Shown here piece by piece: positions 1 through 31,794 of a stretch of 31,794 bases of DNA (the stretch's first letter is position 1; every line of letters begins with the position of its first letter). The notes under the pieces were generated by a model. That model was not told the DNA's origin. It saw nothing but the letters and a program-made list of their open reading frames with translations, and did no database searches. This DNA is from a virus. A program made the translations under genes and the position numbers. The stretch covers positions 1-31,794 of the IMG/VR virus record IMGVR_UViG_3300042465_002155. One strand, written 5' to 3'.

Positions 1-1778
1 GCTTGTGCGGGGTCTACAACTTGGGTTGGTGTGGGGTCTACAACTTGGGTTGGTGTGGGGTCTACAACTTGGGTTGGTGTGGCGGAAATCCCTGACAAAG
101 ACACCGGTGTAGATACCGCTTCTGGGGCTGCGTTATAAGCGGCTCGGGATGCACCAACAAATGCGCTATTGGGGTCAAAATTTGGAGCGCTGGGACCGCC
201 GCCCATGTTAACGGCGTTTTCGTTAAATGCCTGCGGCCCGTAAAAACCGCCTTCGTATGCACCGGGGTCAATAGTTCCTGTTGGTGGGGCGTCGGCGCCC
301 TCGTTTACTGCAACATCAAAATTTACAGGCGCAGCGGGGGCACTGTACCCCGAGGAACCGCCCCTAAACCCCCCGACGGACCCGCTCCCAAAACCCCCTT
401 GAAACCCCCCAAAAAAACCGCCGTAGCTAGGCCCAAAGTCGCGGTTGCCCGCAACCTCATCACCATAAAGGCCGGTTTGCCCCTCAGTTCCTTGACCCTG
501 CAAACCCGTGGCTGGATCAACACCGGAACTTACAGGTGTCCCTGCTACGTCTACAACGGGTGCCGGCGCTTGCGGGCCGCTGATCGCATTCGAGATTTTG
601 CCGACGGCGTACCCAAGGGGGCCATTTGCGGCATCTTGCAGGCTGCCAGAATAAGGGTTTACTCCGTACCCCACGTTATAGCTGCCTTCAGCCCGCGCGC
701 CCCCGCCAATATCCTGACCACCGCCCATACCGCTATCGCCCATCAATGTTGCCACACCGAGGTTGGTTTTTGCGGGGGCGTCTTTGAAGACATACCAGCT
801 TTTTTTAATGGCGTCGTAGCGGTATGTCTTACCGTCTGCGCCAACAAAGTCCGGCTTGGGTACGTCCCTAGGCTGCACTACCTGAACTGGTGCCGTTGAT
901 TTTTTTCGGCCATATCCGGAGTAGTCGTAGGTGGGGTCAAGCGGGATTCCGCCGCTAGCAAACCGCTCTATCCCACCATCTGCAACAAAGCCGCCATCCG
1001 CATATTGGTCGATGTACGTAGGCCCAAAGTAACGGCGTTGCGCAGAACTGCCGGTGTCTGGTTGATATGCAAGTTGCTCTCTGCGAATATTTACGTTGGC
1101 CGCTCGGGGGTCAAACTGTATCTGCTGGAGCGATGGTGCCGGGGTGGCCTCCTGAGTTGAGAGGGCGGACAGCAACGGAGCGCCAACCATTGCCGCACCT
1201 TTGAACTTACTGCCGCCACCAATAGCGCTCAGTGCATCTCCGGGGTTGCTCATGGCTTTTGATAGCCCCGCGCCAAACTTGTCAGAGTAAGAAGCCCCGG
1301 CCATTCTGTCCCCAACGCTTTTTTGCATTGCCGCTGAGTACGCATCCCCTTTTAGTCCTGCGGCTGTTGCATCTGCTGTTGCAGCACCGACTGCTTTTTC
1401 TCCTATATCGGCAGCGCCAAACCCCGTCAAGCCTTCCACAATACTCCCGCCGCCGTACGCCCCCAGACCGGCCATCAAGCCTTTGCCGAGGTCTTTGCTG
1501 GTCAACGCCGTCAGCCCGCCAACGCCCATAGCCGCCATCAAGGGGGTGATTGCACCCCCAGTAAAGTACGTGGCTGCACCGCCAATCAGCGTGGGCAGTA
1601 TGCTGTCGAGGAACCCGGCTTCGGGCAGTCCCGTTTGCGGGTTAATGGTCAGAGTTCCGCCGTGTGCCATAGCCAGACTTTGCAGCCCGGACACTTCACG
1701 AGGAGACATGTGCACAAGGGTAGAGTCTGGGCCCCGGCCTTGAGCCGACATGTGGTTGGCTAATTGATTTAGGCTCAT
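1..1778 (-). CDS. Gly-rich virion-associated protein, 3' end cut off
   Basis: The frame is open from an ATG at 1778 to the window edge, giving 592 complete codons with no stop. The ATG overlaps the upstream stop as ATGA. The N-terminus (residues 29-62) has the segment MSPREVSGLQSLAMAHGG followed by a Gly-Leu-Pro-Glu-Ala-Gly-Phe stretch that I know from many environmental phage proteins of unknown role. Residues of roughly 75-230 are Ala/Gly-rich with possible membrane-active helices. Near the middle lies YADGGFVADGGIERFASGGI, a short motif related to tags in the small basic proteins of this phage. The second half is low-complexity Gly/Ser/Pro, and a TPTQVVDP octad is repeated at the cut end. 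Its place at the end of the tail/lysis block suggests a tail or internal virion protein; the function is unknown. Confidence 0.8.
   Translation of the reverse strand, partial: MSLNQLANHMSAQGRGPDSTLVHMSPREVSGLQSLAMAHGGTLTINPQTGLPEAGFLDSILPTLIGGAATYFTGGAITPLMAAMGVGGLTALTSKDLGKGLMAGLGAYGGGSIVEGLTGFGAADIGEKAVGAATADATAAGLKGDAYSAAMQKSVGDRMAGASYSDKFGAGLSKAMSNPGDALSAIGGGSKFKGAAMVGAPLLSALSTQEATPAPSLQQIQFDPRAANVNIRREQLAYQPDTGSSAQRRYFGPTYIDQYADGGFVADGGIERFASGGIPLDPTYDYSGYGRKKSTAPVQVVQPRDVPKPDFVGADGKTYRYDAIKKSWYVFKDAPAKTNLGVATLMGDSGMGGGQDIGGGARAEGSYNVGYGVNPYSGSLQDAANGPLGYAVGKISNAISGPQAPAPVVDVAGTPVSSGVDPATGLQGQGTEGQTGLYGDEVAGNRDFGPSYGGFFGGFQGGFGSGSVGGFRGGSSGYSAPAAPVNFDVAVNEGADAPPTGTIDPGAYEGGFYGPQAFNENAVNMGGGPSAPNFDPNSAFVGASRAAYNAAPEAVSTPVSLSGISATPTQVVDPTPTQVVDPTPTQVVDPAQ
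12..83. repeat. Three tandem 24-bp repeats
   Basis: A 24-bp unit beginning GTCTACAACTTGGGTTGGTG occurs three times in a row at 12, 36 and 60; the third differs only in its last base. It lies in frame inside the long minus-strand gene and encodes three copies of the octapeptide PTPTQVVD. The near-zero divergence points to recent slippage or duplication. Confidence 0.9.
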
Positions 1779-2092
1779 AGTGCGGTCTTTATTTTAAGCG
1801 TTTGGTTGTTGCTCATCACACCGTTCTGGGTGTCTCTGTACACATCCCCGATTCGCAAATTGGCAAAGTCAGCGTCTGTGGGCAAGCTGGGGTCTGTGCC
1901 AGACGTAGGGAAGAAACTCAAACCCGATACTACAGTGGTTCCGTTAGTTTGGGTAGAACCTGCCATCGGCCCTGCGTTGTCCAGTTGGTTGAAGTACAGC
2001 CTCAACAAGCTCAACAGTTGGTTCATGTAAACAGGGTCGTACTCCTGTGGGGGGCTAGGTAGCCGGGGGGCTACTACGTTCTTTTGTGCCAT
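1775..2092 (-). CDS. Small conserved phage structural-region protein
   Basis: This 105-residue protein starts at the ATG at 2092, which overlaps the upstream stop as TGATG; an in-frame TTG three bases earlier is less likely. The N-terminus is Pro-rich and is followed by a short helical stretch (DPVYMNQLLSLLRLYFNQLDN). The C-terminal half ends with DFANLRIGDVYRDTQNGVM, which looks like a small beta structure. Proteins of this size commonly sit next to the stabilisation protein in podovirus-like environmental phages. I do not recognise a named domain. It is translationally coupled to both neighbours and so is probably made in fixed ratio with them. Confidence 0.8.
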   Translation of the reverse strand: MAQKNVVAPRLPSPPQEYDPVYMNQLLSLLRLYFNQLDNAGPMAGSTQTNGTTVVSGLSFFPTSGTDPSLPTDADFANLRIGDVYRDTQNGVMSNNQTLKIKTAL

Positions 2093-4188
2093 CAACGCCT
2101 CCCATCAGGTCTGATGTCAATTCTTGGAGCGCCCATCTGCCACTGTGTGCCAAGGGTGTTGGAACTGATCTTCATAGCCATCTGCCTTGCCCTGACCCGA
2201 ATATTCAATTGCCCGTTATAGGTATCTAGGTCAATGGGGTAGGTCTGGGTGGCTGTGACTGTTTCTTCTGCGCTGCTGCTGTCGCCGCCGACTGACTTTG
2301 GGCTGTTAAAACCAGAGCCAGAGTTCTGCAAAGGCAAAAGCTGCATGGTCAGGCTGGGTGTCGCTCCGTCTGTAGAACCATTAAAAGTCAAGTCGGGCAG
2401 CATCCTCCAGACAAACGCAAAGTTGTGGCCGTCGCCAATATCAAACTGGGATGAGGTTATGAACGCATTGATTGGCGCAAGGGTAGCGGCTACGCCATCG
2501 TCTACACCTAGTTCATGGCTGACAAGGTTGTTGCTGTAGGTAGCTGCAATTGGATAGTCTTGAAGGCCACTGTCCAGCCATGCAGTACGTGCCATAGAAC
2601 CGTAATACCAGACGTTTTCTACGTAGTTGTAGATCACATAGCTGTCGTTGGTTGTAGAGCCATCACTGGGGTAGAACCACCACACCTCATTAAAACCTTC
2701 ATTGGTGGATGCGTAAACCTGCTCAAACTGTACCCGGTCAATGTCGTTGTAGACGTACCGAAGTAAGTCACAGGGAAGGGCTTGGAGTCGTCCATCGTAC
2801 TTGTAGAACTTGTCTACACCCATCCAGTAAATAACCCCCGCCGCCAGAGTTACTGCGTTGGGGCCAGCAAGCGAGGTGTTGTCGCCAAGTAGCTGTGATC
2901 CCCAAACATAAGGCGGGCCAAGGTACTGCAGCGAATACAGCGCAGAATCGGTGAAGATCACAATCTCTTGCTTGCTTTGAATTGCCGTGACAATGGTGGA
3001 GCCGTGGGACAGGGTAATACTGCCCGACTGATTGGTGATGGAAGGCGTCCACATAGACGGGTCTTCTTGGTCTGACCACCGAACTAGCATGGGGTTTACC
3101 GCAGAAGAACCAATATCATTTGTCCCCATACAGATCACAAACCTGCTGGCATCGGAAACAAAGAAGAAGATTTGACTTAGCGGGACATTGCTTGCGGATG
3201 GCAACGCCGACAACAAAACACCTCTCTGGGATATTTTGTGTGTGCCAGACTGACTGCCCGAAGTGATGATGAGCGCCCCTGTGGGAGTCAAGGACAGATT
3301 GAAGGTGGTAGGCGATACATACCGGGTGTAGTAGATCGTACCTACCAGCAGACCTGCGGGCAATGCGTCAGAAGTTTCAAAGACGATTGGGGTCAGATCA
3401 GGCAGATTCAGTGTGGTGGTGACAACGCACGGGTTAGCAATCGTCATGGTCACCGTGGGTGCTACGTAGCCGATAGTGGCATCCCAGTAGTACAGAGGCC
3501 CACCCCTTGGGCCATACAGTAGGTCTTCACCAAAGTTGAATTGGTTCCAAATCCGCAGAGCTTCCGCAGAACTCGCACTGTTGCCCCAAGTGCCAGAAGC
3601 CCAAGGCCCAGAACCCCATCCAGCCAAGGGCACAGCAAAACTTGGGCCGGGGTTAACTTGGTACACAGCATAGACCGCCCCGCCGCCTGTAGTCGTGGAT
3701 GTTGCAGCGGATGTAAACGTGATGGTGTAGGTGGAACCGGCTGAGTACGTTATTTGAAACTCTCCCAGTATGGTCAGGCCACCCACCGCCGTGCCGCCTG
3801 TAAACGTCACATAGCCGTTGTTGATGTAACCGCCAGTAGCGTCTGTGACTGTGACCGTAGCGGAGCCGTTAACTGTAGCAAACGGATTGGTCAGCGTATG
3901 GACGGTCTGGGTGGGCGTGATGTCGTAGTAAGCGCCCCCGTTAGCTATATAGAACTTGAGGTTCGTACCAACCCCAATGAGGTTTTGGTAGCCCAGCGTG
4001 ACCCAGTTCCAAAGGGAGCGGCAAACACCCAAGAATGTGTAGGCCGAGATACGCAGCCAGCCGCCTATCTTCTCAGGTGTGCCTTGCCGAAACCGGATGT
4101 TATCCGACTCGTAAAACCCGCCCTCAGTGCTGTAACGGGTTCCTTCCCTGTTTACACCGGGCTTGAGTTGAATTTTCTGTAACGGCAT
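2092..4188 (-). CDS. P22 gp10-like tail/head stabilisation protein
   Basis: This 698-residue protein opens with MPLQKIQLKPGVNREGTRYS and a segment ending in IRFRQGTPEKIGGW. That opening is typical of the large phage stabilisation proteins that close the portal-connector channel. The body is rich in beta strands and aromatic residues (repeated Trp, Tyr-Asp motifs such as MGVDKFYKYDGRLQALPCDL), consistent with a propeller-like fold. The C-terminus, QWQMGAPRIDIRPDGRR, resembles the terminal strand seen in gp10-type proteins. Residues of about 110-180 look like an inserted Thr/Gly-rich Ig-like domain. The assignment rests on architecture and remembered family resemblance, so another beta-rich tail protein remains possible. 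It overlaps the next gene by one base (TGATG). Confidence 0.65.
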   Translation of the reverse strand: MPLQKIQLKPGVNREGTRYSTEGGFYESDNIRFRQGTPEKIGGWLRISAYTFLGVCRSLWNWVTLGYQNLIGVGTNLKFYIANGGAYYDITPTQTVHTLTNPFATVNGSATVTVTDATGGYINNGYVTFTGGTAVGGLTILGEFQITYSAGSTYTITFTSAATSTTTGGGAVYAVYQVNPGPSFAVPLAGWGSGPWASGTWGNSASSAEALRIWNQFNFGEDLLYGPRGGPLYYWDATIGYVAPTVTMTIANPCVVTTTLNLPDLTPIVFETSDALPAGLLVGTIYYTRYVSPTTFNLSLTPTGALIITSGSQSGTHKISQRGVLLSALPSASNVPLSQIFFFVSDASRFVICMGTNDIGSSAVNPMLVRWSDQEDPSMWTPSITNQSGSITLSHGSTIVTAIQSKQEIVIFTDSALYSLQYLGPPYVWGSQLLGDNTSLAGPNAVTLAAGVIYWMGVDKFYKYDGRLQALPCDLLRYVYNDIDRVQFEQVYASTNEGFNEVWWFYPSDGSTTNDSYVIYNYVENVWYYGSMARTAWLDSGLQDYPIAATYSNNLVSHELGVDDGVAATLAPINAFITSSQFDIGDGHNFAFVWRMLPDLTFNGSTDGATPSLTMQLLPLQNSGSGFNSPKSVGGDSSSAEETVTATQTYPIDLDTYNGQLNIRVRARQMAMKISSNTLGTQWQMGAPRIDIRPDGRR

Positions 4189-4206
4189 GGCTCATTTTCC
4201 CACGAA

Positions 4207-4635
4207 TCAGGCAAATGGTCGAGTGCCTGCTTTGTCAATGATAAGCGCCTGTCGGCGGGGGAGCAGGGCTGCGGTGTTCGGGATGCTGATGTGCGTCCAC
4301 GCATCGAACTCACGGATGATCTGATCGAAGTACAGCCCGTGGCCCATGATAGCGCGTACGACTTGGTCAGGGGTCATGCCGGGTACACGGATGTCAGCAG
4401 CGCAGCCTAGCCGGTGCTGAGAGGTATCCTTACTGCCCACGGAGTCGTTCACCTGTTTAGACCGGAAGGCCGAGTTCACCATGATCGGCTTTCCGTCGAG
4501 CTTGGTCTTGACCAGTTCCAAGAACTGTGCCAACCGGGTCAGGTTGGCAGTCTCGTCGGCGTTGGGTGTGTTGTCGAACTGCCGGTGGTTGGTTACCGTC
4601 AGTTCTTCAAGCGTGAAATGGGGCGTGAGGTTCAT
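4207..4635 (-). CDS. Endolysin, M15-type zinc D-Ala-D-Ala peptidase
   Basis: This 142-residue single-domain peptidoglycan peptidase belongs to the M15A (VanY/DacA-like) fold and would cut stem-peptide cross-links at lysis. The N-terminus FTLEELTVTNHRQFDN is the usual opening of this group. The diagnostic motifs are SAFRSKQVN (residues 55-63), SQHRLGCAADI with H74 and D81 as zinc ligands, and WTHIS with H115 as the third ligand. No signal peptide is present, so release needs the holin encoded immediately upstream, whose stop overlaps this ATG as ATGA. Length and motifs match complete phage endolysins. Confidence 0.92.
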   Translation of the reverse strand: MNLTPHFTLEELTVTNHRQFDNTPNADETANLTRLAQFLELVKTKLDGKPIMVNSAFRSKQVNDSVGSKDTSQHRLGCAADIRVPGMTPDQVVRAIMGHGLYFDQIIREFDAWTHISIPNTAALLPRRQALIIDKAGTRPFA

Positions 4636-5135
4636 CGCATTTCCTTTGCCATCTCAGCCAGCTTGTCGGTCTTGTCTTGGCTCGACTTGCTGGTGCCGTA
4701 GAAAAAGTTCAAAATTGTGGCAACGACAGTCCCCAACAGGAACCCAAGGATGGTGTCGGCAAAGCGGACGTTGTCCTTGGGGATCGTGGCAAAGGTGATG
4801 CACGCAATGTAAACAACCGCGCACACTGACCAGAAGGCAGCGAAGTAGTAGATGAACCGTTTGGAGAACACATCCGACTGATTCAGCGCGTTGTTCTGCA
4901 TGTCCCGCGCACCCTTGACGTTCTCAAGGTGCATCTTGGCGTACTCAAGGTCGAGTTCCCGCAGCTTTTCTTCTGCCTTGGGGTCACCGGCAATAGCCTG
5001 TGCTACAGCAGCCACAGAGTCCTCGACGCCAAACTTTTTTGCAATCATCGACACCGCCGCGCCACCAAGAGGGCCAGCTACCGCAGTAGCAATGGCAGGG
5101 GCGAAGCCTTTAAGTAGGTTGAATAGTTGATCCAT
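4632..5135 (-). CDS. Holin, three-transmembrane (GTA_holin_3TM type)
   Basis: I place the start at the ATG at 5135, which overlaps the upstream stop as TAATG and gives 167 residues; an earlier in-frame ATG would add 23 residues lying inside the upstream gene. The sequence has an Ala/Gly-rich N-terminal hydrophobic helix (about 9-33), a charged amphipathic middle (50-90), two strong transmembrane segments (about 93-117 and 126-147) and a Lys/Glu-rich cytoplasmic tail. This order, including LDLEYAKMHLENVKGARDMQ before the second helix, matches the three-helix holin family described from gene-transfer agents and phages. It sits directly before the endolysin (ATGA overlap), forming the lysis pair. 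Confidence 0.85.
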   Translation of the reverse strand: MDQLFNLLKGFAPAIATAVAGPLGGAAVSMIAKKFGVEDSVAAVAQAIAGDPKAEEKLRELDLEYAKMHLENVKGARDMQNNALNQSDVFSKRFIYYFAAFWSVCAVVYIACITFATIPKDNVRFADTILGFLLGTVVATILNFFYGTSKSSQDKTDKLAEMAKEMR

Positions 5136-5590
5136 TATTTCTCCAACAAAAATGACAAGTTTGCGTGGCGGGGGTACTGAACAATACGTTCCCCCTCTGG
5201 GCATTTGTACTTGATCGTCGCTAACAGCGTTGCTGTACCCGGCGCAATCTTCTCTTTCTTTACCATTGTCAATTGGTAAGTGAAGGTGTCAATCTCTGGT
5301 CCTGCCGGGCCGCTAAACTTGCTGGCCGTGGTGGTTGCCTCATGCACCATGCCTGCCGCATCACGAACATTTGGCGTAAAACTCTCAACGGAACAGTCGT
5401 CGCGCTTTTTAATCCGCGCAACAGTGACTGTAATCGGTTGTCCAACGGCTGCTGTGATTTTAAAATGCTCTGGTGCCCACTCCAGAATGGCCCGGTCAAA
5501 CCAACCAAACTTGTCGGCAAGGGTGTAGCTGCCGCCCAATGCAGCAACGCTTGCTGCAACCGCTCCAATGGCCTTGGTGAGGTCAATCAT
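5135..5590 (-). CDS. Membrane-anchored lysis-cluster protein of unknown function
   Basis: This 151-residue protein has an N-terminal hydrophobic segment (about residues 7-25, IGAVAASVAALGGSYTLADK), so it is probably anchored in the inner membrane with the rest facing the periplasm. The remainder looks beta-rich (ITVTVARIKK, FTYQLTM, TATLLATIKYKCPEGERIVQ) with Cys residues at about 66 and 131. It ends one base into the holin gene (TAATG), so it belongs to the lysis operon. It could be an inner-membrane spanin or holin regulator, but it lacks an obvious coiled coil, so I leave the role open. The start ATG has only a weak GGA ribosome binding site. Confidence 0.75.
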   Translation of the reverse strand: MIDLTKAIGAVAASVAALGGSYTLADKFGWFDRAILEWAPEHFKITAAVGQPITVTVARIKKRDDCSVESFTPNVRDAAGMVHEATTTASKFSGPAGPEIDTFTYQLTMVKKEKIAPGTATLLATIKYKCPEGERIVQYPRHANLSFLLEK

Positions 5591-5622
5591 ATTAGTATCC
5601 AGCTTTCGTTCGCGCTTCTACC

Positions 5623-6288
5623 TCATACGGGTGTAAAGTTTGTTGGTCTCAGCAGGCCATTTTCAAAAATGTGGCGGTCATAGGTTATTGCTGCCTCAAG
5701 CGCCGTGCTGTGATGTCCAAGGTGGATTATCTTGCCAGCTATCGTAATTCTAGATAGCCAAACGCCACGCCCATGCTTTAAGCTGACTCCACGATAGCCC
5801 GATTTATTAGCGCGAGTGACTACCTGAACGTTCTCCCGTTGTTGAGCCGTTGTCGCCCACCGGCAGTTATTTGGGGAATATCCCAAATCAACGTTTATAC
5901 GGTCTATGGAAAGGTTCTTCGCCCAACCGTTTTTTAGCGCCCAAGCATAAAAAATGGCCGGATCATGCCACTCTTCACAAACCCCAATGCCACGGCCACC
6001 ATAATTAATAAATTCGGCGCATTTCGGCGTATAGCATCTACGGATCATAGATTTCCAAGACGTATAAATTGGCGTCTTGGAAATTCCGTGTGTTGTCCGG
6101 TTTTTTGTTTCTGCCGCCGCGCAGCCATGACATCGGTTGCCCCGCCCATTTCGAAGAGCATTACCCCGCACAATCGACTCCCTCCCACATTCGCACAAAC
6201 AAAGGTACGTAAGCTCACGGCTAGATGTCTTTCCGGCAATTGATACCACTGTTCTTTTGCCTATCTTCTGGGCTACTAAGGTGTCCAC
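5623..6288 (-). CDS. HNH homing endonuclease with C-terminal AP2 domain
   Basis: This 221-residue protein has three modules. Residues 25-60 hold a Cys cluster (C32/C34 and C53/C56) likely to bind zinc. Residues 67-155 form the HNH core: YTSWKSMIRRCYTP, YGGRGIGVCEEW, then SIDRINVDLGYSPNNCRWAT, with D129 and N140/N141 in the expected places. Residues 164-212 form an AP2-type DNA-binding domain (SGYRGVSLKHGRGVW and GHHSTALEAAITYDRH). This layout is typical of free-standing phage homing endonucleases. The start is GTG at 6288 with AAGG seven bases upstream, overlapping the previous gene by 13 bp. It interrupts the lysis cluster and is probably a selfish insertion. Confidence 0.9.
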   Translation of the reverse strand: MDTLVAQKIGKRTVVSIAGKTSSRELTYLCLCECGRESIVRGNALRNGRGNRCHGCAAAETKNRTTHGISKTPIYTSWKSMIRRCYTPKCAEFINYGGRGIGVCEEWHDPAIFYAWALKNGWAKNLSIDRINVDLGYSPNNCRWATTAQQRENVQVVTRANKSGYRGVSLKHGRGVWLSRITIAGKIIHLGHHSTALEAAITYDRHIFENGLLRPTNFTPV

Positions 6289-6548
6289 TTCTCGGCCTTT
6301 CTTGCTTCATTTTCGTATGGATTCAAGTCGCTATTGTAGCCGTAGCGCAGCAGGTAGTAGAAAATCTTGATCGTCCACTTAACAGCCCCATCCCGTTCGA
6401 TCTGCGCCACATGCACCGCCTCGTGGGCGGCAAGGGCGTAGTTCAGTTCTTGGCCGGGTCGGCAGTACACCGTTTTCCAAGGCATTGTCACAGCCAAGGC
6501 ACCGGCGAGTTTCAAGAACCACAGAACCGGGAGGGGAGCGGTCTTCAT
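6276..6548 (-). CDS. Small HExxH zinc-protease-like protein
   Basis: This 90-residue protein has a hydrophobic N-terminus (PVLWFLKLAGALAVTMP, a signal or anchor). The motif AHEAVHVAQIERDG follows, with H42, E43 and H46 spaced as in HExxH metalloproteases. Residues 76-83, NPYENEAR, supply Glu residues (E79, E81) that could be the third zinc ligand, as in minimal gluzincin-like proteins. It sits one gene from the lysis module and overlaps the upstream stop as ATGA, so it is likely expressed late. A role in envelope processing or lysis is plausible but unproven. At 90 residues it is much shorter than most HExxH enzymes, so it may be a minimal or degenerate relative. Confidence 0.78.
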   Translation of the reverse strand: MKTAPLPVLWFLKLAGALAVTMPWKTVYCRPGQELNYALAAHEAVHVAQIERDGAVKWTIKIFYYLLRYGYNSDLNPYENEARKAEKWTP

Positions 6549-6772
6549 ACAGCTTCGGCTTCGACTTTTTCAGTGGTTGCCAGCGCTTCCTTGAGCAGCT
6601 TCAGGAACGAATCCTTGCCGACTTGGAGTTGCTGAAGCTGAAACTGGGTTGAGCCAATCTTGCGGTCAAGGTCGATGCAATGCTGAAGCAGCAGGGTTTG
6701 CTGTTCCGTAAAGTCGTTGGCGTTAAATTCAGTTCCGTCGATGGCGACGATCTGGGGCTTTTTGGTTTCCAT
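6545..6772 (-). CDS. Small conserved phage protein (DUF6447-like)
   Basis: This 75-residue acidic, mainly helical protein has the opening METKKPQIVAIDGTEFNAND followed by a predicted coiled helix (EQQTLLLQHCIDLDRKIGSTQFQLQQLQVGKDSF). From memory this pattern, with IDG near the N-terminus, DLDRKI, then FQLxQLxVG, is shared by a family of small proteins in cyanophages and other environmental phages; the DUF number is from memory. Function unknown, perhaps a tail-fibre or assembly accessory given the neighbouring fibre gene. The ATG is preceded by AAAGGAAAACGAA. Confidence 0.8.
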   Translation of the reverse strand: METKKPQIVAIDGTEFNANDFTEQQTLLLQHCIDLDRKIGSTQFQLQQLQVGKDSFLKLLKEALATTEKVEAEAV

Positions 6773-6791
6773 TTCGTTTTCCTTTCAGTGT

Positions 6792-6813
6792 GCTGCCAAG
6801 AGCGGGTGGCAGC
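6792..6813 (-). other. Hairpin between two small late genes
   Basis: A perfect 7-bp stem (GCTGCCA/TGGCAGC) with an 8-base loop lies in the 50-base gap between the genes ending at 6823 and starting at 6772. On the minus strand it is followed by a purine-rich ribosome binding site rather than a T-run, so it is not a standard terminator. It may protect or process the mRNA. Confidence 0.4.
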
Positions 6814-6822
6814 GTCCCGTTA

Positions 6823-7170
6823 CTACTGAATTCTTCCGCGCATGGCTGCAACCTGCGCTCGTTGTGCATCCATTAACTGGTCACGCTGTTGGCTTGCTTG
6901 TTCATACAGGGCGTATAGCGTTTCAATACTAGCGGCAGTTTTTTTAGCCTCTGTTGCACTTTCTAATATGTAGCGGTTACGTTCACGTTCTACAACAAGT
7001 TTGACAAGCGGCTCAAGAATTTCAAATATTCTTTTTTCAGCGTAAGCATCAAAAGTACTGGGTTCGCCCAACAATTGCACATTGGTCAGCCCATTCCATT
7101 GGCCTTCGGAATCATGGGCATGATAAATACCCGCCAGTTTTGCCAACTCAACAATTTCTTCTTTATTCAC
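6823..7170 (-). CDS. Helical phage protein of unknown function
   Basis: I start this protein at the GTG at 7170 (115 residues). That codon overlaps the upstream stop as GTGA and has GGAG six bases in front. A TTG at 7182 would add four residues and lacks these features. The product is charged and strongly helical, with a likely coiled coil in the second half (RNRYILESATEAKKTAASIE, then LYEQASQQRDQLMDAQRAQV). The first half holds HDSEGQWNGLTNVQLL. I do not recognise the family. Its position after the tail-fibre genes suggests an assembly or adhesion accessory. Confidence 0.75.
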   Translation of the reverse strand: MNKEEIVELAKLAGIYHAHDSEGQWNGLTNVQLLGEPSTFDAYAEKRIFEILEPLVKLVVERERNRYILESATEAKKTAASIETLYALYEQASQQRDQLMDAQRAQVAAMRGRIQ

Positions 7171-7490
7171 GCTGCGCTCCAAGGCAGTGGCGGGGTCACC
7201 ACCGGCGGATTGATCTGGTTGTCAAGCTGCTGCTGCACAGCGGCCTCGGTAGCGTCTTTGTCCACGCCGTTGGCCCAGACCCAGCCCAGCACTTGATCTT
7301 GCGTCAAATCGGCGTAAGGGGTGAAGGCAGTGCCGGTAGGCGTAGGCACAGCGCAGGTTGAGTAGACGCTGCTGGTGTAGGTGCCGTCGGTGCCAGAGCA
7401 TGTCCAGTGGCAATTGAAGACGACATCGGTTTCGCTGCCCTCAGTGGGGTAGCAGTCCATAGCGGTGATTGTCCAAGTGATATTTGTCAT
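7167..7490 (-). CDS. Tail-fibre-associated small protein
   Basis: This 107-residue protein is predicted mostly beta in the first two thirds (TNITWTITAMDCYPTEG, VVFNCHWTCSGTDGTY). A helical segment follows (DLTQDQVLGWVWANGVDKDA) and then a Pro-rich tail. Similar small proteins with an ITWxIxxMDCYP opening are often encoded directly after phage tail-fibre genes; that is remembered resemblance, and I cannot name a tested function. The ATG overlaps the fibre stop codon as ATGA, so it is coupled to fibre translation. A fibre chaperone or fibre-tip accessory are reasonable guesses. Confidence 0.75.
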   Translation of the reverse strand: MTNITWTITAMDCYPTEGSETDVVFNCHWTCSGTDGTYTSSVYSTCAVPTPTGTAFTPYADLTQDQVLGWVWANGVDKDATEAAVQQQLDNQINPPVVTPPLPWSAA

Positions 7491-10015
7491 GGTTTGCTTT
7501 CAAGTTGAGCCACACGGGCGCGGAGGGATTGGAGTTCTTTGACCAGCAGCGGCACCAGCTTGGAGTAGTCCACTGCCATCATCTCGTCGGGGTCGGCCGG
7601 TGCGTGTACGGCCTCTGGAGCCACGGTGAAAAGCTCTTGGGCGACAAAGCCGTAACGCTGGTGTGAGCCGTCAGATTTCCAATCGAACTGGCGGACTTGG
7701 ATGGCGTCGATCAGGGCAGATGCTGGTGCTGCGTCTTGGATGTTTTCTTTGAGGCGTTGGTCAGAGCTTGTGTTGTAAAGAACACCAGTTGTGCCGTCTT
7801 GGGTAATGGAGCCGATGACGGTGGCGTTGTACAGATACTCCGCGTATTGGCTCCCGCTGGCCGTGCCGGTCGGGTGACCTGTTTGCATTCTTTGTACGGA
7901 ACTTTCACCCGGGCCAATAAAAGCAAAGCCGACTGTGGGGGTAGATGTTGTTGTGCCAATCAGCAGAGTGTTACCCGCCGTCAGCGTCATTGCTTGGGTA
8001 AAGGTAATGGCGTTGCCTGCTGTGCCGGAGGCTGCCTGAAACCAAGCAAACGACGCGTCTGTGTTTGCGGAAAACTTGCTTGCTTCGTCAGTGGATTTAT
8101 AAATCCAAGTTGAACCAGTAGAGTTGTAGGCGTTAAATCCAAAAACCCCTGCGCCACTAGTATCCATCCCGACATAGGGAAAAGTAAAATCAATGGCGCG
8201 TGATGAAGGACTAAACCAAGCACTAGGAGCAACCCCTAAGCCTAGGTTGCCGGAGGAGTCGAGCACCAAAGGGATAGTACTTGAGGTTGCATTTACAAAG
8301 CTAAGATTGTTTGTGCCGTAAGTGCCGATGCGCCAGTCTTGACCAGTTGTATTGTCATTTACAAACCGAACGTACGCAAACTGAGCAGACGTTGTTCCGT
8401 TGCCTGCACGAATAATAACGGAAGCCGCATGGCTTGTCCCGGTTGTTCTAAAAGTTCCAGCCATGTCGCCGGTTCCTAATACATCCAGTTTTGCACTCGG
8501 CGAACTCGTCCCAATACCCAGCCCTGTGCTGGTCAGAGTCATGGTGTCTACTTGCGAACCGTTTCTAAAGTAATGCGTGTTGGCATCGTAGTAATTGTTT
8601 GATCCAGACAAGCCAACATATAGAGTTGCTATGTTTGGCGCTGCGCCAGAAACCACGCCAAGTTTGCCAAGGGGACTTGTCGTCCCAATACCCAGCCCTG
8701 TGCTGGTGAGGCGCATTTGTTCGGTGCCGCTTATTGCATACCCCAAATAAGAGCCACTAAACCACAGAGGTGTAAACGCATTTCCAGCATCATTCACGCC
8801 AAGCATCTGAATGCCTGTTGCGTCCAATGGAGATGTTTGGAACGTGGCGTTTACGTTTGTGCCACTGCGCAATTTTGTGATTGATGTGTTTGAGGTAAAA
8901 GTTGTCCCATCAAACGTCAGCGCAGACCCCGTGGTCAGCACCTTAGAGCCATCGAGGTAAGCCACGCCGTTGGCTGTGCCGCCTGAGAGGGTTACGCCAC
9001 CAGTTGCGCTTAGGGTGCCGGTGACTGCTAGGCCGGTGGAGGTGAATTGCGCTACGGTAGCTGATCCCGTTTCATAAAAGATTGCAAGTCCTGCATTGGA
9101 CGCGCCGGGTGAGCCACCAACTAAACTCCAAGTCTGTCCGCCACTTCCACTATTAACAAACTTCAGGCGAAGATTGCCTTGATCGTTATTTGATAAATTA
9201 AGAACAGAAGACCCTGCTCCGCCCGTAGTCAACTGAGTTAAACCACTCGCCGTCAGCGTAGTAAAAGCCCCCGTCGTAGGCGTTGTAGCCCCCACAGTGC
9301 CGTTAATGTTGATGGAGGCTGTGCCGGTCAGGTTTGTCACCGTGCCTGAAGAGGGGGTGCCTAGAGCGCCGCCGTTGACTACAAACGCCCCGGCAGTGCC
9401 TGTATTGACCCCTAGAGCCGTGACTACACCTGTGCCAGTGGTTGTGGTGCTTGGAGCCGCACCAGCCCCGCCGCCGATGACCAAGGCGCTTGCTGCAAGT
9501 GCAGCGGATGATGCCAATGTGCCCGTAGCGGTGTAGGCTAGGACACCACCGGATGTGCCTGATGACAAGCCTGTGCCGCCGTTGGCTACGGGGAGAATAC
9601 CCGTAGTGGAGGTCACGGATGCCGTTACGAAATCAGCGCCGTCCCAGACTACAAAGGCTGCTGTGCCAGCAACAATGGTTACACCTGTGGTGGGGCCAAC
9701 CCCGACAATTTTGATGCTCTGGGAACTGCTGGTTTTGTTGATGACAATGTAGGATTTACTCTGCGCCGGGACGGTGATGGTGCGGGTAACTGTACCGCCT
9801 GCTGTCCACAGGATAATTGCCTGTCGAGCTTGGTTTGCTGCCAGTGTGGTCGTTGTTAGCGTTACATCAGAGTCTGACGAAAGGGTGGTTGTCCCGGCAA
9901 CGGCTGTATCCAGCAGAGCGGTTATAGATACATTGACTGTATCGCCCCATGTGCCAGATAGTTCCCCGGTGACCGGGAGCGCCAAACCAAGAAGTGATGT
10001 TGCTGCTGTTGCCAT
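7487..10015 (-). CDS. Tail fibre with S74 self-cleaving chaperone
   Basis: This 842-residue trimeric adhesin begins with a phage-attachment region (MATAATSLLGLALPVTGELS, GTWGDTVNVSITALLDTAVA). A long Thr/Gly/Ser-rich shaft follows, with repeated strands such as TSTGLGIGTTSP at about 435, 495 and 550. The last 94 residues are an intramolecular chaperone of the peptidase S74 family. SSDQRLKENI holds the catalytic S751 and K756 five residues apart, followed by RYGFVAQEL and VDYSKLVPLLVKELQ. The chaperone trimerises the fibre and then cuts itself off. An AGGAG site precedes the ATG. This is probably the main host-range determinant. Confidence 0.93.
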   Translation of the reverse strand: MATAATSLLGLALPVTGELSGTWGDTVNVSITALLDTAVAGTTTLSSDSDVTLTTTTLAANQARQAIILWTAGGTVTRTITVPAQSKSYIVINKTSSSQSIKIVGVGPTTGVTIVAGTAAFVVWDGADFVTASVTSTTGILPVANGGTGLSSGTSGGVLAYTATGTLASSAALAASALVIGGGAGAAPSTTTTGTGVVTALGVNTGTAGAFVVNGGALGTPSSGTVTNLTGTASININGTVGATTPTTGAFTTLTASGLTQLTTGGAGSSVLNLSNNDQGNLRLKFVNSGSGGQTWSLVGGSPGASNAGLAIFYETGSATVAQFTSTGLAVTGTLSATGGVTLSGGTANGVAYLDGSKVLTTGSALTFDGTTFTSNTSITKLRSGTNVNATFQTSPLDATGIQMLGVNDAGNAFTPLWFSGSYLGYAISGTEQMRLTSTGLGIGTTSPLGKLGVVSGAAPNIATLYVGLSGSNNYYDANTHYFRNGSQVDTMTLTSTGLGIGTSSPSAKLDVLGTGDMAGTFRTTGTSHAASVIIRAGNGTTSAQFAYVRFVNDNTTGQDWRIGTYGTNNLSFVNATSSTIPLVLDSSGNLGLGVAPSAWFSPSSRAIDFTFPYVGMDTSGAGVFGFNAYNSTGSTWIYKSTDEASKFSANTDASFAWFQAASGTAGNAITFTQAMTLTAGNTLLIGTTTSTPTVGFAFIGPGESSVQRMQTGHPTGTASGSQYAEYLYNATVIGSITQDGTTGVLYNTSSDQRLKENIQDAAPASALIDAIQVRQFDWKSDGSHQRYGFVAQELFTVAPEAVHAPADPDEMMAVDYSKLVPLLVKELQSLRARVAQLESKP

Positions 10016-10024
10016 TAAATTCTC

Positions 10025-10804
10025 CTACGTTGCAATATTTTGCCAAGTGGGTGTCTGCGGATTCGCTATTACACCCCATGCGGGTGTTTGTGCATCTGCC
10101 ACCAAGCCCCATGCAGGGGTTTGCGAAGCTTCTATCACCCCCCATGCAGGAGCTTGTGCATCTGCTACCAAGCCCCATGCGGGGGTTTGCGAATCATCAA
10201 TCACACTCCAAAAAGCAATTCCAAAACTTTCTACTGCGCCTGTTGCCACCACACCTGTTAAAGCAAGTGAGTGGCTAGGTGCTACTGACCCCACCGCCCC
10301 GGATACCGCTACCCCTGTTAGGGCTGGGGAGTGTGCTACTCCCAGTGTTCCTACCGCACCCGCAGACGCTACACCTGTCAGGGCTACCGAGAAGCTGGGA
10401 GCCACCGTCCCAACAAACCCACTGGCAAATGTCCCTGTCTCTACTAAAATATATGACGGTACTACCGTCCCTACCGCGCCTGCTGCCGCTACACCAGACA
10501 GGGCTACCGAAGTGCCTACTGCAACTGTCCCAACGGCCCCTGTTGCTGCGTTTCCGGTCAGGGGCATTGTTATGCCTATACCAACTGACCCTACCGCTCC
10601 TACCGCCGCTACGCCCGTTATGGCACTGGCGGTGCTTGCCACAACTGTTCCAACTGCCCCAGATGTCACCACACCTGTTAGAGCTACCTCAACACTTACC
10701 GCAACTGCCCCAACGGCTCCCGTTGCCGCATTGCCCGTGATAGCTAGTTGGCCGCCACCCCAGACACTGCTACCCCATGTGCCGTCACCCCAGCCAAGTG
10801 ACAT
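10025..10804 (-). CDS. Repeat-rich Gly/Ala/Val structural protein
   Basis: This 259-residue protein has an opening of Trp-Gly turns (MSLGWGDGTWGSSVWGGG), then nine contiguous 20-residue repeats (residues 21-200). Their consensus is ALTGVAATGAVGTVxxSxSx. A C-terminal block of five 11-residue repeats (205-259) follows, with consensus AQTPAWGVIxx. The regular alternation of small hydrophobic and Gly residues suggests a beta-solenoid or fibrous rod, as in phage fibre or head-spike proteins. It lies between the paired fibre-type genes and the main fibre. The start is coupled to the upstream stop four bases away, with no strong ribosome binding site. Family unnamed to me; a virion fibre is the best guess. 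Confidence 0.8.
   Translation of the reverse strand: MSLGWGDGTWGSSVWGGGQLAITGNAATGAVGAVAVSVEVALTGVVTSGAVGTVVASTASAITGVAAVGAVGSVGIGITMPLTGNAATGAVGTVAVGTSVALSGVAAAGAVGTVVPSYILVETGTFASGFVGTVAPSFSVALTGVASAGAVGTLGVAHSPALTGVAVSGAVGSVAPSHSLALTGVVATGAVESFGIAFWSVIDDSQTPAWGLVADAQAPAWGVIEASQTPAWGLVADAQTPAWGVIANPQTPTWQNIAT
10028..10192. repeat. Five 33-bp coding repeats
   Basis: Five head-to-tail 33-bp units encode the undecapeptide SQTPAWGLVAD or AQTPAWGVIEA. Alternate units resemble each other most, giving a 66-bp higher-order period and suggesting growth by duplication of pairs. Confidence 0.85.
10205..10744. repeat. Nine 60-bp coding repeats
   Basis: Nine head-to-tail units of exactly 60 bp encode the 20-residue motif around LTGVAATGAVG. 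Units have diverged at the protein level but keep length and the Thr-Gly and Gly-Ala-Val-Gly positions, so selection preserves the periodic fold. Confidence 0.85.
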
Positions 10805-10808
10805 GACA

Positions 10809-11309
10809 TCAGGTTGTTGACAACCGCAGAAGCGCTGTGGTCGTTGAGCTAGTCGGCATGGTCAGCGTAAAAACACCCGCCGTAATCGTCTGGCTGCTGA
10901 AGGTGTGGACACTGACCGCTGTGTCGCCCTGCGTATCGTTGTAGACCAGCACTGCATCAAAGGCAGCGAAAGTTACGGGTGTTGCACTTGCCCCATAGAC
11001 AATGCTTGCCGAAGGTGTCCAGTACCCCACACCCGCAGTGGGTGAAGCATTGGTTGCTACCGGCACATTGGCATTGGTGATAACTTCCCCACCCGCTGTG
11101 TAGTTGGCTGAAGAGACTTCATTGGATGCGCTGTACGCCGTTGTTGAGGCGTTGATTGTGGCTCCGACAAGGTACAGAGCAGCTTTAAACGTGTCTTTGG
11201 TAGGAGCGGTCAAGCTAGTCCTGCTGGTCAGCGTGATGGTTCCGAATTGGTGACCGCCATTGAGCAACTGGCCCAAGAAGGAGGTACACATGCTCTGGGT
11301 GTTCGCCAT
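10809..11309 (-). CDS. Beta-rich virion protein, paralogue of 11498-11914
   Basis: This 166-residue protein has a short N-terminal helix (SMCTSFLGQLLNGGHQFG), then strands rich in Thr/Ser/Ala, ending TLTMPTSSTTTALLRLSTT. The same plan and several motifs recur in the product of 11498-11914: SF-x-QLL, DTF-x-x-ALY, TAYSAS-x-E, YTAGG, VxxTMP, TALLRL. The two are diverged tandem paralogues. Proteins of this type are common in environmental podovirus-like phages next to fibre genes and are assumed to be minor capsid or fibre components. Function not established. Confidence 0.8.
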   Translation of the reverse strand: MANTQSMCTSFLGQLLNGGHQFGTITLTSRTSLTAPTKDTFKAALYLVGATINASTTAYSASNEVSSANYTAGGEVITNANVPVATNASPTAGVGYWTPSASIVYGASATPVTFAAFDAVLVYNDTQGDTAVSVHTFSSQTITAGVFTLTMPTSSTTTALLRLSTT

Positions 11310-11312
11310 AAT

Positions 11313-11501
11313 TTATCCTAGTGAAGCTGCTTCAAGACCTGCAAACATGGACTTTTTCAGAGCTACATGTGCAGAACGGTGTACCAATTCGCCATCCAAC
11401 CAGTACTCAACCCATGTCGTGGTTTCGTTGTCGTTGTCTACGGTTCCTTCCCGCTTGTCCAGCAGGGCTTCGTCCATCAGACCTTTGGTCGTTGTGATCA
11501 T
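11313..11501 (-). CDS. Small acidic phage protein
   Basis: This 62-residue protein lies between the two paralogous fibre-type genes. Its ATG overlaps the upstream stop as ATGA, and four bases separate its end from the next start. Sequence features are a charged N-terminus (MDEALLDKREGTVDNDNETT), then WVEYWLDGELVHRSAHVALKKSM, which could form a small beta hairpin plus helix. No recognised family. The tight coupling argues that it is real. Confidence 0.72.
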   Translation of the reverse strand: MITTTKGLMDEALLDKREGTVDNDNETTTWVEYWLDGELVHRSAHVALKKSMFAGLEAASLG

Positions 11502-11914
11502 GGTAGCCTTATCAGTGCAGTGGTGGCGGAGTTAGCTGGCATGACAACTGTAAAGGGAGATGTTGTGGTTTTATCCGCGCCAAAGTCCAATACTGCCACC
11601 GATTTGTTACTCTTGGATGCATTGTAAATCAGTGCCCCCCGTGCTGTAAACGCGCCGGTAGTCCAGACAACATTGCTAAAATTTACAAAAGCAGTGGTGT
11701 CAGTGACACTGACCGAGATGCCGGTCATCACCTGACCCGCAGCGGTATAGCCTGTACCTGTAATCTCCCCCGTTGCTGTATAAACGGTGGTAGCTGCCCC
11801 TATATCGGCGTTGGCTGTGTACAGCGCCATATAAAAGGTGTCTGTGTCGAAATCGTGTACCGCCTTTAGCAGTTGCTGCTTGAAGGATGTGGTCAGGGTT
11901 TGGGCGATGCTCAT
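11498..11914 (-). CDS. Beta-rich virion protein, paralogue of 10809-11309
   Basis: This 138-residue protein opens MSIAQTLTTSFKQQLLKAVH with DFDTDTFYMALYTANADIG after it. It continues with TVYTATGEITGTGYTAAGQV, ALIYNASKSNKSVAVLDFG and the closing FTVVMPANSATTALIRL. Its paralogue two genes downstream keeps the same order of motifs with about 28 extra residues in loops. The fold is probably a small beta sandwich used on the virion surface. The ATG overlaps the adaptor stop as ATGA. Role inferred from position only. Confidence 0.8.
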   Translation of the reverse strand: MSIAQTLTTSFKQQLLKAVHDFDTDTFYMALYTANADIGAATTVYTATGEITGTGYTAAGQVMTGISVSVTDTTAFVNFSNVVWTTGAFTARGALIYNASKSNKSVAVLDFGADKTTTSPFTVVMPANSATTALIRLP

Positions 11915-12573
11915 GTTACTGGCACCCTAGCCTGCCCACTGCGGTACGCGTCTTGACGCTCAAGCCCGTCACCCAGACGTTTGAGTTGCCCCATTGCTTC
12001 TTTGTACTTGCCGTCATACAGGGCGATCATGTCCGTCTCACCCTTCATGTAGGTGTAAGCTTCAACCAGTGTCCCGTACAAAAGGGCAGGGTCGTAGTTG
12101 TCACTGAGCCACGTAGTCGACGCGGTAACGATGGACTCAGGATAGTAATAGTAGTGAAGCTCCATGCTGTAGGCAGCGTCTGGAGTAGGGCCGATGATGA
12201 ACGTGAGTTCTGTCGTAATCACACTGGAAGCTACGGCGGGGCCAAACAGGGCGTAGTACTTGGGCGACCCCGTGGATGTTGGCTTGGGGTACGCTTCTCG
12301 GATGAAGTTTACGTCCTTGTTCAACAGGTATGAGTACGCCCCCGTAGCCGGGTCTATTGCCGCCAAAGAGTAGGAAGACAGAAAGTCATCCGGGCAGGCC
12401 AGATACTTGTTACTCGCCGTTGTGATGCCCGTCACATTCTTACGCAGTGCTGGAATCTGTACGGTGTTGTAAATGCGTTTCTCTGCCTGCGTGATGAACA
12501 GGTTCATGTCCACCGTAGGAAAGGTGTTCTCCGTGTAGGAGGAGACCGCAGAAACCAACGCCGCGTAGTTCAT
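11911..12573 (-). CDS. Head-tail adaptor protein (SU10-adaptor-like)
   Basis: This 220-residue mainly helical protein has the opening MNYAALVSAVSSYTENTFP, then MNLFITQAEKRIYNTVQIPA and CPDDFLSSYSLAAIDP. These segments match the adaptor proteins that dock on the portal ring of podovirus-like phages; the name of the Pfam family (SU10 adaptor) is from memory. The C-terminal third (LLYGTLVEAYTYMKGETDMI and a long helix to DGLERQDAY) is typical of the portal-facing helices. It follows the connector cluster and overlaps the upstream stop as ATGA. Some related phages annotate it simply as a structural protein. Confidence 0.72.
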   Translation of the reverse strand: MNYAALVSAVSSYTENTFPTVDMNLFITQAEKRIYNTVQIPALRKNVTGITTASNKYLACPDDFLSSYSLAAIDPATGAYSYLLNKDVNFIREAYPKPTSTGSPKYYALFGPAVASSVITTELTFIIGPTPDAAYSMELHYYYYPESIVTASTTWLSDNYDPALLYGTLVEAYTYMKGETDMIALYDGKYKEAMGQLKRLGDGLERQDAYRSGQARVPVT

Positions 12574-12806
12574 GCCATCGGGCCTCGTGCGGTGGTGCCT
12601 TTAGTGGCTGCGCCATTGCCGCGAGTCACAATACCCGATGTCTTTACACCGGGTTGCTCTTGGTTGGTGATGCGCCCAATCGAAGCACGAGCATTGTTCA
12701 ACATGCTCATGTCTTTGCCCTTGCCGGGGTTCGCTTCCACAGTCACGGCTTTGCCAGACATGGTGTGGGGTTTGGCGTAGGCTGCTGCCTGTTTGTTGTT
12801 GATCAT
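12570..12806 (-). CDS. Small basic protein, virion region
   Basis: This 78-residue, Lys/Ala/Gly-rich and probably disordered protein has a conserved-looking core MLNNARASIGRITNQEQPGV and a C-terminal Gly/Thr tail. A near-consensus GGAGG lies five bases before the ATG. It is one of several small basic proteins in this block, perhaps a DNA-compacting or head-completion factor; function unknown. Confidence 0.75.
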   Translation of the reverse strand: MINNKQAAAYAKPHTMSGKAVTVEANPGKGKDMSMLNNARASIGRITNQEQPGVKTSGIVTRGNGAATKGTTARGPMA

Positions 12807-12807
12807 C

Positions 12808-12996
12808 TTAGCCTCCGCGACCAGACTTCTGGTTCATCACTTTAGCCATGCCACGACCGTACTTCATCATGTCCATGTCCGTTTTGCCGCCTTTGGCAAA
12901 CTTGGTTGGGGTTTTGCCGGGATGTAGCCGCTTCTCGTGCTTGTGCACGGCCCCGGCCACCATCTTTTTGTCCTGCTTCATGTCTGCCTTGTCCAT
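12808..12996 (-). CDS. Small Lys-rich protein with KFAKGG tag
   Basis: This 62-residue very basic protein contains KKMVAGAVHKHEKRLHPGKT, then TKFAKGGKTDMDMMKYGRGM, ending SGRGG. The segment VHKHEKRLHPGKTPTKFAKGG recurs in many environmental phages in my memory. The F-A-K-G-G motif is shared with other small proteins here. A clear AGGAG site precedes the ATG. Likely a packaged or DNA-associated peptide; function unknown. Confidence 0.75.
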   Translation of the reverse strand: MDKADMKQDKKMVAGAVHKHEKRLHPGKTPTKFAKGGKTDMDMMKYGRGMAKVMNQKSGRGG

Positions 12997-13004
12997 ATCA
13001 ACTC

Positions 13005-13388
13005 CTAGGTTACTGTAACTGAGCCAAGTTCTAATTCTGCCACCAAATAGTTGGGTGTCAGTCCGTCATCGTTGGCCCTAGACCCGCCTACCGGGTTCCA
13101 GTTCCACTGAAATATCCTGCTGCCTTCACCCGGATTCCCGTCTGCCAGCAAGCCAGAAACCACATAGCTCAAGTCCCGGCGTGGATCACGCAAACCCTGT
13201 GGGTCGTCTACCGGGTACATCCCCAACTGCAACTGCGGCTGATCTGGTGTCCAGCAGGTTGGGCACACCAGCAAGTTGTACGTTTTGGTCTTGACAACTT
13301 CCTTCTTCAGTTCCTTCAGCTTGTAGCGAAACCCACAGCGGTCACATTCCGCTATCGCATTCTTACCTGATGCAAACCTATTGCCCAT
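13005..13388 (-). CDS. Zinc-ribbon head/tail-joining region protein
   Basis: This 127-residue protein has an N-terminal zinc ribbon: C15-x2-C18 (AECDRCGFRYKL) and C42-x2-C45 (LVCPTCWTPDQPQ). A segment with YPVDDPQGLRDPRRDLSY follows, and then a beta-rich C-terminus ending in VAELELGSVTVT. Zinc ribbon proteins of this type are common beside gp4/gp11-like connectors in podovirus-like phages, but no role is proven to my knowledge. The start lies two bases after the connector stop (TAATCATG) and lacks a clear ribosome binding site, so it probably depends on coupling. Confidence 0.8.
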   Translation of the reverse strand: MGNRFASGKNAIAECDRCGFRYKLKELKKEVVKTKTYNLLVCPTCWTPDQPQLQLGMYPVDDPQGLRDPRRDLSYVVSGLLADGNPGEGSRIFQWNWNPVGGSRANDDGLTPNYLVAELELGSVTVT

Positions 13389-13390
13389 GA

Positions 13391-14308
13391 TTACATAAAC
13401 TGCTGTCTTGGTACAAAGCGCACCGCTGCTTTTTCCCGGTCTTCATCCTGCGCCAACTGCCACGCTTCGTCGTATTGTGCCTTCAAAACCTGTAGCCGTT
13501 CCATGCCATTGGGCAGCTTGAGCGCCAAGTAGTAGGCCAACCCGGCTGCTACGCAGGGTATAAAGCGAAACGGAACATCCATCGTGTCCGAGCCGTCCCC
13601 GGCATTCTGGTTCCTGCGCAGCCGCCAGTACACGAAGGTGTAGGTCTGGGAGCCATCAGGAGTGGGCCAGACGGTGATTGCAGGGGGGTTTGATACATAC
13701 ACCGCTGTGGTGGTCGTATGCGTTGCTGCGGTGGTGTTTGCCTGCCCTCTGGCGCACGCCGTCAGTACATTGCCCACGATGTAGCCGTAGTAGATGATCT
13801 CGTTGTCCACCTTGATGTACCCGGCAGCAGCAAGCCCCACGACAGAACTCAGGGTGATGGTGGTGGCGGTGGCCGTCACGGCCCCGTTGAGGGTCAGCGT
13901 TGTGGCTGAAGTCTGGCCTGAGTTGCGCTGCACCATGACCTGAATAGGTCTGGCTTGGGTCAGTTTGTTGGGCAGCGTGGCGTAGGTGCTGACACTGATG
14001 CGGGTGATGGTCAGGTCGGCTTGGTTGGAGGTCGAGTTGGCGCTTGTGCGGATGACATGCTCAAGCAAGTCCACGGTATCCACCGGCAGCGCGTAGGTGT
14101 TCAGCCCCTGCGTCAAGGTGAACGACCCTTGTTCAATCGTCCACATGTTGATGCCACGGTTGGCCCAGTCAGCAAACATGATGTTGAGAGACCGCCGCGC
14201 TGTACGCATGTCATACCCGGAGCGAAGCTCAGAACCCGCACGTTCAAATGCGTCTTCTATGACTTCACTCAAGTCCATGTCAAAGTTAGCAACGCCTGAA
14301 GTTGTCAT
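13391..14308 (-). CDS. Head-to-tail connector (P22 gp4 / T7 gp11-like)
   Basis: This 305-residue protein has the helical N-terminus of connectors (VIEDAFERAGSELRSGYDMR, TARRSLNIMFADWANRGINM) and a beta stretch (SFTLTQGLNTYALPVDTVDL). The C-terminus, VPFRFIPCVAAGLAYYLALK followed by YDEAWQLAQDEDREKA, is typical of proteins that extend the portal channel. Between about residues 133 and 206 sits an inserted Ig-like domain (TTITLSSVVGLAAAGYIKVD then ARGQANTTAATHTTTT) of the kind that decorates many phage structural proteins. The start overlaps the previous stop as TAATG with AGGA eight bases upstream. Its position between capsid and adaptor supports the assignment. Confidence 0.78.
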   Translation of the reverse strand: MTTSGVANFDMDLSEVIEDAFERAGSELRSGYDMRTARRSLNIMFADWANRGINMWTIEQGSFTLTQGLNTYALPVDTVDLLEHVIRTSANSTSNQADLTITRISVSTYATLPNKLTQARPIQVMVQRNSGQTSATTLTLNGAVTATATTITLSSVVGLAAAGYIKVDNEIIYYGYIVGNVLTACARGQANTTAATHTTTTAVYVSNPPAITVWPTPDGSQTYTFVYWRLRRNQNAGDGSDTMDVPFRFIPCVAAGLAYYLALKLPNGMERLQVLKAQYDEAWQLAQDEDREKAAVRFVPRQQFM

Positions 14309-14541
14309 TATCTGAATCCTGCGGTTTTCTTGGCAATTGCTTTAGGTTGCGCTACGAACTGTTTCCCACTGGCTTTGCCTGCCCTCTTGGCTCTGGTTGT
14401 CGCAGCGTATTCGGCAGGGCTCAGGCTTTTGATAGCCGCTTCAGGCAAATACCGTTCCCCCGTCTTGGAAGACGGTTTACCAGACTTGGTGCGCCATTTT
14501 TGGTCGCCCCAGTCCTTGAGGGATTGCTGTGGAGCTTTCAA
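14308..14541 (-). CDS. Small basic virion-region protein (SLKDW family)
   Basis: This 77-residue Lys/Ala-rich protein has QSLKDWGDQKWRTKSGKPSS, then KTGERYLPEAAIKSLSPAEY and AATTRAKRAGKASGKQFVAQ. This combination is a familiar conserved pattern in cyanophage and other environmental phage genomes; I recall it under a DUF label but the number is uncertain. The start is TTG at 14541, overlapping the upstream stop (TTGA), with GGAGG nine bases before. Probably DNA- or head-associated; function unknown. Confidence 0.8.
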   Translation of the reverse strand: MKAPQQSLKDWGDQKWRTKSGKPSSKTGERYLPEAAIKSLSPAEYAATTRAKRAGKASGKQFVAQPKAIAKKTAGFR

Positions 14542-14825
14542 TCTCGGTAGCCTCCGCCTGCTTTTTTATAACGCTGCGCTACCATCTGTGCTTTTCTCGC
14601 GCTCCAAAGTCCTGCTCCAGTGCCTGCGGTGGCTTCTGCCTTTACGGCGTTGAAGATGCGTTTACGCAGACCCGGTTTGGTGTAATTGCCCGCCTCATTG
14701 ACCTTCGACTTCACCTCCCCACCCTCGGCATACTGCGTGAAGTCCGTGTCGTCACGGCGCTTCTTGCGCTTGCCGGTGGGCATCTTGCTGGGGTCAATGG
14801 CCCCCATGCCACGGGAGGCTCTCAT
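14538..14825 (-). CDS. Small basic virion-region protein (WSARKAQ family)
   Basis: This 95-residue basic protein runs MRASRGMGAIDPSKMPTGKR, then RRDDTDFTQYAEGGEVKSKV, NYTKPGLRKRIFNAVKAEAT and LWSARKAQMVAQRYKKAGGG. The NYTKP and WSARKAQ segments with the closing GGGYR are a conserved pair in many phages, possibly the DUF5872 family (from memory). It carries the Y-A-E-G-G tag also seen in neighbours. It abuts the upstream stop and overlaps the next gene by four bases. Function unknown. Confidence 0.8.
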   Translation of the reverse strand: MRASRGMGAIDPSKMPTGKRKKRRDDTDFTQYAEGGEVKSKVNEAGNYTKPGLRKRIFNAVKAEATAGTGAGLWSARKAQMVAQRYKKAGGGYRD

Positions 14826-15164
14826 TTAGCACATCCGTCCACGGGTTTTACCGCGCTGGGCAATCCCGTCTGCACGAGACGAAACGGAACCACCTTTGGC
14901 GTATTTTTTACTGTCTTGGGCGTCTTCTAAAGAGTCGAGTCCAATGGCAACACGCCCCAGTTTTTTGGCTTCAGCATACCCTCGGCCTTCCCGCGTCTCT
15001 TTTGTAACCCGAGGATTGTCTTTGTCCACAAGCCCCGAGTTGTACAACGCTTGATCGGCAGCTTTGCCAACGGCTGTACCGCCCAAAATTGCAACACGTG
15101 CGGGGTATGACAAGACTTTTTCAGTCGTTGTCATCTTGCGTTTTTTCTCTGTTTCATCGCCCAT
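14826..15164 (-). CDS. Small basic protein with C-terminal RADGxAxxGKT tag
   Basis: This 112-residue protein has an Ala-rich middle (VLSYPARVAILGGTAVGKAA) and the YAEAKKLGRVAIG segment. The C-terminal tail KKYAKGGSVSSRADGIAQRG continues into KTRGRMC. The tail closely resembles the tail of the next protein downstream of the holin-like gene (15175-15510), including the terminal Cys. An AGGAG site lies in front of the ATG. I recognise no enzymatic domain. Its place among head-completion genes suggests a virion or internal protein. Confidence 0.75.
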   Translation of the reverse strand: MGDETEKKRKMTTTEKVLSYPARVAILGGTAVGKAADQALYNSGLVDKDNPRVTKETREGRGYAEAKKLGRVAIGLDSLEDAQDSKKYAKGGSVSSRADGIAQRGKTRGRMC

Positions 15165-15174
15165 AGTGTTCTCC

Positions 15175-15510
15175 TTAGCAGGCCATGCCGCCGTTTTTCA
15201 TTTTGATCTGCTTGGCTTTGGTCTTGCCTTTGGAAGCAACCCCGTCAGCCGCACGGACAAAGCCACCAGTTGCCATCTTTTTCACGGGCATTTCAGGTTT
15301 GGCTCCAGCTTTTTTCTTAGCAATCATTGCCATGAAGCCGGAGTTCATTTTCGTAGCCATAGTATCACCACCTTTTGAAAATTTGCGACCTTTGTCGGCC
15401 TCGTTAAAGTCTTTGCCCACGGACTGTGGGACTCCTACTTTCTTAGCGAACGATGGCGAATTGGCAATCGCAGCCATGAAATTGTGTTGTTTCTTACTGC
15501 TGGATGGCAT
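15175..15510 (-). CDS. Small basic phage protein with MPSSSKKQ start
   Basis: I start at the ATG at 15510, which overlaps the upstream stop as TAATG and has GGAAGAG ahead of it, giving 111 residues; an earlier ATG at 15528 would add six. The N-terminal module MPSSSKKQHNFMAAIANSPS then FAKKVGVPQSVGKDFNEADK resembles a widespread small phage domain (MPxxSxxQxxFM). The C-terminal module (MATKMNSGFMAMIAKKKAGA to the end GGMAC) carries the RAADGVASKGKTKAK tag. A second in-frame ATG at 15360, preceded by AGGTGGTGAT, could yield the C-terminal part alone. Function unknown. Confidence 0.75.
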   Translation of the reverse strand: MPSSSKKQHNFMAAIANSPSFAKKVGVPQSVGKDFNEADKGRKFSKGGDTMATKMNSGFMAMIAKKKAGAKPEMPVKKMATGGFVRAADGVASKGKTKAKQIKMKNGGMAC

Positions 15511-15686
15511 TACGCTCTTCCAGTCCACCGCTTAACGGTGTCCGTTTCCCAGATTCGGATTCCCGTCCAGATGATCGTGAACAAGGCTGCAATAGAAGGT
15601 AGCATGTCCGCCAATGTTCCAATTACGGTTACGATAGAAAGCGCGTCAATGATGTGCTTTGTGGATTCTGTCAATTCTTGTTTCAT
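15510..15686 (-). CDS. Small membrane protein, holin-like (class II type)
   Basis: This 58-residue protein starts at the ATG at 15686, four bases after the upstream stop and eight bases after GGAAG. Nearly half is one hydrophobic stretch (about 16-46, LSIVTVIGTLADMLPSIAAL then FTIIWTGIRIW), which can form two short helices around a Pro. The N-terminus is polar and the C-terminus basic (WETDTVKRWTGRA). Size and layout resemble T7-type holins and related phage membrane peptides. Since a larger holin sits beside the endolysin, this may be a second or early-acting holin, or a membrane peptide with another role. Confidence 0.7.
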   Translation of the reverse strand: MKQELTESTKHIIDALSIVTVIGTLADMLPSIAALFTIIWTGIRIWETDTVKRWTGRA

Positions 15687-15687
15687 G

Positions 15688-15945
15688 TCAGCACTTCCAT
15701 CTAGCAAGAGCAGCAGCCTTGCGCGTAGGCTTGCCTTTCTCGTCTTTCATCGGTCCCGGCATACCTGACATCCGGGCGCAGAACGAATCCTTGCGTGGGC
15801 CACCTTGGGGCTGTGGAGCCTTCAGGTTGCTGCCAGTTGCTGCGTTGTACTTGGCTCTGCCCTTGGCAGTCAGACCAGCCCCCTTGGAGATTGGGAGCTT
15901 CTCGCCCCGACCCACAGAGAGAACCGGGCCTTGCTTCTTAGCCAT
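15688..15945 (-). CDS. Conserved phage protein (DUF6321-like)
   Basis: This 85-residue basic protein contains RGEKLPISKGAGLTAKGRAK, then YNAATGSNLKAPQPQGGPRK, DSFCARMSGMPGPMKDEKGK and ALARWKC. The order of these motifs, with one Cys in SFCARM and one at the end, is very highly conserved in environmental phages; I recall it as DUF6321. No function is known to me. The two Cys and basic character could suit metal or nucleic-acid binding. It overlaps the upstream gene by eight bases. Confidence 0.85.
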   Translation of the reverse strand: MAKKQGPVLSVGRGEKLPISKGAGLTAKGRAKYNAATGSNLKAPQPQGGPRKDSFCARMSGMPGPMKDEKGKPTRKAAALARWKC

Positions 15946-16222
15946 AGAACACCGTCAAGTGTGTGTTGGCGGGTATTGAAACGTAGACGCCCGTATAAAA
16001 CCTAATCCCTTCACCCGGAATCGCCAGCGAATCAAGCGCTTGGTTTGTTGATACGTTTAATGTTAAACGAATCGTACCGCTGGCTGCACTTGCGTTGTCG
16101 TAAAACTCAACTTCCCCCGCCGTACCACCGGGGGATATAGAGAATCCTTTTACACGGGTGGGCCCAGCAAAAATAACTCCGCTTGCATTAAGGTGCGTGG
16201 CTTGTACGTCTGTCTGCATCAT
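15938..16222 (-). CDS. Small beta-rich virion protein
   Basis: I start at the ATG at 16222, with GGAG seven bases upstream, giving 94 residues; the same frame extends further upstream into the previous gene but has no good site there. The protein has alternating strands (VIFAGPTRVKGFSISPGGTA, GEVEFYDNASAASGTIRLTL, IRFYTGVYVSIPANTHLTVF), as expected of a small jelly-roll or Ig-like capsid-surface protein. It follows a decoration-type gene. Function inferred only from fold and position. Confidence 0.75.
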   Translation of the reverse strand: MMQTDVQATHLNASGVIFAGPTRVKGFSISPGGTAGEVEFYDNASAASGTIRLTLNVSTNQALDSLAIPGEGIRFYTGVYVSIPANTHLTVFYG

Positions 16223-16256
16223 AATCAATCTCCAGTTGTAGGGTTGCCCCCGAAGA

Positions 16257-16724
16257 TTAAGCTGTGCGCGAAAATGCGTAGGCTGTGGCGCTGGAGAACA
16301 TGATGGTGAACCGGGCCAAGCCAGTGACACCCGAAGCAACAGTCAACAGGCCAAAGGCCACACCCGCACCTGCATCTGCCGCGCCTGCCGACAAGATGCC
16401 GTTGGTTGCTACAACCATAGTTACAGTTGATGCGCCACCAGTGTTGTCAATGTACAAGTCAAAAACCGTACCTTTAGCTGCGCCTAGTGCTGCGCCAAGC
16501 AACGTACCAGTAGGCAATGTGATGGCGGTTGCAGAAGCAGAGGTGGAGGTGATGTAGCCAGTTGCTACCTGTGCTGCTGTGGCAGTAGCAGTGGCGTTGA
16601 TTGCAGCGGTCGTAGCGTGCGTGATGCTGCCTGCGCCCGCAATGTTGCCCGTGACGTTGCCCGTCAAGTTACCAATGAAGCCGTTGGTAGACGTAACCGG
16701 GCCAGAAAACGTGGTGGATGCCAT
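16257..16724 (-). CDS. Head decoration-type protein
   Basis: This 155-residue protein opens MASTTFSGPVTSTNGFIGNL followed by TGNVTGN repeats, a typical shaft-like phage N-terminus. A beta-rich part follows (ATAITLPTGTLLGAALGAAK, VFDLYIDNTGGASTVTMVVA, GLARFTIMFSSATAYAFSRT). The fold resembles small capsid decoration or head-fibre proteins. AAGGA precedes the ATG. It is the first gene after the HNH endonuclease and a structured gap, and next to the capsid gene in ancestral order if the endonuclease is an insertion. Confidence 0.75.
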   Translation of the reverse strand: MASTTFSGPVTSTNGFIGNLTGNVTGNIAGAGSITHATTAAINATATATAAQVATGYITSTSASATAITLPTGTLLGAALGAAKGTVFDLYIDNTGGASTVTMVVATNGILSAGAADAGAGVAFGLLTVASGVTGLARFTIMFSSATAYAFSRTA

Positions 16725-16747
16725 GATTTTTCCTTACATACAAGTTA

Positions 16748-16792
16748 GGTGCATTAGTCTGTATGTCGTCAGCCGGGGCTGTCTAATGCACC
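16748..16792 (-). ncRNA. Candidate structured 5' leader hairpin
   Basis: A perfect 10-bp inverted repeat (GGTGCATTAG/CTAATGCACC) encloses 25 bases with an inner CAGC/GCTG stem at 16770-16781. It lies in the 94-base gap between the HNH gene and the decoration-type gene, 24 bases before that ATG at 16724 on the minus strand. There is no T-run, so it is not an intrinsic terminator. It could be a leader that controls translation or an RNA-processing site; no known RNA family is recognised. Confidence 0.5.
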
Positions 16793-16818
16793 GGAAGGCC
16801 CGGAGTGGTTGCAATATA

Positions 16819-17421
16819 TCAGGAATCGGCGGTGGGGGCAAGGAGCCTGTTTGACTTTTTTAAATTTTCTTCTTGAGTAATCACACGTAGGTTCCACGGC
16901 ACGTGCAGCCCACAGACCTCCTCTGAACGCAGGGGGACGATGTGGTCTACAACGTACTGTTCGCCCGTGGTCTGGGTCATAGTGATGGCCATCTTGTAAA
17001 TCTCACGCATGGTAGCTTTTTGAGCCGAGGTTAACCACGGAGGGGTGGCATCTCGGTGTTTACGCCGCCTGTTTTTAGTGTCTGCGCGAACCCAAACGCC
17101 GTTCCGTTCTTTCCAATCCCGCTTGTACTGCGCCTTCTTGTGCAGGGGGGTTGTTTTAGCAGCCGCAATGACCTGCTCCCGATTGTCTGTGTACCAATCG
17201 TTTTTGCGGTCTTTCACATCCTCCCGCTGGTTGTATGCTGCAAAGTATGCCGCCCGAGTTGTAGCTGCTTTTTTCCACTCTTTCTCCAGACACATTAGGC
17301 AAGCGCCCTTTGTTTTTCGGGGGGCTATGTGGCCGTATTTGCAGGCTTCCCCAGTGAAATAGTACTCTGCTCCTGTAGCTTGGGCTTCCTTGCGGGTAGT
17401 TGGCAGATTCTTTGTGTCCAT
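16819..17421 (-). CDS. HNH endonuclease (probable homing type)
   Basis: This 200-residue protein has an N-terminal Cys cluster (C27, C41-x2-C44 with nearby His) likely binding zinc, then a long basic helical linker (residues 48-125). The C-terminal HNH core is YVVDHIVPLRSEEVCGLHVP followed by WNLRVITQEENLKKSNRL. D159-H160, H173, N177 and the closing N186/N191 fit the family. GGAG lies five bases before the ATG. It has its own likely promoter (17449-17476) and sits between the capsid terminator and the decoration gene, so it is probably a mobile insertion in the head operon. Confidence 0.9.
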   Translation of the reverse strand: MDTKNLPTTRKEAQATGAEYYFTGEACKYGHIAPRKTKGACLMCLEKEWKKAATTRAAYFAAYNQREDVKDRKNDWYTDNREQVIAAAKTTPLHKKAQYKRDWKERNGVWVRADTKNRRRKHRDATPPWLTSAQKATMREIYKMAITMTQTTGEQYVVDHIVPLRSEEVCGLHVPWNLRVITQEENLKKSNRLLAPTADS

Positions 17422-17448
17422 ATGGGCTCCAGTCGTTTAGTAACAGGT

Positions 17449-17476
17449 AATGTACCATAAAACAAGCAACTGTCAA
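17449..17476 (-). promoter_or_regulatory. Sigma70-type promoter after the capsid gene
   Basis: On the minus strand TTGACA (17471-17476, a perfect -35) is followed after 16 bases by TACATT (17449-17454, 4/6 match to TATAAT), about 28 bases before the HNH start. It begins just past the capsid terminator, so it probably restarts transcription for the endonuclease and the downstream genes. Confidence 0.65.
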
Positions 17477-17484
17477 CAGGCAAA

Positions 17485-17505
17485 GAAAAAGGCCCCGAAG
17501 GGCCT
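17485..17505 (-). terminator. Intrinsic terminator of the capsid operon
   Basis: On the minus strand AGGCCC-TTCG-GGGCCT forms a 6-bp GC-rich stem capped by the very stable UUCG tetraloop, followed directly by TTTTTCTTT. It lies 25 bases beyond the capsid stop codon at 17531, as expected for a strong factor-independent terminator that partly separates head and tail genes. Confidence 0.9.
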
Positions 17506-17530
17506 CAAAACTAAGGGTAAACCCTTGGTT

Positions 17531-18442
17531 TTAGGTAGAACCAGGGCTTCCGAAGATGCCAAGTGGGTCGCTCCAGCCGAAGCTGTAACGCTCACGGCTC
17601 TTGTAACGCACGTTACCGGTATCGAAGTCTCCATCCATTGAGTTTGCCAACGCTGCACGCTCAAAATGCTTCAGGCCGTTGGGCACATCGGTCATCAGGA
17701 ACCATGCATTGGTATCAGTCAAGAAGTGGTTGATGCAATACCCTTGTGGGATAGAGCCGTTGTTCTTCAAGGCGTTGATATCGTTGTCGGCAGTGCCAAC
17801 ACGTAGATTGGTTTCCAGCAAGCGGGTTGCAGTGAACTGCAGTGCTGGCGGGATGACCAACTTCTTGGGCTGGGCTGCGATCAGCAAACCGCGCTCGTCC
17901 GTCCAAGCAGCGATCTGAATGACGGCGTTTTCCAACGAAGTCTCGTTCAAATCAGCGGCTGTGGCAGGGCGATTGCTGTTGGTTCCGCCAGACACCAGAG
18001 GGTGTGCAGTAGAGATCAAAGAAACCCCGTCACCGCCGACGTATGCGCTGCTAAAAGCGTTGTTCAGGACGGCAGCACCCTTGACCTGCTTGGTGTACGC
18101 CATTGCACGGGCCAGAGCCTTGGTGTAACGGGCAGACAGCGAGTCATACAGGTTGTCTTCAACAGCCTCTTCGGTGATGGAGAAGCCCAGAGCGATGGTC
18201 TCGTGGTTGTACCGAGCCGTGAACGCTTCCTGCGCATTGTCATAAGCAATGGCAGAGCCCTCGTTCTTGACTGGTGCAGCAGAGAAACCGGACAGCTTGG
18301 TCTCTTCTTCGAAAGAACGCTCCGACTTTTCAGTCTCATAAATTTCTTTATGTTCCTGTTGGTAGGTTGTGTACTCCAAACCAAACAGAGCATTCAGACC
18401 GGGAAGGAGTTCCTTCAGTAGTTGTGCGCGTGAAATTGCCAT
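17531..18442 (-). CDS. Major capsid protein
   Basis: This 303-residue protein opens MAISRAQLLKELLPGLNALF with a Glu-rich E-loop-like stretch (QQEHKEIYETEKSERSFEEE) and LSGFSAAPVKNEGSAIAYDN. It continues with HETIALGFSITEEAVEDNLY, then the spine-like helix SARYTKALARAMAYTKQVKG. This is the pattern of an HK97-fold capsid group common in environmental podovirus-like phages. AAGGAG lies before the ATG. Scaffold and minor head genes precede it and an intrinsic terminator follows, consistent with very high expression. No separate protease gene is visible nearby, so capsid maturation may be protease-free, as in P22 and T7. Confidence 0.92.
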   Translation of the reverse strand: MAISRAQLLKELLPGLNALFGLEYTTYQQEHKEIYETEKSERSFEEETKLSGFSAAPVKNEGSAIAYDNAQEAFTARYNHETIALGFSITEEAVEDNLYDSLSARYTKALARAMAYTKQVKGAAVLNNAFSSAYVGGDGVSLISTAHPLVSGGTNSNRPATAADLNETSLENAVIQIAAWTDERGLLIAAQPKKLVIPPALQFTATRLLETNLRVGTADNDINALKNNGSIPQGYCINHFLTDTNAWFLMTDVPNGLKHFERAALANSMDGDFDTGNVRYKSRERYSFGWSDPLGIFGSPGST

Positions 18443-18454
18443 GATTGATGCTCC

Positions 18455-19285
18455 TTATGCGATGCTGGTGGCAGCGTAATACTGATGCTGACCAAAGTTG
18501 ATCTTGACCAGAATCTCGGGGTACTGCATGAGCACGAGCGTAGAGCTAGCACCAAACGCAGCAGCGGGAGCTTGGTTCAAGATAAACGATGTCGCACCGG
18601 CAGAAGCGGCAGTATCAACGAAAGAACCCGAACTGATGTATTGCCCGTTCGAATCCAGCGAGCCAACATCAGTGCCAACTGGCAACGCGAACGGCAGAGC
18701 CGAACAGGTCACAGTCGCAGTAGAAATGCTGGTATAGGTCACAGTCCCCAGCGAAACAGCCGTGTCAGTCACCAAGCCCAGCACGCGAACGGGCAGAGCG
18801 GCGGTGGTGGCAGGGGTGTCACTTGGAGCCAAGATTGCGTTCTTGGAGTTGCCAGTCGCGGTGCTACCGGTGTTGTTGATCATAGCCAGATTCTGGCCGA
18901 TCATGGCGCGAGCACCAGAAGCAACAGCAGTAGTGGCAGAACACACAACGCCCTTGAACACTTGGTCAGGATCGTCCGCAACAATCGCCACGATGTCGCC
19001 AGCAGCGGTACTAGCGGGGTAATACTGCGAGAAGGTCAACTGTTTGGTGAGCGGGTTGGTGTAACGGCAGCCCAAAAAGATGCCGGTTTGATTGCCTGCC
19101 GTGCCGGTAGACACAGACAAACGCACGATTTCACCACGAGACAGACCTACGTAATCACCGTAGAAGATTGCTGTGCCGTAGTTATTCGTCATGGGGTATT
19201 CACGAGTGGAACCCGCAAATACCTGACCTCCGATCAAATTGATCGGCTTTAGCCCGTAGGGGGCATCAATCACAGGATATGCCAT
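18455..19285 (-). CDS. Minor capsid or decoration protein upstream of capsid
   Basis: This 276-residue protein begins MAYPVIDAPYGLKPINLIGG, then EYPMTNNYGTAIFYGDYVGL and GIFLGCRYTNPLTKQLTFSQ, and is beta-rich with a long Thr/Ala-rich central region. It ends in PEILVKINFGQHQYYAATSI. Proteins with the APYGLKPINLIGGQVFAGST opening are regularly encoded next to the capsid gene of environmental phages and detected as virion proteins, though I cannot name a defined family. AGGAG is six bases before the ATG; the capsid ATG lies 12 bases beyond the stop. Confidence 0.8.
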   Translation of the reverse strand: MAYPVIDAPYGLKPINLIGGQVFAGSTREYPMTNNYGTAIFYGDYVGLSRGEIVRLSVSTGTAGNQTGIFLGCRYTNPLTKQLTFSQYYPASTAAGDIVAIVADDPDQVFKGVVCSATTAVASGARAMIGQNLAMINNTGSTATGNSKNAILAPSDTPATTAALPVRVLGLVTDTAVSLGTVTYTSISTATVTCSALPFALPVGTDVGSLDSNGQYISSGSFVDTAASAGATSFILNQAPAAAFGASSTLVLMQYPEILVKINFGQHQYYAATSIA

Positions 19286-19298
19286 AAAAAACTCCTAG

Positions 19299-19748
19299 TT
19301 ATTTAGAACCGGAACCAAAGCCCTGTCCGCGACTGCTTGTAGACTTTCGGTCTGAAAACAGCGGCATACGAGGATCGTTGTTCCGCAGAAAACTGTTGTC
19401 CACTGACTCCATTTGATCAGATGCGTGCTTGTCGTAGTATTGCTTTCGGGCATCTGTGCGCTCGGATAGCTGCTTGCATAGCATCAGTCCACCGATTTCC
19501 ACATTGCCGCTAGCGTTACTAGCAATCATCAGTTCAGGATGGTCCACTGCTTTTACTGGCTCCCAACCATCTCGCAGTTGGCGAGACACATTGGTGTGGT
19601 GTGCTGTTCCGTTTACATGCGTAGCAATCCAACGGAACGAGTACCCCGGTTCAGGAGTCGGCTCTGGCAGTGAAGAGGGCGGTACATAGACCGTCCGTGC
19701 ATTTTTATCGCGTGAGGTCAAATCACGGGGGGTACGGGTATCAGCCAT
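19299..19748 (-). CDS. Conserved head-module protein of unknown function
   Basis: This 149-residue polar protein contains VYVPPSSLPEPTPEPGYSFR, then WIATHVNGTAHHTNVSRQLR and DGWEPVKAVDHPEL. It continues through a Gly-rich strand (EIGGLMLCKQLSERTDARKQ) to a disordered Ser/Gly tail. The central GWEPV and GGLxLCK motifs recur in phage head modules I have seen, without a known role. It overlaps the scaffold gene by eight bases and has GGAG upstream. Possibly a scaffold or assembly cofactor. Confidence 0.78.
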   Translation of the reverse strand: MADTRTPRDLTSRDKNARTVYVPPSSLPEPTPEPGYSFRWIATHVNGTAHHTNVSRQLRDGWEPVKAVDHPELMIASNASGNVEIGGLMLCKQLSERTDARKQYYDKHASDQMESVDNSFLRNNDPRMPLFSDRKSTSSRGQGFGSGSK

Positions 19749-20661
19749 TTTGATTCTCCAGTTTAGCTACTTGAACAGCATATTGTTGAGGGGTCAATCC
19801 AAACTTTTTAGCCAACGCAACTTGCGTGGTTGTTAGCTGGACTTTCTTTGGCCCTGACGAACGAGTCGCAGAGGCCACAACAGATGAAGGTCGAGTGCTT
19901 CGTGCATCGCGCCCCCCAAATGCTTCGGGAAAGGTGCTCCGCATACGAGAATCAATACGTTCAAAATACTCGTCAGAGCGGGGGTCTACCCCCGAATTCA
20001 CTAGCTTTTGGTGCAGCCCTAGTGAAAAGCTGGTTAATTCTTCGTTCCCCGGAGCGCCAAACCACTGGTTTTTTGCTTGCCAGCGCAAGGTTTTTTCGTC
20101 AGGTGTGACCGCTGCAGGTTCCGATTTTCGTATTTGTACATTATCTGAAGCCGTTTGTAAAGGGGCAGGCCTAAAATTCTGCGCTGAAATCATTTTCAGC
20201 TTGGCATCGGTCAGTGCTTCCTGTGCCGCAATGATAGCATCAGTGTCAAAAGACTCCTGTGCGGCCTTGTAGTTCCGCCGTGCTGTCTCAAGCTCGCCGC
20301 TGACCGCCTGTTTGACGGTTTCCGCGTACTGCTGAGCGCCATTATTGGCGTAGTTTTTTAACTGCCGGTTCTCATCCAGCAACTGTTGGGCAAGATTCTC
20401 AAGTTCTTGCTTTTCTCGGATGGTTGACTCCTTGGCACGGCGCTCGTCGTGGCGTGCGTGGGTCAATTCCTTGATTCGGCCCTTTACTTTGTCCGAATAC
20501 GAGTTGATTTCCTCGTCGGTAGGGTCTTCAACAGGGCGGTCAAGGGCTTGCCGCCCCCTGTCTTGAACGGGGGTGTCATCTACGACCTCGATCTCGACTT
20601 CTGTGTCGTTTTCGCCCGCTTTTGCAGCAATTTCATCGGGAAATTCAAACTTTTCAGCCAT
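19741..20661 (-). CDS. Capsid scaffolding protein
   Basis: This 306-residue protein has an acidic N-terminus (NDTEVEIEVVDDTPVQDRGR) and a long charged coiled-coil core (residues of about 55-165, including RIKELTHARHDERRAKESTI and ELENLAQQLLDENRQL). A flexible Pro/Thr/Ser region follows. The basic C-terminal helix-turn-helix (KKVQLTTTQVALAKKFGLTP then QQYAVQVAKLENQNG) is typical of the capsid-binding end of P22- and T7-type scaffolds. The gene lies between the chaperonin/portal block and the capsid gene, as expected. AGGAG precedes the ATG. Confidence 0.85.
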   Translation of the reverse strand: MAEKFEFPDEIAAKAGENDTEVEIEVVDDTPVQDRGRQALDRPVEDPTDEEINSYSDKVKGRIKELTHARHDERRAKESTIREKQELENLAQQLLDENRQLKNYANNGAQQYAETVKQAVSGELETARRNYKAAQESFDTDAIIAAQEALTDAKLKMISAQNFRPAPLQTASDNVQIRKSEPAAVTPDEKTLRWQAKNQWFGAPGNEELTSFSLGLHQKLVNSGVDPRSDEYFERIDSRMRSTFPEAFGGRDARSTRPSSVVASATRSSGPKKVQLTTTQVALAKKFGLTPQQYAVQVAKLENQNG

Positions 20662-20671
20662 TTTTTACTCC

Positions 20672-21100
20672 TTACGCACGGGTTAAACCGCGTGGGTCTT
20701 GCACAACAGCGTCTACTTGGTCATCGTTGAGCAGACGGAACTCTTTGCCGTAGATTTTGAAGCGTGTACCCGAGTAGGTACGCACCAAAACAAAGTCTCC
20801 GGCCTTACACCATGCACCACCGGGGAACTTGGCTTGATCTTTGTACGCATCAGGGCCAACTTTCACAACAAAGAGCACGGTGGTGGCGTGTTCTTCTTGC
20901 CGCATATAGGGGTCTGCTTTGACAATGCTGGAATTCTCAAAGGTTTTCTCTACATCAGGCACAACACACAGGAGTTTCCAACCCGTGGGGTCGGGCAACT
21001 GCGTGGCTTTCTCTTCTTGGGACGCATCCGCACTGGGGGTTTCCCTAGGTTGGATAGTTTTTGGCAAACTAATGCCGGGTGGCAAAATGAGGTTACTCAT
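20672..21100 (-). CDS. GroES-like co-chaperonin
   Basis: I start at the ATG at 21100 (MSNLILPPGISLPKTI), giving 142 residues, rather than ten codons upstream. After a disordered Pro/Glu-rich arm (residues 17-38), the Cpn10-like barrel runs from GWKLLCVVPDVEKTFENSSI through a mobile-loop-like region to GAWCKAGDFVLVRTYSGTRF. The closing strands are KIYGKEFRLLNDDQVDAVVQ. Phage-encoded co-chaperonins of this kind work with host GroEL to fold capsid protein, as T4 gp31 does. Its place between portal and scaffold fits. No GroEL gene is visible. It overlaps the upstream gene by eight bases. Confidence 0.8.
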   Translation of the reverse strand: MSNLILPPGISLPKTIQPRETPSADASQEEKATQLPDPTGWKLLCVVPDVEKTFENSSIVKADPYMRQEEHATTVLFVVKVGPDAYKDQAKFPGGAWCKAGDFVLVRTYSGTRFKIYGKEFRLLNDDQVDAVVQDPRGLTRA

Positions 21101-21287
21101 CGGCTCTTTCTGCTTTTTCAGCAAGGTCAATTAAATAACGCTCTGCGAGAGCTAGACCCTGAATAGTCCCGCAAAGTTTTTGATACTCTTCAAAGTTGCG
21201 ACAGCTTCCCCCCGCCAAGTCGTCGGCGTAGTTGTTCATGTCGGTACGAATCTTTTCGCGCAGTACCCGCACAAAATCTTTAATCAT
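21093..21287 (-). CDS. Small helical protein next to portal
   Basis: This 64-residue all-helical protein (MIKDFVRVLREKIRTDMNNY, ADDLAGGSCRNFEEYQKLCG, then an Ala/Glu-rich helix) has its start overlapping the portal stop as ATGA. The NYADDLAGG and NFEEYxxLxGxIxGLALAER pattern is conserved in many phages at this spot, with no known function to me. It may be a portal or packaging accessory. Confidence 0.8.
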   Translation of the reverse strand: MIKDFVRVLREKIRTDMNNYADDLAGGSCRNFEEYQKLCGTIQGLALAERYLIDLAEKAERADE

Positions 21288-23884
21288 GTTGGCTCTTTCG
21301 GTGTTTTAGCTTGTGCCGCCTGCGCCCTGCTCTTGGCAACATCAATGCCCATCCGGACCCCAGCCTCTTGTTGCTGCGCCGACAACTTTGCTTTGCTGTC
21401 CTGTATCTGCGCCCCGACCTTCATCCCGGCAAGCTGGCTCTGCAACTGCGCCTTCTGCTGCTCCAGTTTTATCTTGTCCGCTTGTGCAGTGGCGTCCACC
21501 ATCAGCTTCTTCTCTTGCATAGCCGCCTGCTGCGCCATCTGTTGGTTTTTAGCCTGTAGCTGCTGCATGGCAATCTGGTTCTTCATCTGGGAGTCTTGGG
21601 CTTGCTGCTGCGCCTGCTGCATGGCCTGTTGATTCCGCATCTGCAAGTCCTGCTGCTTGATCTGCAACTCCTGCTGCTTGATCTGCAACTCCATCTGCTG
21701 CATTTGAATCAGCGGGTCTTGCTGGTTCTGTTGCGCCTGTTGCTGCGCGGCTTGGGCTTGGTTCTGCTGCAAAACCTGTTGCGCGGCTTGAGCCAACATG
21801 CCCGACAACGCCGTTTCCACTTCCGGTGGAAGCTTCTCGTCTTGCGGCGGCATGGGCATGCCCAGTTGCTGCTCGATCTGCTGCCGGTACTGGAAGCCCA
21901 CGTGCTCGGCAATGTGCGCCATCATGGCAGCCTGAATAAGCGGTGCCTTGGGGCTTTGGCCGATCATCTGCGTTATCGACGGGTCTTGCATCATGGCTTG
22001 GTGCACCGCGATGTGCGACTTCTGATCTTGATACGAAAACGCCTTGACCGGCTCGCCCTTGATAATCATCATGTTCTCAGTCACCGGGTCTACCGGTTTC
22101 TGGTCATCAGGCAGCGGCACCAGCTTGTCGGCGTTCTTGATCCCCAAGACCTCCAGCATATTGCGGTGCAACTGCGGCAAGTCGTAGATATCAGGAGCCA
22201 TCTGCGCCATCTGGATCACAGCTTGGTATTGGACAACCCTTTGGCTCATGGTGGCCGCATTGGGGTCGCTGACGGGGATCACATCCACATCGTCGTAGTC
22301 TTCCTTCTTGGCTTTCCTGTCCCCCACTTCGGGCTCGTACGGGTAGTCCGGGTCGGTGTAGTCTGCAATGATCCGGGCCAGCAGCTTGAGTTCTTGTTTG
22401 AACGCTGCGTGCACTCGGGCCTGCACTGCCGTCATCACTTTAAGCTGGCGCTCCAGCAAGGCCAGCGTTGTGCCCACGGGCGACTGCCCGGACATGTCGC
22501 TGATCTTCAGGTCTGCGGTGGCGGCAAACCTGCGGCCTTCTTCAACAATGTTTCCCAGCAGGGTGTAAAGAACTTGGCTGGGCTCCTTGTAGGGCAGCGG
22601 CAGAATGTTGTCCCGCATCACCCCAGAGCCGATGTCTACATCCCGCCACTCGCCGGGGGCGATGGGGGTGTCGTCGCCCTTAATTCGGAGCCCTCGGGTC
22701 TTGAGCCCGCCGGGGAGGTTGGAAAGTGTGCCCGCGTCCACGAGCTGTCGCATAATGCTGGTAGCCGACTTCGCGAACCCCCCGATGAGGTGGAAAAGGC
22801 CGAAGCCGTAAGCCCCAAAACCCGGAATGTATTGGTAGTGAACGAAGTGCTGTCGTTTGAGTCTAAGGTCGTCATCTTCTTCCCAGTTGCGGCGAATTGC
22901 CAAAACCTCGCCGGTGCCCTTGATCAATGTGACCACATACGGCAGCATGATCCCGGTTTCTTCGCCGTCTTTGTTGGTGTCCTCAAACCCTTTTAGGTCA
23001 AGGTCTGCATGAATTTCATACAGGGTAAATCGGTCATCGTTCAGGTCGCTGAATCCCGTCTCCTTGTCCTTGGCTTTCTCGATGTCGGTGGTTTCTTTGG
23101 TTGGGTCGCCGATGTCACATTCCCGGTAAAACCCAGCGGCCTGCAGCTTCAGTATCTCGTTCTTGGTCTTGTGCATCACGTGGGTGACGCGGTAGCAAGA
23201 CTGGATGTCGGACGCCCCATAGGGCAGCAGGATGTCTTCCGCTGGGATAAATATAGAGGTCTGGCGTCCTAGGCTAGGGTCGTAGTAGACCTTCTTAAAC
23301 GCTGATCCGGTGGCGGGGAGGCTCCACAGCATGCGCTCGTGCTCTGCCCTGAACTCAACCATCTTCTCCGTCAACTGCCAGTTCATGTCCTCCTGAACGC
23401 GAACCGCCGACTCTTTCTTCTCTTTGGTCTCTTTGCCTATGATCTTGGTCTTCACCGGGCCAGCAGCCGGGAAGGTCTCCGTGATGGTCTCGCTTTGGAA
23501 GCGAACCACGGCTTCTGTGATCATCGGGTGGAACACTCCGCAAGCGCCGTTCCACGGCTCGGTGCGCTCTTCGTACTGCAGGCCCAACAGCTTCAGACCT
23601 TCGGTGTAGGCTTTCTCCCAGTCCTTGCGCCCCGCTTTGTCGTTTTCGATCTCGGAAGTCAGGTCCGAGCCAAGAGACTGCAGCGCCCCGTCGTCCATCT
23701 CTTCTGCAAGGTTTGCAGAGAAGTTCGCGTCCTCTGCGGCATCGGGGTCAATCTCAAGCTCCATGCCGTCAATCCCAATCTTCACTGACTCCGGATCAAC
23801 GATCTCTATCTCGATACCCTCGTCCCCCGTGTCGTCCAAACCCATAGGGGCTTGGTACAGCGCTTTGTCAATGTTGGTTGCCAT
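21284..23884 (-). CDS. Portal protein, P22-like
   Basis: This 866-residue protein is an acidic-N-terminus portal. It carries KAGRKDWEKAYTEGLKLLGL and WNGACGVFHPMITEAVVRFQ in the wing, then GGFAKSATSIMRQLVDAGTL and SNLPGGLKTRGLRIKGDDTP around the stem. ARIIADYTDPDYPYEPEVGD lies further on. From about residue 690 onward there is a very Gln/Ala-rich coiled coil (QQMELQIKQQELQIKQQDLQ), equivalent to the long barrel of P22 portal. Length is near the top of the podovirus portal range. AAGGA lies before the ATG. The order TerS-TerL-portal is standard. Confidence 0.93.
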   Translation of the reverse strand: MATNIDKALYQAPMGLDDTGDEGIEIEIVDPESVKIGIDGMELEIDPDAAEDANFSANLAEEMDDGALQSLGSDLTSEIENDKAGRKDWEKAYTEGLKLLGLQYEERTEPWNGACGVFHPMITEAVVRFQSETITETFPAAGPVKTKIIGKETKEKKESAVRVQEDMNWQLTEKMVEFRAEHERMLWSLPATGSAFKKVYYDPSLGRQTSIFIPAEDILLPYGASDIQSCYRVTHVMHKTKNEILKLQAAGFYRECDIGDPTKETTDIEKAKDKETGFSDLNDDRFTLYEIHADLDLKGFEDTNKDGEETGIMLPYVVTLIKGTGEVLAIRRNWEEDDDLRLKRQHFVHYQYIPGFGAYGFGLFHLIGGFAKSATSIMRQLVDAGTLSNLPGGLKTRGLRIKGDDTPIAPGEWRDVDIGSGVMRDNILPLPYKEPSQVLYTLLGNIVEEGRRFAATADLKISDMSGQSPVGTTLALLERQLKVMTAVQARVHAAFKQELKLLARIIADYTDPDYPYEPEVGDRKAKKEDYDDVDVIPVSDPNAATMSQRVVQYQAVIQMAQMAPDIYDLPQLHRNMLEVLGIKNADKLVPLPDDQKPVDPVTENMMIIKGEPVKAFSYQDQKSHIAVHQAMMQDPSITQMIGQSPKAPLIQAAMMAHIAEHVGFQYRQQIEQQLGMPMPPQDEKLPPEVETALSGMLAQAAQQVLQQNQAQAAQQQAQQNQQDPLIQMQQMELQIKQQELQIKQQDLQMRNQQAMQQAQQQAQDSQMKNQIAMQQLQAKNQQMAQQAAMQEKKLMVDATAQADKIKLEQQKAQLQSQLAGMKVGAQIQDSKAKLSAQQQEAGVRMGIDVAKSRAQAAQAKTPKEPT

Positions 23885-23893
23885 TCGGTATCC

Positions 23894-25438
23894 TTAGTAG
23901 TATGCGGCTTGTCTGCTGCGCCTAAATATTCTAGGCTCGTCTTTCTCGTCGGAGTCTAACGAAATAAACCCGCCTTGGCGATAGCGCAGCAGCGCTTGGG
24001 TTGTTGTGTCCACGTAATCGTCATTCTCGCCGACGGGGAACGAGGCTATTTCCTCGATCACTTCCCGCGCCCAACGTGTGTCGGGTGCCCAGACCTTGCC
24101 CGAGGTGAACAGGTCCGCTACGGCGTTGAGCCGCACCATTTTATCGTTGCCCCGGCTGGGGCTGAATTCCTGCACGGGTATGCCCATTGCCCGCAGTTCT
24201 TGAATCAGTGGTCCACCGGCAGCTTTCTTCTCCACGATGAACGCATCGGGTTCCCACTCTTTCCAGTGCTTGAGCGCGACTTGTTTGAGTTCGGGAAACG
24301 TCATCCGATCTTTAAACGCGTCCAACAGAATCAACTGCGGGCTGTCGTTCTCCTCCGGGTTGTAGAACACCCCCCACGTTGTGCAGGCGCTGTAGTCCGA
24401 GGTGTTCTTTACCTCGTGGGCCGTATCCCAGCTCTGCAGTATGTAGTCGCACTTGGGGGGCTCATCGCCCTCCCACACCCGCCAGTGCTTGCGGGACACC
24501 AGCGCGGAGTTCTCGCTCGTCGGTTGCTGCATGTACTGGGCGTTCCAGTACCTCGGCTCAATGCTGGCCTTCGTCGCTTTCAGCGTTTCCAGTGGCCACT
24601 GCTCGGGCCAGAGCGACTTTTCGTTGTCCTCATCCTCGTTCAAGATGGCGGGCAACTCCACGATTTCCCACGGAAGTGAGTCGGGGTTTTTGGTCTGGTA
24701 CGTTATTAAACGCCCGGTAAGGTCGAGAAGTGACCACCGCGTCATCACAATGATGATTGCCCCACCCGGCATCAAGCGCTGTAGGGGGCCGGTCTGAAAC
24801 CACGACCACGCGGTGTCGAACGCCAGTCGGCTGTTGACCTTTACATCTTGTTCGGAATGGGGGTCATCGACGACAAACAAATCAGCCCCACGACCGGCAA
24901 GAGCACCACCAACACCAGCGGCGTAATACTGGCCACCGGCAGCAGTAGACCATTTTCCAGCAGCTTTTTGATCCGCTGCCACCCGCGTTTCAGGAAAAAT
25001 AGCATGGTAGTCCTCAGAGTCGATTAGGTTTCGGACCCGCCGCCCAAAGTCTTCCGACAGGGATGCAGTGTGCGTGCCCATGATGATTTTCTTCTCAGGG
25101 TATTTACCTAAGAAGTAAGCAGGGAACAGGTATGAGCTGAACTCGGACTTGCCCATACGAGGTGCAATATTAATGATCACGCGTTTTTTCCCGCCCTCGA
25201 TCACATCCGTAAAAATCTTGGCCAGCTTGCGGTGCTGGGGCCCGATTTTGAATCCGGGGTAGACCGCCGTGGCAAAACCCAGCATGTTGTTCTGAGCGGC
25301 CATAAGGGATGCGCGTCTTTCGCGGACCTCCAAGTCGTCAAACAACTCCATCTTGTCTTTGATCGACATCGTGGGCAGCGCCCGCATAAGCGCCTCTAGC
25401 TCTGGCTTGCTGAGCGTGGTTATTTTGTCAAGGTTCAT
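23894..25438 (-). CDS. terL: Terminase large subunit
   Basis: I start at the ATG at 25438 (MNLDKITTL, 514 residues); an earlier in-frame start would add eight residues inside the upstream gene. The ATPase half has a deviant Walker A (APRMGKSEF, about residues 92-100), Walker B (LFVVDDPHS, about 187-195) and the coupling motif VMTRWSLLDL. The nuclease half has SWDTAHEVKNTSDYSACTTW with the first catalytic Asp near 338, FIVEKKAAGGPLIQE, and the last Asp in DDYVDTTTQALL. It uses ATP to package DNA through the portal and cuts the concatemer. The gene overlaps TerS by 11 bases. Confidence 0.95.
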   Translation of the reverse strand: MNLDKITTLSKPELEALMRALPTMSIKDKMELFDDLEVRERRASLMAAQNNMLGFATAVYPGFKIGPQHRKLAKIFTDVIEGGKKRVIINIAPRMGKSEFSSYLFPAYFLGKYPEKKIIMGTHTASLSEDFGRRVRNLIDSEDYHAIFPETRVAADQKAAGKWSTAAGGQYYAAGVGGALAGRGADLFVVDDPHSEQDVKVNSRLAFDTAWSWFQTGPLQRLMPGGAIIIVMTRWSLLDLTGRLITYQTKNPDSLPWEIVELPAILNEDEDNEKSLWPEQWPLETLKATKASIEPRYWNAQYMQQPTSENSALVSRKHWRVWEGDEPPKCDYILQSWDTAHEVKNTSDYSACTTWGVFYNPEENDSPQLILLDAFKDRMTFPELKQVALKHWKEWEPDAFIVEKKAAGGPLIQELRAMGIPVQEFSPSRGNDKMVRLNAVADLFTSGKVWAPDTRWAREVIEEIASFPVGENDDYVDTTTQALLRYRQGGFISLDSDEKDEPRIFRRSRQAAYY

Positions 25439-25997
25439 TGACAAGAATGTCCTGCACATCAACTACGCCCATGAACCGGTTGAGCTTTTCCTTGATCCGC
25501 ATGTCCAGCTCGTTGTCAGTCAGCTCTTCCTTCTTGATCTCGATCTTCTCGGTGAACAACCCGACCTCCGTCACCTTGCCGAGCAGTCCGAGCGCCTTGA
25601 GGCGGATGTTAGCGTTGGTGCTTTTGGTCTCTTCGACCAGTTGGGCGACGACATAGCCGCGCAGCTCCTTGGCTTGGTTCACAAACTCCCAGTCGTAGGC
25701 GGTCAGCATGCCTACCAAATGCTGCACTGCAGCAGGGGTTTTGACGTTGGCTACTGCGAGGGCTGTGTTTTCTGCGGGGGCGGCAGAGATGATGTTGGTG
25801 AAGGCCGTCTGCGCGGCTTTGGCGTCTAGGGGCCCCGCTATGGCGTCCGAATCCACCGCGCCAAGTTTTGTCAGCCAGTCGTTAGTGGCAATTTTGGCGT
25901 CAAGCAGTTGCTCTGGGCTCGCCCTTTCGGCGCTCAGTGCAGCGTGAGATGTGTGTTCAAACACCTCGGGGTCAAAATCTATCAGGTGATCTAACAT
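25428..25997 (-). CDS. terS: Terminase small subunit (probable)
   Basis: I choose the ATG at 25997 (MLDHLIDFDPEVFEHTS, 189 residues), eight bases after AAGG. A GTG at 26042 would give 204 residues. The frame is open even further up to about 26080 with no in-frame ATG, so the true N-terminus is uncertain. The sequence is helical with a long C-terminal arm (TEVGLFTEKIEIKKEELTDN then ELDMRIKEKLNRFMG) like other small terminases. It has no obvious enzymatic motif, and the assignment rests on its position directly before TerL. It would recognise the packaging site and oligomerise. Confidence 0.7.
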   Translation of the reverse strand: MLDHLIDFDPEVFEHTSHAALSAERASPEQLLDAKIATNDWLTKLGAVDSDAIAGPLDAKAAQTAFTNIISAAPAENTALAVANVKTPAAVQHLVGMLTAYDWEFVNQAKELRGYVVAQLVEETKSTNANIRLKALGLLGKVTEVGLFTEKIEIKKEELTDNELDMRIKEKLNRFMGVVDVQDILVNEP

Positions 25998-26031
25998 GCG
26001 TAAGCCCTTGTAACTTGCAGCCTCGTTGAAG

Positions 26032-26076
26032 CTAGTATACACTCCGCCTCGGTGATTGTGCAGCTTCGCTGCCCAT
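26032..26076 (-). other. Mini-ORF with strong RBS upstream of terminase
   Basis: GAGGAG lies six bases before an ATG at 26076, the best initiation site in this region, yet it opens only 14 codons (MGSEAAQSPRRSVY) before a TAG at 26032. The terS frame is open across the same stretch but shifted. This may be a leader peptide coupled to a GTG at 26042, or the sign of a one-base indel that truncated terS. Confidence 0.4.
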
Positions 26077-26088
26077 TTGCTTCTCCTC

Positions 26089-26103
26089 GTTCACCAAGTG
26101 AAC
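26089..26103. promoter_or_regulatory. Operator-like palindrome in the divergent region
   Basis: GTTCACCAAGTGAAC is a perfect 6-bp inverted repeat around CAA. It lies directly between the terminase leader and the rightward terminator, a suitable place for a regulator controlling late transcription. No cognate regulator gene is visible in the window. Confidence 0.45.
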
Positions 26104-26105
26104 TT

Positions 26106-26138
26106 AACCCCGGCCCGCAAGGTTCCGGGGTTTTTTTT
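26106..26138 (+). terminator. Rightward intrinsic terminator in the divergent region
   Basis: AACCCCGG (26106-26113) pairs with CCGGGGTT (26125-26132) around an 11-base loop, and the plus strand continues with eight Ts (26131-26138). The geometry is that of an intrinsic terminator reading rightward. No plus-strand gene precedes it, so it may end an antisense or small RNA, or insulate the early leader. Confidence 0.7.
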
Positions 26139-26310
26139 GCAGAAAATTTTTGGGGTGGGTTTTTCTACAGAAAGGGGGTGGGTCTGTATATATGTGCTTT
26201 TGGTTTTGCCTGTATACATGTGTTGGTAGGATTTTGTCTAAGGTTTTACAAAATGGGTTGTGTGGCTACGAAACAGTGTTTATAGCGGCAATGCGTCGCC
26301 ACGTCAAAAA
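26139..26310. promoter_or_regulatory. Intergenic control region, weak candidate promoters
   Basis: I see no gene here. On the minus strand TAGACA (26235-26240) and TATACA (26211-26216), 18 bases apart, form a plausible late promoter. On the plus strand TTGTGT and TATAGC near 26259-26288 are a weak candidate. The stretch is rich in TGTATATATG-type runs that would melt easily. None of these is strong enough to be certain. Confidence 0.35.
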
Positions 26311-26458
26311 GGGGTGATACCACCCCGGTGGGGGTCGCCATATACCACATCTGAGGGGTAAAAACAACCCCTTCGGGTAAAATTGACTTGTCGATGTGGT
26401 AGGGAATGGCTCTGCTACGGGACGTTAACCAGTGAGACAGATGTCTCAGGAGAATCAA
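26311..26458 (+). promoter_or_regulatory. Structured leader of the early operon
   Basis: Three inverted repeats lie before the first early gene: GGGGTG/CACCCC (26311-26326), TACCACATC/GATGTGGTA (26343-26351 with 26393-26401), and inside the latter two alternatives, GGGGT/ACCCC or ACCC/GGGT, that compete for the same bases. TTGACT at 26383-26388 resembles a -35 box but has no good -10. A nine-codon ORF (26406-26435, MALLRDVNQ) ends exactly inside the first TGAGACA palindrome. The whole suggests an attenuator-like leader; regulation is inferred. Confidence 0.4.
26433..26448. promoter_or_regulatory. TGAGACA palindrome, copy 1
   Basis: TGAGACA-GA-TGTCTCA, a perfect 7+2+7 palindrome, abuts the GGAG ribosome binding site of the gene at 26459. 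It overlaps the stop of a nine-codon leader ORF. Confidence 0.8.
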
Positions 26459-26851
26459 ATGAAATTCAATACCAATGCAATCAATGCCGCTATCACTGAT
26501 GCCTTTGCCAATGCTGACAAGGCAGTCGATGCCCGTGTGGCGTATCAGGCAAACGTGGCCACGCTGCGGGGCTTGCTCAAGGGCGCTGACCGCGATACCG
26601 TCAAGGGCTTCGTGTGCCCCATTGCGGCCACCAGCTACGGCGCGGTGTACGCCGACGGCAAGTGGGCTGACCCCAAGTGTGCGGCCAAGCGCTGGGCAAA
26701 CCGCGTGATCGCCGATGTGATCGGCGCGACTGGGCCTGCGACCAGCAGCAAGACCATCGTCAGCCTGACTAGGGCGCAGAAGGCGGCTGTCAAGGCGCTG
26801 CTGCTGGCCTTTGGCGGTGACGCCAAAGCAGCCAAGGCTGCTGTGCAGTGA
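26459..26851 (+). CDS. Early Ala-rich protein of unknown function
   Basis: This 130-residue protein starts at the ATG at 26459, seven bases after AGGAG. It is Ala/Lys-rich and helical (NTNAINAAITDAFANADKAV and a C-terminal KAAVKALLLAFGGDAKAAKA) with a central segment VKGFVCPIAATSYGAVYADG then KWADPKCAAKRWANRV. I do not recognise it. Its TGA lies within palindrome copy 2, so the 3' end and the palindrome evolve together. As first gene of the rightward module it is probably expressed early, possibly a DNA-binding or host-takeover protein. Confidence 0.8.
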   Translation: MKFNTNAINAAITDAFANADKAVDARVAYQANVATLRGLLKGADRDTVKGFVCPIAATSYGAVYADGKWADPKCAAKRWANRVIADVIGATGPATSSKTIVSLTRAQKAAVKALLLAFGGDAKAAKAAVQ

Positions 26852-26864
26852 GACAGGTGTCTCA
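26849..26864. promoter_or_regulatory. TGAGACA palindrome, copy 2
   Basis: TGAGACA-GG-TGTCTCA, a perfect 7+2+7 palindrome whose first three bases are the stop codon of the preceding gene. Confidence 0.85.
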
Positions 26865-26991
26865 TTGAGTGTCCGGCGAGCCTCGGGACGGGGCTTGGCC
26901 GGTGTTTCGTTTCGTGTCTACCGCGTCCATTCCGTAGACGCAAAGCCTATTTTGTGACTGGTCAGTCACTTTTTATACTAGGAGTATCAAA
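26865..26991 (+). promoter_or_regulatory. 127-base gap with hairpins and candidate promoter
   Basis: The gap holds GTCTAC/GTAGAC (26916-26921 with 26934-26939) and a perfect palindrome GTGACTG-GT-CAGTCAC (26954-26969) followed by TTTTT, which could be a weak terminator. The palindrome also lies between TTGTGA (26952-26957) and TATACT (26974-26979), 16 bases apart, so it could instead be an operator inside a promoter for the gene at 26992. Its 7+2+7 plan copies that of the TGAGACA element with a different sequence. Confidence 0.4.
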
Positions 26992-27141
26992 ATGTCGAAG
27001 CTCATCATCGCCTATCGTTCGCGGCCATCCATCCAGAACCGCGCCAAACTGCAAACGTACCTGAACAAGCACATGATGGCCGTGTGCATGGCGTCGCCAG
27101 AAGAACTGGCGTTCCTCAAGATCAAGGGCTTCTCGTTGTGA
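26992..27141 (+). CDS. Small basic early protein, 49 residues
   Basis: The ATG at 26992 with AGGAG seven bases upstream opens 49 codons: MSKLIIAYRSRPSIQNRAKL then QTYLNKHMMAVCMASPEELA and FLKIKGFSL, ending TGA at 27141. The strong ribosome binding site, early-gene base composition and palindrome eight bases after the stop argue it is real. The N-terminus could be a beta strand followed by two helices. Not recognised; too short for confident family assignment. Confidence 0.7.
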   Translation: MSKLIIAYRSRPSIQNRAKLQTYLNKHMMAVCMASPEELAFLKIKGFSL

Positions 27142-27148
27142 GAGGAGA

Positions 27149-27166
27149 GTGAGACAGCTGTCCCAC
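27149..27166. promoter_or_regulatory. TGAGACA palindrome, copy 3
   Basis: GTGAGACA-GC-TGTCCCAC has arms of eight bases with one mismatch (T to C at 27163). It lies seven bases after the stop of the 49-residue gene. Confidence 0.75.
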
Positions 27167-27180
27167 TTCAAGGTCTGACT

Positions 27181-27204
27181 GCAAGCGCAGCGTGCTGCGC
27201 TTGC
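27181..27204 (+). other. Perfect 10-bp hairpin in the leader of the next gene
   Basis: GCAAGCGCAG and CTGCGCTTGC pair perfectly around CGTG. No T-run follows. The hairpin sits between palindrome copy 3 and the AGGAG site of the gene at 27236 and shares the GCAGCGTG core with the leader hairpin at 27902, so it appears to be the same type of element. Confidence 0.65.
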
Positions 27205-27235
27205 GGGGCGATCTTGCCCTCATAGGAGAATCAAA

Positions 27236-27436
27236 ATGGTACGCAAAGTAAACAAGCCCCTCGCCGTCCGCAACTTCATGGCCAACAACCCGCTGGCTAA
27301 CGCCTTCGTGTTAGAAGCGATCACCAAGTACGCGGTCGAGCAGCTCGACGCCCCTGCATGGGAAGGGTACACCTTCATCAACCAAGACGCATGGAAGGAC
27401 ATCGCGCAGCAAGCGCTCGATGTGCTGGGCGACTGA
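27236..27436 (+). CDS. Small early protein of unknown function
   Basis: This 66-residue helical protein (MVRKVNKPLAVRNFMANNPL, ANAFVLEAITKYAVEQLDAP, then EGYTFINQDAWKDIAQQALD) has AGGAG eight bases before the ATG. The stop TGA is the first three bases of palindrome copy 4. The N-terminus is basic and the C-terminus acidic, a layout common in small phage regulators, but I recognise no family. Confidence 0.75.
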   Translation: MVRKVNKPLAVRNFMANNPLANAFVLEAITKYAVEQLDAPAWEGYTFINQDAWKDIAQQALDVLGD

Positions 27437-27449
27437 GACAGCTGTCTCA
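27434..27449. promoter_or_regulatory. TGAGACA palindrome, copy 4
   Basis: TGAGACA-GC-TGTCTCA, perfect 7+2+7, with the stop codon of the preceding gene inside it. It is followed four bases later by the left direct repeat of the foldback element. Confidence 0.85.
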
Positions 27450-27453
27450 CTTT

Positions 27454-27483
27454 GGAATATCAGTCACGAACCGCTATGCGAGA
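27454..27483 (+). repeat. Left direct repeat flanking the foldback
   Basis: GGAATATCAGTCAC, seven variable bases, then TATGCGAGA. The same blocks recur in the same orientation at 27829-27859 with eight variable bases. The GAATATCAGTCA part is also the exact complement of 27492-27503. Confidence 0.85.
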
Positions 27484-27491
27484 TTTGAAAA

Positions 27492-27841
27492 TGACTGATA
27501 TTCTAGAAATGGCCCTTGGCAGCCTTGGCAAAATCGAATATCACCTCACCAAGCGTTTTGCCAAGAACTCTCTAGCATCCATGCGGGTTTGGGCGCAAGC
27601 ACACGAATTTATCCACCTATATATATATACTAAGAAAACTAATTATATATATGTGCATATAAATTTATACATGTATATATGTGAAACACATATATAGTGG
27701 GGGTGTAGATATGCACCTCAAAAAAGGTGGATGAATGCGTGTGCTTCGGCCCAAACCCGCATGGATGCTGGAGACTTTATGGCAAAAGTCGTGGTGAGGT
27801 GATATCCTATTCTGCCAAGCTCTGCCAAGGAATATCAGTCA
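27492..27841. repeat. Long imperfect foldback with AT-rich loop
   Basis: Left arm 27514-27618 and right arm 27725-27830 are inverted copies; by hand I count about 15 mismatches and one gap over 106 positions, roughly 86% identity. Exact blocks include ATATCACCTCACC and the 20-base core AGCATCCATGCGGGTTTGGG. The pairing extends outward (TGACTGATATTC with GAATATCAGTCA) after an 11-base bulge. The 106-base loop is mostly A/T with smaller hairpins (ATATATGTG/CACATATAT). It lacks a credible gene. It may be a mobile foldback, an origin or single-strand initiation site, or a long structured RNA. Confidence 0.85.
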
Positions 27842-27859
27842 CCGTGCAAATATGCGAGA
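27829..27859 (+). repeat. Right direct repeat flanking the foldback
   Basis: This is the second copy of GGAATATCAGTCAC plus TATGCGAGA. Together with the left copy it brackets the foldback like a duplicated target or a pair of binding sites. The first 13 bases also form the outermost part of the right arm. Confidence 0.85.
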
Positions 27860-27867
27860 ATACATGT

Positions 27868-27937
27868 GAATAAGTGAGACATCTGTCTCACCGAACGGTT
27901 CGCAGCGTGCCGTCTCACGCTGCACTTGTAACGAGGA
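27868..27937 (+). repeat. 70-bp leader repeat, copy A
   Basis: This leader contains palindrome copy 5, a spacer, an 8-bp hairpin GCAGCGTG-CCGTCT-CACGCTGC (27902-27923) and the GAGGA ribosome binding site of the gene at 27945. Copy B (28358-28427) is identical except at three positions, two of which are a paired base swap in the hairpin stem. Confidence 0.9.
27874..27891. promoter_or_regulatory. TGAGACA palindrome, copy 5
   Basis: GTGAGACA-TC-TGTCTCAC, perfect 8+2+8, just after a GAATAA that duplicates the 3' end of the gene at 28127-28363. Confidence 0.85.
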
Positions 27938-27944
27938 AGAGAAG

Positions 27945-28130
27945 ATGAAAACAACCACCATCAAGGCGGAGCAATTGGCCCGTCTCCGCGCTCTGCGCGA
28001 CGATATCGTACGCCGCACCAACTACGACCGATCCGAGCGCTTGCGTAAGCAGCGCGAAGCCGAGGCGATCAGCAACTACTGGCTGGCCTACGCCAGCACC
28101 ACCAAACGCACAGGAAGGGGGGCACGATGA
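27945..28130 (+). CDS. Small basic early protein of unknown function
   Basis: This 61-residue, Arg/Ala-rich helical protein (TTIKAEQLARLRALRDDIVR, then RTNYDRSERLRKQREAEAIS) is preceded by GAGGAAGAG. The stop overlaps the next start as ATGA. The amphipathic basic helices suggest nucleic-acid binding, but there is no recognisable domain. The leader upstream is the duplicated structured leader. Confidence 0.75.
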   Translation: MKTTTIKAEQLARLRALRDDIVRRTNYDRSERLRKQREAEAISNYWLAYASTTKRTGRGAR

Positions 28131-28363
28131 GCGCACTGACAACCCCCACCCAGATCGCCCTGTTCCGCTTAGCCACGCTGCGCTCCGGCCTCAAGCTAGA
28201 GACAAAGGGCCTACGCATGGGCCGCAACAAGAGCGCCTACGCCATCCTCAAGGGGATGGGCTACAAGGGCACTCGCGCCGAAGTCCTCACCCGAGTGACC
28301 GCTGACGTTGAGGCGGGCAAGGCCGCTATGGCCCAAGCCTCGGGGGGAACATTCACGGAATAA
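28127..28363 (+). CDS. Small early protein of unknown function
   Basis: This 78-residue protein (MSALTTPTQIALFRLATLRS, LKLETKGLRMGRNKSAYAIL, then KGMGYKGTRAEVLTRVTADV) has its start overlapping the upstream stop (ATGA), so the two are coupled. The basic middle with GRNKSAYAILKGMGYKG resembles small DNA-associated phage proteins but I cannot name the family. Palindrome copy 6 begins one base after the TAA. Confidence 0.78.
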   Translation: MSALTTPTQIALFRLATLRSGLKLETKGLRMGRNKSAYAILKGMGYKGTRAEVLTRVTADVEAGKAAMAQASGGTFTE

Positions 28364-28427
28364 GTGAGACATCTGTCTCACCAAACGGTTCGCAGCCTGC
28401 CGTCTCAGGCTGCACTTGTAACGAGGA
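28358..28427 (+). repeat. 70-bp leader repeat, copy B
   Basis: This is the second copy of the structured leader, before the gene at 28436. Its hairpin is GCAGCCTG-CCGTCT-CAGGCTGC (28392-28413): the sixth stem pair is C-G here and G-C in copy A, with pairing kept. Sequence outside the hairpin differs at a single base. Confidence 0.9.
28364..28381. promoter_or_regulatory. TGAGACA palindrome, copy 6
   Basis: GTGAGACA-TC-TGTCTCAC, perfect 8+2+8, immediately after the stop codon at 28363. Confidence 0.85.
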
Positions 28428-28435
28428 TGAAAAAA

Positions 28436-30172
28436 ATGACATTCAAAGTCAAAGCGATGGCCCTGCTGATGGGTTTGGACACGTACGCACAACACGGTGG
28501 TTTCTACGAGCAGCACTGTGCGCTGATGCAAGAGCCGACCAATTACAACGTGCTGTACACGCTCAAGCAGCACACGTCCCGCAACCCCAACTCCACCTCG
28601 CGGGAGGATGAACGCCTGCGCTGGGTCTACGAGTATTTCTTGGAGACGCATGTGTACGAGAACGACGCGGGGCGGTACTACGACCTGATGGTCAACGCCA
28701 TCAAGGACTGGCAGGACACGCGGTTCCCAAGCGTGGCGTCACGTATGCTCAAGCACGAGGAGCGGCACAGTATCTACCAGTCCCGCATGGTGTCGCCCGA
28801 TTGGCGCATGGGGGAGTTGGCTACAGTGCTGCGTGGCCGCGACTGGCATCGCCGGGAGCAGGACAGGGGGGCCATCCATCCCGCAGTCATCAAGGCTTGC
28901 TACCACGCGTGGCCCACCGACTTGGCGCAGCTTGTGCTTGAGTGGCCGCGTGCATCCAAGGAGGGCCAGCACAAGATCGCCTACACCCGTGACGAGAAGT
29001 ACGGTGACGCCGACCGCCAACTGGTCATATCGGTCAGCAAGTACCTGACGCGCCACTTCCCCGCGCTGTCCTCCGACCGCATACGGGACATCAGTGCACG
29101 CTACTGCGAGGCCAGCTTCAGCATCGTCACCACCATGCCGCAGATGCTGGACGCCATCATCAACGGGCCCGGATCGTGCATGGCCAAGGAAGCGGACTAC
29201 TTCGACGACTTGGACGACCGCCACCCCTACGAGGCGTATGACCCCAAGTACGGCTGGTCGATGGCGCTGGTAACCGAGGGCACCACGATCACAGGCCGCG
29301 CTCTGCTCAACGACAAGAAGTGGGTACGCACATACCGATGGAGGGACGACGGCGCAGGACAGCGGACATCGTACTCGGACGTTGACGAGCGCTTGACCGC
29401 GTGGCTGACGGAGCAGGGCTACCAGCGTGCTAATGGCTGGCGTGGGTTCAGGCTGGCGCGGCTCGAGGCCAGCAACGATTGCGGGTTCGTGGCGCCGTAC
29501 ATCGACGGCGGGCATCAGGACGTGAACGACCTCGGTGACCACTTGGCTATCGTCGCGGATGGCGAGTACAGGTGCAACAACGTGAACGGTGACGCTGATG
29601 AGCGGGCGGGCAACAACTGCGAGGACTGCGACGACCGCATATCCGACGACGACACGTACCGTGTGTACCGCGCCGAGGATCGCTGTGTGTGCGCGAGCTG
29701 CCGCGACAACAACTACACCTATGTGTATGGCCGCAACGGTCACCAATACTACGTGGACAACGACGATGTTGTTGAGGTTGACGGCGAGTACTACCACGAC
29801 AACTATCTGGACGACAACAACATCGTGCGTACGCACGACGGCGAGTATTACCACGCGGACAATGTGGTGTACATCGAGAGCAACAACGAGTATTACCCGC
29901 TTGAGTCCGACCTCATATGCTGCACAGCGGATGGCGACTACCATATGCGCGAGGACTGCGTGGAGCTGGAGAACGGCGAGTGGTGCCTGTTTGAGGATGC
30001 GTGGTGCTGCGACCATACGGGTGACTACTACGCCCGCGCCGACCATGACATCGTGGCGACCAAGTGCGGCAAGATGGTGCACGAAGACCACGCTGACCAG
30101 TACGAGCTGGAGGGTGAAGACGACGCCGATGAGCAGCCCGCACCCGTGGTGTGGACACTGCAGCCCCAGTAA
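28436..30172 (+). CDS. Large early Cys/Tyr-rich protein with repeats
   Basis: I start at the ATG at 28436 (MTFKVKAMALLMG, 578 residues), nine bases after GAGG; the ATG at 28427 abuts the ribosome site. Residues 1-390 look mainly helical, with FYEQHCALMQEPTNYNVLYT and a segment around residues 200-225 rich in Tyr/Arg. C395-x2-C398 and C419-x2-C422 could form a zinc finger. From about 425 to 540 there are short repeats built on DGEYYHxD or NEYYPLESD, Asp- and Tyr-rich, with further Cys pairs. I know of similar Tyr-rich repeat tails in phages but no function. It is the largest early protein and so probably important for host interaction. Confidence 0.8.
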   Translation: MTFKVKAMALLMGLDTYAQHGGFYEQHCALMQEPTNYNVLYTLKQHTSRNPNSTSREDERLRWVYEYFLETHVYENDAGRYYDLMVNAIKDWQDTRFPSVASRMLKHEERHSIYQSRMVSPDWRMGELATVLRGRDWHRREQDRGAIHPAVIKACYHAWPTDLAQLVLEWPRASKEGQHKIAYTRDEKYGDADRQLVISVSKYLTRHFPALSSDRIRDISARYCEASFSIVTTMPQMLDAIINGPGSCMAKEADYFDDLDDRHPYEAYDPKYGWSMALVTEGTTITGRALLNDKKWVRTYRWRDDGAGQRTSYSDVDERLTAWLTEQGYQRANGWRGFRLARLEASNDCGFVAPYIDGGHQDVNDLGDHLAIVADGEYRCNNVNGDADERAGNNCEDCDDRISDDDTYRVYRAEDRCVCASCRDNNYTYVYGRNGHQYYVDNDDVVEVDGEYYHDNYLDDNNIVRTHDGEYYHADNVVYIESNNEYYPLESDLICCTADGDYHMREDCVELENGEWCLFEDAWCCDHTGDYYARADHDIVATKCGKMVHEDHADQYELEGEDDADEQPAPVVWTLQPQ

Positions 30173-30173
30173 G

Positions 30174-30190
30174 TGTGTCACCGTGACACA
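30174..30190. promoter_or_regulatory. Variant palindrome after the large early gene
   Basis: TGTGTCAC-C-GTGACACA, a perfect 8+1+8 palindrome one base after the stop at 30172. It occupies the same gene-boundary position as the TGAGACA copies but with a diverged sequence and a one-base spacer. Confidence 0.7.
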
Positions 30191-30221
30191 GTTTCAACGA
30201 CAACAACTACGAAAGAACCAA

Positions 30222-31340
30222 ATGAAGAAAACCCAAACCATGCTTTACAAGACCCTGCAACGTGCGCTGAGCATGAAGCGTCCCCATGAAACGATGGGCA
30301 GTGCCGTGTTCACGGACTGGCTGATCGACCGCTTACCCGAGCGGCTGCGCCCTGTTGCGTGGCAGGACACTGAGGGCAACGTGCACGTCGACAACCGCAC
30401 ACACGACGGACACAAGACACTGTTCGTGGCGCATGTGGACACCGTGCACCGCACCGTCGGGGCCAACAAGATACGCAAGACCAAGGCCATGTGGTTCGCT
30501 GACGGCGCACCGCTGGGCGCGGATGATGGGGTGGGCTGTGCGCTGCTCATGCACATGCTGCACGCCAGTGTGCCGGGGTATTTCATCTTCACGCAAGGCG
30601 AGGAGTGCGGCGGCATCGGCGCCAAGCACTTGGCCGAGGCGTACCCTACCCTGCTCGCTGAGTTCAGCCGTGCCATTGCGTTCGACAGGCGCGGCATTGA
30701 TAGCGTCATCACCCACCAAGGGTACGGGCGCTGCTGCTCTGATGTGTTCGCCGATGCGCTGGCTGCTGCGCTCAACGCGACCGATGACGGGCTGATGTAC
30801 CTGCCCGATGACACGGGGGTGTACACCGACACCGCTGAGTTCACCGAGATCATCCCCGAGTGCACCAACATATCGTGCGGCTACATGTACGAGCACAGCG
30901 AGCGTGAGCAGCTTGATATCGTCCACTTCGACCTGCTTGCCAAGGCGGTGCTCGACATTGACTGGGACGGCCTGCCTACCGACCGCGACCCCAAGCTGGT
31001 CGAGTACAGGAACTATGGCACAGAGGGGTGGTGGAGTTCGGCTGCCGCTACCAGCGCGGCGGACAGCAAATGGGCTGCGTTCGAGGCTGATGACGTAGGC
31101 CTGCTCGAAGATGACGAGTACCTGTACGAGTGCCTGCTCGATGCGCGGCAGGGGTTCTTCACCAACCTCATCAAGCTGATGTCCGAGTGTGTGTACCCGG
31201 AGGAGCCCGAGCTTGCGAGGCGGTTCATCGACCGCAAGAAGCTGACCGAAGACGCCATCACGATGGCGATGGGTATGTGTGGGCACAACGATGTTGACAG
31301 CATCCTGTGCACGTTGTTTGATATGGCGCATGCCGCCTGA
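30222..31340 (+). CDS. M20/M28/M42-type zinc metallopeptidase
   Basis: This 372-residue protein starts at the ATG at 30222; the same frame continues upstream, but that part is a shadow of the previous gene. It has the full co-catalytic metal set of the clan: LFVAHVDTVHR (H71 with D73), PLGADDGVGCALL (D101), FIFTQGEECGGIGAKHL (general base E127 and ligand E128), AIAFDRRG (D155) and CGYMYEHSEREQLD (H225). The segment resembles tripeptidase or aminopeptidase cores such as PepT. The C-terminal 100 residues are acidic and family-unknown. Substrate is unknown; a peptide or amidated metabolite are possible. It lies in the early module with no translation coupling upstream. Confidence 0.82.
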   Translation: MKKTQTMLYKTLQRALSMKRPHETMGSAVFTDWLIDRLPERLRPVAWQDTEGNVHVDNRTHDGHKTLFVAHVDTVHRTVGANKIRKTKAMWFADGAPLGADDGVGCALLMHMLHASVPGYFIFTQGEECGGIGAKHLAEAYPTLLAEFSRAIAFDRRGIDSVITHQGYGRCCSDVFADALAAALNATDDGLMYLPDDTGVYTDTAEFTEIIPECTNISCGYMYEHSEREQLDIVHFDLLAKAVLDIDWDGLPTDRDPKLVEYRNYGTEGWWSSAAATSAADSKWAAFEADDVGLLEDDEYLYECLLDARQGFFTNLIKLMSECVYPEEPELARRFIDRKKLTEDAITMAMGMCGHNDVDSILCTLFDMAHAA

Positions 31341-31353
31341 AAGGAGAGACTAC

Positions 31354-31548
31354 ATGAAACCAAAAAACATACGCGAGGCGCTGGACACCGTGCATGAACG
31401 GCTGTTCGCAGCGGGGTCTGATCTGGATCACTACCTGCTCAGCCCGCAAGACTACTCACCAGAGTATTTCGAGAGCGTCAGGGACGCCGTGCTTGACGCA
31501 CACATGCTGGTGACGTGGATCAAGGACACCATAGGAGAAACGAAATGA
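31354..31548 (+). CDS. Small early protein after the peptidase
   Basis: This 64-residue acidic helical protein (MKPKNIREALDTVHERLFAA, DLDHYLLSPQDYSPEYFESV, VLDAHMLVTWIKDTIGE) has AAGGAGA ahead of the ATG. Its stop overlaps the next start as ATGA, so it is coupled to it. Not recognised. It may be a small partner or regulator of its neighbours. Confidence 0.75.
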   Translation: MKPKNIREALDTVHERLFAAGSDLDHYLLSPQDYSPEYFESVRDAVLDAHMLVTWIKDTIGETK

Positions 31549-31794
31549 ACCTGCACAACCTATCAGCCAAGCGGCTTCACAACAAGCTGCTGAAGATGTA
31601 CCCGGACAACATCGAGCTGCGCGAGCAGATCAAGGCGGGCATCCACAAGGACAGGGACGCCGAGCGAGCCGCCAAGATCAAGCGCAAGCAGCAGCTCAAG
31701 GCGTGGTCAGCGCTGGTGTATCAGGCCTACAAGGCGGTCAACGCACCCAAGGCTAGGATACGCAAGGCGCAGGACGTTTACGGCTCGCCTATGG
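31545..31794 (+). CDS. Basic helical early protein, 3' end cut off
   Basis: Open from the ATG at 31545 (ATGA overlap, GGAG about nine bases upstream) to the window edge, 83 codons. The product is Lys/Arg/Ala-rich and helical (MNLHNLSAKRLHNKLLKMYP, RDAERAAKIKRKQQLKAWSA), consistent with a nucleic-acid-binding or coiled-coil protein. The family is not recognisable from this part. Confidence 0.7.
   Translation, partial: MNLHNLSAKRLHNKLLKMYPDNIELREQIKAGIHKDRDAERAAKIKRKQQLKAWSALVYQAYKAVNAPKARIRKAQDVYGSPM

Follow-up and report, generated by a model that had tools for sequence, protein, structure and literature searches.

A conserved long foldback with paired boxes as a candidate replication origin in a freshwater phage and its relatives

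We analysed a 31.8-kb virus record from a freshwater phage (31,794 nucleotides; IMGVR_UViG_3300042465_002155), referred to here as the window. A long foldback lies among small early genes on the plus strand, between open reading frames at 27236-27436 and 27945-28130. Phages of this family carry genes for a family A DNA polymerase, an SNF2 helicase and a DUF927/primase-helicase. Neither the window DNA nor the foldback found a match in cultured phages when compared by blastn with the INPHARED collection; the closest cultured terL is about 50% identical, and the phage group yielded no near relative among cultured phages. The features of the region are as follows.

23894-25459, minus strand: terL
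27433-27450, no strand: early-region palindrome CTGAGACAGCTGTCTCAC, left flank of the foldback
27454-27467, plus strand: direct repeat GGAATATCAGTCAC, left copy, absent from the relative L086
27492-27841, no strand: whole foldback, outer arms included, non-coding
27492-27503, plus strand: outer left arm extension TGACTGATATTC, 100% complementary to 27830-27841
27524-27618, plus strand: left arm, 85% complementary to the right arm
27570-27589, minus strand: box 1 AACCCGCATGGATGCTAGAG, its 18-bp core exact on the minus strand
27614-27655, plus strand: near-invariant AT core CACCTATATATATATACTAAGAAAACTAATTATATATATGTG, a candidate unwinding element that includes a small hairpin of its own
27699-27719, plus strand: small loop hairpin GGGGGTGTAGATATGCACCTC, kept in group A relatives
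27725-27819, plus strand: right arm, pairing with the left arm
27754-27773, plus strand: box 2 AACCCGCATGGATGCTGGAG, in the orientation opposite to that of box 1 and 182 bp from it
27829-27842, plus strand: direct repeat GGAATATCAGTCAC, right copy
27830-27841, plus strand: outer right arm extension GAATATCAGTCA, forming a 12-nt perfect pair with 27492-27503
27874-27891, no strand: early-region palindrome GTGAGACATCTGTCTCAC, right flank of the foldback

The two arms are complementary over 95 nt without gaps and enclose a 106-nt loop, and the pairing extends to 27514-27830 when gaps are allowed. Folded as RNA, the foldback reaches -214.7 kcal/mol, against -104.7 +/- 5.6 for shuffled sequences (z -19.7). 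The inverted arms and 106-base loop of the original prediction are thus borne out. The flanking direct repeats that it described are also present, both GGAATATCAGTCAC and a second repeat, TATGCGAGA, at 27475-27483 and 27851-27859. However, a third copy of GGAATATCAGTCAC lies inverted at 27492-27503, which indicates that the direct repeats are part of the outer stem of the palindrome rather than a target-site duplication. Substitutions between the window and L086 number 13, 12 and 13 at codon positions 1, 2 and 3, agreeing with the earlier observation that changes at all codon positions do not suit a conserved gene pair. This spread, together with the lack of a PHROG match for a 68-residue open reading frame, rules out protein-coding arms. 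A DnaA-box-like TTATCCAC in the stem of the window was set aside, as it is not kept in the group B relatives introduced below.

Long foldbacks are present in at least 26 contigs whose terL is related, each contig having its own; they lie mostly about 2 kb 5' of terL, once per genome at a syntenic place. A scan found a single long foldback in each of the window, G001 and G003, with those of G001 and G003 at the same place as that of the window; G002 has the box pair described below and lacks a strong foldback. A separate contig, L085, has a foldback identical to that of the window, the copy in L086 is diverged, at 75% identity, and that in L007 is diverged as well. The identical copy and the diverged ones together dispose of the concern, raised at the outset, that the inverted repeat might be an assembly artefact, and the retention of foldbacks across the terL relatives shows that the foldback is no isolated insertion. 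The relatives fall into group A (the window, L086 and L007, with L006 close to them), with the near-invariant core CACCTATATATATATNNTAAGAAAANTANTTATATATATGTG, and group B, with the core type TATCTATCTWTTTAANATATATTTATATATA; many relatives have a G-rich patch, GGGGGTG, after the core. The foldback is a conserved non-coding DNA site, not a stray insertion.

This pattern of conservation bears directly on two alternatives. Long inverted repeats of terminal type, with direct repeats flanking them in the window, are what would be seen in a miniature inverted-repeat mobile element, one of the candidates first put forward. We reject this candidate and regard it as extremely improbable, because the relatives carry single copies in a shared syntenic position, the flanking repeat is palindrome stem, and the GGAATATCAGTCAC direct repeat is absent from L086, whose flank differs from that of the window. 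No other copies were found, and the empty site that was to be sought in related phages did not appear among the relatives. The second alternative is a pac-like packaging site, at which a TerS-type protein would sit on two boxes and packaging would start between them. Flanked pac sites are known from P1 and SPP1, the foldback is about 2 kb from terL, and a distant relative, DSL-LC04, has a foldback with 45-nt arms near its annotated terS. Against this, the ends of metagenomic contigs do not cluster at the foldback, islands have the same box and foldback next to primase-helicase genes, and small plasmids also carry the box, so that we consider a packaging role highly unlikely.

Comparison of the arms across relatives, as originally suggested, indicates that their sequences diverge while the pairing is retained through two-sided changes. 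In the 21 group B sequences used for a covariation test, 91% of cells are paired, and two-sided changes are seen in 162 cells, where shuffled sequences have 63.6 +/- 6.1. The covariation score reaches 0.421; shuffled sequences score 0.163, and slid structures at most 0.097. The consensus behind these values was derived from the same 21 sequences, which favours it. Arm pairs switch between Watson-Crick pairs with almost no G.U intermediates: the group B arms outside the boxes have 11 G.T and 19 A.C cells, and all elements together, read on the plus strand, have 109 G.T and 224 A.C.

These counts are central to whether the foldback acts as RNA, that is, as a transcribed long hairpin serving as an RNase III site, an antisense regulator or a structured non-coding RNA. 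The very stable fold, the small conserved hairpins in the loop, the pairing kept across relatives and the position of the foldback among plus-strand early genes would all suit such a molecule. However, a plus-strand helix should prefer G.T, and the asymmetry runs in the opposite direction in both sets, so that it cannot serve as proof of RNA. No Rfam 15 family is matched at its gathering score, and the sub-threshold Rfam matches are nearly all to eukaryotic microRNA models, as expected of any long hairpin. There is no plus-strand promoter-like site inside the foldback, and the paired boxes are kept in sequence. The hairpin RNA of the original prediction is accordingly disfavoured and we judge it unlikely, with a minus-strand RNA less strongly excluded than a plus-strand one. 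The A.C excess may come in part from unequal change between the arms, and hence is no proof of a minus-strand RNA either. Since there is no excess of G.U, the pattern of pairing argues for symmetry of the DNA itself, not for an RNA helix; either the DNA symmetry is selected, or conversion or template switching keeps the arms alike.

Both arms contain a box of about 18 bp, AACCCGCATGRATNCTRG, and between the two copies lies a (TA)n core that is strongly conserved. The box has imperfect dyad symmetry, which in its 20-bp form we read as CGCNNGNATNCNNGCG. Two boxes lying 177-201 bp apart with no more than five summed mismatches are present in 21 of the 29 contigs that cover the region. Under this strict rule, box pairs occur only at the foldback in the whole records scanned, and there are none in 12 shuffled genomes. 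A looser rule, free of limits on AT content or summed mismatches, finds pairs in 13 of 25 control regions of 5 kb, and so the strict rule alone is informative. The box pairs of G001 and G003 are present with more mismatches, and L007 and L084 have a foldback without recognisable boxes. The AT content between the boxes is 52-69% in the relatives. The boxes point inward in most relatives, and outward in the window and L086.

The box pair also directly adjoins a D5/P4-alpha-type primase-helicase gene in three unrelated elements, two of which share the geometry of the foldback. These two, L257 and L300, have foldbacks with 77-nt arms that are 79% and 77% complementary, respectively, and loops of 102 and 103 nt, next to a gene for a DUF5906 primase-helicase; a comparable foldback is absent from all 146 control windows. 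L257 and phage G001 share a box variant, AAGCCGCACCAGTACTAG, which in L257 is the second box. In the third element, viral contig L172, the boxes are 176 bp apart and lie about 70 bp from a related primase-helicase gene. This arrangement recalls the crr of P4, the annotated cis-required region for its replication, a 300-bp region of two 120-bp repeats lying 45 bp past the alpha gene: as with the L257 and L300 foldbacks, two repeated modules spanning some 300 bp stand beside a primase-helicase gene. There are clear differences. In P4 the 120-bp copies are direct and contain 8-bp type 1 repeats, whereas the arms of the phage foldback are inverted, and the adjacency to the primase-helicase gene is found in L257, L300 and L172 only, the gene lying about 16 kb from the foldback in the phage family. 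P4 has no box within four mismatches and no long foldback. The foldback is therefore not a sequence member of the P4 type, and the likeness is one of place and build.

The box also occurs outside the phage family. With a fixed GCG end it occurs exactly in 74 bacterial contigs, mostly of Burkholderiales, where we estimate that about 7 would be expected, and the 18-bp core has 59 matches in 43 of 201 genomes of one family, against none for a reversed control pattern. The box is also exact in more than 400 plasmid records, mostly from one family of 4-kb E. coli plasmids, and in Chaseviridae phages and RaK2. In the E. coli plasmid pMG828-2 its place is intergenic, with iteron-like repeats and the gene of a Rep_3 initiator downstream of it. 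Plasmid 2b has it immediately next to three 21-bp iterons, with a RepB gene nearby. These two origin regions thus share the 18-bp box of the phage foldback, but each has a single box and no long foldback. In phiEcoM-GJ1 the box is inside a 1.2-kb non-coding gap. Chromosomal boxes lie beside DUF5906 and DUF927 primase-helicases (L257, L300, L296), and others neighbour a relaxase, integrases or recX, or lie at the 3' end of genes whose products match GlmS and GMP synthase domains. Given these mixed chromosomal, plasmid and phage settings, the box is often tied to mobile elements, yet not to origins alone. Host boxes are not enriched overall for a hairpin context. A literature search on the box sequence gave no relevant match; in two papers containing CATGCGGGTT, one on integrons and one on resistance genes, that sequence is an ISCR1/orf513 primer.

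Several more particular settings of the box were noted. For seven boxes (L278, L298, L307, L312, L316, L323 and L389), the distance to the 3' end of a tRNA gene is exactly 2 or 6 nt, and the orientation is the same every time. Acidovorax (L285, L287) has the box about 150 bp in front of priA, and in Acidobacteria (L272, L281, L294) it precedes by about 80-100 bp a gene that looks HU-like from its first residues, judged by eye. Variovorax L344 and L351 have compact hairpins with two inverted boxes about 20 nt apart. RaK2 (L360) has exact boxes in direct orientation at 1918 and 2001, 83 bp apart, outside annotated genes and with inverted repeats around them.

Two further readings draw on these settings. 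The boxes could be sites for a recombinase or an accessory protein, with the palindrome mediating integration, inversion or resolution. The seven boxes at tRNA 3' ends, the several boxes within 250 nt of tyrosine integrase genes and the change from inward to outward orientation between relatives give this idea, also among those first proposed, some substance. However, the arrangement in the phages is stably syntenic, no integrase was recognised among the subset of window open reading frames searched, and the box is also present in the origin regions of plasmids and next to primase-helicase genes. A recombination or attachment site consequently seems improbable to us. Alternatively, the foldback could be a hub of transcription control, in which the boxes are operators through which a conserved regulator would control early genes and the palindrome is a looping or attenuation device. 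Its early-region position between phage-specific palindrome arrays, the dyad-like box, and the boxes upstream of priA and of HU-like genes fit this proposal, but a dimeric regulator needs neither palindromic arms of about 95 nt nor a near-invariant AT core, and the orientation of the box relative to nearby genes is inconsistent. We give such a hub a somewhat lower probability still.

The original prediction named several candidates without choosing among them. The comparative evidence favours the replication origin, and we put about even probability on the foldback being an origin or a crr-like cis site. At the locus there are an A/T-rich core and paired binding-like sites at a kept position, in one copy per genome. 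The position, conservation, uniqueness, pairing, box pair and AT core are all observed, as are the box at origin-like sites elsewhere, the DNA-type covariation and the same architecture beside primase-helicase genes in other elements. A GC-skew minimum lies near the foldback in G001 and locally in G003, but not in G002, and is confounded by a switch in gene direction. Counting against an origin, many copies of the box lie elsewhere: near recX, ahead of priA, and at integrase genes and tRNA 3' ends. The gap of about 16 kb between foldback and primase-helicase gene in the phage family also weighs against it, as do the foldbacks of L007 and L084, in which no boxes are recognisable, and the negative results for the box within four mismatches in P4 and within two in F, R100 and ColE1.

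As an origin, the foldback might work as follows. The two opposed, dyad-like boxes of about 18 bp, one in each arm, would be bound by a replication protein, for which the DUF927-type primase-helicase of the phage or a host replication factor is a candidate. The bound protein would help to open the near-invariant (TA)n core, perhaps by way of a cruciform extruded from the long palindrome, and the opened core would allow priming to begin on both strands, so that DNA synthesis would start here. Origins of the herpesvirus oriS/oriL type have inverted initiator boxes around an A/T spacer. As in the foldback, inverted box-like sites there flank a (TA)n core within a palindrome; however, the sequence and the virus are unrelated, and the arms of the foldback are longer and imperfect. 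The foldback also resembles ssi sites, which are palindromic accessory sites of plasmid replication modules. Opposed ssi sites are found in the IncQ oriV. The ssi of pIGRK is palindromic, and its loss alters copy number and multimerisation (PMC6854812). The foldback is not a sequence member of the ssi plasmids, since a box with up to two mismatches is absent from F, R100 and ColE1.

An origin here would provide a defined 350-bp target for the start of replication in this phage group. Phages, small E. coli plasmids and chromosomal islands have the box in common while differing in their initiator genes, and this sharing would point to one factor common to many mobile elements. We therefore tentatively propose, as a possibility that we think rather less probable than the origin itself, that the box is a general cis site of one widely shared replication or maintenance factor, adopted by phages, plasmids and genomic islands across phyla, and that in the phage foldback two opposed copies of it, set in DNA-symmetric arms, make up an origin. 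If this is true, the shared factor and its site are directly testable in E. coli with replicons of the pMG828-2 type.

The early region around the foldback has further repeats. In many phages of the family, a short palindrome peculiar to each phage occurs three to seven times there and nowhere else in the record; such arrays were seen in the window, G001, L007, L011, L025, L030, L036, L080 and L086. The palindrome of the window, GTGAGACANNTGTCTCAC, lies at 26432, 26848, 27149, 27433, 27874 and 28364, that of G001, GGGGAACNNGTTCCCC, forms an array at 38527-46377, and L007 and L011 have GTGTCACNGTGACAC. These palindromes look like operator or stoperator arrays whose specificity differs from phage to phage. 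A 76-nt leader module occurs twice in the window, at 27868-27943 and 28358-28433, with 93% identity between the copies. Its order is the palindrome, a GC hairpin, a Shine-Dalgarno-like stretch and the start codon of an early gene.
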